A stretch of 64,000 bases of DNA, from contig JASHQB010000338.1 of assembly GCA_030037775.1 (NCBI GenBank), positions 1 through 64,000 of the forward strand, in the 5' to 3' direction. Source of the stretch: Candidatus Acidiferrales bacterium. GTDB taxonomy: Bacteria; Acidobacteriota; Terriglobia; Acidiferrales; UBA7541. Below the pieces are notes generated by a model. It saw only the letters and a list, made by a program, of their open reading frames with translations, was not told the origin of the DNA and did not search any database. This document shows, one piece after another, positions 1 through 64,000 of this stretch (its first letter is position 1; every line of letters starts with the position of its first letter). Made by a program: the position numbers and the translations under genes.

Positions 1-2037
1 CAAGTTCGCGCGCAGAAAACCGATCACCGCTCGGACATTTTTTCCTTCGGCACAATTCTCTACGAAATGCTCTCGGGCAAACGCGCGTTCCACCGCGATT
101 CGAGCGTCGAGACGATGTCGGCGATTCTGAAAGACGAGCCGCAGGAACTTTCCTCCACGGCGCGCAACGTTTCTCCGGCGCTGCAGCGCGTGGTGGACCA
201 CTGTTTGGAAAAGGACCCGGAAGCGCGATTCCAATCCGCGCGTGATCTTGCGTTTGCGCTGGAAGCAGCGTCTGGAATTTCGGGCGCGACCGCCGCGGAA
301 AAGACTCTTGCGTCGACCGCAGTTTCGCGGCGAAAACGAAAGCTCATTCTTGCAACGGTGGGCACGCTCGGACTCATCGGTGTAGCCCTTGCAGCGTTTT
401 TTCTGGGCCGCAACAGCGCTGTGCAAACTCCATTTACTTTCCAGCGCCTGACCTTCCGGCGAGGGTACATCAATTCGGCGCGATTTGGCCCGGACGGCCA
501 GACCATCCTGTACTCTGCGGAATTGGAGGGCGCGCCGATGGACATCTTTTCGACGCGGCCCGACGGCCCGGGATCGCGCTCGCTGGGCCTGCCTCCTCCC
601 AACGACTTACTCGCGGTTTCGGCGTCAGGCCAAATTGCCTTGCTCCTCGGAACGCAGTTGTCCAAATCATTCCAGTTCGGGGGAACGCTGGCGGAAATGC
701 CTCTGGGCGGAGGCGCGCCGCGGGCACTCCTAAACGATGCTGTGGAGGCAGACTGGTCGCCGGATGGAAAAGGATTGGCCGTGGTGCGCTCTGAGCCCGG
801 AAAAGAAACGCTCGAATACCCCATGGGCAAAATCCTGGACCAAACACAAGGATGGTTCGGAAGTCTGCGGTTTTCTTCAGACGGCAAGTATCTCGCCTTC
901 GTCGATCACCCGCTCCCGGGGGACGATGGCGGGAGCGTTGCTGTGATCGACCTTGCCGGGCACAAGCAGACGCTGACGAAGGACTGGGCGACCATTCGCA
1001 ACCTCGCGTGGACGCCTCACAATGACGCTATCTGGTTCACTGCAAGCAGCACCCTGAGCCGCGCGCTTTATTCTGTGACGCTCTCGGGGCATCAGCGGCT
1101 CTTGGCGGACGTGCCCGGCAATCTGACCCTCTTCGATGTCGCCAGAGATGGCCGAGCCCTCGTCGAGCAGATCGATGAAGGGATGGAGATGTCCGCTTTT
1201 TCTTCAGAGGTGCAAGGCGAGCGGCGATTGACCTGGCTTGATTGGTCGCTATTCGAGGACATTTCGGACGACGGAAAAACCGTGCTTCTTACAGAAAGCG
1301 GCGCGGGCGGCGGACCTGGTTACTCGGTCTACCTGCGCAATATCGACGGCTCTGCCGCGGTACGATTGGGCGAGGGGCAAGGGCAGGCACTTTCCCCCGA
1401 TGGCCAATGGGTCCTGGTTGCTCATCCGCATGATTCCGGGCCCATCCAGCTTTTCCTTTTGCCTACGGGCGCAGGAGAATCGCGGCAATTGACCTCCGGC
1501 AATTTTGACCATCTCAGTGCGTCGTGGCTACCGGATAGCAAGAGTGTTATTTTCACGGGTCGCGAGCCGGGACATCGGCCACGGATTTACGCCCAGTCGC
1601 TCGATGCCGGGGAAGCGCGCGCCATCACGCCCGAAGGCTTCCAGAGTCCGCGCCATGCGGTTTCGCCGGATGGCAAATCGTTTGTTGCTGCTGAATTCGC
1701 GCCCGGGAAGGGTTTCGTCAGGGCAGTAATTTTCCCCATCATCGGCGGAGAGCCCCGTGTTCTTTCTGCCTGGTTGAAAGGCGATACATTTATCCGATGG
1801 GCTTCGGACGGCCGCTCGATGTACGCCTACAATCAAGGAACGACAACTTCGCCGTCGAGAATTTTCCGCGTGGATTTGGCGACGGGGCAGCGCACGCTGG
1901 TCAAAGAGTGGATGCCCCCTGAGCTCGCCGGTTTCGCCGCTTGGACTACCGTTGGAATCACGCCGGACGGAAAGACGATTGTGTATTCGTTCGGCCGCGC
2001 GCTGTCGACTCTGTATCTGCTGAGCCCCGCGCACTGA
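1..2037 (+). CDS. Serine/threonine protein kinase C-terminal part fused to TM segment and PD40/TolB-like beta-propeller (5' truncated by window)
   Basis: Frame 1 is open from base 1: QVRAQKTDHRSDIFSFGTILYEMLSGKRAF matches kinase subdomain IX; then a TM segment (LILATVGTLGLIGVALAAFFLG) and repeated SPDGK/xPDG blades. Confidence 0.85.
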   Translation, partial: QVRAQKTDHRSDIFSFGTILYEMLSGKRAFHRDSSVETMSAILKDEPQELSSTARNVSPALQRVVDHCLEKDPEARFQSARDLAFALEAASGISGATAAEKTLASTAVSRRKRKLILATVGTLGLIGVALAAFFLGRNSAVQTPFTFQRLTFRRGYINSARFGPDGQTILYSAELEGAPMDIFSTRPDGPGSRSLGLPPPNDLLAVSASGQIALLLGTQLSKSFQFGGTLAEMPLGGGAPRALLNDAVEADWSPDGKGLAVVRSEPGKETLEYPMGKILDQTQGWFGSLRFSSDGKYLAFVDHPLPGDDGGSVAVIDLAGHKQTLTKDWATIRNLAWTPHNDAIWFTASSTLSRALYSVTLSGHQRLLADVPGNLTLFDVARDGRALVEQIDEGMEMSAFSSEVQGERRLTWLDWSLFEDISDDGKTVLLTESGAGGGPGYSVYLRNIDGSAAVRLGEGQGQALSPDGQWVLVAHPHDSGPIQLFLLPTGAGESRQLTSGNFDHLSASWLPDSKSVIFTGREPGHRPRIYAQSLDAGEARAITPEGFQSPRHAVSPDGKSFVAAEFAPGKGFVRAVIFPIIGGEPRVLSAWLKGDTFIRWASDGRSMYAYNQGTTTSPSRIFRVDLATGQRTLVKEWMPPELAGFAAWTTVGITPDGKTIVYSFGRALSTLYLLSPAH

Positions 2038-2090
2038 TTCCTGTAACCCTGGCTGGCGCGCCGCCGGGCACTTCCAGCGGGCCGCAAATG

Positions 2091-2459
2091 CTACTTTGCC
2101 GGCGGCGGTGGCAGCGGGTTGTCGTTGATGTACTTGCAGACGTCCTTGACGGCGTTGCTGAGCAGCACGGTGCGCGTGGCGTAAACGGCATCACCGTGAG
2201 GCTTGCTGAGCAACATAAAGCGGTACTCCTGCGGGTACCAGCGCGCGTCGAGCATATAGTCGGATTCCTTGGAATTGAGCGTCAGCGTCACGTTGGGACA
2301 CTTGTCCTCAAGATTCTTCATGATGTCCGCCGCGGGCACGCGCGACGCGGGCGACAGTACCAGCTTCACCGGCGGGCCCAGCTTCTGCTTCGCGTGTCCT
2401 GCGCCGGCTGCGAACAGCAACGCCATGACCGAAGCTGCAAGCACTAATTTCGTTTTCAT
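2091..2459 (-). CDS. Small secreted hypothetical protein
   Basis: MKTKLVLAASVMALLFAAGAGHA signal peptide; start chosen inside the longer 170-aa ORF. Confidence 0.6.
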   Translation of the reverse strand: MKTKLVLAASVMALLFAAGAGHAKQKLGPPVKLVLSPASRVPAADIMKNLEDKCPNVTLTLNSKESDYMLDARWYPQEYRFMLLSKPHGDAVYATRTVLLSNAVKDVCKYINDNPLPPPPAK

Positions 2460-2724
2460 CCGTTCTCTCCCTGTGCAATGTCTCGAAAATGCGCCCCGAG
2501 CCTCACATATTTTTCGACGGATTCTTTCTCCAGATGGTTGCATGCGCGGCCCGTAGAATTGACCTTTTCTACAACACGCCGTCACGCGCCGCTTTTCGCA
2601 CACCTATAGTGCGGCTACTCTGTTAAACACGGCGGGGCCGGAAAAGTCGCGCGAATCACAGGCGCGTACATGAATGAAATGCGGTCTGGACGCATCACAC
2701 TGTAGGAAAGCTCAGGAGGAAAAC

Positions 2725-3510
2725 ATGAAAAGGCCAGACTCCTCGCGTTCGGTTTTGTGCTTTACCGTTTTGTGCGCCGCGTTTCTGTGCGCGATTGCAT
2801 TGCCGGCCTTCGCGCAACAGAACGAGCAACCGAAATTCATTGCGGATGCGCTGGTGGTGCAAGCCAATGGAAGCTACGAAGCGCAGCCGGACCTGGCTAC
2901 GCTGACGTTCGACATTTCGTCGCAGGAGAAAGATTTGACGCAGGCGTACGCGAAAGCGACGCAGTCGATGCAACAGATCGTCGCTGTGGCGGAGAAAAAC
3001 GGCCTGACGAAAGAGGAAATTTCCACCGGCGTGCTGACGCTTACGCCTTACGCAGAAGGCAACAAGAAACCGAAAACATACCTCGTGCAGGGAGAAATTG
3101 TCCTGAAGGTACACGACTTTAGGACCATCGGCACGATTCTCAACGATTCGGTGGAGAACGGGCTGGCGAATTTTCGTTCGCTGACTTACTCGCTCGAGAA
3201 TCCGGAAGACGCGAAATCGCGCGCTGTTGCCGACGCGATGCACAACGCCGTGGAGCGCGCCAAAGCAGCGCTGGCGCAGAACGGACAGAAAGCGGGCGCG
3301 ATTCGCTACGCCAATCTGGATATCGGGCAGATCATGGGAATCGTGCAGTACAATGCGGCGCAACTGGGAAGCTTCAACGAGACCGATGGAGTGGTGTCTT
3401 CAGATAATGCGGGAGTGGCGCGACCCAGAGTGACTTATGTACCTCCGCCGGTGCAGCCGGGGAAAATCACGGTGAGCGCCACGGTGCAGTGCGCGTTTCA
3501 GATTCTGTAG
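2725..3510 (+). CDS. SIMPL domain (DUF541) secreted protein
   Basis: Signal peptide, SIMPL-like pattern (GSYEAQPDLATLTFDISSQEKDLTQAYAKATQSMQQIVAVAEKNGL...ISVSATVQCAFQI-like C-terminus); AGGAGGA RBS at 2714. Confidence 0.8.
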   Translation: MKRPDSSRSVLCFTVLCAAFLCAIALPAFAQQNEQPKFIADALVVQANGSYEAQPDLATLTFDISSQEKDLTQAYAKATQSMQQIVAVAEKNGLTKEEISTGVLTLTPYAEGNKKPKTYLVQGEIVLKVHDFRTIGTILNDSVENGLANFRSLTYSLENPEDAKSRAVADAMHNAVERAKAALAQNGQKAGAIRYANLDIGQIMGIVQYNAAQLGSFNETDGVVSSDNAGVARPRVTYVPPPVQPGKITVSATVQCAFQIL

Positions 3511-3620
3511 TGGCGGCGCGGGCGCTTCGGCGGGGAGTTCGAGTTGCGCTTCGCCCTTGACTATGTTGGTCGCACAGGCATAGATTGCCGCAGCCTCTGC
3601 GAAAAGGGTGGTGCCTGCAC

Positions 3621-3938
3621 ATGGACATTGAACACAGACGCGAGCCTCGTCATCCGTTTTTCGCTTCCGTCGAGCTCCTGGAATCCAAGCTCGACACGCG
3701 AATTGACGCCCGCACGGGCGACCTGAGCCTGCATGGCTGCTACGTCGACACCATGAATCCATTTCCGTCCGGATCGAATGTCCGCGTGACCATCACCCAC
3801 ATGGAGGAAAAATTCACGACTTTGGGCAAAGTCGCGCATTCCAAGCCCAACGTTGGTATGGGCATTTCCTTCACTGCGATCGACCCTCAGCAGCGGCCCA
3901 TCCTCATGAAGTGGCTTTCCAACGTGCACGGAGACTAA
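3621..3938 (+). CDS. PilZ domain protein
   Basis: RREPRHPFFASVELLE...TGDLSLHGCYVDTMNPFPSGSNVRVTI, PilZ-type RxxxR and (D/N)xSxxG motifs. Confidence 0.8.
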   Translation: MDIEHRREPRHPFFASVELLESKLDTRIDARTGDLSLHGCYVDTMNPFPSGSNVRVTITHMEEKFTTLGKVAHSKPNVGMGISFTAIDPQQRPILMKWLSNVHGD

Positions 3939-3958
3939 ACGAAAGCGCTGTCGAGTGC

Positions 3959-5539
3959 TTAGGCGCCACTTCCCCTGAGGGCGTTCAGCAACTTTGTTCC
4001 GTCCGGGCTTCCCAAGCCTGTGCACGGATCCCATCCCGGGCCCGCCGAATAAGCACCGTTAGTGCCAGCGGTAATGTCATGCATCGTGCTCTCGACATTC
4101 ATGGTGTACAGCAAGGGATTCATGTAGCCTGCATTCTTGCCGAGCGACTGATTGATCAGCGCAACCAGGCCGGCCCATAACGGCGCTACGGCGCTTGTGC
4201 CGCCAATGACAAGCTGTTGCCCGTCCACGACGACGTTGTAGCCCGTTTCCGGATCGGCGTCTGCTGCAACGTCGGGCACTCCGCGCCCGGCAAATCCATT
4301 CGGGGCCTTAGGCACGTCGGCATTTGCCTGAAAGGTTGGAATTGCGAAAAACTCGCTGACTCCTCCACCCGTGGCGCCTTCATTTTGGGATAAGTCATTC
4401 CATACCTCTTCATCCGTAATTGCATCTCCGGAGAGTTCGAGCTTCGTTCCGCCGCAACCGATCACGTAGGGGCTCGACGCGGGAAAATCCACCGTCGGCG
4501 TGCCGCTGGATACACCGTCCGACGAACCATCATCTCCCGAGGATGCGAGCACGGTCACGCCAAGTGTCGCTGCGTCCTGACACGCAGAGTTGAAGGAATC
4601 AAGCGCCTGCTGGGTCCAGGAGCTTTCCGGACCGCCCCAGCTGATGGAGATAATCGACGGCTTCAAGTTTGTGTCATGGATCGCCGTGGTTAGCGCATCC
4701 AGGAAGCCTGCGTCAGTATTCGGTGCGAAGTACATGGCAAGCTGCGCGCCCGGTGCGATGGCTCCAGCAACTTCAATGTCTAGTTCGACTTCCCCATCAG
4801 GACCATTAGCATCGCCCGTGGGCGAATTCGTCGCGCCGTCCACGGATACCGCGGTCACGTTTGGCGTGGCGATTCCCAACCCGCTGAAGAATGTTTGCAA
4901 ATCTTGCGCGTTGTATCCGCCGCCCAACTCCACAATTCCGATGCACTGCCCGCTTCCATTCTCGCCCGAGGGAAAATCGTACGCGTCCGCTACCTGCACC
5001 GGAGAATAGGAAACCGCGCCAGCCTGCGGACCCGTCTTGCGTATGCGAAAATGAGTTTTTGCCTGCGGACGATTGTCCAATCCGAATACGCCGAGGATGA
5101 TCCCCTCCAGCTCAACTGGAATCGTCAGCGTCCCTGTCCGGCAACGATACGTTCCGCCAGCATGGCGCCAACGGGTCAGGGTCGTCCCAAACGCTTTGCT
5201 GAAGGCCTGAACGGTCCCGCTCAAAATGACGTTTCGCGGCGGGCGGTTCTCGCTCAAGACCTCCAGTTCGAATTGCGCGGCGAATCTGCGAAGTGCCGCC
5301 AAATCCTCCAGCCGCGCACCATGCGCCGACGCGAAGTCGCCCCGCGACAGATACGTCCGGCTTCGCAAAGGGCGTGCGCCTAGCTCGTCGACCGCCGGGA
5401 ACGGCTTTCCTTCCCCGCGGCGCAAGAATACCGTCACTTGAATCCGCTCGTTCGGGTCGGCGGGCCCAACGCTGCGGGCGCCCGGCAGTGCTGTTCGCGC
5501 ACTTCCCTTCAACTCGACGCGTCCGTCTTGCTTTGGCAT
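3959..5539 (-). CDS. Kumamolisin/sedolisin-type S53 serine-carboxyl peptidase with pro-domain
   Basis: Pro-kumamolisin N-terminus, ISISWGGPESSWTQQ, VIGGTSAVAPLWAGLVALIN catalytic Ser motif. Confidence 0.9.
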   Translation of the reverse strand: MPKQDGRVELKGSARTALPGARSVGPADPNERIQVTVFLRRGEGKPFPAVDELGARPLRSRTYLSRGDFASAHGARLEDLAALRRFAAQFELEVLSENRPPRNVILSGTVQAFSKAFGTTLTRWRHAGGTYRCRTGTLTIPVELEGIILGVFGLDNRPQAKTHFRIRKTGPQAGAVSYSPVQVADAYDFPSGENGSGQCIGIVELGGGYNAQDLQTFFSGLGIATPNVTAVSVDGATNSPTGDANGPDGEVELDIEVAGAIAPGAQLAMYFAPNTDAGFLDALTTAIHDTNLKPSIISISWGGPESSWTQQALDSFNSACQDAATLGVTVLASSGDDGSSDGVSSGTPTVDFPASSPYVIGCGGTKLELSGDAITDEEVWNDLSQNEGATGGGVSEFFAIPTFQANADVPKAPNGFAGRGVPDVAADADPETGYNVVVDGQQLVIGGTSAVAPLWAGLVALINQSLGKNAGYMNPLLYTMNVESTMHDITAGTNGAYSAGPGWDPCTGLGSPDGTKLLNALRGSGA

Positions 5540-5995
5540 GGCGGTCTCCCTGGAGATTAAGGCGTGGGTAAGCTATCTTAGCGCGGCAAGGCGGCTCATA
5601 GTAGGGCTCTTTGCGCGACTCACGCCTTCTCTGCGGCCTTAGATTCCGGCGAACTTGTGCCCAGTGACGGTCGGTGCTTCGGCGGTACTAGAACGACGAC
5701 TTCTCCTAATCTCATTCGACCCATTTCGGACGATTTCAGTCGACAGAAAATCGCAGAGTTTTGCACAATCTGGACAGATGCCTTGCACATGCCGGTCGGG
5801 TGCCGTAGCGGAAGTGATTGTAAAGAAGCACCATACTGACCTAAACGATTGGCGTCGCACGTGCATACGACCGCCTAGCGTCTCGGTCTGGGTGCGGACC
5901 AAAACTGGGAAAACTCGACGACCGAGAAGTGTAAACCCGGCCCCTAGGACTTTCGGCTCTCAGATATTCGTTGACAAGGAGGTCAAACAAGAAAC

Positions 5996-6637
5996 ATGAA
6001 ATCCCTCATGAGATGGTCGTTCGGCATGGTTGCGGCCATGGCGCTGCTGACGCTCGCGGCTGCTTCCAGTTTCGCGGGCACCAGCTTTTCCCAGTGCCCG
6101 GCAACCGGAGCCGACATCAGTGGTTGTGAGTTTTTGATCACGGTGACGGCGGTAAACGGGAGCGGTGCGGCCACGGCATTCACCGTGGCAGTGTCGAGCC
6201 CGGATTATGGCCCGTTCGACGGTGAAGACGACACCTTGGTTGGAATCCAAAACGCTTCCGGTGCAACGTTGAATTCCATATCGCTGACCGGCGCAGGTGG
6301 GCTGGACATCTTTGGGTTCGACGGTGACGGCGCTTGCAGTGGAGAGTATTCTCCGCAGGTGGCTGCGTCAGAATGCTGGGGTGGCGTCTACTCAGAAGCG
6401 TCTGACTACACCTCGTACTTTAACAACACGGAAACCGCCACTGGAATTAACGCTGCCCAAACATCGGGGACGATAAATTTCATCGACGGTGTCGCCAACG
6501 GGGGTTCGAACTGGTTCAGCCTAGAGAACGCACTTACCGTCTCTTCGCTGCAATCCAGCACACCAGAACCGGCATCGCTCTTGCTGTTGGGCACCGGCCT
6601 GTTGGGTATTGGGTTCATGCTGTATCGCCGTGCGTAG
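5996..6637 (+). CDS. PEP-CTERM sorting domain protein
   Basis: Signal peptide and C-terminal STPEPASLLLLGTGLLGIGFMLYRRA. Confidence 0.9.
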   Translation: MKSLMRWSFGMVAAMALLTLAAASSFAGTSFSQCPATGADISGCEFLITVTAVNGSGAATAFTVAVSSPDYGPFDGEDDTLVGIQNASGATLNSISLTGAGGLDIFGFDGDGACSGEYSPQVAASECWGGVYSEASDYTSYFNNTETATGINAAQTSGTINFIDGVANGGSNWFSLENALTVSSLQSSTPEPASLLLLGTGLLGIGFMLYRRA

Positions 6638-6658
6638 TTCGGGTTCCTGCTTTCTCGA

Positions 6659-6710
6659 CTGCAAAGGCAGCCTCACCTCACAGGAAGGCTGCCTTTGCAG
6701 TTTTTCTTTT
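6659..6710 (+). terminator. Rho-independent terminator
   Basis: CTGCAAAGGCAGCC ... GGCTGCCTTTGCAG followed by TTTTTCTTTT. Confidence 0.9.
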
Positions 6711-6932
6711 CCGCAACGTCCGTTAGCGCCTCTCGACGCCGTAGTCTTCTTTCGATCTCACACGACCCTACGCCACGGGTAGGCCCGGCCTAACCGAACG
6801 ATTTTTGGACGCGATTGGTCGCGTGCAGCCCTGCAATGGCGCACGGGCTTCCCACAGAACCGCCGTAGCGCCGAGAGTTTGGGATATGTTGAAATTAGAG
6901 CGTGGACGAGGTGTGCAGAATCGAGTTGTGAC

Positions 6933-7280
6933 TTACGGATTTGTGCTGGGCGGGTGTTCCGGCTGAGAGGACTCGCCTAGGATGTCGTACTTCACTTCCC
7001 CACCCTTCAGCTTCTCGATGATCAGGTGAGTCTTGTCCACGCGGCACTGCACCTCTTCCCCGGCAGAAAAGTCCTGCTTCTTCGAGTAATTCGTCACCTT
7101 GTAGATTGTGGGGCCGATTTGCACCTGGTAGACGACGTCGGCCTTTGGAGGGTGCTTGGAATTCTTCGAGCCTTGCCCGGTGTCAAATCCCAGGATCTTT
7201 CCCGCTTGATAGTCGCGCGGGCCGGCGAGCAGCGGAACGGAGCAAAGCGCAGCGAGGCAAAAAGTCGCGAGAGTCTTCAT
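6933..7280 (-). CDS. Secreted hypothetical protein
   Basis: MKTLATFCLAALCSVPLLAG signal peptide; complete ORF. Confidence 0.6.
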   Translation of the reverse strand: MKTLATFCLAALCSVPLLAGPRDYQAGKILGFDTGQGSKNSKHPPKADVVYQVQIGPTIYKVTNYSKKQDFSAGEEVQCRVDKTHLIIEKLKGGEVKYDILGESSQPEHPPSTNP

Positions 7281-7413
7281 ACCTCATTGTTTACCGCGCC
7301 CTAGCAGTCGGGTCAACGAGGAGCGCAAAATCGTCAACAAAGAGTAAACAGGAGCGCCGGGGCGAGCCCGCTTAGCGAAATGCTCACAGAGTATTTCTGC
7401 TATTCTCTCGTCC

Positions 7414-8259
7414 GTGCGCCGCGCTCTCATTTTCACTGGACTCCTCTCGCTCGCTGGCGCGTGCCTGCTGACGCAACTTCCGAAGGCTGCCGCGCAGGCG
7501 CAGCAGCCCCAAGCTCAAAAGCAGCCGGCCCCTCCGAACTCCGCGCAACAACCTCCCGCGCAACCGCCGCAAACGCTTCCGACGCTGCACACTGTGGTTA
7601 TCGACGCCGGACACGGAGGCGAAGATACGGGTGCCCGCGGTCCCACCGGCCTAGCGGAGAAAGATATCGTTCTCGAATTCGCGCAGGCTGTCGCCAGTTC
7701 ACTACGTTCGCAAGGATTTGAAGTTGTGATGACACGCACCGGAGACACTGATCCCTCTCTCGACGACCGTGCGACTATCGCAAACGCGCAACCCAATGCC
7801 ATCTTTATCAGCTTGCACGTGGGCTCAAGCGGGGCTGTGGGCACTGTCCGAACGTACACGTATCTCTTTCCGGCCACGCCACAACCGGCGCTCGCCGCAG
7901 TGCCGAGCGCATCCCCAAGCGCGGCGACCGCTGCCGCCGCGCCCCAGTCCACTGCCACGCCGGCGCCGGCCGGATTCCTGCTCTGGAGCGAAGCGCAAAA
8001 ACCGTACGTGGCGCAGAGCGTGAAGCTGGGAGACTTAGTTCAGGTCGAGCTGGCGCAAAAATTCAAAGGCTCGCCGGAAATCTCGAGCAGCGTGCCGGTG
8101 GCGGTGTTGCGCTCCGTGGCCGCCCCGGCTGTGGCCGTTGAAGTTTCAAGCGTCGCCGCCGACCAGCAGAAACTGGAATCGCTGACCGCCGATCTGGCGT
8201 CGAGCATCGCGCGCGCCGTGGCCGCCTACAAAACGATTTACCCGCCGGGAGGCAAATAA
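7414..8259 (+). CDS. N-acetylmuramoyl-L-alanine amidase (Amidase_3)
   Basis: TVVIDAGHGGEDTGARGPTGLAEKDIVLEFA...VVMTRTGDTDPSLDDRATIAN...FISLHVGSS; GTG start. Confidence 0.9.
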   Translation: MRRALIFTGLLSLAGACLLTQLPKAAAQAQQPQAQKQPAPPNSAQQPPAQPPQTLPTLHTVVIDAGHGGEDTGARGPTGLAEKDIVLEFAQAVASSLRSQGFEVVMTRTGDTDPSLDDRATIANAQPNAIFISLHVGSSGAVGTVRTYTYLFPATPQPALAAVPSASPSAATAAAAPQSTATPAPAGFLLWSEAQKPYVAQSVKLGDLVQVELAQKFKGSPEISSSVPVAVLRSVAAPAVAVEVSSVAADQQKLESLTADLASSIARAVAAYKTIYPPGGK

Positions 8260-8262
8260 ATC

Positions 8263-8883
8263 ATGACTCGGCAGGTGCAAGTTATTCTGATTTTCGTTTT
8301 GCTCGCGGTTCTGGTAGGGATCTTTTCTCTGCGTGCGTTGCACCGCCGGGTTGCACGGAGTGAGCCCGCTCGCGCCGTCGAAGAGCAGGAGCGCCGCGCA
8401 GTGATTGCGCCCCCGGTTTCCACGCCAACCGATGTGGCCGCAAGCGCGCAGATTTTCTGGATTTCACCGACGGTGCCGGACCAGCTTGCGCCCGTGACTG
8501 TGCAGTTGCCGCTCTCTGCAGACCCCGTCGAGCGGGCCAAGCAGTTGATTGATGCGCTTATCGCCGACCCGCCCTCTCCCGCGCAGCGCACTTTGCCCGA
8601 GGGCGCCACGCTCCTCGATTTCTACATTTTGTCCGACGGAAGCGCGATTGCCGACTTTTCCGACGAACTCTCGTCCGAGATGCCCTCGGGAATCCTGAGC
8701 GAATGGATGGCAGCCAGCTCCATCGCGCAAACGCTCGGCGCGAATGTGCCGTCCATCACGCGGCTGAAGATTTTGGTGCACGGCCATGAAACGGAAACGC
8801 TCGCGGGGCACATCGACTTGTCCGATTTTTTCAGCGTGCGCAGCCAGTCGGCGCCGACGCAGCCGGTCGCGTCTCCAAAGTAA
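8263..8883 (+). CDS. GerMN domain protein, membrane anchored
   Basis: N-terminal TM; ERAKQLIDALIADPPSPAQRTLPEGATLLDFYILSDGSAIADFSDEL... is GerMN-like. Confidence 0.8.
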   Translation: MTRQVQVILIFVLLAVLVGIFSLRALHRRVARSEPARAVEEQERRAVIAPPVSTPTDVAASAQIFWISPTVPDQLAPVTVQLPLSADPVERAKQLIDALIADPPSPAQRTLPEGATLLDFYILSDGSAIADFSDELSSEMPSGILSEWMAASSIAQTLGANVPSITRLKILVHGHETETLAGHIDLSDFFSVRSQSAPTQPVASPK

Positions 8884-8987
8884 CGCGCCAGTCGTGCGGA
8901 AGGCCGCGGCACGCGAAAAGGCCAGCCGACGATTGACAGACGGGAATGCCCCCGTCACACTGATACAGCAACTCTCGGCGGGGGAAT

Positions 8988-9725
8988 TTGCGAACCGATA
9001 GGCGAGCAACGAATGAATTGCGGCCGGTCAAGCTGACGCCGGATTTTGTCTCCACCGCGGAAGGTAGTGTCCTGATCGAGGCTGGGAAAACCCGGGTTGT
9101 GGCGACGGCTACCATCGAAGACGGCGTGCCACACTTCCTGAAGGGCCAGGATAAGGGGTGGGTGACCAGTGAATATGGCATGCTGCCACGCGCGACCGAC
9201 CGCCGAACTCCTCGGGAAGCGGCGCGCGGAAAACAATCCGGGCGCACACAGGAAATTCAGCGCCTGATTGGGCGCGCCTTGCGCGCGGTGACCGACCTGG
9301 AAGCACTTGGCGAACGCACCGTGTGGATCGATTGCGACGTCATCGAAGCCGATGGCGGTACGCGCACCGCGTCGATCTCCGGCGCGTTTGTGGCGCTCGC
9401 TCTGGCGTTCGAACGCATGAAGGCCGTCGGGATTTTGCCGAAGATTCCACTCGTTGATTCCGTAGCGGCGGTGAGCGTCGGGATTGTGAAGGACGAATTG
9501 CTGCTTGACCTGGCCTACGAAGAGGATTCCCAGGCGCAGGTGGACATGAACGTCGTCATGACCGGCACAGGGCAGTTGGTCGAGGTGCAAGCCACGGCCG
9601 AGGGGCGCCCATTCTCTTCCGACGAAATGCAGCAGCTTCTTCGGTTGGCCGCCGTCGGCATCCGCCAATTAACCGAAGTTCAGCAAGAACTGTTGCATCT
9701 GAATTTTCGCGCCCATGCGCGTTAA
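8988..9725 (+). CDS. rph: Ribonuclease PH
   Basis: [40 protein letters not shown]...[13 protein letters not shown]...[23 protein letters not shown] start. Confidence 0.95.
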
Positions 9726-10335
9726 GCTGCTGCTGGCTTCCTCAAACCAAGGCAAGCTTCGCGAGTATCGTTCCCTCGCTGTCGGACGACCCGAGATCGC
9801 CATCGACCTCCTGCCCGGTTTCGGCGAATACCCCTTGTTCTCCGAGGATGCTCCAACATTTGCCGAGAATGCCGCGGGGAAGGCCTTCCATTACAGCCGA
9901 TTCGCGGATGAAATTGTTTTTGCCGACGATTCCGGACTCGTAGTCGCATCGCTCAATGGCGCGCCCGGCGTGCGTTCCGCGCGATACGCAGGCGAGAAGG
10001 CCAGCGACAAAGAGCGCAACGCGAAATTGCTCGCCGAGATGCACGGAAAGTCTGACGGCTCAAGAGACGCGAAGTTCGTGTGCGTCATCGCCGCCGCAAA
10101 ACAAGGAAAGATGCTGGCCGTGGTGTCGGATTCCGTCGAGGGCGCGATCGCGAACGAGCCTCGCGGCGCGAACGGATTCGGATACGACCCGCTTTTTTAT
10201 TTCGCGCCCCTCCAGAGAACGTTTGGCGAGCTGAACGAGACCGAAAAAAATCAGCTGAGTCATCGGGGAAAAGCGTTTCGGCGTCTGCATGACGCCCTAA
10301 CTTCCATCAAAACGGCCAGCCCAAGCCGGACTTGA
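9715..10335 (+). CDS. rdgB: XTP/dITP diphosphatase (RdgB/HAM1)
   Basis: [17 protein letters not shown]...[46 protein letters not shown]; overlaps rph by 11 nt. Confidence 0.95.
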
Positions 10336-10451
10336 AACCCTCCTAGGGTCAAAGCTGTAGAATCCGCAAGACCGCCAGCTGAATCTAAGTTTAGGTTGTC
10401 GGACCCGTATGCCAAGGGGTAAAAGGGTCTGTCCCACCCCGAGGAGTTTCC

Positions 10452-11780
10452 ATGGCTACAGCGAAAATGGCCCCGGAGTCTCTTCAGCCGCTTTTGGATC
10501 GGCTGGACGACGCACGGAAACGAACCGACGCTCTCTTCGCATTGATTCGTTCCGAGACGCTCTACGAGCGGCCCATACCGGAGCGTCACAGGCTAATCTT
10601 TTACTTGGGCCATTTGGAAGCGTTCGACTGGAATTTGATCGCGCGCGACGCTCTGCACTCTCCGAGCTTTGACGCGGAGTACGACAAGCTCTTCGCCTTC
10701 GGCATTGATCCCGTAGATGGCCAGCTTCCGCATGACGTGCCGAGCGACTGGCCGCGAATCGAGCAGATTCGCGCCTATAACCAAAATCTGCGCGAACGAA
10801 TCGACAACGCCCTGCAAGCGCCGCCGAGCAAACTGCCGGAGACCGTCGCCGATGGAACCCTCCTCCACGTCGCGATTGAACACCGCTTGATGCATGCAGA
10901 AACACTAGCGTACTTGATGCACGGGCTGCCTCACGACCAGAAGAGCGCTCCCACAAATTACGAAACGGCTGTACAAAGCAAAGCACCATTCACGGCGGAG
11001 AGAACAGCGATTCCCGCTGGCACAGCGACGCTCGGCATGCAGCGCGAGAGCCGCCACTTCGGCTGGGACAATGAATTCGAAGAAAATCAGGTGACGGTGC
11101 CGAAGTTTCGCATCGGCGCGTATCCGGTGACCAATGGCGAGTTCGTGGAGTTCTTGCAGGCCGGCGGGTACGAGAACGAGCGACTATGGTCTGCCGAAGA
11201 CTGGGCGTGGAAGAATTCCGCAAAAATTTCCCACCCACACTTTTGGGAACAGAATGGTCGGGGCTGGAGCTATCGCGGCATGTTCGCAAACGTCCCGCTG
11301 CCACTGGATTGGCCGTCCTACGTGAGCCACGCCGAAGCATCGACCTACGCGCGCTGGAGAAATGGAGCGCTGCCCACCGAAGCGCAGTGGCACCGCGCTG
11401 CGTTCGGCACGCCCGCGGAAATCGAATGCGCGTACCCGTGGGGCGACGTTGCGCCCAGTGCGGAGCGCGGCAATTTCGACTTTGCCCGATGGGATCCCGC
11501 GCCCGTGAATGCTTACCCCGCCGGACAAAGCGCTTTCGGTGTGCACGACCTGCTGGGCAACGGCTGGGAGTGGACTTCCACTCGTTTTGCCCCTTTTCCC
11601 GGATTTGCAGCCTTTCCGTTCTATCCGGGCTACTCCGCGAATTTTTTCGACGGAAAGCACTTCGTGATGAAGGGCGGTTCGCTAAGCACCGCCGCGTGCA
11701 TGCTGCGGCGCTCGTTTCGAAACTGGTTCCAGCCTCATTATCCCTATGTCTACGCAAAATTCCGCATGGTGGAGGAATAA
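10452..11780 (+). CDS. egtB: EgtB-type sulfoxide synthase (DinB + FGE-sulfatase domain)
   Basis: DinB-like N-terminus (RHRLIFYLGHLEAFDWNLI...IEHRLMHAETLAYLMH) and FGE domain (FRIGAYPVTNGEFVEFLQAGGYE...LLGNGWEWTSTRFAPFPGF...RRSFRNWF); followed by egtD. Confidence 0.88.
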   Translation: MATAKMAPESLQPLLDRLDDARKRTDALFALIRSETLYERPIPERHRLIFYLGHLEAFDWNLIARDALHSPSFDAEYDKLFAFGIDPVDGQLPHDVPSDWPRIEQIRAYNQNLRERIDNALQAPPSKLPETVADGTLLHVAIEHRLMHAETLAYLMHGLPHDQKSAPTNYETAVQSKAPFTAERTAIPAGTATLGMQRESRHFGWDNEFEENQVTVPKFRIGAYPVTNGEFVEFLQAGGYENERLWSAEDWAWKNSAKISHPHFWEQNGRGWSYRGMFANVPLPLDWPSYVSHAEASTYARWRNGALPTEAQWHRAAFGTPAEIECAYPWGDVAPSAERGNFDFARWDPAPVNAYPAGQSAFGVHDLLGNGWEWTSTRFAPFPGFAAFPFYPGYSANFFDGKHFVMKGGSLSTAACMLRRSFRNWFQPHYPYVYAKFRMVEE

Positions 11781-11784
11781 TCCA

Positions 11785-12771
11785 ATGGCCAGTCCTGCAA
11801 GGCTCTACACGCATGGAGTCTCGGCCAGCGCCCGCGCTGATTTTGCCGAGGACGTTCGCGCCGGCCTGACGAAACATCCCCAGAAAGAACTGCCTTCGAA
11901 ATATTTGTACGATGAAGTGGGCTCGGCACTGTTCGAAGTGATCACCCTTTTGCCGGAATACGGTCTCTCGCGAGCGGGAGCGCGCCTGCTGAAACGGCAC
12001 GCCGAGGAAATCATCGACCGCTTGCCTTCCCCCGTCGCCGTGGCCGAATTGGGCTCGGGAAGCGGCGCGAAAACCCGCTGGATTCTCGAAGCCCTCTCAC
12101 GACGTCAGCCCGTCACTTACTATCCCATCGACATTTCGCGTACGGCGCTTTCGCGCTGTTGGCAAGAACTGGGGCGCATCGACTCGGTGAGCATCGTCGG
12201 CTTCGAGCGCGCGTATCTGGATGGGCTGCTCAACGTGGCCTCGCGCCGCAAACCCGGCGAACGGCTCTTGGTGCTTTTCCTCGGTAGCACCATCGGGAAT
12301 TTCGACCGGGCCGCGGCCGCAAAATTCCTGTGCGAAGTGCGCCGTATTCTGCATCCCGGGGACGCGTTGCTGCTCGCCACCGACCTCGAGAAATCCGTGA
12401 GCGATTTACTGCTCGCTTACGACGATCCCGCTGGGGTTACGGCGGCATTCAATCTCAACTTGCTGGCCCGGATCAATCGTGAGCTCGACGCCGATTTCGA
12501 CCTCTCCTCCTTCCAGCACGAGGCTCGCTACAACCCCGAGCACCGCCGCGTCGAAATGCATCTGCGCTCCGTGCGGCGCCAAACGGCGCACATCCCTGGC
12601 ACTTCGCAGGACGTCACTCTTGCGAGCGGTGAAACTATCTGGACCGAAAGTTCTCACAAATATCGCTGCGAAGAAGCAGCGCGAATGGGAGCAACTGCCG
12701 GATTTCGCTGCGAAGCTCAATGGGTAGACGCAGAATGGCCCTTTGCCCAAAGCCTGTTTCTGGCCGAATGA
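11785..12771 (+). CDS. egtD: L-histidine N-alpha-methyltransferase (EgtD)
   Basis: KELPSKYLYDEVGSALFEVITLLPEYGLSRAGARLL...VAELGSGSGAKTRWILEAL...LFLGSTIGNFDRAAAAKFL. Confidence 0.93.
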   Translation: MASPARLYTHGVSASARADFAEDVRAGLTKHPQKELPSKYLYDEVGSALFEVITLLPEYGLSRAGARLLKRHAEEIIDRLPSPVAVAELGSGSGAKTRWILEALSRRQPVTYYPIDISRTALSRCWQELGRIDSVSIVGFERAYLDGLLNVASRRKPGERLLVLFLGSTIGNFDRAAAAKFLCEVRRILHPGDALLLATDLEKSVSDLLLAYDDPAGVTAAFNLNLLARINRELDADFDLSSFQHEARYNPEHRRVEMHLRSVRRQTAHIPGTSQDVTLASGETIWTESSHKYRCEEAARMGATAGFRCEAQWVDAEWPFAQSLFLAE

Positions 12772-12782
12772 TCTCGCGAGTC

Positions 12783-12825
12783 GCAAAAAAAGAAACCCGG
12801 GCTTGCTGGGGTGAACAAGCCCGGG
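12783..12825 (-). terminator. Rho-independent terminator (minus strand)
   Basis: CCCGGGCTTG-ctggggtgaa-CAAGCCCGGG stem with TTTCTTTTTTTGC on the minus strand. Confidence 0.75.
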
Positions 12826-12878
12826 ATTGGGGGCACTGAGGTTGGGCCGGAAGATCGTTTTCTAAGCGCGCGCCGTAA

Positions 12879-13061
12879 TCACCAGTTCATCGAACGCACC
12901 CACATCATCAATCGAAAAGCTTCTCGGTAAAGAAAGATCGTCACGATTCCCAAGAATCCTGCAAGCCAGGGCCAGGCGCCTTCAGCGATGCCGTGCGGAG
13001 CAGCTTCCGTGACCGCCGGTCTTATCGACCGTAAATCCCGCATTTTGGCGAAATCGCTCAT
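12879..13061 (-). CDS. Small membrane hypothetical protein (60 aa)
   Basis: MSDFAKMRDLRSIRPAVTEAAPHGIAEGAWPWLAGFLGIVTIFLYREAFRLMMWVRSMNW; one TM; just downstream of the next small ORF. Confidence 0.5.
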   Translation of the reverse strand: MSDFAKMRDLRSIRPAVTEAAPHGIAEGAWPWLAGFLGIVTIFLYREAFRLMMWVRSMNW

Positions 13062-13075
13062 CACTCTTCCTTGAA

Positions 13076-13282
13076 CTATTGCACCATCATGAGCGGTGTA
13101 TCCTGCTCGATTGCCACAACCATGGACTTGAAAATGTCGACGTCCCAGTTTTCCGCGATACGAAGGCGAAGCACGTTGCTCGTTTCGCTCAGCAAACGGC
13201 CACGTACCGGCACACGAAGATTGCCGGCGACCACTCGAAGAATGACCGGCTGGCCCATCCAAACCGTGTAACTACCTTCCAT
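13076..13282 (-). CDS. Small hypothetical protein (68 aa)
   Basis: MEGSYTVWMGQPVILRVVAGNLRVPVRGRLLSETSNVLRLRIAENWDVDIFKSMVVAIEQDTPLMMVQ. Confidence 0.5.
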   Translation of the reverse strand: MEGSYTVWMGQPVILRVVAGNLRVPVRGRLLSETSNVLRLRIAENWDVDIFKSMVVAIEQDTPLMMVQ

Positions 13283-13513
13283 AGCCTTCCTCCCCGTACC
13301 TGGCGTTGTCTGTGTCGCGGTTGCAAGTCTGGAGCTATGCGCCGCTCGGGCAAATGGTACGGGGGACCAATTCAGATAGGAGCAAAGTACTAACCGGAAA
13401 CGAACCACGCCTCCGCGGGGCGCAAGTCCCGCTTTTCTGCTATGTTAGTGGCATCTTCGGCCGGGGCGGGCTCGAAGGCCGCCGGCGCAAAAATCAGGGC
13501 ATTGCGGGTACTC

Positions 13514-14164
13514 ATGGCTATCACTCTTTTCGGGAGTTCCTGGCAAGGGCTACTCCACAAGCTCTATAACGTTCAGAACCTGGTTCAGTCGGGCGGCTCT
13601 TTGATGGTCTGCTCGATTGTATTCGTCGAAACGGGCCTGTTTTTCGGCTTTTTTCTGCCAGGCGATTCTTTGTTGGTGACCGCAGGCGTATTTGCCGGAG
13701 CGGGCAAGGTAGGCTTAGCCTGGCTGCTATTTCCCGCGTCCCTCTGCGCCATCGCCGGGGATCAGTTGGGCTATTTTATTGGACGCAAAGCAGGCGAGAA
13801 CCTTTACCGTCGTGAAGATTCGCGATTCTTCAAGAAAAAGCATTTGTTGCGGGCGCACGAGTTTTATGAAAAGCACGGGCCAAAGGCCATTATCATCGCC
13901 CGCTTCGTTCCGATCATACGAACATTCTGCCCTCCGGTGGCTGGCGCCGCGCAAATGCGCTATTCGCGATACCTGATCTTTGACGTCGTCGGGGGATTCT
14001 TGTGGGTTTGCAGCACGGTTTTGACCGGTTATACCCTCGGCAGGAAAATCCCCAATATACAAAACGAGCTTCACCTAGTCATTGCTGTGGTGATTGTGCT
14101 GTCGCTCCTACCCGCAGGTATCGAGGCGCTGAAGGCGTTTCGGCGCAAACGGCAGTCCGCGTAG
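13514..14164 (+). CDS. DedA family membrane protein
   Basis: VETGLFFGFFLPGDSLLVTAGVFAG...GDQLGYFIGRKAGENLYRRED...RFVPIIRTFCPPVAGAAQM. Confidence 0.9.
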   Translation: MAITLFGSSWQGLLHKLYNVQNLVQSGGSLMVCSIVFVETGLFFGFFLPGDSLLVTAGVFAGAGKVGLAWLLFPASLCAIAGDQLGYFIGRKAGENLYRREDSRFFKKKHLLRAHEFYEKHGPKAIIIARFVPIIRTFCPPVAGAAQMRYSRYLIFDVVGGFLWVCSTVLTGYTLGRKIPNIQNELHLVIAVVIVLSLLPAGIEALKAFRRKRQSA

Positions 14165-14212
14165 GCAGTCATGCAGACGCCGCGCTTGGGTGCAATTACG
14201 CACAAAATGCAA

Positions 14213-14236
14213 ACGGGGAACCTTACGGTTCCCCGT
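14213..14236. terminator. Strong hairpin between convergent genes, probable bidirectional terminator
   Basis: ACGGGGAACC-TTAC-GGTTCCCCGT perfect 10-bp stem; TTGCATTTT follows on the minus strand. Confidence 0.6.
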
Positions 14237-14492
14237 CTTGCTATTTCCTGAGGCCCGAACGGCGTCGCTTGGGCGCCTGACGGGCTCGCACCGCAAGAGC
14301 GGTGTGAATGTTTCAGGATTCTTGGCCCGGCGGATTCATACCCACGTCTCCTCCGTGTTCCAAGGCTTCCTTTCCGTCATACTCCGCCGTGTAGCCAAAC
14401 GCAAGAGGGGTTTCACTTACCAAGGGTATCCGAGGTTAGGCCTGTGGAAAACTCGGTGTTCCGTTCCACACCGATGCTGAAATTGGCGTGCG

Positions 14493-15197
14493 CTAGCGGA
14501 TGAAGAGCCCTTCGCGGAGTTGGTCGCGCCCCACGAAGGTCTTGGCGGAGCGGAAACGACCAAAGAGATTCAGGATTTCGCGATTCTGGAATTTGTGGTC
14601 ATGCGTGGCAATGGGGCCGATTGGGATCGTTTCGATGGTCTGGTTGTCGACGATACGGTACCGATACGACCGCTCGGGCCTGCTGTGAAAAATCGCCAGA
14701 ACAGCTCCGCCTGGCTTCACGATGTCATACAGACGGTCCGAGATTTTAGGAAGCAGCTCACCGCCGAGATGGTCGAAAATATCCCAGAGTAGCACCGCGT
14801 TAAACGCCTCTTCCGAATATTGCAGGGAGTGATCCAAAAAGCGCTGTGCAATTTGCTCGGGCGAAAGCGGTTCGTAAAAATCGCTCTGCTCCTCGATGCG
14901 CTGTCTCTCTTCCTCCGCGATGCGAAACTCCTTCCACGAACGGACAAGGTCATCGGTGGTCACACGGAATCCGCGTTCGATGAAGAAATTCAGTGTGGCC
15001 TGGGAAACAGAACCCAGGTCCAGAAGGCGGCCGTTTTCGATGTCGCTTAGCAGCCACAGAAAGTCCTTCAATCCATTCGAAGTGCGGACGTTCGCAGAAG
15101 TATGGCTGGCGGCAACTGCGGCAGCAGGGATGGATTGGGGTTTTCGCGACGGCATTGTCGCCGTCGTGCTCAGCCGCGATTTCCCCATGAAATTCAT
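14493..15197 (-). CDS. SAM-dependent methyltransferase-like protein
   Basis: GRLLDLGSVSQATLNFFIERGFRVTTDDL...AVLLWDIFDHLGGELLPKISDRLYDIVKPGGAVLAIFHS. Confidence 0.65.
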   Translation of the reverse strand: MNFMGKSRLSTTATMPSRKPQSIPAAAVAASHTSANVRTSNGLKDFLWLLSDIENGRLLDLGSVSQATLNFFIERGFRVTTDDLVRSWKEFRIAEEERQRIEEQSDFYEPLSPEQIAQRFLDHSLQYSEEAFNAVLLWDIFDHLGGELLPKISDRLYDIVKPGGAVLAIFHSRPERSYRYRIVDNQTIETIPIGPIATHDHKFQNREILNLFGRFRSAKTFVGRDQLREGLFIR

Positions 15198-15200
15198 TGA

Positions 15201-15788
15201 CTAACGCCGCTGTGGCTCCAGTGCAACCGGCGAACCCGCCTCCGGCTCAACCGACGAAGCTTCCCTTGAAACCAAGCTCTGAGCGCTCCTCTTGTTCTGC
15301 CGCTCGCGGGCATCTGCCGCAGGGCCCATTTCGACGCGCCCATTGAACCGCGCACCATCCTCGATGGCGACGCGGGGCGCCTCCAAGTCTCCCACGACTT
15401 CGCACGAACTGCCAAGCACCACACGCTCGCGTCCGCGAAGATCGCCTTCCACCTGGCCACGCACGAAAATCTCGGAGGCCTCGATATCGGCCTGAATGTG
15501 CCCGGACTGACCGATCGTCAGCCGCGACTCGCCCAGCCGGATGCTTCCTTTGACGTCTCCGTCGATCACCAGGTCAGCCTTGCCCGTCAGTTCGCCCTTG
15601 ATGCAAATTCCGCGGGTCAGGATGGCTGCATTCGGGGACGCAATCGGTGCATACGAGGCTTGAGGAACGGAAGACGGTGCACTCCCGGCGCTAGACGCGG
15701 GCCTCTGCTCAGGCAGACCGTACGACGAGTCACGCATGCCAGGATTAATCGGCGAAGATGGCTTCGCTTCAGGCTGTTTCCGCCACAT
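15201..15788 (-). CDS. Bactofilin / polymer-forming cytoskeletal protein
   Basis: ILTRGICIKGELTGKADLVIDGDVKGSIRLGESRLTIGQSGHIQADIEASEIFVRGQVEGDLRGRERVVLGSSCEVVGDLEAPRVAIEDGARFNGRVEMG. Confidence 0.92.
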   Translation of the reverse strand: MWRKQPEAKPSSPINPGMRDSSYGLPEQRPASSAGSAPSSVPQASYAPIASPNAAILTRGICIKGELTGKADLVIDGDVKGSIRLGESRLTIGQSGHIQADIEASEIFVRGQVEGDLRGRERVVLGSSCEVVGDLEAPRVAIEDGARFNGRVEMGPAADARERQNKRSAQSLVSREASSVEPEAGSPVALEPQRR

Positions 15789-15911
15789 GGAAACCTCCAA
15801 CGCGGTGAGATGGTCGCAACAGCTCAAACCAACGCACAGGCGAATACTAGCAGTCCAGGGACTATAGTACAGAGGCCGGTAGATGTAAACCAAGCATAAA
15901 TCTAGGGAAGA

Positions 15912-16625
15912 TTACGCGAAAGGAACGTCCAACCTCGGGCCCACAACCAGCTCCGCCTGGGACCTTTCGTCTTGATGATGCACTTCCCAAAACGCCACAA
16001 AGATGCCCACAAACTCGTGGAGGAAAGTCTTCACGCCAACACGTGTCCTCCACCATGAATCCGGATCGTAATCGTGATCCGGCGCAGCTTCAACCAACAC
16101 GTGAATATCCGCCGGGAAAATATGCCGGCAAAGATATCGGGTGCGCCGCGTGTGATAATTAGACGTAACGATCATCACCCGTTTCCATGCGTGCTGCTCC
16201 ACGAATCCGCGAATGCCCTTCAACTCCTCCAGCGTATCGGGAGCCCCGTGTGCAAACGGAATGATCGCCGGGCGTGGAACTCCTCTAGCCTCCAAATCCC
16301 GCTGCATCAAATCCGCAATGCTTATGTAGGGGCGCAGCCATCGGCCGCTGCCGACCACCCGAGGCGCCCACCTGTCATGGTAAAGATCCGCAGCGCGCGT
16401 GGCGCGGTCGGCGGTGAAGTCATCGTCGCTCAGAATCACGATGACATCCGAGGCTGCCGGGGGATCAGGTCTCACCCAAAAGTTGCCTGCCACTCGAAGC
16501 AGCGGCGCTCGCACAAGATAAACGAGGAAAAGCAGGATGACCAAAACAACCAGCACCATGAGCTTCGTGAAAATCCCGCCGCGCTGGTCTGATCCTCGAA
16601 AGTCTGCGTCCGAGGCACCGTTCAT
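15912..16625 (-). CDS. YdcF/SanA-like DUF218 membrane protein
   Basis: N-terminal TM; DVIVILSDDDFTADRATRAADLYHDRWAPRVV...KRVMIVTSNYHTRRTRYLCRHIF. Confidence 0.75.
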   Translation of the reverse strand: MNGASDADFRGSDQRGGIFTKLMVLVVLVILLFLVYLVRAPLLRVAGNFWVRPDPPAASDVIVILSDDDFTADRATRAADLYHDRWAPRVVGSGRWLRPYISIADLMQRDLEARGVPRPAIIPFAHGAPDTLEELKGIRGFVEQHAWKRVMIVTSNYHTRRTRYLCRHIFPADIHVLVEAAPDHDYDPDSWWRTRVGVKTFLHEFVGIFVAFWEVHHQDERSQAELVVGPRLDVPFA

Positions 16626-17599
16626 GAGCCGGAGCTGACCTGGCGCAATCTTTCCGCGGCCTGCTCGGGCGTGAGACCGTTGAAATACACCTCTTTGATG
16701 ACGTATGACTTTTCGCTTGTCGGAACCACCGGGAGGATCTCGATGTGCCAGTGATAATCATCGGCGATGGTGCGCCAGTACTCGCTCAACTCGCCCTTCG
16801 TTTGTAGTGAATTTGGCGAAGTGTGCACCACCATGTGATACCCCTGCGAAATGGCTGGAAGCCGCCGGAGCAGGCGCGCGAGAAGCGAACCCAGGGAGCG
16901 GAAGTCCTCCGTTCCAGCGGCTTCGAATTCATGGTTGTGATGGCGCGGCATGATCCAGAGCTCAAACGGCACGCGCGAAGCGTAGGGACAGAACGCCACA
17001 TAATTCCCTTGCGAATCAACGACGCGCTTCTCTTGCTTTTCTTCCTGCCGCAGGATGTCGCAAAAAACGCAGCGTTCCCGCTCGCGAAACCAATCGCGCG
17101 CCGCCCGCAACTCGTACAGCACCCGTCGCGGAACAAATGTCGTCGCGGTAATCTGAGAATGCGAATGCGGCCATTCCTGCCCCGAGTTCGAACCATGATT
17201 CTTGAAGACGGTGACGTATTTGAATCGCGGGTCACCTTTCAGGTCATGAATGCGCCGCGCATACGCCTCCAGCACTAATGCCAAGTGTTCCGGCGTTTCC
17301 GCGGCAATGCCCAGCTCATGGTTCGGTGTCTCGACCACAATTTCGTGCGCGCCAACGCCGCTCATGCGATCATAAATTCCCTCCGCAGACCGTCCCGGTT
17401 CTCCTTCGATACGGTACAACGGGCGAAAGTGCGGAAAAACGCGAACCTGCCATGGGTCTTGCGCGGGAAATTGTAGAATCGTCCGCGTGTCGCCCTCGTT
17501 GCCGGGACACAAAGGGCAGGGCTGCAAAGGCAGTTCACCCAGATCGGAATGTCCGATTACCACCCAACTTCGTGTAATCGGGTCTTTTCGCAGCTCCAT
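16622..17599 (-). CDS. galT: Galactose-1-phosphate uridylyltransferase
   Basis: MELRKDPITRSWVVIG...CPLCPGNE...KNHGSNSGQEWPHSHSQITA HxH motif; ATGA overlap with downstream gene. Confidence 0.9.
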   Translation of the reverse strand: MELRKDPITRSWVVIGHSDLGELPLQPCPLCPGNEGDTRTILQFPAQDPWQVRVFPHFRPLYRIEGEPGRSAEGIYDRMSGVGAHEIVVETPNHELGIAAETPEHLALVLEAYARRIHDLKGDPRFKYVTVFKNHGSNSGQEWPHSHSQITATTFVPRRVLYELRAARDWFRERERCVFCDILRQEEKQEKRVVDSQGNYVAFCPYASRVPFELWIMPRHHNHEFEAAGTEDFRSLGSLLARLLRRLPAISQGYHMVVHTSPNSLQTKGELSEYWRTIADDYHWHIEILPVVPTSEKSYVIKEVYFNGLTPEQAAERLRQVSSGS

Positions 17600-17727
17600 G
17601 AGTCCAGAACCCCAAAATAACGAACATCCGAATTTATACCCCAGCGGGAAGACGGGAGCAAGGCAGCGATTGCCGCCCCTGCAGCGCAGCAATCCGCTCC
17701 TGAGTGCTCGTGCTATTCTGGTGCGCC

Positions 17728-18207
17728 ATGAACGACATTCCCGACGCGAAAGCTCTAGTGGCACTGGACGAAAGGCACATGCGATTGGCCCTGGAAGAAG
17801 CCCGACTGGCCGCGCTCGCCGGGGAGGTGCCCGTAGGCTGCATCATCGCCCGCGAGGAACAAGTGATTTCGCGAGCTGCGAATCGCACGATTGCTGATTG
17901 CGACCCCACCGCTCACGCGGAAATGGTTGCGCTACGCGCGGTCGCCGCCGCGATCGGAAATCACCGCCTGACAGGGCTTACACTCTACGTCACCATCGAA
18001 CCCTGCGCGATGTGCGCGGGCGCAATGCTCCAAGCGCGCATCGACCGGCTCGTCTACGGTGCGGACGATCCCAAAGGCGGTGCCGTGCGCTCTTGCTTCA
18101 CCCTATTCGATCATCCGCAAGTCAATCATCGCATCGCAGTCACGTCCGACGTGCTCGCCGAAGACGCCGCCACTCTTCTTCGAAATTTCTTTGCCGCCCG
18201 CCGGTAG
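17728..18207 (+). CDS. tadA: tRNA(Arg) adenosine-34 deaminase
   Basis: MRLALEEARLAALAGEVPVGCIIA...DPTAHAEMVALR...YVTIEPCAMCAGAMLQARI. Confidence 0.93.
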   Translation: MNDIPDAKALVALDERHMRLALEEARLAALAGEVPVGCIIAREEQVISRAANRTIADCDPTAHAEMVALRAVAAAIGNHRLTGLTLYVTIEPCAMCAGAMLQARIDRLVYGADDPKGGAVRSCFTLFDHPQVNHRIAVTSDVLAEDAATLLRNFFAARR

Positions 18208-18335
18208 CACAGGCCATACGTTGCATCCGATTCGCAAGGTTGAAAGCAAGCAGCAAAGCGACTATACTGCGCGCTCTGCGCGACGAAACAATCGTTTCAA
18301 AAGTAAGTGGCGAGCGACGAATGGGAGGAGTTTTC

Positions 18336-20498
18336 ATGAAGATTCGCGAGAAGGCGATGTGCTGCGGATTTGCGCTCTTGATACTCGGCTTGGCTGTGAC
18401 GCTGGCGCCCTTCACAGCGTTGGCGCAGGATTCATCCGATCAGGCGATGGCAGCCCCAAGCCAGCAAGCGCCTGCGCCGCGCAGCAAAGATGGCAAGAGA
18501 CTTTTTGGCACGCGGGAAGCCCTGGAGGTTGCCCGCGTCAGCTCTCCGCGAATCTCTCCGGACGGCTCGACGGTCGCTTATCTCGTCTCCTCGCTGAAAA
18601 TGGAAAAGGATGACCCTGGAAAATCCGTGACGAATCTGTGGATCGTTCCCGCTGCCGGCCCGGCCAGCGCTGCCCGGCAATATACCCGCGGCGATAAGAG
18701 CATCTCCGATATCGCATGGTCTCCTGACGGAAAAATCATTGCCTTCGCGATGGCCGGTGAAGATGAAAAGAACGGCCCGCAGGTCTGGTTCATGTACGCA
18801 GACGGCGGCGAGCCGTGGCAGGTCACCAAACACAAATCCGGCGTGCGCGGCTTCGAGTTTTCTCCCGACGGCAAAATGCTTCTTTTGGTCGCCACCGCGG
18901 CTCCGGACCCGGATGCGGAAAAGCGCGACAAGCTTCATGACGACGCCGTCGTTGTCGACCATGATTTCAAGCTGGCGCAGCTGTGGACCTGGAACATTGC
19001 CACTAGCGACGAGAAAGAAATCACCAAGGGCGACTTCACCGTCAGCGACCCGCGTTGGTCTCCGGATGGCTCACACATCACTTTCACCACCAATCCCACG
19101 CCGCTGCTCGACGATATTAGTTTGCAGACGGCTTGGATACTCGATGTCTCCACCGGTGAAGAGCGCAAGGTTGTGGATACGACCGGCTATACGCACACCG
19201 CGCGATGGTCGCCCGACGGCAAATGGATCGCCTATCTCAGTGATCGCGGAATGATCGAGCAGGTGAATCTGTCCGTGGTCAGTGCCGACGGCGGCGAGCC
19301 GCGGAAACTGACCGCCTCGTTCGAATTGAACGCCGGCACGCCCGTTTGGGCGCCTGATGGCAAGACGATTTATTTCAGCACAGATACGCGCGAGTCCATT
19401 GATGTCTTTGCAGCCGATGTTGCCGCCGGCACGGTCCGTCAAGTGACCGACAAGCCCGCGATGATCAGCCTCGACGAAATCAGCGCAAACGGCCAAACCG
19501 CCGTCGGCACATGGACCGATCCATCCCATCCCGCCGAAGTCTTCCATTCCGATCTCAGCTTTGATTCCATCTCGCCCATCACCAACCAGAATGCCTGGCT
19601 CGCCGAGTATGCCCTGGGCGACACCGAAGTGGTTCGCTGGAAGAGCAGCAAAGACGGAATCGAAATTGACGGTATCCTCACCAAGCCAGTCGATTTCGAT
19701 CCTTCGCGCAAATATCCTTTCCTGCTCAATCCCCACGGCGGCCCCACCGGCGCATCGCCGCTCGCTTTCAATGCACAAGAGCAGATCATGGCTGCCAATG
19801 GCTACCTGATTCTCGAGCCAAACTTCCGCGGCTCCTCAGGGCGCGGCGAAAAATTCGCCATGGCAAACCAGAATGACTGGGGCGGCGGAGATTACAAAGA
19901 TGACATGAGCGGCGTTCAGGCCATCGTGGACAAGGGTTGGGCGGATCCCAGTCGCATGGGGGCGTTCGGCTGGTCCTACGGCGGCTTCATGACTTTCTGG
20001 ATCGATACGCAAACCGACCGCTTCAAGGCCATTTCACCGGGCGCTGGCTTGCCGGATCTTTATTCCATGTATTCCCAAACCGACATTCATCGCTACCTCA
20101 CCAACTTCTTCGACATGAAAGCGCCCTGGGATAATTTTCAGGAATACTGGGATCATTCGCCGATGAAATACATCGAGAACGTCAAGACGCCAACGATGAT
20201 TCTCCACGGCATCGCCGACACGCGCGTGCCGATTCCTCAAGCGGAGGAATTCTATGAGGCGTTGAAAGAGCGGCATGTGCCCGTGGAATTCGTCAAATAT
20301 CCTCGCGAAAACCACGGCTTCATCGAGCCGCGCCACATTCAAGACCGCTGGCAGCGCTACTTGGTTTTCTTCGGTAAGTACTTGGACAATCCTCCGCTCA
20401 CCGAGCCAAAGGACGTGCTCGACCGTATGGCAAAAGATTTGCCGCAAGGAAACGCCTCTTCGGAAACGCAGAGTGGCGCCGTAGGATATCAACCCTAA
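18336..20498 (+). CDS. S9 family prolyl oligopeptidase / acylaminoacyl peptidase, secreted
   Basis: Signal peptide; PD40 repeats; C-terminal alpha/beta hydrolase with GAFGWSYGGFMTFW; RBS GGAGGAG upstream. Confidence 0.92.
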   Translation: MKIREKAMCCGFALLILGLAVTLAPFTALAQDSSDQAMAAPSQQAPAPRSKDGKRLFGTREALEVARVSSPRISPDGSTVAYLVSSLKMEKDDPGKSVTNLWIVPAAGPASAARQYTRGDKSISDIAWSPDGKIIAFAMAGEDEKNGPQVWFMYADGGEPWQVTKHKSGVRGFEFSPDGKMLLLVATAAPDPDAEKRDKLHDDAVVVDHDFKLAQLWTWNIATSDEKEITKGDFTVSDPRWSPDGSHITFTTNPTPLLDDISLQTAWILDVSTGEERKVVDTTGYTHTARWSPDGKWIAYLSDRGMIEQVNLSVVSADGGEPRKLTASFELNAGTPVWAPDGKTIYFSTDTRESIDVFAADVAAGTVRQVTDKPAMISLDEISANGQTAVGTWTDPSHPAEVFHSDLSFDSISPITNQNAWLAEYALGDTEVVRWKSSKDGIEIDGILTKPVDFDPSRKYPFLLNPHGGPTGASPLAFNAQEQIMAANGYLILEPNFRGSSGRGEKFAMANQNDWGGGDYKDDMSGVQAIVDKGWADPSRMGAFGWSYGGFMTFWIDTQTDRFKAISPGAGLPDLYSMYSQTDIHRYLTNFFDMKAPWDNFQEYWDHSPMKYIENVKTPTMILHGIADTRVPIPQAEEFYEALKERHVPVEFVKYPRENHGFIEPRHIQDRWQRYLVFFGKYLDNPPLTEPKDVLDRMAKDLPQGNASSETQSGAVGYQP

Positions 20499-20584
20499 GG
20501 AAGCGTCCTAACTGCAGGCGGCCGAGCGGTCAGCGTTGTCCCTTCGCCGCCGCTCTGGTAATCTTTTTCCTACGCAACTCACGC

Positions 20585-20677
20585 GGAGAGGTGTCTGAGC
20601 GGTTGAAAGAGCCCGCCTCGAAAGCGGGTAGCCTGGCAAAACCGGGCTCGTGGGTTCAAATCCCACCCTCTCCGCCA
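20585..20677 (+). tRNA. tRNA-Ser (CGA), CCA encoded
   Basis: GGAGAGG acceptor, anticodon stem-loop CCCGC-CTCGAAA-GCGGG, long variable arm, T-arm GTGGGTTCAAATCCCAC, CCTCTCC G CCA. Confidence 0.95.
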
Positions 20678-20910
20678 TTGAGACGGAATTCGGAGCCTAC
20701 CCAGTCAGTCTCTTTGCCAGGCACCACAGCCTGGAACTTTCTTAACTGGCACGCAGCGCGTGCGGCGGGCTCTCAAATCCCACCCTCTCCGCCATTGAGC
20801 CAGAGTTTGGAGCTCTTGCCCGGCAAGCCGTTTGCCCGGCACCGTAGCCGGGAACTCTCTTAACTGGCACGCAGCGCGTGCGGCGGGCTCTCAAATCCCA
20901 CCCCCTCCGC
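20656..20910 (+). repeat. tRNA-3'-end-containing tandem repeat (period ~117-118 bp, two units plus a third partial copy)
   Basis: TCAAATCCCACCCTCTCCGCCATTGAG at 20656, 20773 and (TCAAATCCCACCCCCTCCGC) 20891; CTTAACTGGCACGCAGCGCGTGCGGCGGGCTC at 20741 and 20859. Confidence 0.9.
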
Positions 20911-20924
20911 TCCGCGAAGATCCA

Positions 20925-22791
20925 TCAAGACTTCAGGTACCAGGGCGCGCTGATCACTACGATCCTCTGCGTACGCTTGAGCAGCAGTGCCGCTTTCAAC
21001 CACGTCGCGCGCTGGTTGTGTAGGAAATATTCATACCAGTGCTTTTGCACCAGTTCCGGAATGATTACCGCGATTTGCCGCTTAGGGTTTCGTTTCTCAA
21101 GGTCGAACACATAATCCACAATCGGATTGATCACAAAGCGAAACGGCGACTCCAGCACGGTCATGTGCGGCACGGGCAAGCCTGCTTTTTTCATCGGCCT
21201 TTCCACGTATTCGACCCACTTCTTGTACACGTTTTCTTCGTCTTCACCGCAATCCACGTGCAGCACGTGCAGCTCGGAAGACAGATTGATGGCGAACTGC
21301 AATCCTTCGCGGCTGATTTTATTCCACGAGCTCGCTGGCAGCACTACGATGGGCGCCCCCACCTCAGTCAAATCGATGGGATGCGGATCGGCAATTTCTT
21401 TTTGAACTCTCGTGTAGTGCCGTCGAATCGAATACATCAAAGCGATCATCAACGGAATCAGCACCGTTACGATCCAAGCGCCTTCGACAAACTTCGTGAC
21501 CGTAACCACGACTACGGTGCCCCCGGTCATCGCCGCTCCAAAACCATTGATGAACATCGCCGCCCGCGACCTCTTCTTGCCGGCGCGCCTCCAATGCATC
21601 ACCATGCCGGCTTGAGAGAGCGTAAATGCGAGAAACGCTCCGACGGCGAACAACGGGATCAGACGGTCCGTTATGCCTCCGAACGCAATCAGCAAAATGC
21701 CGCAAAGCAGCGCGAGAACCGTGATGCCTAAGGTGTAGACCAGCCGCCTTCCTTGTATCGCCATGGGATACGGAAGATAACCATCCTGCGCCAGCAGCCT
21801 GCAGAGCCTCGGAAAATCCGCGAAGGCCGTGTTCGCGGAAAATGCCAACACCAGCAGAATCGATGCGATAGTGACGTAGTAGAAGACATTCCTGCCCACG
21901 ACCGCGGCGGTGAGTTGCGAAAGCACGCTCTGGTAGCCTGAACCCGGATCCGTCGCGCCGACATGATATGCCCGGCAGAGCACGGCGATTCCGGCCAGTA
22001 AAATCACCAACAACCCGATGATGATGCTCAGCGTGCGCTGTGCTGTTTGCACCACGGGTTCACGAAACGCGCGGACGCCATTGCTGACCGCCTCCACGCC
22101 GGTCATCGCCGTGCATCCGCTCGAAAATGCTTTCAAGATGAGCCATACGCTAACCGCGGCCGTCGCCCCTCCCAAAGAAGGCGGAGCCGTCACCGCCGTT
22201 GGATGGCCCCCTGCAGCGATGGCCTTGAAAATTCCTATCGCTAGTGTGATCAGAAGCGTTCCGGTAAAAAGGTACGTCGGAATCATGAAGATCGTTCCTG
22301 TTTCACGTACCCCGCGCAAGTTAATCACCGTGATCAGAACCAGAATGGCGACGCACAACACGACGGTATGTGGCTGAAGAGAAGGAACCGCGGAAATCAG
22401 CGCGCCCACTCCTGCCGAGATTCCGACCGCCGCGGTCAGCACGTAATCGATCATCAGTGCCGCAGCGGCCAACAGTCCAGCGGCGGGCCCCAGATTTGTC
22501 CCTGCGACCGTGTAGGATCCGCCGCCGCCAGGATAGGCATCGATCGTCTGACGATAGGAAAAGAAAACGATCAATAGAAGAATGATGATGCTAATCGTGA
22601 TGGGAACAATGTAGGCGACGCTCAACGCCCCCAACGAAATCAACAGTGCCAGCGCTGCTTCAGGTCCGTATGCCGCAGAGCTCAGTGCATCCAATCCGAA
22701 GACGGGAATGCCGCCCAGCGCCCCCAGTTTCTCGCCGCGTTCTTCTGAGGAACGCAGTGGCCGCCCGAACAAGAAATCTATGATCGACATC
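20925..22791 (-). CDS. APC-superfamily amino acid permease
   Basis: LGALGGIPVFGLDALSSAAYGPEAAL...AYPGGGGSYTVAGTNLGPAAGL; ~12 TM segments and soluble C-terminal domain. Confidence 0.88.
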
Positions 22792-23135
22792 AGTTTTCTC
22801 CGCAATATCGAAGGCCATGCATTATGAGCTAAGGTCCAATCTCATGCATGGACAAAACCGCGAATTGCGCGGCCATAGTCCTCGAACCACGGCCGCGCGC
22901 CTCCGTGGCGCTTATCCAGGCGCGCGCCCGCCAATTATGGTCTGGGTGGGAGTTTTGGTCACTATTTAACCCCGGCCCGCTTCTCACTCGTCATCCACAA
23001 CGCATCGACACTAGACTAACTGTCGCTACATCAATAGGATACGGGCTTTGGTGCGATGGCCGTCCTCATGCTCTTACACTTGTGGTTGCTAGCTTCACCT
23101 GCCAATTGCCGGTGGTTAAGGGAGTGGCGTTGAAA

Positions 23136-23723
23136 ATGAGAACGAAAAATCCGTCCAGCGGCTACACCATGCTTGAGCTCCTGGTCTCGGTTTTGGTCAT
23201 GGGGGTCATGGTCGCCGCGACGCTCGCGGAAATGCAACCAACCCTTCAGCAATTTCACGCCAACTCCGCCGCTTACTTAGTAGAAGGCCAGATGCGTCTA
23301 GCGCGGCAGACCGCTATCGCCCAACGCCGCGACGTCGTTTTGGCCTTCGTCGGCAACAACGAAATTACTCTGACCATCCAGAACATTCCGGCCGGCACTA
23401 CGGTCCTAAGCAACGTATTTCTCCCGCCGACCGTGACATTCCTACAGTTCGCTGGCAATGGCGACACACCGGATGCCTTTGGCGACTCGGGGGCGACCTG
23501 CTTCAATTATGTACCGCCGCCAACAGGAAGTTGCTCGAATCCTCCGATCATTCAGTTTCAAAGCGACGGGACCCTCATAGATGGCAACGGGAATCAGCTC
23601 GACGGCTCCATCTTCATCGGTGTGACCAACATGTCCACGACCGCGCGGGCGGTCACGATACTCGGTGCTACCGGACAGGTCCGCATGTATCACGGAACCG
23701 GAGCGGGATGGGTACAACAATGA
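23136..23723 (+). CDS. GspH/FimT-like prepilin
   Basis: MRTKNPSSGYTMLELLVSVLVMGVMVAATLAEM prepilin motif; start chosen within longer ORF. Confidence 0.82.
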   Translation: MRTKNPSSGYTMLELLVSVLVMGVMVAATLAEMQPTLQQFHANSAAYLVEGQMRLARQTAIAQRRDVVLAFVGNNEITLTIQNIPAGTTVLSNVFLPPTVTFLQFAGNGDTPDAFGDSGATCFNYVPPPTGSCSNPPIIQFQSDGTLIDGNGNQLDGSIFIGVTNMSTTARAVTILGATGQVRMYHGTGAGWVQQ

Positions 23724-24292
23724 GCTTTCATCGGCGCATAGCGAGCCCTAAAGCAATTCGCTCTTCCGCTGGATTCACCATGATTGAAGCAGCGATCTCC
23801 CTGCTCGTGCTCTCCATTGGCATCATGGGCCTCGCCGCCATGATGACCAACGGAGTTGCCTTCATGAGCATGTCGGAGGCCGACTATATCGCGCAACAAA
23901 AGGCCGAAGAAGCAGTGGAGAGCGTTTTCTATGCGCGCGACTCCCAGCTCTACACTTGGGCCCAAATTCAAAATGTTTCCAACGGTGGCATCTTCCTAAA
24001 CAACCCGGAGGTGTTGTGCGACCCCGGACCCGACGGAATCATCGGCACCGCCGATGACAATACTGCCGACCTGGACGCCATTTATACCCCCGGTCCCAGC
24101 GGCACTTTGGATGGTTCTGACGCCATCAAACAATATCTCAGCACCTATACCCGGACGATCGCGATCACCAACGTCGTAGAGCCGGGCGTAGCCACGACCG
24201 TTCTTCGCCAAATAACCGTAACCATTAATTACACTGTGGGCAGATTCCAGAGACAGTACGTGCTGACCAGCTACATTTGTCAGTGGTCATAA
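23720..24292 (+). CDS. PilV-like prepilin
   Basis: SSAGFTMIEAAISLLVLSIGIMGLAAMM; ATGA overlap with previous gene. Confidence 0.82.
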   Translation: MSFHRRIASPKAIRSSAGFTMIEAAISLLVLSIGIMGLAAMMTNGVAFMSMSEADYIAQQKAEEAVESVFYARDSQLYTWAQIQNVSNGGIFLNNPEVLCDPGPDGIIGTADDNTADLDAIYTPGPSGTLDGSDAIKQYLSTYTRTIAITNVVEPGVATTVLRQITVTINYTVGRFQRQYVLTSYICQWS

Positions 24293-24312
24293 GGTTGGCC
24301 GAGGCGCATAAC

Positions 24313-25416
24313 ATGAGACGAAACTCAGGTTTCAGCCTAATCGAACTGATGGTGGCAGTCGCCATCACCGTGACTATTGTCGGCGTTTCCCTGGATGCCC
24401 TCAATCAGGGCCAACGCGCCGCGCAGGCCATCTCGTTGATGAGCGACATGAACGAAAACCTTCGCGCGGGTATGGATCAACTCCAGCACGATTTGGTTCT
24501 GGCCGGTTCAGGCATTCCTGTCGGCGGCATTTCGATTCCCAACGGAAGCGGCGTAGCGGTCAATGAACCGTCGCCCACGGGCGACGCCTATACCTTCGCG
24601 GTCGGCGCGACTTCCATTTCCGCCATCACCCCTGGCCACGGTTTGGGACCGCTGATCTCCGGCGCCGTCAATTCCGATATGGTGACCATCATTTATGCGG
24701 ACAACGACACTTTCCCGCCTGACACGGCCACGTATCCAGAGGGTCAGGCCCTAAACGCCAACTTCATCAACGACCCTGCCGCAGTGGCCCCGGACACACC
24801 TTGCGCTGGCACCATCAACGCCGCCGGAACTTCGGTGACTTTTGACGCCAATTGCGTCGTCTTCAACACCGGCAACGGCGCCGTTGCTGTCGGCGACCTG
24901 ATCATGTTCAGCAACGCGCAAGGCAACACCTTGCAGTATGTGACTGGGGTGGCCGGCCAAGTCATGAGCTTCGCCAAAGGCGATCCCTACGACCTCAACG
25001 GTCGCACCGATCCCGCTGGCACCATAACCCAGCTTCAGTCCCCCGCCGGCAGCGGTACCTATCCGCCCACGACGGCGACGCGCATCTGGATGGTCACCTA
25101 TTATCTCGACAATACCAATCCCGCTGGCCCTCGCCTGATGCGCCAAGTCAATTTTTTCACTGCTGAGCCGGTCTCCGAGTCCATCGAGGCGTTTTGGATC
25201 ACCTACAACTTTGTCAACGGCGCTGCCTGCGGTGCAACATGCTCCAATCAGCCCATTCCGCCCGCAGGCATGAACGCAAATCAGATGATGAGCACAAATA
25301 TATTCTTGGGAGCGCGCTCCGATGCGCCGTTCTCTTGGACGAAACAGACCTTCCGCGACAACCTGATCTCTCAAATCAGCCTTCGCGGTTTGGCCTTCAC
25401 CAATCAATTCCAGTGA
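24313..25416 (+). CDS. PilW-like prepilin
   Basis: MRRNSGFSLIELMVAVAITVTIVGVSLDAL. Confidence 0.85.
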   Translation: MRRNSGFSLIELMVAVAITVTIVGVSLDALNQGQRAAQAISLMSDMNENLRAGMDQLQHDLVLAGSGIPVGGISIPNGSGVAVNEPSPTGDAYTFAVGATSISAITPGHGLGPLISGAVNSDMVTIIYADNDTFPPDTATYPEGQALNANFINDPAAVAPDTPCAGTINAAGTSVTFDANCVVFNTGNGAVAVGDLIMFSNAQGNTLQYVTGVAGQVMSFAKGDPYDLNGRTDPAGTITQLQSPAGSGTYPPTTATRIWMVTYYLDNTNPAGPRLMRQVNFFTAEPVSESIEAFWITYNFVNGAACGATCSNQPIPPAGMNANQMMSTNIFLGARSDAPFSWTKQTFRDNLISQISLRGLAFTNQFQ

Positions 25417-25441
25417 GTTTGCAGTCTCGAGGATAAATGCC

Positions 25442-28384
25442 ATGAACAACAAATCCCAGTCCGGTATGGCGCTCGCAACGAGCCTTATCGTCGTTTTCTT
25501 AATCGTTGCGCTCGTCATTGGTTTCTCGTGGATGGTCCTAATCGATCAGCGCCTCGGCGGCGTCAACGGCACCGAAACATACACTTTCTACGGCGCCGAA
25601 GCCGGTCTAGAGAAACTCACCGGCGACCTCGGCAATCTTTTTGCCAACAACTCCTCGCCTTCCGGGGCGCAAGTGAACGCCCTCGCGGTCGCGGCCAATG
25701 AACCGAACGTCCCGGGCGTCAACTACGTCATTCCGTCCGGCGCCATCGGCTATAACATCACTTTCCCGGTCGATGGTTCAGGCAATCCTGAGGCCACCGA
25801 CCATGTCATCGAGTCAGGAAACTACCAGGGCATGACCGGCTTGCTGACTCCCTACACGCTCACCGTCACCGCGCACAATGCGGTTTCAAATGCCGAAGTC
25901 CGCCTCACCCGCACGGTTCAGACCGTCGCCATTCCCGTCTTCCAATTCGGCATGTTTTCACAAACGGACTTGAGCTTCTTCCCCGGCCCCAATTTCGATT
26001 TCGGCGGCAACGTGATGACCAACGGCAACCTTTTCCTCGCCGGCGGTTCTGACCTGGTGTTTAACGGCAAGGTCTTGTCCGCCAAGGACATCATCGTCAC
26101 CAACCTTTCCAATGGCTGGCCCACCAGCAACAATTACACAGGGCAAATCTACGCTCCGACGACCTCCGGCGGATGCCCGTCCGGCACTTGGCCCACTGGC
26201 AGCACGGCAGGATGCCAGCAATTGACCCAGGGAAGCCTGGTAGGCACCATAGGCTCGGCTCAAAATGCGGCATTCCCGAATTTGGCGAAGAGCACCTACA
26301 ACAGCTACATCGGCAGCACGGAAACCGGCGTCAAGCCTGTCAACCTTTCGATCACGCTGGCCCCGGGCGCGAACCCCATCGATTTGATTCGCCGTCCTGT
26401 GGCCGGTGAAAACGCATCGAATCCCGACCTTTATTCGCAACGTTACTATGCTCAGGCCAGCATGCGCATCATGCTCTCGGACAACCAAGCCGATCTGGAC
26501 AGTTTGCCCTGCGTAGATACAACACATAACGCTCTTCAGCTCAGCGCTCAAACCACGGGCACTCTGGGCGGCGTGCCTATCGCCGAGTCAGGTGCCGTCA
26601 ATTCCGCTCACACGGCTCTTGCGGCTGGGGCCAACTACGTTAACTCAAGTAACGGATACTGGGAGGCCAATGGGCAAGCATTAATCACCGGTTACATCAA
26701 GATCGAAATCCAAACATCCTATCCCACCACGGCGGGATCATGCGGCACATGGAAAGATGTGACCTCCACGGTACTCGCCCTTGGAATCGCTGGCCGCAAT
26801 CTCAATCCCAATAAGAACTTCACGCTCGGCACGAATAGCTACTACTCTCTGCCGGCGCTCTTTCCACAGCCGGGCTCAAGTCCATCTTCGACAGGTCAGA
26901 TCGCGGCTTCGACCTGCGCCGATCCGAGCTCGACCGCCATCATCCGGCTCGAGCGCTTGCGGGACAATCCGTCGACCGGAACTGCTGCCGCCCCTTGCGG
27001 AACCACCAGCACCGTTGCTTTCGATTATTGGCCGAACCTGCTGTTCGACACCCGCGAAGGCAATCTGCGCGATCTGGAGCCTTCTGCTACTACAGTTGCT
27101 GACAGCGGCGGTACGAAGGGAACATTCGCCTATTACCAAATGCCCACGCTTGGCGGCGTCATGAACTATACAGAACTCGACATCAACGATTTGGCAACTT
27201 TCTTGACCACCAACGCCACTGGAATGCTCGCCAAAGACTCCGTCAATAGCACCAACGATTTCACCATTTACTTCTCCGATCGCCGCGGCAATTACACGCC
27301 GGCCGCCATGCCCGGAGGATGGCCTCCTCTTTCCCCCGGCGGCTACGAAACCGGCGAATACGGCTTCGAAGATTCCATCAATCCATCCAGCGGATACGGA
27401 TGTCCGGATGGAACCCTGGACAACGGCGAGACCTTCGACATGGTCGAAAATCCCGGCAACCAAGTCGTCGGTGGCACGCCCGAGGATTACGGCGAAACCA
27501 GCCCCTCGTGGCCTGTAATCACGACCAACGGTAACGCGGTTTACACAACCTACTTCACCGATCTGTGGACGAACAAGGGCATCATTGCAAATCCAAATTG
27601 CAACCCTTCGGCTGGCTTGTCTACTAGCGCGCCCTGGCCCGGTGCCTATATTGTGAATCCGCAGGAAGCTCGCGAAAACCCGCCGATGTTCTTCCGTCGT
27701 GCCCTGAAGCTTGTGAACGGCAGCAGCATCAGCCTCGGCACTTGCCCCGACGGCGTGGTTTGCGGCCTGACTATCGTCTCGGAGAATCCTGTTTACGTCC
27801 AAGGTGACTTCAACGCGGCGGCTGGCAGCGACGTGAACTCCACGCCAACGCAGGCGCACGTGGCCACCTCCGTTATCGCCGACTCAGTCACTCTGCTGTC
27901 CGATAGCTGGAACGACGTCAACTCATTCATCTTCCCCTACTACTCCGGCAGCTGTCCGAATGCCACGGGGCCGCCACAAGGCGGAGCGTGGGGTACCTGC
28001 GGCCGGAATTCCACCACGACCAACTACCGCCTTGCGGTCGTCGCTGGCAAGGGCATTTCCTTCCCTCAGCCTTCGACTTGCGGAACCGGAGCCTGCTATG
28101 ACGACTTCGGCACCGACGGTGGTGTTCACAACTTCTTGCGCTACGTCGAAGATTGGGGCGCCGCCACGCTCTATTACCGCGGCTCCGTCGTCAGCTTCTA
28201 CTACAGCCGCCAGGGCATCGGCGTGTACAAGGATGGCTTGAACAATACCGTGTACTCACCGCCGACCCGCGGCTATCAATTCGACTCCGACTTCCTGACG
28301 CCGAGCCTTTTGCCGCCGCGAACTCCGATGTTCCGCGACGTCAACACCGTCGGCTTTACGCAAGTTGTCCTGCCATCGCCATAG
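25442..28384 (+). CDS. Large PilX-like pilus assembly protein (980 aa)
   Basis: N-terminus SQSGMALATSLIVVFLIVALVIGFSWMVLIDQRLGG...TYTFYGAEAGLEKL resembles PilX N-terminus; long C-terminal ectodomain. Confidence 0.75.
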   Translation: MNNKSQSGMALATSLIVVFLIVALVIGFSWMVLIDQRLGGVNGTETYTFYGAEAGLEKLTGDLGNLFANNSSPSGAQVNALAVAANEPNVPGVNYVIPSGAIGYNITFPVDGSGNPEATDHVIESGNYQGMTGLLTPYTLTVTAHNAVSNAEVRLTRTVQTVAIPVFQFGMFSQTDLSFFPGPNFDFGGNVMTNGNLFLAGGSDLVFNGKVLSAKDIIVTNLSNGWPTSNNYTGQIYAPTTSGGCPSGTWPTGSTAGCQQLTQGSLVGTIGSAQNAAFPNLAKSTYNSYIGSTETGVKPVNLSITLAPGANPIDLIRRPVAGENASNPDLYSQRYYAQASMRIMLSDNQADLDSLPCVDTTHNALQLSAQTTGTLGGVPIAESGAVNSAHTALAAGANYVNSSNGYWEANGQALITGYIKIEIQTSYPTTAGSCGTWKDVTSTVLALGIAGRNLNPNKNFTLGTNSYYSLPALFPQPGSSPSSTGQIAASTCADPSSTAIIRLERLRDNPSTGTAAAPCGTTSTVAFDYWPNLLFDTREGNLRDLEPSATTVADSGGTKGTFAYYQMPTLGGVMNYTELDINDLATFLTTNATGMLAKDSVNSTNDFTIYFSDRRGNYTPAAMPGGWPPLSPGGYETGEYGFEDSINPSSGYGCPDGTLDNGETFDMVENPGNQVVGGTPEDYGETSPSWPVITTNGNAVYTTYFTDLWTNKGIIANPNCNPSAGLSTSAPWPGAYIVNPQEARENPPMFFRRALKLVNGSSISLGTCPDGVVCGLTIVSENPVYVQGDFNAAAGSDVNSTPTQAHVATSVIADSVTLLSDSWNDVNSFIFPYYSGSCPNATGPPQGGAWGTCGRNSTTTNYRLAVVAGKGISFPQPSTCGTGACYDDFGTDGGVHNFLRYVEDWGAATLYYRGSVVSFYYSRQGIGVYKDGLNNTVYSPPTRGYQFDSDFLTPSLLPPRTPMFRDVNTVGFTQVVLPSP

Positions 28385-28412
28385 GCCCAGCTGCATCAAT
28401 CCCGCAGCACGA

Positions 28413-28444
28413 GCGTCCCGGCCCCAGCCGGGACGCTTTTTTTT
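28413..28444 (+). terminator. Rho-independent terminator after prepilin operon
   Basis: GCGTCCCGGC-CCCA-GCCGGGACGC-TTTTTTTT. Confidence 0.95.
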
Positions 28445-28463
28445 CGTCGGCCGCGCTGCATCG

Positions 28464-29318
28464 TCAGCGCTTTTCCTGCCTTCCCACCGCATACCGCGTC
28501 ACCGTAAATTCCCCTTCGCGAACCTCTGCCAGCCCCTTCCGTGCGCGAATCTCTCCCGCCGCCTGCGCCTCCTGAATCCGCGCGCTATCGCTCTCGAACG
28601 TCCCCACACGCACTTCATGCGTCAGGTGGTATTCGATCAATTTGTTGCGCAAGCACCGCACCCCCATGCCGTTCCGCCGCAGCCGCAGATCGATGTCCGT
28701 ATCTTCGCCGCCGCGTCCCAGGAACTCCTCGTTGAATCCGTTCACCGCCGCGAAATCCTTTTTCATGATGGAAAAATTACAGCCCAAAATCCCATTGTTC
28801 TTTGACTCATACAAAATCGGCAGCTCAAACCCGTGCTCGATCACCCGCGCGCGCCCTCTCAGCCATTCCAGGATTAACTTCCCTGCCCGTAAGTCGAGCC
28901 CGCGTTCGTAAATCACTTCTGCAGGCTGCAGGATTTCCCGCCGGATATGCACGCGCCGCCCCGTCAGCGCCACCCGCGGCTCCAAAAAGGCCAAATGATT
29001 GTGAACGAAATTCCGGTGCGGCAGGCAATCGATATCGACAAAAATCAAGCGTTCGGTTCGCGCCACCGAAACCGCGCGGTTCTGGATCCGCGTCTTGCGG
29101 AAATCGCACCTTTCGTGCCGCACATGCACGATTTCACGCGCGAATCTCCCCACCCATTTCCGCAGGATCGGTTCGTAATCCTCCCTCGAGCCGTCATCGG
29201 CGAGGATCAATTCGAAATCCGCAAAACTCTGCCGCGCGAACGCCGCCAGGCTCCATTCCAGAATGTTCGCGTCGTTGTACGTCGCCAGAATGACCGAGGC
29301 AGGTTCCAGCTGTTTCAC
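28464..29318 (-). CDS. Family 2 glycosyltransferase
   Basis: EPASVILATYNDANILEWSLAAFARQSFADFELILADDGS...IFVDIDCLPH...FLGRGGEDTDIDLRLRRNG; probable GTG start. Confidence 0.88.
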   Translation of the reverse strand: MKQLEPASVILATYNDANILEWSLAAFARQSFADFELILADDGSREDYEPILRKWVGRFAREIVHVRHERCDFRKTRIQNRAVSVARTERLIFVDIDCLPHRNFVHNHLAFLEPRVALTGRRVHIRREILQPAEVIYERGLDLRAGKLILEWLRGRARVIEHGFELPILYESKNNGILGCNFSIMKKDFAAVNGFNEEFLGRGGEDTDIDLRLRRNGMGVRCLRNKLIEYHLTHEVRVGTFESDSARIQEAQAAGEIRARKGLAEVREGEFTVTRYAVGRQEKR

Positions 29319-29343
29319 GCGCGTTCTTCTGCGCCGGCGCTCT

Positions 29344-29955
29344 TCACTTCGCGCGTACCGGCATTCGATGGGGAATAAATCGCGGCACACGCCGGCAGTA
29401 TTCGATGTAGGGAGGGCCCAGCCGCGCGCGCAACTCGCGCTCTTCAAATCCAATGACCATCAACACCAGCACCAGCCACACGCCGCAAATCGCCCACATC
29501 AGCGTCGTCGCCGCCAGCAGGCACGCTCCCAGTACCGACGCGATCATTCCCACATATCGCGGATTCCGCAAATACGAATAAATCCCCGTATCCACCACTT
29601 CGCCGCCGCCCGCTAGCTCCGTCTTGCCAATCAGCCGCGACGTCCCCAGGTCCTGCCTCGCGCGCTCGAAAAGCCAAATATCCGCTGCGATCAGCAAGAG
29701 CCCCATCCCAATTTGCAAATCGCCGGGGCGCGCTTGCGCAAGAATAGCGCGGCGAGACACAATCAGCAAAATCGTCATCACGCCCCACGAAGTTACCAGC
29801 GCAGTAATGTACGCCGCACGCAGCCGGCCTCTCCAGTAGCCGATCTGCGGATGCACTACCAGCCAGAAAATCGGGTTGGGCAATTGGAGGAAAAAAACAA
29901 TCGCCGCCGCCCACCGGAAAATGTTCACGGATTCCCCACCGCCGGGATTCGCCAT
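29344..29955 (-). CDS. Isoprenylcysteine carboxyl methyltransferase-like membrane protein
   Basis: Multiple TM, VVDTGIYSYLRNPRYVGMIASVLGACLL...EERELRARLGPPYIEYCRRVPRFIP. Confidence 0.82.
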   Translation of the reverse strand: MANPGGGESVNIFRWAAAIVFFLQLPNPIFWLVVHPQIGYWRGRLRAAYITALVTSWGVMTILLIVSRRAILAQARPGDLQIGMGLLLIAADIWLFERARQDLGTSRLIGKTELAGGGEVVDTGIYSYLRNPRYVGMIASVLGACLLAATTLMWAICGVWLVLVLMVIGFEERELRARLGPPYIEYCRRVPRFIPHRMPVRAK

Positions 29956-30103
29956 CCCGAATGCGCCCGCACCTACCGCGAATTCTAATCAAACGACCAG
30001 CCGGCCGCAATCGAGCTTCCCGATCGCCGAACAAACGCCCATTGACGCCCAACCCATTTCGTTGGAGGATTCTCATTCTCGTTTTTCTTTGACGGAGGGC
30101 CCG

Positions 30104-30460
30104 ATGCCCGAAAAGAACTCATGGAACAAGCTCGAATCCGAAAAGCTGAATGACAAAGTCTCGCGCCAGATGATTTATGGCGAGAGCGCCATGCTCGCGC
30201 GCATCCTTCTTGCCCGCGGCGCGATTGTTCCTCGCCACTCGCACATGAACGAGCAGATCACCTGGATTATTTCTGGCGCGCTCAAGCTGATCTTCGACGA
30301 CGGGGAAAAAATCCTGCGTGACGGCGAGTTTTTGCTCATTCCCGCTAACCTGCCACATGCCGCCGAGGCCCTCGAAGACACGGTGGACATCGATGTCTTC
30401 GCCCCTCCGCGCCAGGATTGGATCAAGAAGACCGATACGTATCTGCGCCGCTCAATTTAG
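30104..30460 (+). CDS. Cupin domain protein
   Basis: ARGAIVPRHSHMNEQITWIISGALKLIFDDGEKILRDGEFLLIPANLPHAAEALEDT. Confidence 0.85.
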   Translation: MPEKNSWNKLESEKLNDKVSRQMIYGESAMLARILLARGAIVPRHSHMNEQITWIISGALKLIFDDGEKILRDGEFLLIPANLPHAAEALEDTVDIDVFAPPRQDWIKKTDTYLRRSI

Positions 30461-30494
30461 CTTTCGCGCTGCGCAAAAACGGGAGAGTGAAGCC

Positions 30495-31286
30495 ATGGAT
30501 CTCGGTCTGAAGGGGCGTGTCGCCATAGTTGCCGCTGCCAGCAAAGGCCTCGGTCGCGCGGTTGCTGAAGAATTCGCCCGCGACGGCGCGGAAGTCGCCA
30601 TCTGCGCCCGTTCCGCCGCCAATCTCAAGAACGCGGCGGACGCCATCCGCAAATCGACCGGCCGCCAAGTATTTTCCCAAGAGCTCGACGTCACCCGGGC
30701 TGACGCCGTTCATGATTTCGTCGCCGCCGTTCAAAAGCGCTTTGGCCGTATCGACATCTGCGTGACCAACGCCGGGGGCCCACCTTCCAAGAAATTCCTG
30801 GATATTTCGCTCGAAGACTGGCGCAACGCATTCGAACTGACCCTCATGAGCGCTGTCTATTTTGCCCGCGAAGTTCTCCCGCTCATGCGCCAGCGCCACT
30901 GGGGCCGCTTGATCGCCATCACTTCCGTTTCCGTCAAGCAGCCCATCGACAACCTGCTGCTCTCCAACTCCCTCCGCGCTGGCGTCACCGGACTGATGCG
31001 CAGTCTCGCCAATGAATTCGGCCCCGAAGGCATCACCGTCAACTGCGTCTGTCCCGGCTACACCCTCACCGAACGCCTCGACGAGCTCGCCGAAATCCAA
31101 GCCAAGAACGCCGGCCTCAGCCGCGAAAAAATCTTCGAACGCTTGGGTGCCCACGTGCCCCTCGGGCGTGTCGGCAAACCAGAGGAGCTTGCCGCCGTGG
31201 TCGCCTTCCTGGCCTCCGAGCGCGCCAGCTACGTCAACGGCTGCTCCATCGCTGTCGACGGCGGCTATGTGAAAAGCTTGTTGTAA
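30495..31286 (+). CDS. SDR family oxidoreductase
   Basis: GRVAIVAAASKGLGRAVAEEFARDGA...VTNAGGP...VNCVCPGYTLTERL...SYVNGCSIAVDGGY. Confidence 0.88.
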   Translation: MDLGLKGRVAIVAAASKGLGRAVAEEFARDGAEVAICARSAANLKNAADAIRKSTGRQVFSQELDVTRADAVHDFVAAVQKRFGRIDICVTNAGGPPSKKFLDISLEDWRNAFELTLMSAVYFAREVLPLMRQRHWGRLIAITSVSVKQPIDNLLLSNSLRAGVTGLMRSLANEFGPEGITVNCVCPGYTLTERLDELAEIQAKNAGLSREKIFERLGAHVPLGRVGKPEELAAVVAFLASERASYVNGCSIAVDGGYVKSLL

Positions 31287-31325
31287 AAAAAAACGGCCGC
31301 CGCCTCCAGGACGGCATCGGTTCCA

Positions 31326-31898
31326 TCATTTCTTGGTACGCCGCGCCAGTCTCCGCTTCTTGCCGGGTCGGTTCGTGACGTCAAGCTCGTATTCGCTCTG
31401 CACCAACCCGCTCTTGTAACAACGTGTCGCGACGTGACGAAGACGGATGTCCTGCGGCACTGAACCAAACAGCGGAATGCCCGTTCCAATCAGCACCGGC
31501 ACGCGCGTGATCACCATTCGGTCGATACAGCCGGCCGCGAGAAATCTCTGAATCGTGATGCCTCCGTCTATGTAAGCGTGTTTGAAGTCGCGGGACTTAA
31601 GCTGCTCTACGATTTCCCTCGGTTCGCCGGACATCTGCTCGACAACCCCACCTTTGATTGCTGAGAAATCGAGCTTACCGCTGCTCAGCACGACCACCGG
31701 CTTCTTTCCGTAAGCCCACTGCCCGAAGCCCAGCACGACTTCGAATGTTTTCCGGCCAATCACCACGACGTCCACACTGGCATAGAATTCGTCGTAGCCG
31801 TGCGACTCCGTCCCGCCGGCGTCCAAGAAATCCAGCGCATGGTTCGGCCGGGCAAGAAACCCATCGACGCTGACTCCACAGAAAACCGAGGTTTTCAC
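31326..31898 (-). CDS. Dihydrofolate reductase family (RibD C-terminal-like) protein
   Basis: VFCGVSVDGFLARPNHALDFLD...VVIGRKTFEVVLGF...HAYIDGGITIQRFLAAGCIDRMVITRVPVLIGTGIPLFG. Confidence 0.88.
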   Translation of the reverse strand: MKTSVFCGVSVDGFLARPNHALDFLDAGGTESHGYDEFYASVDVVVIGRKTFEVVLGFGQWAYGKKPVVVLSSGKLDFSAIKGGVVEQMSGEPREIVEQLKSRDFKHAYIDGGITIQRFLAAGCIDRMVITRVPVLIGTGIPLFGSVPQDIRLRHVATRCYKSGLVQSEYELDVTNRPGKKRRLARRTKK

Positions 31899-32031
31899 AC
31901 CACGCCTCCTGCCCCGGGACTATCCCGCGAGCAAAATTCGCAAATCCCTCAGATTATTCGCTGCCGGCCCGGTCACATGAAAAAACCTGCCGCGCGATAT
32001 GTTTTCGATCCGCCATTCAATTTTGCACGAC

Positions 32032-32370
32032 CTATCCCTTCGACTTCCACAGTCCTACGGTGTTCCCCTCCGGATCCTGCATCCACGCAAAAGTCCCGCC
32101 CGGAATGTCCGTAGGTGGCACCAAGATTTTTCCACCGAGCGAACTCGCCTGGTCCAAAGACTTCTGGACGTCATCCACTTGCACATAAAAAATCGTGTAG
32201 TGGTGGGGCTCGTGTCCCAACGTCGTGAAGTGGCCCGTCAGCAGGCCACCGGTGTCAATCATTCCCGCGGGACCCATCTGCGTGATTTTCCAGTCGAACA
32301 GCTTCGCGTAGAACTCCTGAGTCTTCGCGCTGTCCCTACATCCGATTTCGAAATGCACGACGGGATGCAT
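32032..32370 (-). CDS. VOC family (glyoxalase-like) protein
   Basis: VVHFEIGCRDSAKTQEFYAKLFDWKI...VQVDDVQKSLDQASSLGGKILVPPTDIPGGTFAWMQDPEGNTVGLWKS. Confidence 0.9.
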   Translation of the reverse strand: MHPVVHFEIGCRDSAKTQEFYAKLFDWKITQMGPAGMIDTGGLLTGHFTTLGHEPHHYTIFYVQVDDVQKSLDQASSLGGKILVPPTDIPGGTFAWMQDPEGNTVGLWKSKG

Positions 32371-32544
32371 GTTTTTCTCCTTGCGTCATTCGCTGACCAA
32401 CACTTCAGGTTTCAAGATATTTGGCGGTCTTCGTCTCTAAAGAATGTTCCTAGGTGGATTTACGGGTTTTACGACCGAAACGCGCAAAGCTACGGGACAA
32501 CCGGCTCCGCGGAGCATTTTCTACCCGCAACCGAATTCCCTGCG

Positions 32545-35061
32545 CTACCCCGCCGCCAGCAAGTCGCGTTGGCGCGTTAAGCGTTGGGTTCGCTCCCGCG
32601 CGAAGCGTTCAACACCCTTGAGAATCGAGGCCTGATCCAAATGGGCCTCCGCGATCACCTCCGCCTCCAGGCCGCCGGACAGCCATTGATCGTCCCAGTC
32701 AGACGTAAGGGAATATTCGTCGGTGAGAGGCCCAACGTTGCGTAACGGCCAGACGCGGCGTGTGCCGGTACTGACCACCATCAGGTCATAGACGGCTTCG
32801 GGAGGCAGCACCGTTCGGCGGTAGCTCTCGGGCTGCCTGTCGAACAATTCCTCGCTTACGGCAGAAATAATTCTTACGTTGATGCCTCGCTCGTCCAAAT
32901 TGGGAAGCCCTCTTACGACGTTCATAGTCGCGCTCGCTCCCTGGACGATCACGTAGCCCTGGCGGGGCCGGCGCGGCGCAAAATCGCGAATCACATAAAA
33001 TCCCTTGGCCGCGGCAGTGATATCGGGATCGGCAAAGCCGCTGCGGTCGACTACGGGAAAATCGGGCCGCGCTACCTCAATAATGATGATGCCGACCTTG
33101 GGGTCACGCGCAGCGATCTCCGCGGCGGCAAAATACCCGGGCGCCACGTCGTTGTAATCCCAGAAACTCAGGTTGATAGTCTGTCCCCGCGGAAAGAGTT
33201 TCCATACCTGCGGCGCGAAAATGCCGAAGTGCGTGCGGGCATCCGCAGCCGTTTCCGGCCCGGAATGCGCGGCCAAAATGTGAAGCACGCCCACGCGAAA
33301 CTTGCTGTCCTGATTTTGTTGACTCCACACACGGGCGGGCGTGTACATCAGCGGCGTGAAAGCGCCATACGTGCCGCTGAGGGCCCACACTCCCGCAAAT
33401 TTTGTGGGATCGACAGAAGCACTCTGGCTCACAAGCCCGATGGCCGTCGAAGCATTGCCTGCTTCCTGAATGGCGGCCTTCAGACGCGTGCCGAGCGGAT
33501 TTTTTTCAGGATCATAGTGGCCCCACAAACTGCCGTGCTCGACGTTGATCGACTCCGATAGATCAGCGGCCAAGGTCAAGAAGCGGTGATCCGTCACATA
33601 GTTCATCCACTTGATGACTTCCGAGATCGCGCGCCTCGCTCCGGCAACTTCCCCAGGTTTGCGAAATAGAGCAATCCCTAATTCCTTCTGCTTTCCGGAA
33701 ATTGCATTCGTTATCGTGAGCTTCTGCGGCTCGCGCGGCAAATTCGCGACTCGCAAGCGGTCATCCAGAAAGGGATCGTGCTTAACATCGATGCGAAGAG
33801 GAACGTCGTCCTTCACTGTGTCGCCAATCGCCACCAGTCGGTCGGCCAGCCAGTCGCCCAAGCCATTGCGGTCAAGCACCGACATGACGACATCAATGTT
33901 CGTTTTGAATTGAATCAGGCGCTCCCGGGGATCCGTCACCGGACCCTGCCGGATGCCCTTGAATTCAACACCATAGTGGCGCTCGAAGGTCGCCGCCAGA
34001 GCGACAAAATATTCCGAGTTCATTTTGAATGCATAAGGATGGCTCGCATAGCCAAGCACCTGCGGGCCATTGTTGGGAATCTCACCGTGAACCGCGCCGG
34101 GCCAGTAGCCCTTGAGAGTCTTGCCAATCGCTATCATGGGACGCCGGTCCGCCGGATCCCATTTGTCCATGGCTTTCAGCACGCCGACGATTTGCCCGTA
34201 ATCGTGGCCGTCTTCCATCGTAAACACGTTCCAACCGTACGAAGTCCACTGATCGATGATTCTGTAGCCGTCGTACTTTTCGGCAATAACGCCGCCAAGC
34301 AGCGAATCATCAATGCCGCTATTATTGTTGGAGAAGAGAATCCGCAAGCGTTTGCCAACCTGAAGTGCAACGGCCTGTGTCTTTAACTCCTGCGCATGGC
34401 CCTCGGTCATGGCAAATTCGCCTTCGAAGGCGATGACCTTGGGAGAACTTGGGGCGCCGATGAAATTCCAGAACGCGGCTTTTCCGGCGGCTGTCGCCAC
34501 GCCAATGCCGGAAGGGCCCCCATTCACATCATTGGTGAGATCCGTCGACTCGGAATGCCCGGCCAAGGCTCGAATACCGCGCCCTTTGGCTTGGGCAAAC
34601 AGGGGATCATTTTCCAATCCCAGGCTTGGCAACAGCGTTCTCAGTGCTTCCGCGTTTCTGCGAAATCCAAGAGCGTCCACCGGCAACATAGCGACACGCG
34701 GATCGACTTTGTAGAGCGAGTCGCCGGTCAGCTCGAACTTTCGCGCCAAAGCCTGACCCATGATCATCCACAGGGCATAGGACGTTGGAACACAATGGCC
34801 GCCGGCCAGCATGAATTTATCCGCGTAAGGATGCTTGGGTCGCCGGTAGTCATAACGTAGACCGCCTAGCTCCGGCCCAGCGAGGTGCACGGCTACGTTA
34901 TACGGAGTGTAGGCGAGAGGCCCCCCAAAATGGCCCGTTTGCGCGTAATTGCCAAGCAGCACGAGGGTCATGCAGGTCATGTAACCGATATCTTCCATGT
35001 GGCGGTCATATGCCGCACGAGCTGGAGATATGGGTGATAGCTGTGTGTCGGTGGTTGCCAC
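32545..35061 (-). CDS. Transketolase-like thiamine-diphosphate enzyme (838 aa)
   Basis: HFGGPLAYTPYNVAVHL...FMLAGGHCVPTSYALWMIMGQA...NGGPSGIGVATAAGKA...FEGEFAMTEGHAQELKTQAVALQVGKRLRILFSNNNSGID. Confidence 0.7.
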   Translation of the reverse strand: MATTDTQLSPISPARAAYDRHMEDIGYMTCMTLVLLGNYAQTGHFGGPLAYTPYNVAVHLAGPELGGLRYDYRRPKHPYADKFMLAGGHCVPTSYALWMIMGQALARKFELTGDSLYKVDPRVAMLPVDALGFRRNAEALRTLLPSLGLENDPLFAQAKGRGIRALAGHSESTDLTNDVNGGPSGIGVATAAGKAAFWNFIGAPSSPKVIAFEGEFAMTEGHAQELKTQAVALQVGKRLRILFSNNNSGIDDSLLGGVIAEKYDGYRIIDQWTSYGWNVFTMEDGHDYGQIVGVLKAMDKWDPADRRPMIAIGKTLKGYWPGAVHGEIPNNGPQVLGYASHPYAFKMNSEYFVALAATFERHYGVEFKGIRQGPVTDPRERLIQFKTNIDVVMSVLDRNGLGDWLADRLVAIGDTVKDDVPLRIDVKHDPFLDDRLRVANLPREPQKLTITNAISGKQKELGIALFRKPGEVAGARRAISEVIKWMNYVTDHRFLTLAADLSESINVEHGSLWGHYDPEKNPLGTRLKAAIQEAGNASTAIGLVSQSASVDPTKFAGVWALSGTYGAFTPLMYTPARVWSQQNQDSKFRVGVLHILAAHSGPETAADARTHFGIFAPQVWKLFPRGQTINLSFWDYNDVAPGYFAAAEIAARDPKVGIIIIEVARPDFPVVDRSGFADPDITAAAKGFYVIRDFAPRRPRQGYVIVQGASATMNVVRGLPNLDERGINVRIISAVSEELFDRQPESYRRTVLPPEAVYDLMVVSTGTRRVWPLRNVGPLTDEYSLTSDWDDQWLSGGLEAEVIAEAHLDQASILKGVERFARERTQRLTRQRDLLAAG

Positions 35062-35415
35062 TTTAGCTCCTGATTTTCAGCATCATGCGGGATCCAGGGA
35101 AGGCCGCAATCGGCTTGGATTGCCAGCTGCCGTACTCCATACGAAGAGGAACTCCGCGATTAATCTTCGAAATCTAACGTATGGCGCCGACAGTATACTA
35201 TGGGAGCGATTATCTATGCACATCTCGCCCGCTTGGACGAAGGTGTTCGCATCCGTCAAGCCGGCCCACATCGAACACGGTGCAATCTCAGTTCTCACCT
35301 TGCAGGCTAGATCACTGAAGTGGTCACCCAGCCTTCATGCAGTGAATAGACATGGAAATCACCCGTGCCGAAGTTTCATTGCGCCGCTGTAGGTTCCAGT
35401 TTATATTTGCTCGCA

Positions 35416-35703
35416 ATGCACGATCCTCTGGTTCAATACCTCGTTGGCGCTGGCATCCTGAGCGTGGGCTTGATGATTCTGCTCTCCTCGGCGGAGATCG
35501 CCCACAGCCTCGGCCGTTTCTGGGAGCGCTGGACCAGCAGGCGCCCGCCCGGCGCCTCCGCGACGAATATCGATCCTCCTCCGCCTCTTTACCGCGCGCG
35601 CCTCATCATCTGGCGCACCCTCGGCGTTTTGATCATCGCCGACGGCCTGATCTGGCTCGCCCTCGCCACCGCCGGGATTTTCCGTCTTTTCCCGCGCCGC
35701 TAA
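35416..35703 (+). CDS. Small membrane hypothetical protein
   Basis: Two predicted TM segments in a complete 95-aa ORF. Confidence 0.5.
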   Translation: MHDPLVQYLVGAGILSVGLMILLSSAEIAHSLGRFWERWTSRRPPGASATNIDPPPPLYRARLIIWRTLGVLIIADGLIWLALATAGIFRLFPRR

Positions 35704-35793
35704 ACTCATTTCGTCCGTGCCAGAATGCCGGCTGCGCGTTCACGCCACAAATCGCTTCGGCCGCCGCATTCATCAGTTGTAGACTCAACGCGA

Positions 35794-37167
35794 ATGTTCC
35801 AATACGCCGCAACGCTTCATCACACCACCGAGCAGCGCCTGGCCGCCGGCAAGAAGCTCCGAGAAAAAGTCCCGCGCTCGGCCCACGCGAAGTGGCTTCC
35901 TCCTCGGAATCGCCGCGACCCGATTGAGCTCCTGAAAGCCTCCGACCGTGGGCGCCTTCCCGCGCTGCTTCCTATCCGCTACGCCAGGATGCGCCGATCT
36001 CCCTTCGCCTTTTTCCGTGGCGCCGCGGCCATCATGGCCGCCGACCTCGCTGCCACTCCTGTCAGCGGCGTTCGCCTTCAAGCCTGCGGCGATTGCCACG
36101 TCGCCAATTTCGGCGGATTCGGCACTCCCGAAAGAAATCTCGTCTTCGACATCAACGACTTTGACGAAACCCTCCCCGCTCCTTGGGAATGGGACGTCAA
36201 ACGCTTGGCCACCAGCATCGTGCGCGCCACGCGAGACGTTGGCATCCACGAGCACAACTGTTCCAGCGCTGCCCGTGCTTCCGTCGAATCCTACCGCAAG
36301 CATATGCGCGAATACGCCGCGATGACCGCCATCGAAGTTTGGTACTCGCACCTCGACTTGAAAATTCTCGCCCAAAACGCCACATCCGCTGCCGCCAGAA
36401 AGCACTGGCTGAAAACTATAGACAGGGCCGTACACCATACGCTGGGACATGACTTCCCGAAAATCACCGCCATTCGCAACGGCCGCCCGCGCATCGCCGA
36501 CCGCCCGCCTCTCATCTACCATCCGCGTGAAATTGCCGCCATCGGCAAACGCGTGTCTGACATGTTTCAGAAGTATCGCCAGACTTTGGCCGATGAACGC
36601 CGCATCGTTCTCGACCGCTACGAGCTCGTCGACGTCGCCCGCAAGGTCGTCGGCGTCGGCTCCGTCGGAACACGCTGCGCCGTTGCTCTTTTGATGGCCG
36701 GCCCGCACGATCCGCTGCTGCTTCAATTTAAGGAGGCCCGCCGCTCTGTCCTTGAGCCATATGCCGGCAAGAGCGCCTATGAGAATCAGGGTGAGCGCGT
36801 CGTCGCCGGACAGCGCATGCTCCAATCCGCCAGCGATGTTTTTCTCGGTTGGACCCGTGATGATGCTGGCCACGACTACTATTTCCGCCAGCTTCGCGAC
36901 ATGAAAATGAAGGTAGACGTCGAATCAATGTCCAAGGGCGATTGGTTCGAGTATGTCGAGCTTTGCGGATGGGCGCTGGCGCGCGCTCATGCTCGCACCG
37001 GCGATCCTGCGCTCATCGCCGGCTACCTGGGTAAGAGCGGCGCCTTCGACGACGCTATCGAGAAATTCGCTCTCGCTTACGCCGACCAGACCGAGCGCGA
37101 CCACGCCGCGTTGCTCAAGGCCATTCGCGCCGGCGCCATCCAAGCACGCTCCAAAACCCCCGCCTGA
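35794..37167 (+). CDS. DUF2252 family protein
   Basis: PIRYARMRRSPFAFFRGAAAIMAADLA...QACGDCHVANFGGFGTPERNLVFDINDFDETLPAPWEWDVKRLATS. Confidence 0.92.
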   Translation: MFQYAATLHHTTEQRLAAGKKLREKVPRSAHAKWLPPRNRRDPIELLKASDRGRLPALLPIRYARMRRSPFAFFRGAAAIMAADLAATPVSGVRLQACGDCHVANFGGFGTPERNLVFDINDFDETLPAPWEWDVKRLATSIVRATRDVGIHEHNCSSAARASVESYRKHMREYAAMTAIEVWYSHLDLKILAQNATSAAARKHWLKTIDRAVHHTLGHDFPKITAIRNGRPRIADRPPLIYHPREIAAIGKRVSDMFQKYRQTLADERRIVLDRYELVDVARKVVGVGSVGTRCAVALLMAGPHDPLLLQFKEARRSVLEPYAGKSAYENQGERVVAGQRMLQSASDVFLGWTRDDAGHDYYFRQLRDMKMKVDVESMSKGDWFEYVELCGWALARAHARTGDPALIAGYLGKSGAFDDAIEKFALAYADQTERDHAALLKAIRAGAIQARSKTPA

Positions 37168-37256
37168 CGCCAAATCACCGCCAGCCTCTCGCGCCTAGCT
37201 CGAAGCCATGAGCACGCCTCTCATCCTGCTCAGGGGCCAGCCCTAACGGAGATTCC

Positions 37257-37652
37257 CTACTTGTTTTGCGACTTAATCATCTCGTGCACCGCTGCTTTCC
37301 ACTCGGCGCACTTCTTCTCCCCGTCTGCGGAATGCGGGTTTGTTACCACCATGCCAACGGGCTGGCCGTTTCCGGCCGATTCAGCGTTATGGCTTGTAAC
37401 CGCTTCGGTGCCACGAAACGTCCCGAGGGATTTTGACCAGTAGCGCTTGTGTTCATGGCCGTATTCGGCGAAAGCCAGAACACTCCAATAATCGACCATC
37501 GCGACTTGTGAAGCTTCGTTGAAAACGCAAGCATAGTTGCTTATTGGCTGTCCATGGGATACGAGGGGCGGCATGGGCAACGGTTTCGGTTCTTTCCCCG
37601 ATGCCGCGACGCAAGGAAACACGAGCAGCAAACCCAATATCCAACGTCCCAT
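37257..37652 (-). CDS. Secreted hypothetical protein
   Basis: MGRWILGLLLVFPCVAASG signal peptide. Confidence 0.55.
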   Translation of the reverse strand: MGRWILGLLLVFPCVAASGKEPKPLPMPPLVSHGQPISNYACVFNEASQVAMVDYWSVLAFAEYGHEHKRYWSKSLGTFRGTEAVTSHNAESAGNGQPVGMVVTNPHSADGEKKCAEWKAAVHEMIKSQNK

Positions 37653-37885
37653 CAAGGTCTCCTTTCCGAGTCCGCCGGGCGTAACACACCTCGCCCGTTT
37701 TGACCGCCGCATTAACGGAGCTGCTCCTTAACTCTGACTTATATTCCAGTTGACGGGAGAAACACAACTAGCATCATTGCGTAGGTGTGACTGCTCACTT
37801 TTGCAGGTGCGTATCTCTTACCCCGGCCTTTCATTGACCAACCCTTGCAGCACGACTATATTGGCTCTATCACGTCTAAGCGCCC

Positions 37886-39343
37886 ATGAACCAACAACTC
37901 ATTCTCGATCTCGAGCACCTTCTCACCCGTGAACATGTCTTGAGCCGTCCCGAAGATCTGCTCCTTTACGAATACGACGGCTCTGTCGAAGTCGCTCGCC
38001 CGAACTGCATCGTTTTTCCGCGCGACGCTGCCGACGTCGTCCGCATTGTCGAAATCGCCAATCGCCATGACGTGCCCATCGTCGGACGCGGCGCCGGCAC
38101 CGGCCTCTCCGGCGGTGCGCTCGCCCGCCACGGCGGCATCATCGTCTCTTTCGCGCGCATGAACCGCATCCTCGAAATCGACATCGAAAATCAGCGCGCC
38201 GTCGTCCAGCCCGGCGTCGTTAATTCCGACTTATCCGCCGCCGTCGCCCACGCCGGACTGCACTTCGCGCCCGACCCTTCCAGCCAGAAAGCGTGCACCA
38301 TCGGCGGCAACGTTTCCGAAAACGCCGGCGGCCCGCACACCCTCGCTTACGGTGTCACCACCAATCACGTCCTCGGCATGCAGCTGGTTCTGTGCGATGG
38401 CCAGCTCATTCGCATCGGGGGAAAATCGCTCGACGCGCCCGGCTACGATCTTTGCGGCCTCTTCGTCGGCTCCGAGGGCACCCTTGCCCTGGTTACCGAA
38501 ATCACCGTGCGTCTCACGCGCCTCCCCGAAACCATCAAAACTCTGCTCGCCATCTACGATCGCATCGACGGTGCCACAGAAACCGTCGTCGAAATCACCG
38601 CGCGCGGCATCACTCCCGCCGCCTGCGAAATGCTGGATGGCTGGACCCTTCGCGCCGTTGAAGCCTGGGTCCACGCCGGATTCCCTCTCGACAGCGCAGC
38701 CGTCCTGCTTATCGAAGTCGACGGTATGCGCGAAGCCGCCGAAGAGCACGCCGCCCAAATCACCGAAGTCTGCAAGCTTCACGGCGCGCGCGAAGTCCGC
38801 CTGGCCCGCGACGCCAAGGAGCGCGATCTTCTCTGGAAGGGCCGCAAGAATGCCTTCGGCGCCGTCGGCCGCCTCTCGCCAACCTACTACGTCCAAGACG
38901 GCGTCATCCCGCGCACCAAGTTGCCGCAAACCCTCCGCGAAATCGACCGCATCGGCAAGGAGAACGGCTTCGAGATCGGCAACATTTTCCACGCCGGTGA
39001 CGGCAACCTGCATCCCATCATTCTTTTCGACGCCCGCGACGCCCAGCAATTCCAGCGCGCCGTTTCCACTGCCGACGCCATCATTCGCTTCTGCATCGAA
39101 ATGGGTGGCGCCATCACCGGCGAACACGGCGTAGGCATGGAAAAAGATCGCTTGATGCCTTTGCTTTTCACCGACGCTGATCTCGCGCTCATGCGCACCG
39201 TTCGGGACGCTTTCAATCCCGTGGGCCGCTTCAATCCTGGCAAAATCTTTCCCACTGGCAAAGGCTGCGGCGAAGTTCGCATCAATCCTCTGCCGCTCTC
39301 CGGCAGCGCCGGCGCGCCTCCATCAGGACCAACCCCCTCGTGA
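37886..39343 (+). CDS. glcD: Glycolate oxidase subunit GlcD (FAD-linked)
   Basis: VPIVGRGAGTGLSGGALARHGGIIVSFARMNRIL...GGNVSENAGGPHTLAYGVTTNHVLG...GAITGEHGVGMEK. Confidence 0.92.
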   Translation: MNQQLILDLEHLLTREHVLSRPEDLLLYEYDGSVEVARPNCIVFPRDAADVVRIVEIANRHDVPIVGRGAGTGLSGGALARHGGIIVSFARMNRILEIDIENQRAVVQPGVVNSDLSAAVAHAGLHFAPDPSSQKACTIGGNVSENAGGPHTLAYGVTTNHVLGMQLVLCDGQLIRIGGKSLDAPGYDLCGLFVGSEGTLALVTEITVRLTRLPETIKTLLAIYDRIDGATETVVEITARGITPAACEMLDGWTLRAVEAWVHAGFPLDSAAVLLIEVDGMREAAEEHAAQITEVCKLHGAREVRLARDAKERDLLWKGRKNAFGAVGRLSPTYYVQDGVIPRTKLPQTLREIDRIGKENGFEIGNIFHAGDGNLHPIILFDARDAQQFQRAVSTADAIIRFCIEMGGAITGEHGVGMEKDRLMPLLFTDADLALMRTVRDAFNPVGRFNPGKIFPTGKGCGEVRINPLPLSGSAGAPPSGPTPS

Positions 39344-40722
39344 GCGCGCCCGCAACAGTTCACCATCCTCGCATCGCCGACATTGTCGGCGCGCGCAACA
39401 TCATCACCGATCCGCAGGGCCTCGCCGCCTATGCCGTCGACGCCATTGAGCCGCAAGTCGCCGCCCGCCCGGCAAACGCACAAGAAGTCGCGCAGCTCGT
39501 CGCATTTGCCGCCTCCGAAAACCTTGCCGTCATTCCCACCGCCGCGCGCACCCAACTCTCCATCGGCATGCCTCCCGCGCGTTACGATCTCGCCATCGAC
39601 ATGACTCGCCTCGACCGCGTCATCTCCTACGATCCCGGCGACCTCACCCTCAGCGTCGAGCCCGGCATCCGCCTCGCGCGCCTCGCCGAAACGCTCGCCA
39701 AGCACAATCAGTTTCTCCCGCTCTCCGTTCCCTTCTACGAACGCGCCACCGTCGGCGGCACGCTCGCGAGCGGCCTCGATTCCCCGCTGCGCCAGGCTTA
39801 CGGCACCGCGCGCGATTTCGTCCTCGGCATGGAGTTTGTCTCCGGCGACGGCGCGCTCACCAAGAGCGGCGGCCGCGTCGTCAAAAACGTCAGCGGCTAC
39901 GATTTGCATAAACTTTTTATCGGCTCTATCGGCTCTCTCGGCGTCATCACCCGCATCAACTTCAAGACCTTCCCGCTCCCCTCCTCCGAGCGCCTTTTTG
40001 TCGCCTCGCTCCCCTCATCTGACGGCGCCCTGGCGCTCCGCCAAAGAATCGCCGCTTCGCCGATCTCGCCCTCTACCCTGGAAATCCTCAGCCCGGAAAT
40101 CGCGTCTCTGCTTTTTCCGTCGAAGGCAAAATTCCCGTCGCTCGACGCTGCGCGCTCCTCCCCCTCCGACTGGCTCTTGCTCGCCGGAATCTCCGGCTCC
40201 AGCGCCGTTCTTGACCACTGCTCGAGCGACCTGTCCCAATTGGCCGACCAGTGCGATGCCAAGAGGTCTGAGATGCTTTCCGGCTCCGAACGCGAAGGCG
40301 TCTCCTCCGTCGTGCGCGAAGCCGTTCCGCTCATCATTCAATCCTCGCCGTCTGCAATCGTCTTGAAAATCACCGCGCTCCCTTCCGACGTCCATGATGT
40401 TCTGCAGTTCGTCGCATCGGAATCCGAACGCTACGACGTGCGCCCCTCGGCTCTCATTCGCGGCGTCGGCGTGCTCTACCTCTTCGTCCTTCCTGATTCG
40501 CCGGAAGCACAGAAGGAAAGAGCCGTCGTCCGCCAGGACATCCTGCAAGCCGGCGAGCGCCACAATTTTCGCGCCACCGTCATCACCTGCCCGTCGGAAT
40601 GGAAGCGCGAACTCGGCGTGTGGGGTCCGTTGCACGATGATTTTCTCTTGATGCAGCGTGTCAAGCGCGCCTTTGATCCGCGCAATATCTTCGCGCCCGG
40701 CCGTTTCGTCGGAGGCCTCTGA
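39340..40722 (+). CDS. glcE: Glycolate oxidase FAD-binding subunit GlcE
   Basis: FAD_binding_4-like, RYDLAIDMTRLDRVISYDPGDLTLSVEPGI...GGTLASGLDSPLRQAYGTARDFVLGMEFV...GGRVVKNVSGYDLHKLFIGS; GTGA overlap with glcD. Confidence 0.9.
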   Translation: MSAPATVHHPRIADIVGARNIITDPQGLAAYAVDAIEPQVAARPANAQEVAQLVAFAASENLAVIPTAARTQLSIGMPPARYDLAIDMTRLDRVISYDPGDLTLSVEPGIRLARLAETLAKHNQFLPLSVPFYERATVGGTLASGLDSPLRQAYGTARDFVLGMEFVSGDGALTKSGGRVVKNVSGYDLHKLFIGSIGSLGVITRINFKTFPLPSSERLFVASLPSSDGALALRQRIAASPISPSTLEILSPEIASLLFPSKAKFPSLDAARSSPSDWLLLAGISGSSAVLDHCSSDLSQLADQCDAKRSEMLSGSEREGVSSVVREAVPLIIQSSPSAIVLKITALPSDVHDVLQFVASESERYDVRPSALIRGVGVLYLFVLPDSPEAQKERAVVRQDILQAGERHNFRATVITCPSEWKRELGVWGPLHDDFLLMQRVKRAFDPRNIFAPGRFVGGL

Positions 40723-40726
40723 TAAA

Positions 40727-42133
40727 ATGTCCTCCGCCTTGCCGCCCATAACTCATCAAGAAGCGCAGCGCGAATTCGCCGAAACGCTCAGCGGCTTCAC
40801 CGCCGGCGACAAGCCCGATTACGCCGACTATTCCCGCTGCATTCATTGCGGCCTCTGCCTCAACGCCTGCCCCACCTATCGCCTCTGGCACAACGAAGCC
40901 GATTCGCCGCGCGGCCGCATTCGCCAAATGGCCCTCGTCGATCAAGGCCGCCTCGAAGTCGGCGAAAGTTTCGTCACTCACATCGATCGCTGCCTTGACT
41001 GCCGCGCGTGCGAAACCGCCTGTCCCTCCGGCGTCGAATACGGCAAGCTCGTCGAACTTGCCCGCGCACAAATCGCCCGCAATTTCGAGCGCCCCCGCGT
41101 CTCGCGCTGGACGCGCAATTTCGTCTATCGCCGCTTGCTCCCCGACCCGCGCCGCATCGCGCGCCTGGCGCGCCTCGTTCGCTTGTATCAGCGCTCTGGG
41201 CTCGAAACGCTCGTCCGCGCCAGCGGCGCTCCGCGCCTTCTCGGCATGCAACAGCGCGCCGCGCTGCTTCCTCGCATCGATTCTGACTTCTTCTTTTCAC
41301 GTCTCGGCAAAACATTCCCCGCGCGCGGCCAGCGTCGCGCCCGCGTCGCCTTTTTCGCCGGCTGCGTCGCCCAGGTCACTTTCACCGCGCTCAACGACGC
41401 CACCATCCGCGTCCTGCAAGCCAACGGCTGCGAAGTCGTCGTCCCTGCGAACCAGTTCTGCTGCGGCGCTCTCGCCGCCCACGCTGGCGTCCGCGACGTC
41501 GCTCGCGAGCTTGCGCGAAAAAACATGGAAGCCTTCTTGGCCGAGCCATTCGACGCCGTCGTCACCAACGCCGCCGGCTGCGGCTCTACTCTCAAGGAAT
41601 ATACGGAACTTTTCGCCGGGAGCGATCCCGCGCAGGAAGGAGCCTCCCGCAACGTCCTCGACGCCAAGAATGCCGCCGAATTTTCGCCCAAAGTCCGCGA
41701 CGTCACCGAGTTTCTCGCTGGCCTCGGCTTGTCTTCCCCGCTTCGCAAGACGCGTATGCGCGTCACCTATCAGGATTCCTGCCATCTCCTGCACGGCCAG
41801 AAAATCCGCGAAGCTCCGCGCACTCTGCTCCGGGCCATCCCCGGTTTGGAATTGGTCGAAATGCCCATGGCGGATCACTGCTGCGGTTCGGCGGGAGTTT
41901 ACAACGTCACGGAAACAGACACGTCCATGCAGCTTCTGCAGGAAAAAATGCGGCACGCGTCATCCAGCCGCGCTTCCGCGATTGTCACTGCCAATCCGGG
42001 ATGCATCTTGCAGTTGCGCGCCGGAACCAAGCTTTACAACACGCGCCAGGAGGTTTTCCACGTCATCGAACTTCTTGACCGCGCCATCTCCAGCGAGAAC
42101 ATCGGGCGAAACTCAGCTCAGGCCGGGGCGTAG
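40727..42133 (+). CDS. glcF: Glycolate oxidase iron-sulfur subunit GlcF
   Basis: CIHCGLCLNACPTYRLW...CLDCRACETACPSGVEYG; CCG motifs. Confidence 0.92.
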   Translation: MSSALPPITHQEAQREFAETLSGFTAGDKPDYADYSRCIHCGLCLNACPTYRLWHNEADSPRGRIRQMALVDQGRLEVGESFVTHIDRCLDCRACETACPSGVEYGKLVELARAQIARNFERPRVSRWTRNFVYRRLLPDPRRIARLARLVRLYQRSGLETLVRASGAPRLLGMQQRAALLPRIDSDFFFSRLGKTFPARGQRRARVAFFAGCVAQVTFTALNDATIRVLQANGCEVVVPANQFCCGALAAHAGVRDVARELARKNMEAFLAEPFDAVVTNAAGCGSTLKEYTELFAGSDPAQEGASRNVLDAKNAAEFSPKVRDVTEFLAGLGLSSPLRKTRMRVTYQDSCHLLHGQKIREAPRTLLRAIPGLELVEMPMADHCCGSAGVYNVTETDTSMQLLQEKMRHASSSRASAIVTANPGCILQLRAGTKLYNTRQEVFHVIELLDRAISSENIGRNSAQAGA

Positions 42134-42168
42134 CCGCAGAGCCTCGCACCTTCGATTTCTGCGGCCTT

Positions 42169-42435
42169 TCACTTCTCCCCAATCAAATACCGGCATCCCC
42201 GCGGCCCCATTTCCGCCGCATGAACCTCGCCCGCTGGCACGTCGCAGCGTTCCCCCGCGCGGTACGTCCGCGATTTTCCTTCCATCGTCAGCGTCATTTC
42301 CCCGTTCAAGATAATATGCGCTGTCTCCGTTCGGTGGATGTGCTCCGGATACTGCGCGCCCGGCTCATCCTGCCACACGTATGTCCGCGAGAACCCTTCT
42401 TTCACCAACTGGCTCGCCAGAGCTTTTTCATCCAT
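42169..42435 (-). CDS. Small cupin domain protein
   Basis: GAQYPEHIHRTETAHIILNGEMTLTMEGKSRTYRAGERCDVPAGEVHAAEMGPRGCRYLIGEK. Confidence 0.8.
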   Translation of the reverse strand: MDEKALASQLVKEGFSRTYVWQDEPGAQYPEHIHRTETAHIILNGEMTLTMEGKSRTYRAGERCDVPAGEVHAAEMGPRGCRYLIGEK

Positions 42436-42536
42436 GGTCTCTGCTCCGAGTTCGAAGCCTTCCGTCGATCCTTCCCGTCGACTTCTCGCCAACTCCTGGC
42501 TTTTTACATGTAATATCTCTTCTCGCGCCGGCGCAA

Positions 42537-43748
42537 ATGAAAAATCAAAAACCAAAAGCCCTGCTCGTCGAAAACGTCCATCCCGACGCTGCGGCCCGCT
42601 TCCGCGCCGCTGGCTACGACGTGGAATCCCTGCCGCAGAGTCTCGACGAAGACGCTCTCTGCCAAAAGCTCCCGCGCGTTTCCGTTCTGGGCATTCGTTC
42701 CAAAACCCACGTCACCCCACGCGTCCTCTCCTGCGCCCCCGGTCTCATCGCCATCGGAGCTTTCTGCATCGGCACTGACCAAATCGATCTCCAAGCATCC
42801 GCGCGCCGTGGCGTCGCCGTTTTCAACGCGCCCTATAGCAGCACGCGCAGCGTCGTTGAAATCATTCTCGGCGAAATCCTCCTTCTCGCCCGCGGCGTCT
42901 TCGCCAAAAGCCAGAAACTGCACCGCGGCGTGTGGGATAAATCCGCCACGGGCAGCAACGAAATTCGCGGCAAGAAACTCGGCATCGTCGGTTACGGAAA
43001 AATCGGCTCGCAACTTTCCGTCCTCGCCGAATCCCTCGGCATGGAAGTCTATTTCTATGACCTCGAAGTCAAGCTCGTCCTCGGCAACGCCAGGAAGTGT
43101 CGCTCGCTCTCCCAGCTCCTGTCCGCCGCCGATATCGTCACCCTCCACGTCGACGGCCGCTCGGAGAATCGCGGCCTCTTCGGCAAGAAAGAATTCAGTC
43201 AGATGAAACCCGGAGCCATCTTTTTAAATGCCAGCCGTGGCTTCGTCGTCGACGACGAAGCCCTCGCCGCCTGCCTCAAATCCGGCAAAATCCGCGCCGC
43301 CGCCCTCGACGTCTTCCCGCGCGAGCCCAAGGCCAACAGCGAAAAATTCTCTTCTCCTTTGCAGGGCATGGATCAAGTGATTCTGACGCCGCACGTCGCC
43401 GGCAGCACCGAGGAAGCCCAGCAGGATATTGGCTCCTTTGTTTCAGAGCGGATTGTCGACTACGCCCGTGACGGTAGCACTCTTTACAGCGTCAATTTTC
43501 CCAACGTCCAGTTGCCGAAAATCAAAAATGCCCACCGCCTCATTCACATCCATGAAAACATTCCCGGAATGCTCGCCCAGATCAACCATGTCTTCGCCAC
43601 GCATCAGGCCAACATCCTCGGCCAATATTTGAAGACCACCGAAACCATTGGTTACGCTATCACCGACATTGGCACCGCCTACCGCGAAAAAATCCTCGGT
43701 GATTTGCGCGAAATTCCTCACACCATTAAATTCCGTGTCTTGTACTAA
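42537..43748 (+). CDS. serA: D-3-phosphoglycerate dehydrogenase, ACT-domain type
   Basis: GAFCIGTDQIDLQASARRGVAVFNAPYSSTRSVVEIILGEILLLAR...GKKLGIVGYGKIGSQLSVLAESLGM...ACT-like HENIPGMLAQINHVFATHQANI. Confidence 0.92.
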   Translation: MKNQKPKALLVENVHPDAAARFRAAGYDVESLPQSLDEDALCQKLPRVSVLGIRSKTHVTPRVLSCAPGLIAIGAFCIGTDQIDLQASARRGVAVFNAPYSSTRSVVEIILGEILLLARGVFAKSQKLHRGVWDKSATGSNEIRGKKLGIVGYGKIGSQLSVLAESLGMEVYFYDLEVKLVLGNARKCRSLSQLLSAADIVTLHVDGRSENRGLFGKKEFSQMKPGAIFLNASRGFVVDDEALAACLKSGKIRAAALDVFPREPKANSEKFSSPLQGMDQVILTPHVAGSTEEAQQDIGSFVSERIVDYARDGSTLYSVNFPNVQLPKIKNAHRLIHIHENIPGMLAQINHVFATHQANILGQYLKTTETIGYAITDIGTAYREKILGDLREIPHTIKFRVLY

Positions 43749-43850
43749 GTGCTGAGCGAGCGCTCTTCAGTTTGTATACTTACCGTGAGTTTCTTGATAG
43801 TGGCACAACCAGTGAAGATTCAAACTAACTCGTCCCCCTCTTAAAGCAAG

Positions 43851-43880
43851 AAAGGGGCACGCGGGAGCGTGCCCCTTCTT
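43851..43880 (+). terminator. Rho-independent terminator
   Basis: AAGGGGCACGC-GGGA-GCGTGCCCCTT CTT. Confidence 0.75.
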
Positions 43881-43975
43881 CCCCGTTGCACCGAGTAGGA
43901 GTCGCCCGGGGCTTGCGTGGCGGCCGGATGCGCAGCCGCGCTTGCAAGTTCGTGTACCTCAAAGAATCTGATTCG

Positions 43976-44800
43976 TTAGTTCTGGCTGTCCGGTGGCCTG
44001 GTCACTTGCCCGACATGAAACCGCATCGGCGCGGCCGTATAGTCCGACGGCACCGCAAACAGCGTCTGCGCCGGCTCGCCGCGATTGATGCTCGTCAATT
44101 CAAACGTGGTCGTGCCGAACCGCGGATCCGTTCGCGTGCTCGACACCACCATCTGCAAATCCGATGAATACCACTCGTCTCGCGTAATCACGATCGCCGC
44201 GCTATTGCCGATCTGTCCCGCGGGAATCGTTCGCGTGTAGCGCGTGCCTTGCACCGTCAGCCCATCCATCACTTTCGTGCCCAACGACGTGGTCTGCACG
44301 TTGGCATTCTGGTTCTGGCGCATTTCCTCGCGCATACCCTCGCGATTTTGCCCATTTGCGCCCGCTGGCCGGTTGAGCGTCAGCGCCGTCTTCCTGTCCT
44401 CATCCAGAATATAATTCTTGCCGGCCACAGGATCCCGGATAAACGCCAGGTGCGGCACTTGTCCCGACGCCGCCAGCGGCCCGATCGCCGGCAGGGTCAT
44501 TTCCTGCCGCGTCCGTCCCACGCTATCGCGCGCGACCGTGCCCGTCTCTTTCTGGTCGAGCTTCGTTCCATTCGACAGCACCTGCACCGTCTCGCGCGTC
44601 ACTTGCGCCGAGAACGGCGAGCCTGTCACCACTTTTCCGCCGAATCCGCCCACCAATCGCTCGAACGCGAAGCTCCCGGGCCCCATGCCTCCGCCGTGCG
44701 GTCCCGGTCCCGGCATCCCCGGACCCTGCGCTCGCGCCGCCAGGCTCATGCCCGCCGCAACCAGCGCCACCACAGCGTACTTCGCAATTCTGCCGATCAT
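43976..44800 (-). CDS. Secreted hypothetical protein
   Basis: Signal peptide then Pro/Gly-rich linker (QGPGMPGPGPHGGGMGPG). Confidence 0.65.
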   Translation of the reverse strand: MIGRIAKYAVVALVAAGMSLAARAQGPGMPGPGPHGGGMGPGSFAFERLVGGFGGKVVTGSPFSAQVTRETVQVLSNGTKLDQKETGTVARDSVGRTRQEMTLPAIGPLAASGQVPHLAFIRDPVAGKNYILDEDRKTALTLNRPAGANGQNREGMREEMRQNQNANVQTTSLGTKVMDGLTVQGTRYTRTIPAGQIGNSAAIVITRDEWYSSDLQMVVSSTRTDPRFGTTTFELTSINRGEPAQTLFAVPSDYTAAPMRFHVGQVTRPPDSQN

Positions 44801-44862
44801 CGTAGAACTCCTCTCTTCTTTCTGTTGGCGCTAAGCCGCCAACCAAAAACTCCCTCTGCTAC

Positions 44863-45561
44863 TTACTGCTCCTGTTGCACCAAACGCACCGCGCGCGGCC
44901 AGCCGTCTTCGCCGACCAGCAAATCCGCCTGAATCACGTCCGCACCATTCATCTCGTCCACTGGATAGCCCAAACTGCCCAGCGCGCTGCGCGTCATCGA
45001 AACGCGCACCACCAATCCCGATTCATCCGCCGAGAGTCCTTCGCCATACGGCACCGGCACAAAACCGGCATCCTCCGCCGCGGCCGTTTCCACGCCGGCC
45101 GCCTGCTGCGCTCCCCCTTCCGCGCCATTCGTTCCCGAATTTACCGCGTTCGTCACCACCGTGCTCGAACTCGTCTTCGTCACGCGCGCATGCCCGCGCG
45201 AAAAGCTCCACGCGCCAACACCCACCAGCACCACCGCCGCCGCGGCCAATCCCATCCACTCCGCCCAACGCAGCCGCAACCGCCGTTCGCGATATCGCTC
45301 GCGCTCCAGGCTCCGATGGTGCTCTCGAAACGCCGCCACCAGCTTCGCTTCCAGCCGCTCCGGCGCTTCCAACCCTCCCGCGTCCTCCCTGGCATCTCGA
45401 AGCGCCTGCGCCAACACGCGCGCCTCCGCCAGCCGCGCCGCGCAGGCCTCGCACGTTTCCGCATGGAAACGCGCCATCACCGTTGCCGCGTCGCCCAGCA
45501 CCTCGCGCGCATCCTCGCGCGCCAGGTCATGAACCACGTTCTCGAAATCCCCGCAATTCAT
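44863..45561 (-). CDS. Anti-sigma factor-like protein (zinc-finger N-terminus, single TM)
   Basis: MNCGDFENVVHDLA...HAETCEACAARL (HxxxCxxC) and TM WMGLAAAAVVLVGVGAW; adjacent to ECF sigma gene. Confidence 0.8.
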   Translation of the reverse strand: MNCGDFENVVHDLAREDAREVLGDAATVMARFHAETCEACAARLAEARVLAQALRDAREDAGGLEAPERLEAKLVAAFREHHRSLERERYRERRLRLRWAEWMGLAAAAVVLVGVGAWSFSRGHARVTKTSSSTVVTNAVNSGTNGAEGGAQQAAGVETAAAEDAGFVPVPYGEGLSADESGLVVRVSMTRSALGSLGYPVDEMNGADVIQADLLVGEDGWPRAVRLVQQEQ

Positions 45562-45589
45562 CTTCTCTCCGCCTTCTCTTGCTCGCCTG

Positions 45590-46210
45590 CTATCTTCCAC
45601 CCACTGGCTTTTTCGCGTCCGCCCACGCTGGCCTCAACCGTTCCGCCAGCATGTCTCTCGCCCGCGCCAGCCGCGATCGCACCGTCCCGATCGGACATTC
45701 CAGCATCTTCGCTGCGCCCGCATAATCCCGGCCCTGCAGGTCGCACAGCGTCACTACTTCGCGGTAGTGCTGCGGCAGCGCCATCACCGCCCGCCGTACC
45801 TGCTCGGCGGTCTCTCCGCGCGTCAACTCGCCCAGCGCCGCTTCCCGTGCATGGTGCGCCGCATGCCCGTTCCGTCCGCCCGCTGCCGCGCCTTCCAGAT
45901 TCCCTTCCTCGTCCAGCGGCTCGTAACGCCTTTCCCGCTCCAGCATCCGTCGCACGTGCATTCGTGCGATCCCGTACAAGAAAGCCTGCGGCTCGCCTCG
46001 CTGCGGCTCGAACTTCCCGGCCTTCTGAATCAGCGTCAGGAACGCGTCCTGCACCACTTCCTCCGCCGCCTCGCGCCGACCGGTCATGTGCAGTGCAAAC
46101 CGGTAAATCGCTCCCTGGTGGCGCGCGTAAAACAGGCGAAACGCCTCTTCATCGCCTGCCGCCATCCGCCGCAGCAGATGGTCGTCTCGGGGTTCGACCC
46201 TCTCCGGCAT
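45590..46210 (-). CDS. ECF-type RNA polymerase sigma factor (start may be further upstream)
   Basis: AGDEEAFRLFYARHQGAIYRFALHMTGRREAAEEVVQDAFLTLI...LPQHYREVVTLCDLQGRDYAGAAKMLECPIGTVRSRLARARDML. Confidence 0.93.
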   Translation of the reverse strand: MPERVEPRDDHLLRRMAAGDEEAFRLFYARHQGAIYRFALHMTGRREAAEEVVQDAFLTLIQKAGKFEPQRGEPQAFLYGIARMHVRRMLERERRYEPLDEEGNLEGAAAGGRNGHAAHHAREAALGELTRGETAEQVRRAVMALPQHYREVVTLCDLQGRDYAGAAKMLECPIGTVRSRLARARDMLAERLRPAWADAKKPVGGR

Positions 46211-46717
46211 CCCTGTCCATTCGACGTATCCGCCGCGTTTCTCGATACGTATTCCTCGCTCGGAGTCAAAAAGTTCCAGAAAATCGCCCCTACGACGCCT
46301 CCGAGCAAGCATCGGCGCGCGGCCCAGGACCGTCCTATTGCCGTAATCATAACCCACCTTGCCTCGCCAAGTTGCTTCTCTTCCGTCCTGCTCCGTTTTG
46401 AACACTCTTTGTGTACCTTTCGTACACTCGCGCCGCCTCCCCCTCATAGGGCGGGCTTTATACCCGTCCGCTCGCTGCCATTCCTGCTCGCTTTCCCGAG
46501 CGTGGCGTCTTTCCTCTTTCGGAATGCCTCGGATCGGCGCCGTTTTGTCACCCGCCCATCCCACCATGCCGCCGCAGGCCCCGGCTCGCGCGGTTGGTAC
46601 GGGCGCTGCCTGCCCGGCCAGCGGCATGCCCCAAACACCTTGCCCAAAAATGTAAATACTTGCATATAAATTTCTGGACAATTAAAGTAACTCATGTGGT
46701 ATCAATGAAAACTCATG

Positions 46718-46733
46718 TGGCAGCTCAATTGCC
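46718..46733 (+). promoter_or_regulatory. Putative sigma-54 (-24/-12) promoter
   Basis: TGGCAGCTCAATTGCC: GG-N10-GC spacing; 57 nt before the PEP-CTERM gene start. Confidence 0.6.
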
Positions 46734-46790
46734 TACGTTCTTCCGGGGTAGTCCTCCTCTGCGCTTGAGCATCACACGAGAGGTAAAATC

Positions 46791-47321
46791 ATGAAAATCG
46801 CGAAATTCGCCCTTGTGGCGCTGGCTTTGCTTGTTCTTCTGCCCGCACGCCCAGCTTTGGCTAGTCCAGTAGAATCCTTTGATTTCAATGGCGACTTTGC
46901 GAATCCCTATTTCCCGGCCTGGCCCCTTCCCTATTTCTACTTCGTAGGCTCCTTCGACATAAATACCACCTTCAACGTCGCCCAGCAGGAGTACACCGTC
47001 ACACAGTGGGGTCTGTGGATTCCAATCTTCAACGAACTCTTCAACTCATCGCCAGGACAAGTAGCGTATCTGTTTGCCAATTACGGCGGTGGCGAGGAGT
47101 TATCCACACCAGAGTTCGACATGTATTTCAACGCTCCCAGTTTGCAGGCGCTCCTGCAATCGGGCGCAGGCATCTATAACATCGTTAACTTGAATGCAGA
47201 CCTTGGTTTTGTGTCCGGCACCGCCTATCCCAGCCCCGAACCGTCCACTTTGCCGCTCTTAGCCATTGGCCTGCTCGGCCTCGCCGGCCTCGGCGTGATC
47301 CGCGGCAAACACCTGGCTTAG
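46791..47321 (+). CDS. PEP-CTERM sorting domain protein
   Basis: Signal peptide; C-terminal SPEPSTLPLLAIGLLGLAGLGVIRGKHLA. Confidence 0.88.
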   Translation: MKIAKFALVALALLVLLPARPALASPVESFDFNGDFANPYFPAWPLPYFYFVGSFDINTTFNVAQQEYTVTQWGLWIPIFNELFNSSPGQVAYLFANYGGGEELSTPEFDMYFNAPSLQALLQSGAGIYNIVNLNADLGFVSGTAYPSPEPSTLPLLAIGLLGLAGLGVIRGKHLA

Positions 47322-47410
47322 GCCCTCGGCGTAGCAGCGCCGCTCGCTGGCCCGCCGCTGATTTTCGTGAGGGCGGGGCTTCAGTCCCGCCCGGTGTGAC
47401 CCTCTCCTTG

Positions 47411-47450
47411 CCTCTTGCCTCTTGCCTCTTGCCTCTTGCCTCTTGCCTTG
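47411..47450. repeat. 7-bp microsatellite CCTCTTG x5 plus degenerate flanks
   Basis: ccttg(cctcttg)5ccttg read directly. Confidence 0.95.
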
Positions 47451-47516
47451 CACCGCCTCCGTTTCGTACCTTAGACACGCACTTTTAGCAGCAATCTCGC
47501 ACCGCGCGGAGGCCCC

Positions 47517-49466
47517 ATGCAGGAATTCGATCCCAAAATCCTCAACGAAAAACCGATTCCTCCACCGGCCGAATTTCAACGCCGCGCCCGCCTCCGCTCC
47601 CTCGACGAATACCGCAAGCTCTACGACCGTGCCAAAATCGACCCCGAAGGCTTCTGGGGCGAGCAGGCCAAAATGCTCGACTGGTTCGCGCCGCCGAAGA
47701 AAATCCTCGAATGGAACGTCCCGCACGCCAAATGGTTCCTCGGTGGCAAGCTCAACGTCTCCCACAACTGTCTTGACCGCCATCTTGCGAAAAGCGCCAA
47801 TAAAATCGCGCTCTACTGGGAAGCCGAAGACGGCAAGCATCTCAAATTCACCTACGCCCAGCTTCACGAGCGCGTCTGCAAATTCGCCAATGCCCTGCTC
47901 GGCCTCGGCGTGAAGGATGGGGACAGCGTCGCCGTTTACATGCCCATGATTCCCGAGCTGCCCATCGCTCTGCTCGCCTGCGCGCGCATCGGCGCGATTC
48001 ACTCCGTCATTTTCGGAGGCTTCAGCGCTACCGCTCTCTCCGACCGCATCTCCGACGCAAAATCCAAACTGCTCATCACCGCCGACGGCGGCTATCGCCG
48101 CGGCCACGTTGTCCCGCTTAAGGAAACTGCCGACAAAGCCGCCGAGGCCTGCCCCTCCATCGAAAAAATTGTCGTGGTCAAACGCACCGGCGAAAACGTC
48201 GCGTGGAAAAACGGGCGCGATCTCTGGTGGCACGACCTCGAGGCAAAAGCCTCCTCAAACTGTCCCGCGCCTTCGTTCGACGCCGAGCATCCGCTCTACA
48301 TTCTTTACACCAGCGGCACCACGGGAAAACCGAAGGGCGTTTTGCACACTTCCGCCGGCTATCTGCTCGGCGCCATGTACACCACGCAGCTCGTTTTCGA
48401 TTTGCGCGACGACGACATTTACTGGTGCACTGCCGACATCGGCTGGGTCACCGGCCACAGTTATCTGGTCTACGGTCCGCTCGCGAATTGCGCCACTTGC
48501 GTGATGTACGAAGGCGCGCCCGATTTTCCCAAGAAGGATCGCTTCTGGGAAATCATCGAACGCTACAAAGTCTCGATTTTTTACAGTTCCGCCACCGCCG
48601 TCCGCGCCTTCATGGCCTGGGGCAACGATTGGATCGCGAAACACGATCTCTCGAGCCTGCGTCTGCTCGGCACCGTCGGCGAGCCGATCAATCCGGCCGC
48701 GTGGAAATGGTATTTCGAAGTCATCGGCGGCAAGCGTTGTCCCATCGTCGACACGTGGTGGCAAACAGAAACCGGCGCGATGATGATTTCTCCGCTGCCG
48801 GGCGCGACGCCGACAAAACCAGGCTCCGCCACACTCCCGCTCCCCGGCGTGGTCGCGCGCGTGGCCACGCTCAAGGGTGAAACCGTCAAACCCGGCGAAA
48901 CCGGCTACCTCATCATCGAAAAGCCTTGGCCTTCCATGCTGCGCACCATTTTCGGTGACGATGAACGCTTCAAGCGGGATTACTGGAGCCGCATTCCCGG
49001 CGTGTATTTCACCGGGGATGCCGCGCAGTGCGACGCCGACGGCTACATCTGGGTGCTCGGGCGCGTCGACGACGTTATCAAAGTCGCGGGTCATCGTTTG
49101 AGTTCCATGGAAATCGAAAGCGCGCTGGTCAGTCATCCCGCGGTCGCCGAAGCCGCCGTGGTGGCGCGTCCTGACGAAATCAAAGGCGAAGCTATCGTTT
49201 GTTTTGTCACTCTGCGCTCGGGCCACAATCATTCCGCGGCGCTGCGCGTGGCGCTCATCGAACACGTCGCGGTCACCATCGGCAGCATCGCGCGTCCCGC
49301 CGAAGTGCGCTTCGCCGATCTGCTTCCCAAGACGCGCAGTGGAAAAATCATGCGCCGCCTCTTGCGCGAAGTCGCCGAGAAAGGCGGCGTCTCTGGCGAC
49401 ACGACCACGCTCGAAGACATGGCCGTCATCCAGAAACTCGCCGCCGCGGCCATCGACGAAGACTGA
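47517..49466 (+). CDS. acs: Acetyl-CoA synthetase
   Basis: [25 protein letters not shown]...[32 protein letters not shown]...[23 protein letters not shown]...[11 protein letters not shown]. Confidence 0.95.
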
Positions 49467-49577
49467 CGCGAGACGCCGCAAAACGTGCAGGAACAATTTC
49501 GCGCGAAAAATAATCTACGAAAAAGTTGATTCCGGAGTGGCGCCTCGCGCATCCGTATGGATGAGGAGAAAAATCCG

Positions 49578-50066
49578 ATGCAACCCAGACTCGACATTAC
49601 GAAAGTAGATCCGAAAGCGTATCAGGCCATGTTCGCGCTGGAAAATTATGTGCACAACTCCGGAATCGAAAAGCCTTTGCTGGAACTCGTGAAGATGCGC
49701 GCCTCACAAATCAACGGCTGCGCGTATTGCATCGACATGCACACGAAAGATGCGCGCGCCGCGGGGGAAACCGAGCAGCGCCTCTACGAGCTGGACGCGT
49801 GGCGTGAAACGCCGTTCTACTCCGATCGCGAGCGCGCGGCTTTGGCCTGGACCGAATCGCTCACCCTCGTTTCACAAACGCACGTGCCCGACGATGTTTT
49901 CGAAGAAGTGAAAAAATATTTCAGCGAAGCGGAAATCGTCGCCCTGACGCTAGCGGTGGTGGCCATCAACGGCTGGAACCGCATCGCCATCTCCGTGCGC
50001 GCCGTCCCGGGCACTTACCAGCCGCAGACGCACACGCAGCAGCCCGCAGCGCACAAGACTGCCTGA
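49578..50066 (+). CDS. Carboxymuconolactone decarboxylase / AhpD-like protein
   Basis: LLELVKMRASQINGCAYCIDMHTKDARAAGETEQRLYEL: CxxC-xxxH AhpD core. Confidence 0.9.
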   Translation: MQPRLDITKVDPKAYQAMFALENYVHNSGIEKPLLELVKMRASQINGCAYCIDMHTKDARAAGETEQRLYELDAWRETPFYSDRERAALAWTESLTLVSQTHVPDDVFEEVKKYFSEAEIVALTLAVVAINGWNRIAISVRAVPGTYQPQTHTQQPAAHKTA

Positions 50067-50412
50067 ACTAGCGAGTACTAGAACGGGCCAAATTGTCTCT
50101 TTGCCGAGGCAAAATTCGGGAAAATTGGCCTGGTAGAGCAGGCCATCGAAAAATGCGGTTTTTCGCGTTTTTCGCGAGGCGCGTTTTGCAGAAAATGGGA
50201 ATTCCTTAGGAAATACGCGGATTTGTGGACCATGGTTGCCGCCGGACTGTGTCGCCGCGAGACGCCATCAACCAGGCCAATTCCGAAAAAACGGGCAAAA
50301 AGCGGGTTACAGGACCAGGCCATTCTTGTCGACAATCGACAGGAGAGAAATTGCGCGGAATCCTCGCTGAAGGCGCGGGCGCAGAAGACCAGTGGTCCGT
50401 GCACTCGACGCG

Positions 50413-50817
50413 CTACTTTTTGTCGCGGGGCTTCAGGTCGAGGGCGGCGGAGTTCATGCAATAGCGCAGACCGGTAGGCGCCGGGCCGTCGTCAAATACG
50501 TGGCCGAGGTGGGCGCCGCACTTGGAGCAGCGTGCTTCGGTGCGCGCCATGCCGTAGCTCGAATCTTTGTGCTCCTCGATTTTGCCGGCGTCGGCGGGCT
50601 GATAGAAGCTGGGCCAGCCGGTTCCGGAGTCGAATTTCGCCGAGGAATCGAAGAGCGGCTCACCGCAACAAACGCAGTGGTACGTTCCCGCGTCATGGTT
50701 GTCCCAATACTTGCCGGTGAAGGGCGGCTCGGTTCCGGCTTCGCGAGTGACGTGATATTGCTCGGGCGTGAGCTGGCGCTTCCAATCCGCTTCGTTTTTT
50801 TTCGTTTTCTCTGCCAT
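50413..50817 (-). CDS. msrB: Peptide-methionine (R)-S-oxide reductase
   Basis: [47 protein letters not shown]...[19 protein letters not shown]...RYCMNSAAL. Confidence 0.95.
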
Positions 50818-50998
50818 GTGCCATGCTCCCATTTTCAAGATGCCAGTCGAAGTTTCTGGGCTGGTATCGTGCAACGTCCGGAGAACAATTCTAGCCCAGA
50901 TTTCCAATTTGAGCTTGCACCAACGAATATTTGACGACACGAGTTTCGGCGAGGCGGGGTTACAATGCGTGGAACTTCAATTGGAAGGAGGTCAAGCC

Positions 50999-51829
50999 AT
51001 GTCCCCGCTTGACAACTCGCACTATCGTCGCAGTCGCAGAGATGTTCTGAAGTCGAGTACACTGGCCCTGCTTCCTCTCGCGATCCCTTCGGCGAATGTT
51101 TCTCGGCCATCCGAGCAGCCAATGACCGCGAATGGCGGCACCGATCCCTACCCAATTCCCTGGCTGGACAAGTTTGGCGATCACAACCAGGCCGCCGGCC
51201 CGAACAGCGAACCGATTCACATCTTTCATTTCAAAGGCCGAGTCGTCCGCTGCAACGCGTTCACAGGAATGGGAACCGACAACCACGGAAACCGCATCGC
51301 GTTTGGCGCTCCGTCCACGGACTACGCGATCATGCACGGAGCGTATTGGGCGGCGCGGACGGAACAGCACGGCAGCTTCGTGCACATATGACACACGATG
51401 TTTCGGGGACAGGTCGTCCCCGCCAACGAAGTGCATGATTTTCACCCGGCTATCTCGCCTTCAGGGCTTTTCTGGACCGTCCCGATTCCCGCCGGCGGCC
51501 TGACAATCAGTGGCGACGGCAATTCCATGACGGTCGAAATGCGAAATGTCCACCTGATCGATCAGCCGAAATTTCCTGCTCTGGATTCCATCGGCACTCC
51601 GGCAAGGATGAGCTTTAAGCTTGTCTGCAAATCAACCGGGGAGCCCGTTAAGTATGAGGACGCATCGAAACATTTTCGCTTCACAGGGTATAAGGCCGCG
51701 TGCCAGCTGGAAGCGCAAGTCGAAGTGCCTTCGCTCGGCTTTTCCTGGAAGTCCGATCCGCTCAGCACGTCGAAGTCCGGCTTCGGGATTATTGGGGAAG
51801 AGGTCAACGGGCGCTACTACGACGGTTGA
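50999..51829 (+). CDS. Tat-signal protein with one in-frame TGA at 51389-51391: candidate selenoprotein or nonsense-interrupted gene
   Basis: ORFs 50999..51391 and 51398..51829 are in the same frame, separated only by TGA CAC ACG; RRSRRDVLKSSTLALLPLAI Tat-like signal. Confidence 0.6.
51404..51422 (+). promoter_or_regulatory. SECIS-like hairpin downstream of in-frame TGA
   Basis: CGGGGAC-AGGTC-GTCCCCG; 19 nt between the TGA and the loop. Confidence 0.4.
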
Positions 51830-52102
51830 TGCATGTAACATACGTCTTCAAACGAACGAAGAATCTTGAGCCCTCTCTACGAGCTGTGATCCTACAGCGT
51901 TCGCAGTATTGACCTGCGTTCGCTGCAAGACTAGGCTGCAGCGGCCCGGTTTCTTCTCCTATCTGTTGCGTTTCAACCAAGTTCTGCAAAAGCGCGGTAC
52001 CATGCGGCGTGGCCGGGAGCGGCACGCGGCGGAAAGCGAAACGTCAGGCAGCTCCCAACTCCTGCGGCGATATATCCAATAAGCTCAGAAGCGAGGTGTT
52101 CG

Positions 52103-53836
52103 ATGGCACAGAACGTTGCGGACTTGATGTGGGAGATGCTGGAGAAGGCGGGGGTGAAACGCTGTTACGGGATCGTGGGGGACGCGCTGAATCCGGTGAT
52201 CGACGCGCTGCACCGAAACGGCAGGATCGAATTTGTACACGTGCGGCACGAAGAATATGGAGTGTTCGCAGCGGTGGCCGATGCATATTTCACGGGCAAG
52301 CCAGTGGCGGTGTGCGGGACCGCAGGCCCGGGAGTGACGCACCTATTCAACGGACTGATGGACGCGAGGAAGGAAGGCGCGCCGGTGATTGCGATAGCGG
52401 GCGACGTGGAAACGAGCGTGATGGACACGGCGGCGCTGGAAGAGCTGAACCCCTACAAGTTCTTCGACACGGCAAGCCTTTACGTCGGCCGCATCGTGAA
52501 TGCGAGTCAGGCGCGCGTGGTGATCCATACGGCGATCATGACCGCGGTGATCGACAGCGGCCCGACGGTCATTTCCCTGCCGGGCGACGTGGCGGAGTCG
52601 GATGCGGACTTCCGCGTTCGTGAGGTCGCGATTCCGGTCGCGCCGGTTTTTCGCCCAGGCGACGCGGACATGGACAAGCTTGCGAGGATGATCGCGGACA
52701 CGAAGAGCGTGGCGATCTTCGGAGGGGACGGCTGCCGAGACGCACGCGATGAGGTCATCGCACTGGCGAGCAAGTTGAAAGCCCCGGTCGGCTACTCGTT
52801 TCGGGGCAAGCAATGGCTGGAACATGACAACGCGTTCGCTGTGGGGATGACGGGGCTTCTCGGATACGGCGGAGCGTACAAAGCGATTCACGACGCGGAG
52901 CTCTTGCTGATGCTGGGAACGGATTTTCCTTTTTCCGAGTTTCTGCCGGGCGACAAAGTGAAGAAGGTGCAGATCGACAGGAAGCCGAAGCATCTGGGAC
53001 GGCGCACGACGGTCGATTTGGCATTGGTGGGTGATGTGAAGGCAACGCTGGGCGCCCTGCTGCCGAGAGTGTCCGAAAAAAGCGAGACGCGCTTTCTCGA
53101 GCAGCAGCTCGCGGAGACGCGCGACTTTGAGGAGCTGCTGAACCACTATGTGGAGAAGGGGCCGGACATAAAACCGATACGGCCGGAGTTTTTGGCGGCA
53201 ACGCTGGACAAACTTGCGGCGGACGATGCGATGTTTTTCGCTGATACCGGCACGGCATGCATCTGGGCGGCGCGGCACATCAAGGGCGGCAGGAATCGGA
53301 GAATTTTTGGGTCGTTTTCCTGGGCGTCGATGGCCAACGCGGCGCCCAACGCGTTTGGAGCGCAACTGGCGTACCCGGGCCGGCAGACGATCGCGCTCTG
53401 CGGCGATGGCGGGTTCACGATGCTGGGAATGGGCGATCTGGCGACGCAAGTACAGAGGAAAGCGCGCGTGGTTCAGATCGTTCTGAATAATGAATCGCTG
53501 GACTTCGTCAATATCGAGCAGCAGGAGGCAGGGCTGGTTCCGTTCGGCGTGGAATTCAAGAACCCGAACTTTGCCCGAGTGGCCGAGGCGTTCGGCGCGA
53601 AGGGCATTCGCTTGGAAGAACCTGGCGACGTGAAAGAGGCTATCGCGGAAGCTCTGGCCTACAAGGACGGGCCGACTGTCGTCGATGCCGTTGTGGATCC
53701 ATTTGCGCTTTCCCTGCCGTCGCACGTGCCGTTCCATACGGCCAAAGGGTTCACGCTGAGCATGGCCAAGCAGGTGCTGTCTGGCCGAATGGACGCGGTG
53801 ATCAAGACGGTCGAGCGGAACACGCGATTGATTTGA
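52103..53836 (+). CDS. poxB: Pyruvate oxidase / quinone-dependent pyruvate dehydrogenase-type ThDP enzyme
   Basis: KRCYGIVGDALNPVIDALHRNGRIEFVHVRHEEYGVFAAVADAYFTGKPVAVCGTAGPGVTHLFNGLMDA...ALCGDGGFTMLGMGDLATQVQRKARVVQIVLNNESLDFV. Confidence 0.9.
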   Translation: MAQNVADLMWEMLEKAGVKRCYGIVGDALNPVIDALHRNGRIEFVHVRHEEYGVFAAVADAYFTGKPVAVCGTAGPGVTHLFNGLMDARKEGAPVIAIAGDVETSVMDTAALEELNPYKFFDTASLYVGRIVNASQARVVIHTAIMTAVIDSGPTVISLPGDVAESDADFRVREVAIPVAPVFRPGDADMDKLARMIADTKSVAIFGGDGCRDARDEVIALASKLKAPVGYSFRGKQWLEHDNAFAVGMTGLLGYGGAYKAIHDAELLLMLGTDFPFSEFLPGDKVKKVQIDRKPKHLGRRTTVDLALVGDVKATLGALLPRVSEKSETRFLEQQLAETRDFEELLNHYVEKGPDIKPIRPEFLAATLDKLAADDAMFFADTGTACIWAARHIKGGRNRRIFGSFSWASMANAAPNAFGAQLAYPGRQTIALCGDGGFTMLGMGDLATQVQRKARVVQIVLNNESLDFVNIEQQEAGLVPFGVEFKNPNFARVAEAFGAKGIRLEEPGDVKEAIAEALAYKDGPTVVDAVVDPFALSLPSHVPFHTAKGFTLSMAKQVLSGRMDAVIKTVERNTRLI

Positions 53837-53869
53837 GAGGCGGGCGCGACGGGAGTGCAGAGTTTGGTG

Positions 53870-55456
53870 CTAGGGCGATGGGGCGACGGCGGGTGGTGAG
53901 GGAGGCAGAGTGGCGGCGTTGGATTTGATGATGCTGGCGTACCAGTGGGCGGAATCCTTCAGGATGCGGTTCTGGGTCGGAAAATCGACGAAAATCATGC
54001 CGAAACGCTGGGTGTAGCCTTCCTGCCATTCGAAATTATCGAGCAAAGACCAGTGGAGATAGCCGCGCAGGGGAACGCCGTCGGCGGCGGCGCGGGCGAG
54101 CGCCTGCAGATAACGCGCGGCGAAATCGATGCGATTGGGGTCGTGGACCTGGCCGTCGAGCGAGGGCCAGTCGCGGCAGGAGCAGCCGTTTTCGGTGATG
54201 AAGACGGGAAGCTTGTAGCGTTCGTAGAGCCACTTGGGGCCCCAGTACATGGCGTCGGGGGTGACTTCCCAGCCGTTGGCGGTGCGGGGGAAACCGGCGG
54301 GAAAGTCGACGAGCTGACCTTTGCCGTCGGGAGTGGCGCGGACGATGCGGCCGCCGTAGATATTTGTGCCGAGAAAATCGAGGGGCTGGCGAATGGTTTC
54401 GAGGTCGCCAGGGCGGATTTCCGGGGCGTCTTCGGCGAGGGCGGAGAGCGCGTCCTGCGGATAATTGCCGGTGTAAACGGGATCGAGCCACCAGGCGTTT
54501 TCGCGCCACCAGAAGTCGGCGGTGAAATGATCGATGGGGCTCGAGAAAGTGCCAGCCTGGGCGGCGGCGATGTCGGCGGCGGAGGAGGTTTCGGGCAGGC
54601 AGGGCGAAACGTCGCAGGGATAGCCGATTAGCACGGGCTTCTTGGCATTGGCGCGGATGGCCTGAACGGCGCGGCCGTGGGCGATCAGGGTGATGTGCGC
54701 AGCGCGCATGTACTCGTTGCGGGGGAGCTTGTCGCCGGGGGCTTGCAGGCCGGTGACGTAGCCGCCGCCGATGAAGGAGCGCGGCTCGTTGATGGTGAGC
54801 CAGTATTTCACGCGGTCGGAAAAAGCGCGGGCGAGCACGGCGGCGTAGTCGGCGAACCAGCCAGCCATGTCGCGAGCTTCCCAGGCGCCGCGCTGGACGA
54901 GGGCAAGAGGCGTATCCCAGTGGAAGAGAGTGAGGATGGGAGCGATGTTGGCGGCAAGGAGGGCATCGACGAGATGGCTGTAGAAGTCGAGGCCCTTGGA
55001 ATTCACCTGGCCGGTGCCTTCCGGGATGATACGCGGCCAGGAGACGCTGAAGCGAAAAGCTTGCAGGCCGATGGATTTCATCCGGGCAATGTCTTCGGGG
55101 TAGCGGTGATAAAAGTCGCAGGCGATGTCGCCGGTCTGGTTGTCGCGAATGGCGCCGGGCAGGCGGACAAATTCGTCCCAGACGGAAAGGTCTTTGCCGT
55201 CGGCGCGAGGCGCGCCTTCGATTTGATAGGCGGAGGTAGCCGCACCCCAAAGAAAATTCGCGGGAAATGGAGACTTGCGGGGCGCAGGGGTTGCGGGCTG
55301 ATGCTGCGGCAGCGCTGGCTTTTGTTGCGGCTGCTGTGCGGCCGAGCTTTGACGAAGCGCGGCCAGAGAAAATGCCGAGCCGGCGGAAGTGGCGAGAAAC
55401 TCACGGCGCGAGAGCGGGCGAGCGGCGTTGGGCGGTTTCCGTTCGTCAGGAGACAT
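53870..55456 (-). CDS. GH1 beta-glucosidase with Tat signal peptide
   Basis: LSRREFLATSAGSAFSLAAL signal; FPANFLWGAATSAYQIEGAPRADGKDLSVWDEF...LTINEPRSF...VFITENGCS. Confidence 0.93.
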   Translation of the reverse strand: MSPDERKPPNAARPLSRREFLATSAGSAFSLAALRQSSAAQQPQQKPALPQHQPATPAPRKSPFPANFLWGAATSAYQIEGAPRADGKDLSVWDEFVRLPGAIRDNQTGDIACDFYHRYPEDIARMKSIGLQAFRFSVSWPRIIPEGTGQVNSKGLDFYSHLVDALLAANIAPILTLFHWDTPLALVQRGAWEARDMAGWFADYAAVLARAFSDRVKYWLTINEPRSFIGGGYVTGLQAPGDKLPRNEYMRAAHITLIAHGRAVQAIRANAKKPVLIGYPCDVSPCLPETSSAADIAAAQAGTFSSPIDHFTADFWWRENAWWLDPVYTGNYPQDALSALAEDAPEIRPGDLETIRQPLDFLGTNIYGGRIVRATPDGKGQLVDFPAGFPRTANGWEVTPDAMYWGPKWLYERYKLPVFITENGCSCRDWPSLDGQVHDPNRIDFAARYLQALARAAADGVPLRGYLHWSLLDNFEWQEGYTQRFGMIFVDFPTQNRILKDSAHWYASIIKSNAATLPPSPPAVAPSP

Positions 55457-55466
55457 GGCGCAGCAC

Positions 55467-56288
55467 CTATTCCCTGCTCTCTTTTGCCGAAGGCGCGAAC
55501 ATGCTGGCCGCGACCCGGCTGACCAAGCCGCGCGGCGCGAGGCGCTGGCCTTCGACGCTCATCGTATTTTTGAAACCGGAGATGACGCTGCTCTTGCCGG
55601 CGGCAAGGGCACGCAGTCCAGTGCGCGCGACCTTCTCGGCGGTTTCGGCGCCGCGAAAAGTGCGCTCGGGCTGGCCAGCAACGACGCGAAATTCAGTTTC
55701 TGTCGAGCCGGGGCAGAGCGCGCAGACGTGCACACCATAGCGCCGCACTTCCTCGGCGATACCTTCTGCGAAACGCAAATCGAAGGCCTTGGTGGCGGCG
55801 TAGGTGGAGATATAGGGCACGGCCTGGAATCCGGCGACGGATGCCAGGATGAGAATATCACCGTGGCCGCGCGCCACCATATCCGACAAGTAAAGATGCG
55901 TGAGATGTACCACAGCGGCGCAGTTGACCTGGAGCATTTCGAGCTGGCGCTTCAGGTCGGACTGGTAAAAAGGGCCGTAAGCGCCGAAGCCGGCGTTGTT
56001 GATCAGAAGCTCGATTTCGAGAAACTTGGCCTGGGTGAAGGTACGGATATGGTCCGGCGCGCCTGGATTGGCCAAATCGGCAGAGAGGATTTCCACTTTG
56101 ACGCTATGGTTTGCGCGCAGACGCGAGGCCAAGGATTCGAGGCGGTCCTTGCGCCGGGCACTGACGACCAGGTTAGTGCCAGCGGAGGCGAGCTCCTCGG
56201 CAAGGGCCAAGCCGATGCCGGCACTGGCACCGGTAATCAGGGCCCACTTGCCAGACCATCTCGCTGCGAATGCATTTCTCGAATTCAT
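55467..56288 (-). CDS. SDR family oxidoreductase
   Basis: KWALITGASAGIGLALAEELASAGTNLVVSARR...LLINNAGFGAYG...YISTYAATKAFDLRFAE. Confidence 0.9.
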   Translation of the reverse strand: MNSRNAFAARWSGKWALITGASAGIGLALAEELASAGTNLVVSARRKDRLESLASRLRANHSVKVEILSADLANPGAPDHIRTFTQAKFLEIELLINNAGFGAYGPFYQSDLKRQLEMLQVNCAAVVHLTHLYLSDMVARGHGDILILASVAGFQAVPYISTYAATKAFDLRFAEGIAEEVRRYGVHVCALCPGSTETEFRVVAGQPERTFRGAETAEKVARTGLRALAAGKSSVISGFKNTMSVEGQRLAPRGLVSRVAASMFAPSAKESRE

Positions 56289-56429
56289 GCCGCGGCCCTC
56301 AGCGCGGAAAATCAGAAAACAATGAAAACATAGCAAAGGTACCGCTGAACAGGGGAAAAAAACAGTCAAACCATGCAAACTGAGGGGGGTTGATGAGAAT
56401 TGGAAAGGGCTTCCAGAAATGGAAGCCGG

Positions 56430-56702
56430 TCAGGTGCCGGGGGCCTGGCTGCGGTTGAAGACGAAGTTCCGGAAGCGAACGCCCTCTTGCTTCATGCGGT
56501 CGAGGAGGCGGCGGGCCCAAACGAACTCAGCCGCCAACAGCCCCAGGCCGAGCAAAATGACCAGCCAGCCGGGACCCGGACCCACCAGCAAAACTACGCC
56601 GAGAGCGAGCAGCGCGAAGCCGCCGGAGATCCGGAGGACGCGGCGCGTGTGGTGCAAGGTCTTGAAGAAGACTGGGGCCATAACTTTCAATTTACCGTCC
56701 AT
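56430..56702 (-). CDS. PGPGW-motif small membrane protein
   Basis: GGFALLALGVVLLVGPGPGWLVILLGLGLLAAEFVWARRLLDRMKQ. Confidence 0.75.
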   Translation of the reverse strand: MDGKLKVMAPVFFKTLHHTRRVLRISGGFALLALGVVLLVGPGPGWLVILLGLGLLAAEFVWARRLLDRMKQEGVRFRNFVFNRSQAPGT

Positions 56703-57079
56703 TTCGTTTGCCGGCTTCGTTGAACGATGCCAGGTTGAAACCAAGAATCACTTTCTCCCTTTTGATGCGCGCGAGCCGTCGATGGACTCTGAGCACGCGA
56801 AAAGCCAACTCGCGGGACACCGACGGATGGGGCAAACCCCGCATTGCTAATCGGTTCGCGCCGGAGGCGATGGCAGGCAGTAGCGAAAGAATGCCCAAAT
56901 GGAAAGAAATTGCTAGGCAAGGTGAAAAAATGGGGATAATCGACGCGGGCGGCGGTTCGCTTTCTCTCAGGCAAGAATTGGAAGTCACCAAAGCCGCGCG
57001 CCGCACGTCGAAATTCATGCGGTGCGGGCCTGTAGCAGGCCGTAATAGAAACGTGAGCAAGGACTGAGCTGCTGAAAGC

Positions 57080-57727
57080 ATGTTTGCCCGGACCATCGTC
57101 AAGAAGGCAACACCAACCGCGCGGCGAAGATTATGGGTGTGGCTATATCACTTGGGCGGTCCAGGGCTGATTGTTCTGGGCGTGGTGGACAGCTCTGTGA
57201 TTCCAATTCCCGGGAGCCTGGACGCGCTGACAATCGTGCTGGCGGCGCATACGCGGCAACTATGGGCGTACTACGCGGCGATGGCGACGTTCGGTTCGGT
57301 TTTGGGAGGGTACTTCACGTTCCGGCTGGCGCGAAATCAAGGGGAGAAACGACTCCGAGAACCTCTGCGGCGCGGTTGGAAGAAAACGGCCGCGGATTTT
57401 TTCAGGAAGTGGCGCTTCTGGGCGGTCGCGGTGCCAGCGATACTGCCGCCCCCGTTCCCCATGGTGCCTTTCATTCTGGCTGCGGGCGCAACGGACTACC
57501 CGTGGAAGAGGTTCGTTGGAGCCATGACGCTGGGGCGCGCGGTTCGCTATGGGCTCCTTGCATATCTTGCCAGTCTGTATGGACGGCGGATCATTGCGCT
57601 TTTTTCAAGGTACGGCTGGCGGATTCTTTACGCGCTGATTGCGCTGGCAATTGTCAGCGGGCTGACCGGTTTCCTCCTGGGCCGCATGGAGAATGGCAAA
57701 TCGAATGCCAGGGCGAAAGCCGCTTAG
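57080..57727 (+). CDS. VTT/YqaA-like membrane protein
   Basis: GVVDSSVIPIPGSLDALTIVLAAH...FRLARNQGEKRLREPL...PPPFPMVPFILAAGA. Confidence 0.75.
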   Translation: MFARTIVKKATPTARRRLWVWLYHLGGPGLIVLGVVDSSVIPIPGSLDALTIVLAAHTRQLWAYYAAMATFGSVLGGYFTFRLARNQGEKRLREPLRRGWKKTAADFFRKWRFWAVAVPAILPPPFPMVPFILAAGATDYPWKRFVGAMTLGRAVRYGLLAYLASLYGRRIIALFSRYGWRILYALIALAIVSGLTGFLLGRMENGKSNARAKAA

Positions 57728-57898
57728 CGAGACAAAGAACGCACGAGCGGTTTGACTTGATGGGGCTCACGACGGATTTGCCCGAACCGCAGTAGGGTAT
57801 CCGCCCGATTTACGACGTGGCGGAAATGGACCAGGATGAGGGCCGTAGAATTCCTCAGCCGGACACGAGCTGTCACGCTGTCCCCGTTTGTTTTGCCG

Positions 57899-58351
57899 AT
57901 GGCGACCCGGATCCTGATTGCCGACGACCACGAAATGATGCGCGCGGCGTTGCGCGACCTGATCAATTCCCATGCCGACTGGCGGATTTGCGCAGAGGCC
58001 AATAACGGCCGCGAAGCCGTGGAGCAGGCGAAGCAACTGCAGCCTGATCTGATCGTCCTAGACCTGGCAATGCCGGTGATGGATGGCATGGCAGCGGCAC
58101 GAGAAATCACGAGGAATAGGCCCGAGGCGCGGGTGATCCTATTCACGCTGCACGGCACCAAGGAAGTGGAAGAGCATGCGAAACAAGCCGGCGTGAGGCG
58201 AGTGGTCTCCAAGGTGAAAGACGGCGGCAGGCTGGTGATGGCGATGGAAGAGGTGCTCCGCGAGCCGCAGACGCATGTGGCCGATCCGAGAGGGCCGCAG
58301 GACGGGGCATCGGCGGCTGGACCGTCCGTTCGCACTCAAGCCCCGAAGTAA
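57899..58351 (+). CDS. Response regulator receiver protein (stand-alone)
   Basis: MATRILIADDHEMMRAALRDLI...PDLIVLDLAMPVMDGMAAAREI...VVSKVKDGGRLVMAMEEVL. Confidence 0.9.
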   Translation: MATRILIADDHEMMRAALRDLINSHADWRICAEANNGREAVEQAKQLQPDLIVLDLAMPVMDGMAAAREITRNRPEARVILFTLHGTKEVEEHAKQAGVRRVVSKVKDGGRLVMAMEEVLREPQTHVADPRGPQDGASAAGPSVRTQAPK

Positions 58352-58634
58352 TCATTCCCACCCAGAGCGACCAACCCTCCGCGACTTAAGTGAATCTCCT
58401 GACATCTTACAAGTAACCACGAAAAGGGCGTCCGCGTCGCATAGAGAGAGAGGCGGTGAGTCCGTTTGTGAAGCCGAGAGCGACTTTGGAGAATGGGCGC
58501 CGCCATTGTACTTCCGCTGGAAGGCCAGTAGATGGCGTTAGGCATCGCCCAGACAATTCCTGAGGAGCGGGCGGTCTACAGCGCCTGTGGAAATCCCCGA
58601 GACAGAAGGAACGGTTGTGAGGCGGAGGAAAGGA

Positions 58635-58681
58635 GTTGCATATCCAAGGAATGCTCCGGAGCGCAGGCTTCGATATGCAAC
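58635..58681. repeat. Perfect 10-bp inverted repeat upstream of RND operon
   Basis: GTTGCATATC-N27-GATATGCAAC. Confidence 0.85.
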
Positions 58682-58805
58682 GACCTAGAACGAATTCTTG
58701 GGCTTCCGGTAACTGCCAAGGCAGGGTAGGCGTCCTATCACGGAGGGGTATTTAGGAAAGATAAAGGCGGCGGCGCGAAAAGCCGAGCCTTCATGGTCAT
58801 CGAAA

Positions 58806-60059
58806 ATGCGAGACGACAAGACAACACGAACGACGACGGACACACCGTCGGAGCAGTATTTGCCTTCGGAAACCGCCAATGGCCAGCCGAAACGGCGGCA
58901 CTGGTGGGTGTGGATTGTGGTTCTCTTGGCGTTTGGGCTGGTGGCCTACGCCGTTTTGCGACCGGGCGCACAGACGACGCAAACGGCTCCGACGGGCGGA
59001 CGCCGAGGGATGATGACCGGGCCGGTGCCGGTGACAACCTCGACGGCGAAAACGGGGAGCATCGGCGTCTATCTACAGGCGATCGGGACGGTGACGCCGG
59101 TGTACACAGACTCGATTACAGCGCAGGTGACCGGGGTGATCACTGCAGTCCATTATCGCGAAGGACAGTACGTGCACAAAGGCGATCCGCTGATCGAACT
59201 GGATTCGCGGCCATACGACGCGCAACTGGTGGAGGCCCAGGGCGCGCTCGAGCGCGATCAGAACCTGCTGTCGGAAGCGCAGATGGATGAGGGGCGTTAC
59301 CAGACGGCGTGGCAGCGGAATGGAATTCCGCGGCAAACGCTGGAAGACCAGCAAAAGCTGGTGCTGCAATATCAGGGCACGGTGAAGAACGACCAGGGCA
59401 CGGTGCAGTACGACCAGGTGCAGGTGGGATACTGCCACATTGTCTCGCCCATCGACGGGCGCGTGGGGCTGCGGCTGGTGGACCCGGGCAATCTGGTGAC
59501 GGCGAACGGCTCGACGCCGTTGGTGGTGATTACGCAGATCGCGCCGATCACAGTGATTTTCACCCTGGCCGAAGACAGCCTGGACGAAGTGCTGGAGCAG
59601 ACGAGGCACGGAGCCAAGCTGCAGGTAGAAGCATGGGACCGGGCAAACCAGAAACTGATCGACAAGGGCGAACTGGCGACGATCGACAACCAGATCGATC
59701 CGACGACGGGAACGGTGAAGCTGCGCGCGACGTTTACGAATAAGGACGGAGTACTGTTTCCGAACCAGTTCGTGAATACGCGATTGCGCGTAACAACTCT
59801 GGAGAACCAAGTCGTGGTGCCCTCCTCGGCGGTGCAGCACAATGGCGACACGGCGTTCGTCTACGTGATTGCAAACGACCAGGCGAAAATGACCACTGTG
59901 AAAACCGGCGCTTCCGACGGAGGCATGGTGGCCGTTCAAGGAATAAAAGTCGGAGATGTGGTAGCGAACAGCAGTTTCGAGAAACTGCAGGACGGCTCAA
60001 AAATCACAATTTCAAAAATCAAGCTTCCGGCTACATCGAGCGAAGGGAATGTCCCATGA
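58806..60059 (+). CDS. RND efflux periplasmic adaptor (MdtA-like)
   Basis: TM plus VYTDSITAQVTGVITAVHYREGQYVHKGDPLIELDSRPYDAQLVEAQGAL...YCHIVSPIDGRVGLRLVDPGNLV. Confidence 0.93.
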   Translation: MRDDKTTRTTTDTPSEQYLPSETANGQPKRRHWWVWIVVLLAFGLVAYAVLRPGAQTTQTAPTGGRRGMMTGPVPVTTSTAKTGSIGVYLQAIGTVTPVYTDSITAQVTGVITAVHYREGQYVHKGDPLIELDSRPYDAQLVEAQGALERDQNLLSEAQMDEGRYQTAWQRNGIPRQTLEDQQKLVLQYQGTVKNDQGTVQYDQVQVGYCHIVSPIDGRVGLRLVDPGNLVTANGSTPLVVITQIAPITVIFTLAEDSLDEVLEQTRHGAKLQVEAWDRANQKLIDKGELATIDNQIDPTTGTVKLRATFTNKDGVLFPNQFVNTRLRVTTLENQVVVPSSAVQHNGDTAFVYVIANDQAKMTTVKTGASDGGMVAVQGIKVGDVVANSSFEKLQDGSKITISKIKLPATSSEGNVP

Positions 60060-63000
60060 GTCCGTCCCGGCCGTTCATTCTGCGGCCAGTTGCTACTTCG
60101 CTCCTGATGGCGGCCATTCTGCTGGCCGGCATGGTGGCGTTCACGCAGTTGCCGATCTCCGCGCTTCCCGAAGTTGACTACCCGACCATTCAGGTGCTGA
60201 CGCAATATCCGGGCGCGAGCCCGGACGTGATGGCGAGCACGGTGACGGCTCCGCTGGAACGGCAATTTGGCGAAATGCAAGGTCTAAGCCAGATGACTTC
60301 GACCAGCGCGGGCGGAATCTCGGTACTGGTGCTGCAGTTCAGTCTGGCGTTGAACATCGACGTAGCAGAAGAGGAAGTGCAGTCGGCGATCAACGCGTCA
60401 CAGAGCTACCTACCCGCCGATTTGCCGGTGCCACCAGTGTACAGCAAAACCAATCCGGCGGATGCGCCGATTTTGACGATGGCGGTGACGTCGGACTCGA
60501 TGCCGCTCTCGCAGGCGGAGGACCTAATCGACACGCGCCTGGCGCCGAAGATCTCGCAGATGAACGGCGTGGGGCTGGTCAGCATCAGCGGAGGGCAGAA
60601 GCCAGCGATCCGCATTCAGGTGAATCCGGTGGCGCTGTCGGCGTACGGAATCAATATGGAGGACGTGCGCACGGCGCTGACGGAAGCGAGCGTGAACGCG
60701 GCGAAGGGAAATTTCGACGGGCCGCGCCAGGACTACCAAATCGACGCCAACGATCAGATCACGCTGGCGAACGATTACAAGAACGTGTTGGTGGCGTGGA
60801 AGAACAACGATCCGGTGTTCGTGAAGGACATCGCGAACGTTGTGAACGGCGTGGAGAACCGCACGGAAGCAGCATGGATGAACACAACGCCGGCGGTTAT
60901 CCTGAATATTCAGAGGCAGCCAGGCGCGAACACCATCAGCGTGGTGAAGAGCATCAAGAAAATCCTGCCGCAGCTGGAGGCGAACCTGCCGGCATCGATC
61001 CAAATCACGACGCTGACGGACCTGACGACGAGCATCCAGGCGTCGATCAGCGACGTGGAGTTCGAGCTGATGCTGACGGTGGGCCTGGTGGTGCTGGTGA
61101 TTTTCCTGTTCCTGCGCAGCTTGTACGCCACGATTATTCCCAGCGTCGCGGTGCCGCTCTCGCTGGTGGGGACGTTCGCGGTGATGTACCTGCTGGGGTA
61201 CAGCTTGGACAACCTGTCGCTGATGGCGCTGACGATTTCGACGGGGTTTGTCGTGGACGACGCCATCGTGATGATCGAGAACATTTCGCGTTTCCTGGAG
61301 GAGGGCGACTCGCCGCTGCAAGCGGCGTTGAAAGGAGCGGAACAGATTGGCTTCACGATCGTTTCGCTGACGGTATCGTTGATCGCGGTGCTGATACCGC
61401 TGCTGTTCATGGGCGACGTGGTGGGGCGGCTCTTCCGCGAATTTGCGGTAACGCTGGCGGTGACCATCGTGATTTCGGCGATCGTTTCGCTGACGCTGAC
61501 GCCGATGATGTGCTCGCGCATTTTGCGTTATACGCCGGAGGCGCAACAGGGGCGGTTCTTCCGGATGTCGGAAGAGGCGTTCGACCGGATGATCGCTTTT
61601 TACGGGAAGACGCTGAAAGTAGTGCTGCGGTATCAGAACATCACGCTGCTGGTGGCGCTGGGTACGCTGGTGCTGACGATTTATCTTTACATTGTCATCC
61701 CCAAGGGGTTTTTCCCGACGCAGGATACAGGCGTGATTCAGGCGATTTCGCAGGCTTCGGAGTCGATTTCGTTCGCGGCAATGGCGGCGAAGCAGCAGGA
61801 AGTGGCAAAAGTGATCTTGGCGGACCCGGCGGTGGAGAGCTTGTCGTCTTTCATCGGCGCGGACGGCACGAACACGACGCTCAACAGCGGAAGATTGTCG
61901 ATCAATCTGAAGCCGCTCGAGGTGCGCAGGATCGGCGCGGCGGACGTGATCCGCAGGCTGGCAAAGAAGCTGCGTGAAGTGCAAGGCATCGATCTTTATA
62001 TGCAGCCGGTGCAGTACATCACCGTGGACGACCGGGTGAGCCGCACGCTCTACCAGTACACGCTGGAAGACCCGGACAGCAGCGAGCTGAACGAGTGGAC
62101 CGACAAATTCGTGGCGAAACTGAAACAGCTGAAAAGCATCGAGGACGTGGCGACGGATGAGCAGACGAATGCGCGGGCGCTATTTCTTTCCATCGACCGA
62201 GTGACGGCGTCGCGGCTGGGAATCGCGCCCTCGACGATCGACAACACGCTGTATGACGCGTACGGCCAGCGGCAAATCAACACGCTTTACACGCAGCTCA
62301 ATCAATATCACGTGATTCTGGAAGCGCAGCCGCAGTGGCAGCAAGATCCGGCCAATCTGAGCGACCTGTACATCCAGGCGAGCACGTCGACAGGAGCCTC
62401 GGGCGCCAGCGCGGTGGCATCTTTTGCGGCCTCCGCTTCGGCAACGGCGGGATCGAACGCCACGACAACATCGGTGCTGTACACGCCCTCCGCCGGAACG
62501 CTAACGCCGCCGGCCAACGCGCTCTCGGGCAGCAGCACGACTTCCAATGCGACGACCAGCTCCGCGCCGGCGAATGCGGTTCCGCTGAACGCGTTCACCC
62601 ACCTGACCACGACTACCGAGGCGCTGACGATCAATCATCAAGGGCAATATCCGTCGGTGACGATTTCGTTCAATTTGGCGCCAGGGGCCGCGCTGGGAGA
62701 CGCCATCGCAGATATTTCGGAGGCGGCGGACAAGATGCACTTCCCCGCGAGTTTACAGTCTGACTTTCAAGGAACCGCTGCGGCTTTCAAGAATTCGCTC
62801 TCCAATGAACCGTTGCTGATTCTGGCGGCCCTGGTGACGGTGTACATCGTGCTGGGAGTGCTGTACGAGAGCTTCATACATCCGGTAACGATCCTTTCGA
62901 CGTTGCCTTCGGCCGGAGTGGGCGCGCTGCTGGCGCTGATGCTGTTTCGACAAAATCTGGATGTGGTGGCGATTATCGGAATCATCCTGCTCATCGGTAT

Positions 63001-63352
63001 CGTCAAGAAAAATGGAATTTTGATCGTGGACTTCGCGCTCGAGGCAGAGCGGGAGCGGGGCAAGAATTCGACGGACGCGATTTACGAAGCGAGCCTGCTG
63101 CGGTTCCGGCCGATCATGATGACGACCATGGCGGCGCTGCTGGGCGGACTTCCGCTGGCGCTGGGCCAGGGGCTGGGTTCGGAATTACGCCGGCCGCTAG
63201 GCATTGCGATCGTGGGCGGGCTGCTGGTCAGCCAGGTGCTTACGCTTTACACCACTCCGGTGATTTACGTGTTTTTTGACAGGCTCGGCCAGCGGTTCGC
63301 AAGGAACAAACAGGCGGCGGAAGAGCCCTTGACGGGTTCGGAGCAAGCATGA
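60056..63352 (+). CDS. RND efflux transporter (MdtB-like)
   Basis: FILRPVATSLLMAAILLAGMVAFTQLPISALPEVDYPTIQVLTQYPGASPDVMASTVTAPLERQF...GFVVDDAIVMIENISR; ATGA overlap with adaptor gene. Confidence 0.95.
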   Translation: MSPSRPFILRPVATSLLMAAILLAGMVAFTQLPISALPEVDYPTIQVLTQYPGASPDVMASTVTAPLERQFGEMQGLSQMTSTSAGGISVLVLQFSLALNIDVAEEEVQSAINASQSYLPADLPVPPVYSKTNPADAPILTMAVTSDSMPLSQAEDLIDTRLAPKISQMNGVGLVSISGGQKPAIRIQVNPVALSAYGINMEDVRTALTEASVNAAKGNFDGPRQDYQIDANDQITLANDYKNVLVAWKNNDPVFVKDIANVVNGVENRTEAAWMNTTPAVILNIQRQPGANTISVVKSIKKILPQLEANLPASIQITTLTDLTTSIQASISDVEFELMLTVGLVVLVIFLFLRSLYATIIPSVAVPLSLVGTFAVMYLLGYSLDNLSLMALTISTGFVVDDAIVMIENISRFLEEGDSPLQAALKGAEQIGFTIVSLTVSLIAVLIPLLFMGDVVGRLFREFAVTLAVTIVISAIVSLTLTPMMCSRILRYTPEAQQGRFFRMSEEAFDRMIAFYGKTLKVVLRYQNITLLVALGTLVLTIYLYIVIPKGFFPTQDTGVIQAISQASESISFAAMAAKQQEVAKVILADPAVESLSSFIGADGTNTTLNSGRLSINLKPLEVRRIGAADVIRRLAKKLREVQGIDLYMQPVQYITVDDRVSRTLYQYTLEDPDSSELNEWTDKFVAKLKQLKSIEDVATDEQTNARALFLSIDRVTASRLGIAPSTIDNTLYDAYGQRQINTLYTQLNQYHVILEAQPQWQQDPANLSDLYIQASTSTGASGASAVASFAASASATAGSNATTTSVLYTPSAGTLTPPANALSGSSTTSNATTSSAPANAVPLNAFTHLTTTTEALTINHQGQYPSVTISFNLAPGAALGDAIADISEAADKMHFPASLQSDFQGTAAAFKNSLSNEPLLILAALVTVYIVLGVLYESFIHPVTILSTLPSAGVGALLALMLFRQNLDVVAIIGIILLIGIVKKNGILIVDFALEAERERGKNSTDAIYEASLLRFRPIMMTTMAALLGGLPLALGQGLGSELRRPLGIAIVGGLLVSQVLTLYTTPVIYVFFDRLGQRFARNKQAAEEPLTGSEQA

Positions 63353-64000
63353 ACATCTCGGGTCCGTTTATCCGGCGCCCCGTGGCAACGACGCTGCTGA
63401 CCATCGGCCTGTGCATCGCAGGAGCGATCGGCTTCATGGTTTTGCCGGTCTCCCCCTTGCCTCAGGTGGACTTCCCGACCATCTCGGTAAGCGGCAGCCT
63501 GCCAGGAGCGAGCGCCCAGATCATGGCGTCTTCCGTAGCGACACCGCTGGAGCGGCAGTTCGCACACATTGCTGGCATCACGGAGATGACTTCGTCGAGT
63601 TCGCTGGGGAGCACGTCGGTCACGTTGCAGTTTGATCTGAGCCGCAACATCGACGGAGCAGCACGAGATGTGGAGTCAGCCATCAACTCGGCGCGGACTT
63701 ATCTTCCCGCAAACCTCCCACAGAATCCGTCGTACCGCAAAGTGAATCCGGCGGACGCTCCGATCATGCTGATCAGCTTGACGTCGCAGAAGTACGACAT
63801 CACCAGCCTGTACGACAAAGCTTCGACCATCCTGGAACAGAAACTTTCGCAGATTCAGGGCGTGGGGCAAGTTTTCGTCGGCGGTGGGGCGACGCCTTCA
63901 GTGCGCGTGGAGATCAATCCCACAAAACTGGAGAGCTACGGCCTGACGTTACCGAGCGTGCAGTCCATTCTGAGTTTGCAAAACACGCTGCAGCCACGCG
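63349..64000 (+). CDS. Second RND efflux transporter (MdtC-like), truncated by window end
   Basis: MNISGPFIRRPVATTLLTIGLCIAGAIGFMVLPVSPLPQVDFPTISVSGSLPGASAQIMASSVATPLERQFAHIAGITEMTSSSSLGSTSVTLQFDLSRNID open to the window end; ATGA overlap. Confidence 0.9.
   Translation, partial: MNISGPFIRRPVATTLLTIGLCIAGAIGFMVLPVSPLPQVDFPTISVSGSLPGASAQIMASSVATPLERQFAHIAGITEMTSSSSLGSTSVTLQFDLSRNIDGAARDVESAINSARTYLPANLPQNPSYRKVNPADAPIMLISLTSQKYDITSLYDKASTILEQKLSQIQGVGQVFVGGGATPSVRVEINPTKLESYGLTLPSVQSILSLQNTLQPR

Follow-up and report, generated by a model that had tools for sequence, protein, structure and literature searches.

A candidate selenoprotein family of Acidobacteriota with a predicted Tat signal, a conserved in-frame TGA and a covarying SECIS-type hairpin

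The window, i.e. the whole stretch of 64,000 nucleotides of Candidatus Acidiferrales DNA that was analysed, carries on its plus strand a reading frame (50999-51829) of 276 codons plus a terminal TGA (51827-51829), interrupted by one internal stop only, the TGA at 51389-51391. The original prediction, made from the sequence alone, described a single in-frame TGA in a 276-codon frame with a Tat signal, which held, and proposed a candidate exported selenoprotein, which is supported here by the conservation of the TGA, the covariation of the hairpin that follows it and the presence of the Sec genes. The features of the locus are as follows.

50985..50992, plus strand: Shine-Dalgarno-like AAGGAGGT, strong, 6 nt upstream of the ATG, read from the sequence
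50999..51829, plus strand: predicted selenoprotein gene, supported by its sequence, by full-length homologs and by a dN/dS of about 0.06-0.17 after the TGA
51032..51052, plus strand: SRRDVLK (residues 12-18), the twin-arginine motif of the predicted Tat signal, with RR in 51/56 homologs
51389..51391, plus strand: in-frame TGA, predicted selenocysteine codon (residue 131), TGA in 59/60 homologs that cover the site
51404..51422, plus strand: bacterial SECIS-type hairpin, stem CGGGGAC/GTCCCCG, loop AGGTC

The hairpin is composed of the arms CGGGGAC (51404-51410) and GTCCCCG (51416-51422), which build a perfect 7-bp stem, and the loop AGGTC (51411-51415), with 12 nt between the TGA and the stem and the loop beginning at the 20th nt, exactly as had been claimed. 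The AGGUC loop resembles the loop of fdhF. At the N terminus, the characteristics of a Tat signal, namely a twin-arginine and a hydrophobic segment, are met by SRRDVLK followed by STLALLPLAI, and TAT profile models match distant homologs, albeit weakly. The window protein is predicted from this signal sequence to be Tat-exported, and export by this route, in line with the RR found in 51/56 homologs, suggests folding before export, possibly with a ligand. A paralog with a Sec-type signal peptide in place of the Tat signal was observed at locus L071 (G495:C14), and in each of two genomes, G495 and G030, the family has as many as three loci.

Homologs were searched for through a scan of a genome collection, in relatives, in 396 genomes of the phylum, in 89 members of one family and in 399 of a second family, for a total scope of roughly 860 Acidobacteriota genomes; other phyla were not exhaustively covered. 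The genome-collection scan yielded three close relatives, which are Acidobacteria MAGs with a TGA at the site in all cases, and family matches are present in 59 Acidobacteriota genomes. Identity to the window protein ranges from 19 to 71% (50-71% for close relatives, 19-29% for distant ones). The tree resolves two clades with 100% support each, labeled as LTxF (24 members, including the window gene) and LD (32 members). Six partial matches limited to the Tat region (L041-L044, L068 and L069) were not accepted as homologs. The site is spanned by 60 distinct sequences, 59 of which show TGA and one CGA at the same codon.

A first rival explanation is that the TGA represents a nonsense mutation, a pseudogene or a sequencing error in one genome. 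It is favoured by the fact that TGA is one transition away from CGA, the codon found in one homolog (L100, G782:C477). Against it, 59/60 homologs display the same TGA in the independent assemblies of about 59 species, hence a sequencing error, a caveat of the original prediction, is untenable. Moreover, purifying selection is found on both sides of the TGA and persists past it, with a post-TGA dN/dS of about 0.06-0.17, bearing in mind that several pairs approach saturation at synonymous sites. Finally, the CGA copy is itself a degraded gene or pseudogene: two more stops, a TAA and a TGA, interrupt other parts of its sequence, and its hairpin is still recognisable. The explanation is practically ruled out, and homologs with Trp, Arg or Gln at the site, which had been put forward as a possible refutation, do not appear beyond this degraded copy. 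No Cys form was found at the site in the 60 sequences from roughly 860 Acidobacteriota genomes, and the support for selenocysteine rests on the conserved TGA and not on the Sec/Cys pair, which is usual but not defining.

A second rival holds that there are two genes, the first truly ending at the TGA and the other starting at the ATG at 51398. In its favour, the window does present an ATG at the third codon past the TGA. However, the homologs do not preserve this ATG, and nearly all of them show Leu, Val, Ser or another residue there; furthermore, the distance from the TGA to the hairpin is under constraint, and both halves build one predicted domain. We regard this possibility too as virtually eliminated.

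The hairpin was analyzed against the published bSECIS criteria (PMC13188914), i.e. a loop of 3-9 nt, a stem of 4-16 bp, a G in the first two loop positions, a distance of 16-37 nt from the UGA and an MFE of at most -7.5. These are satisfied by 58/59 TGA genes, but also by 52% of background in-frame positions in the same genes. Since about half of the background passes, the loose criteria were dropped as sole evidence and a stricter stem test was made, which asks for a perfectly paired stem of 6 bp or more, a G early in the loop and the same spacing; it is passed by 82% of the sites vs 7% of the background. The hairpin energy shows the same trend, with a median of -13.0 at the sites vs -7.8 in the background (Mann-Whitney p=3e-18). 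When codons are shuffled keeping the protein, p<0.05 is obtained in 23/31 sequences, which are related, so that the combined chi-square cannot be read as a genuine probability; the window hairpin, compared with codon-preserving randomisations, yields p=0.017.

Concerning covariation, ten close relatives aligned without gaps score 0.294 vs 0.155 when shuffled (0/500), slid controls remaining at or below 0.111. Across groups the stem sequences differ entirely (CGGGGAC, AGGGACC, GAGCCC, CCGGTCC, GCCGACG and others), and these unrelated stems still pair at every position in 25-30 of 30 cases, with the caveat that the underlying table of arms is centred on hairpins and hence biased towards structure. 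Nearly all members show a GC-rich, covarying hairpin 17-26 nt past the UGA, with loops such as GGC, GGU, GUU, GUC, AGGUC, GGUC and similar. The hairpin is weak in L104, and displaced by insertions in L063, L066 and L018. The evidence thus draws its weight from conservation and covariation, not from the loose criteria.

It should be noted that in-frame insertions put the conserved hairpin 26-44 nt past the TGA in six loci (L063, L066, L018, L083, L085 and L091), and that L063 and L066 show a second hairpin in between, which may test the tolerance of SelB to spacing.

The window genome (4.19 Mb, 374 contigs, 91% complete) possesses all four genes of the selenocysteine machinery, whose absence would have refuted the original prediction: SelA (472.6 bits, E 1e-141), SelB (365.7 bits, E 3e-109, above cut-off), SelD (361 bits, E 6e-108) and a tRNA-Sec (selC) of 65.9 bits, above the gathering score, with a TCA anticodon as read from its sequence. 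The selD gene (L030, G000:C120:4709-5656) presents one in-frame TGA of its own, followed by the hairpin GAGTCCA-GGTCTTT-TGGACTC with the loop 18 nt after the TGA; the same GGUC type of loop is therefore used by a known selenoprotein in the same genome, and from this TGA and hairpin we infer SelD to be a second selenoprotein of the window genome.

Presence of the gene follows that of the machinery. In bacterial family f11, SelA is found in 31/32 genomes that bear the gene vs 155/367 of the others (base rate 186/399, p=2e-10, a value that ignores shared ancestry). In bacterial family f1 it is found in 21/22 gene-bearing genomes, SelA being common in this family anyway. SelA at a convincing score was not found in G435 (97% complete) and G620 (100% complete), both with TGA-containing copies, for which a gap in the assembly or a trait since lost are possible reasons; in G497, an 85%-complete draft with the gene present, the SelA match is weak.

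These data bear on a third rival, according to which the UGA is read as another residue (Trp, Arg or through a natural suppressor) and the hairpin merely aids read-through. A 3' hairpin can indeed stimulate read-through of a stop codon. Against this, the gene's own terminator is TGA, its presence tracks SelA (p=2e-10), the loops carry the G[GU] of bacterial SECIS loops, that of selD from the same genome included, and no intact homolog with a sense codon exists among the sequences found. This explanation is very improbable.

Set against these rivals, it is very likely (probability about 0.94) that TGA 131 encodes selenocysteine and that the gene defines a new selenoprotein family, selenium incorporation being inferred and not measured; neither incorporation nor a full-length product has been shown to date, which limits the claim. 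The decoding mechanism is most probably ordinary, and what is new and unusual is the family itself, apparently Sec-only, predicted to be Tat-exported and outside the thioredoxin fold. Going by what is established for Sec in bacteria, SelB carrying Sec-tRNA-Sec would bind the hairpin and insert Sec at the UGA; the protein would then fold in the cytoplasm and be exported through the Tat pathway.

No family match to the window protein was found in Pfam, PHROGs, PDB sequences or NCBIfam (release 20, including the NF04xxxx selenoprotein models), and a search of plasmids gave no matches. AlphaFold2 with 30 family sequences predicts an all-beta core with a mean pLDDT of 80.8, most of residues 75-276 being above 80, and places Sec131 within the strand 121-135. 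A Foldseek search of this model against the PDB gave no usable match (best E 0.03, TM <0.4), nor did a search with an earlier, poor model (pLDDT 58.7). The family lacks the UxxC, CxxU and UxxT redox motifs, and the test for a thioredoxin-like or UxxC class failed, the predicted fold being all-beta.

Key conserved residues (n=56) are Asp108 and Trp159, present in 56/56 sequences, and Sec131 and His146, present in 55/56, together with D188, E268, N270 and G271. Except for the Sec column, no column shows Cys in more than 22/56 sequences, hence Sec probably works without a conserved resolving Cys. In a tentative proposal, the selenolate would act without such a Cys as a nucleophile or metal ligand, in a setting given by the invariant Asp108 and Trp159 and the near-invariant His146, and its targets may be oxidants outside the cytoplasm, for instance peroxide or hypohalite, a point on which confidence is equally low. 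Since the fold is unmatched, this possible active site rests on conservation alone.

Concerning the genomic context, the window gene is neighboured by msrB (50413-50940, minus strand) and by a CMD/AhpD protein (49557-50066). The original prediction had pointed to these redox genes, whose presence is confirmed; the functional link is unsupported, and the clue was dropped because the neighbourhood is not conserved among homologs. A vanadium-chloroperoxidase-like gene (VCPO/DUF6851/PAP2) lies beside 10/16 members of one LD subclade and 0/40 elsewhere (p=2e-7, which ignores shared ancestry, and some flanks reach only 1.5 kb). The loci are L096, L097, L099, L057, L060, L063, L083, L085, L017 and L113, from several bacterial families. 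The neighbour is always on the same strand as the selenoprotein gene, with a gap of a few hundred nt in nine loci and of about 2.5 kb in L113 (G435), and its domains are PF21167 with PF22778, or PF17897 with PAP2. One example of these proteins begins with a signal-peptide-like stretch and contains an SGH motif.

An oxidant role (peroxide or hypohalite), inferred from conservation and neighbourhood, is possible and should be taken as a lead only. Likewise, we infer with little confidence that one clade is coupled to an exported vanadium-haloperoxidase-like enzyme. A bolder reading, in which a new class of extracytoplasmic selenoenzymes works with vanadium haloperoxidases, a lone Sec in an all-beta domain with no known Cys form consuming or transferring hypohalite, is improbable. 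The rival view of the function is that the selenoprotein has a general redox or metal-binding role outside the cytoplasm, the haloperoxidase linkage being a clade-specific accident. It is supported by the absence of haloperoxidase neighbours from the window gene's own clade (LTxF) and from most LD members, and by five LTxF loci (L036, L048, L051, L052 and L077) that adjoin DUF302 genes instead, in varying orientation, the DUF302 gene at L036 being a fusion with an alpha/beta hydrolase. Against it stand the 10/16 linkage in one clade, the constant strand and the several bacterial families involved. On balance we lean slightly towards this general role.

With the known SECIS-dependent selenoproteins FdhF/FdhA and SelD, the family shares the in-frame UGA, the adjacent short-loop hairpin with an early G and the presence of SelA, SelB, SelC and SelD in the genome, while it belongs to an unrelated protein family, without UxxC, CxxU or UxxT and without Cys homologs found, and with a predicted Tat signal. 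The lack of Cys homologs is shared with GrdA, the glycine reductase selenoprotein A, a bacterial selenoprotein for which no known Cys-containing homologs are reported (PMC1794560); GrdA differs in its CxxU motif and its role in glycine metabolism, whereas the new family has no conserved Cys and is predicted to be exported. The vanadium-dependent chloroperoxidase family (VCPO_N, VCPO_2nd, PAP2) is a genomic neighbour of one clade and not a homolog.

A 2026 catalogue (PMC13188914) lists 119 prokaryotic selenoprotein families in its Table 1; none of these families or of their domain models corresponds to the present one, and the catalogue text contains no mention of Acidobacteria, Tat or haloperoxidases. 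No description of the family was found in the open-access literature searched, subscription papers and preprints being outside its scope. Cys/Sec pairing is a main discovery strategy for selenoproteins according to the same 2026 review (PMC13188914), and deep-Sep drops any candidate that has neither a known Sec homolog nor two or more Cys homologs (PMC12013277), a filter that explains how a Sec-only family could be missed.

A Sec-only family would hence be invisible to methods based on Cys homologs, and we infer that its genes are likely mis-annotated as two truncated ORFs. Most selenoproteins combine a thioredoxin fold with a UxxC motif, and the new family has neither; it would be a case, open to testing, of a reaction that cysteine may be unable to support. 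It would also add a widespread predicted exported selenoprotein to the Acidobacteriota, a major soil phylum, and may point to a possible link between selenium and biological halogenation in soil.
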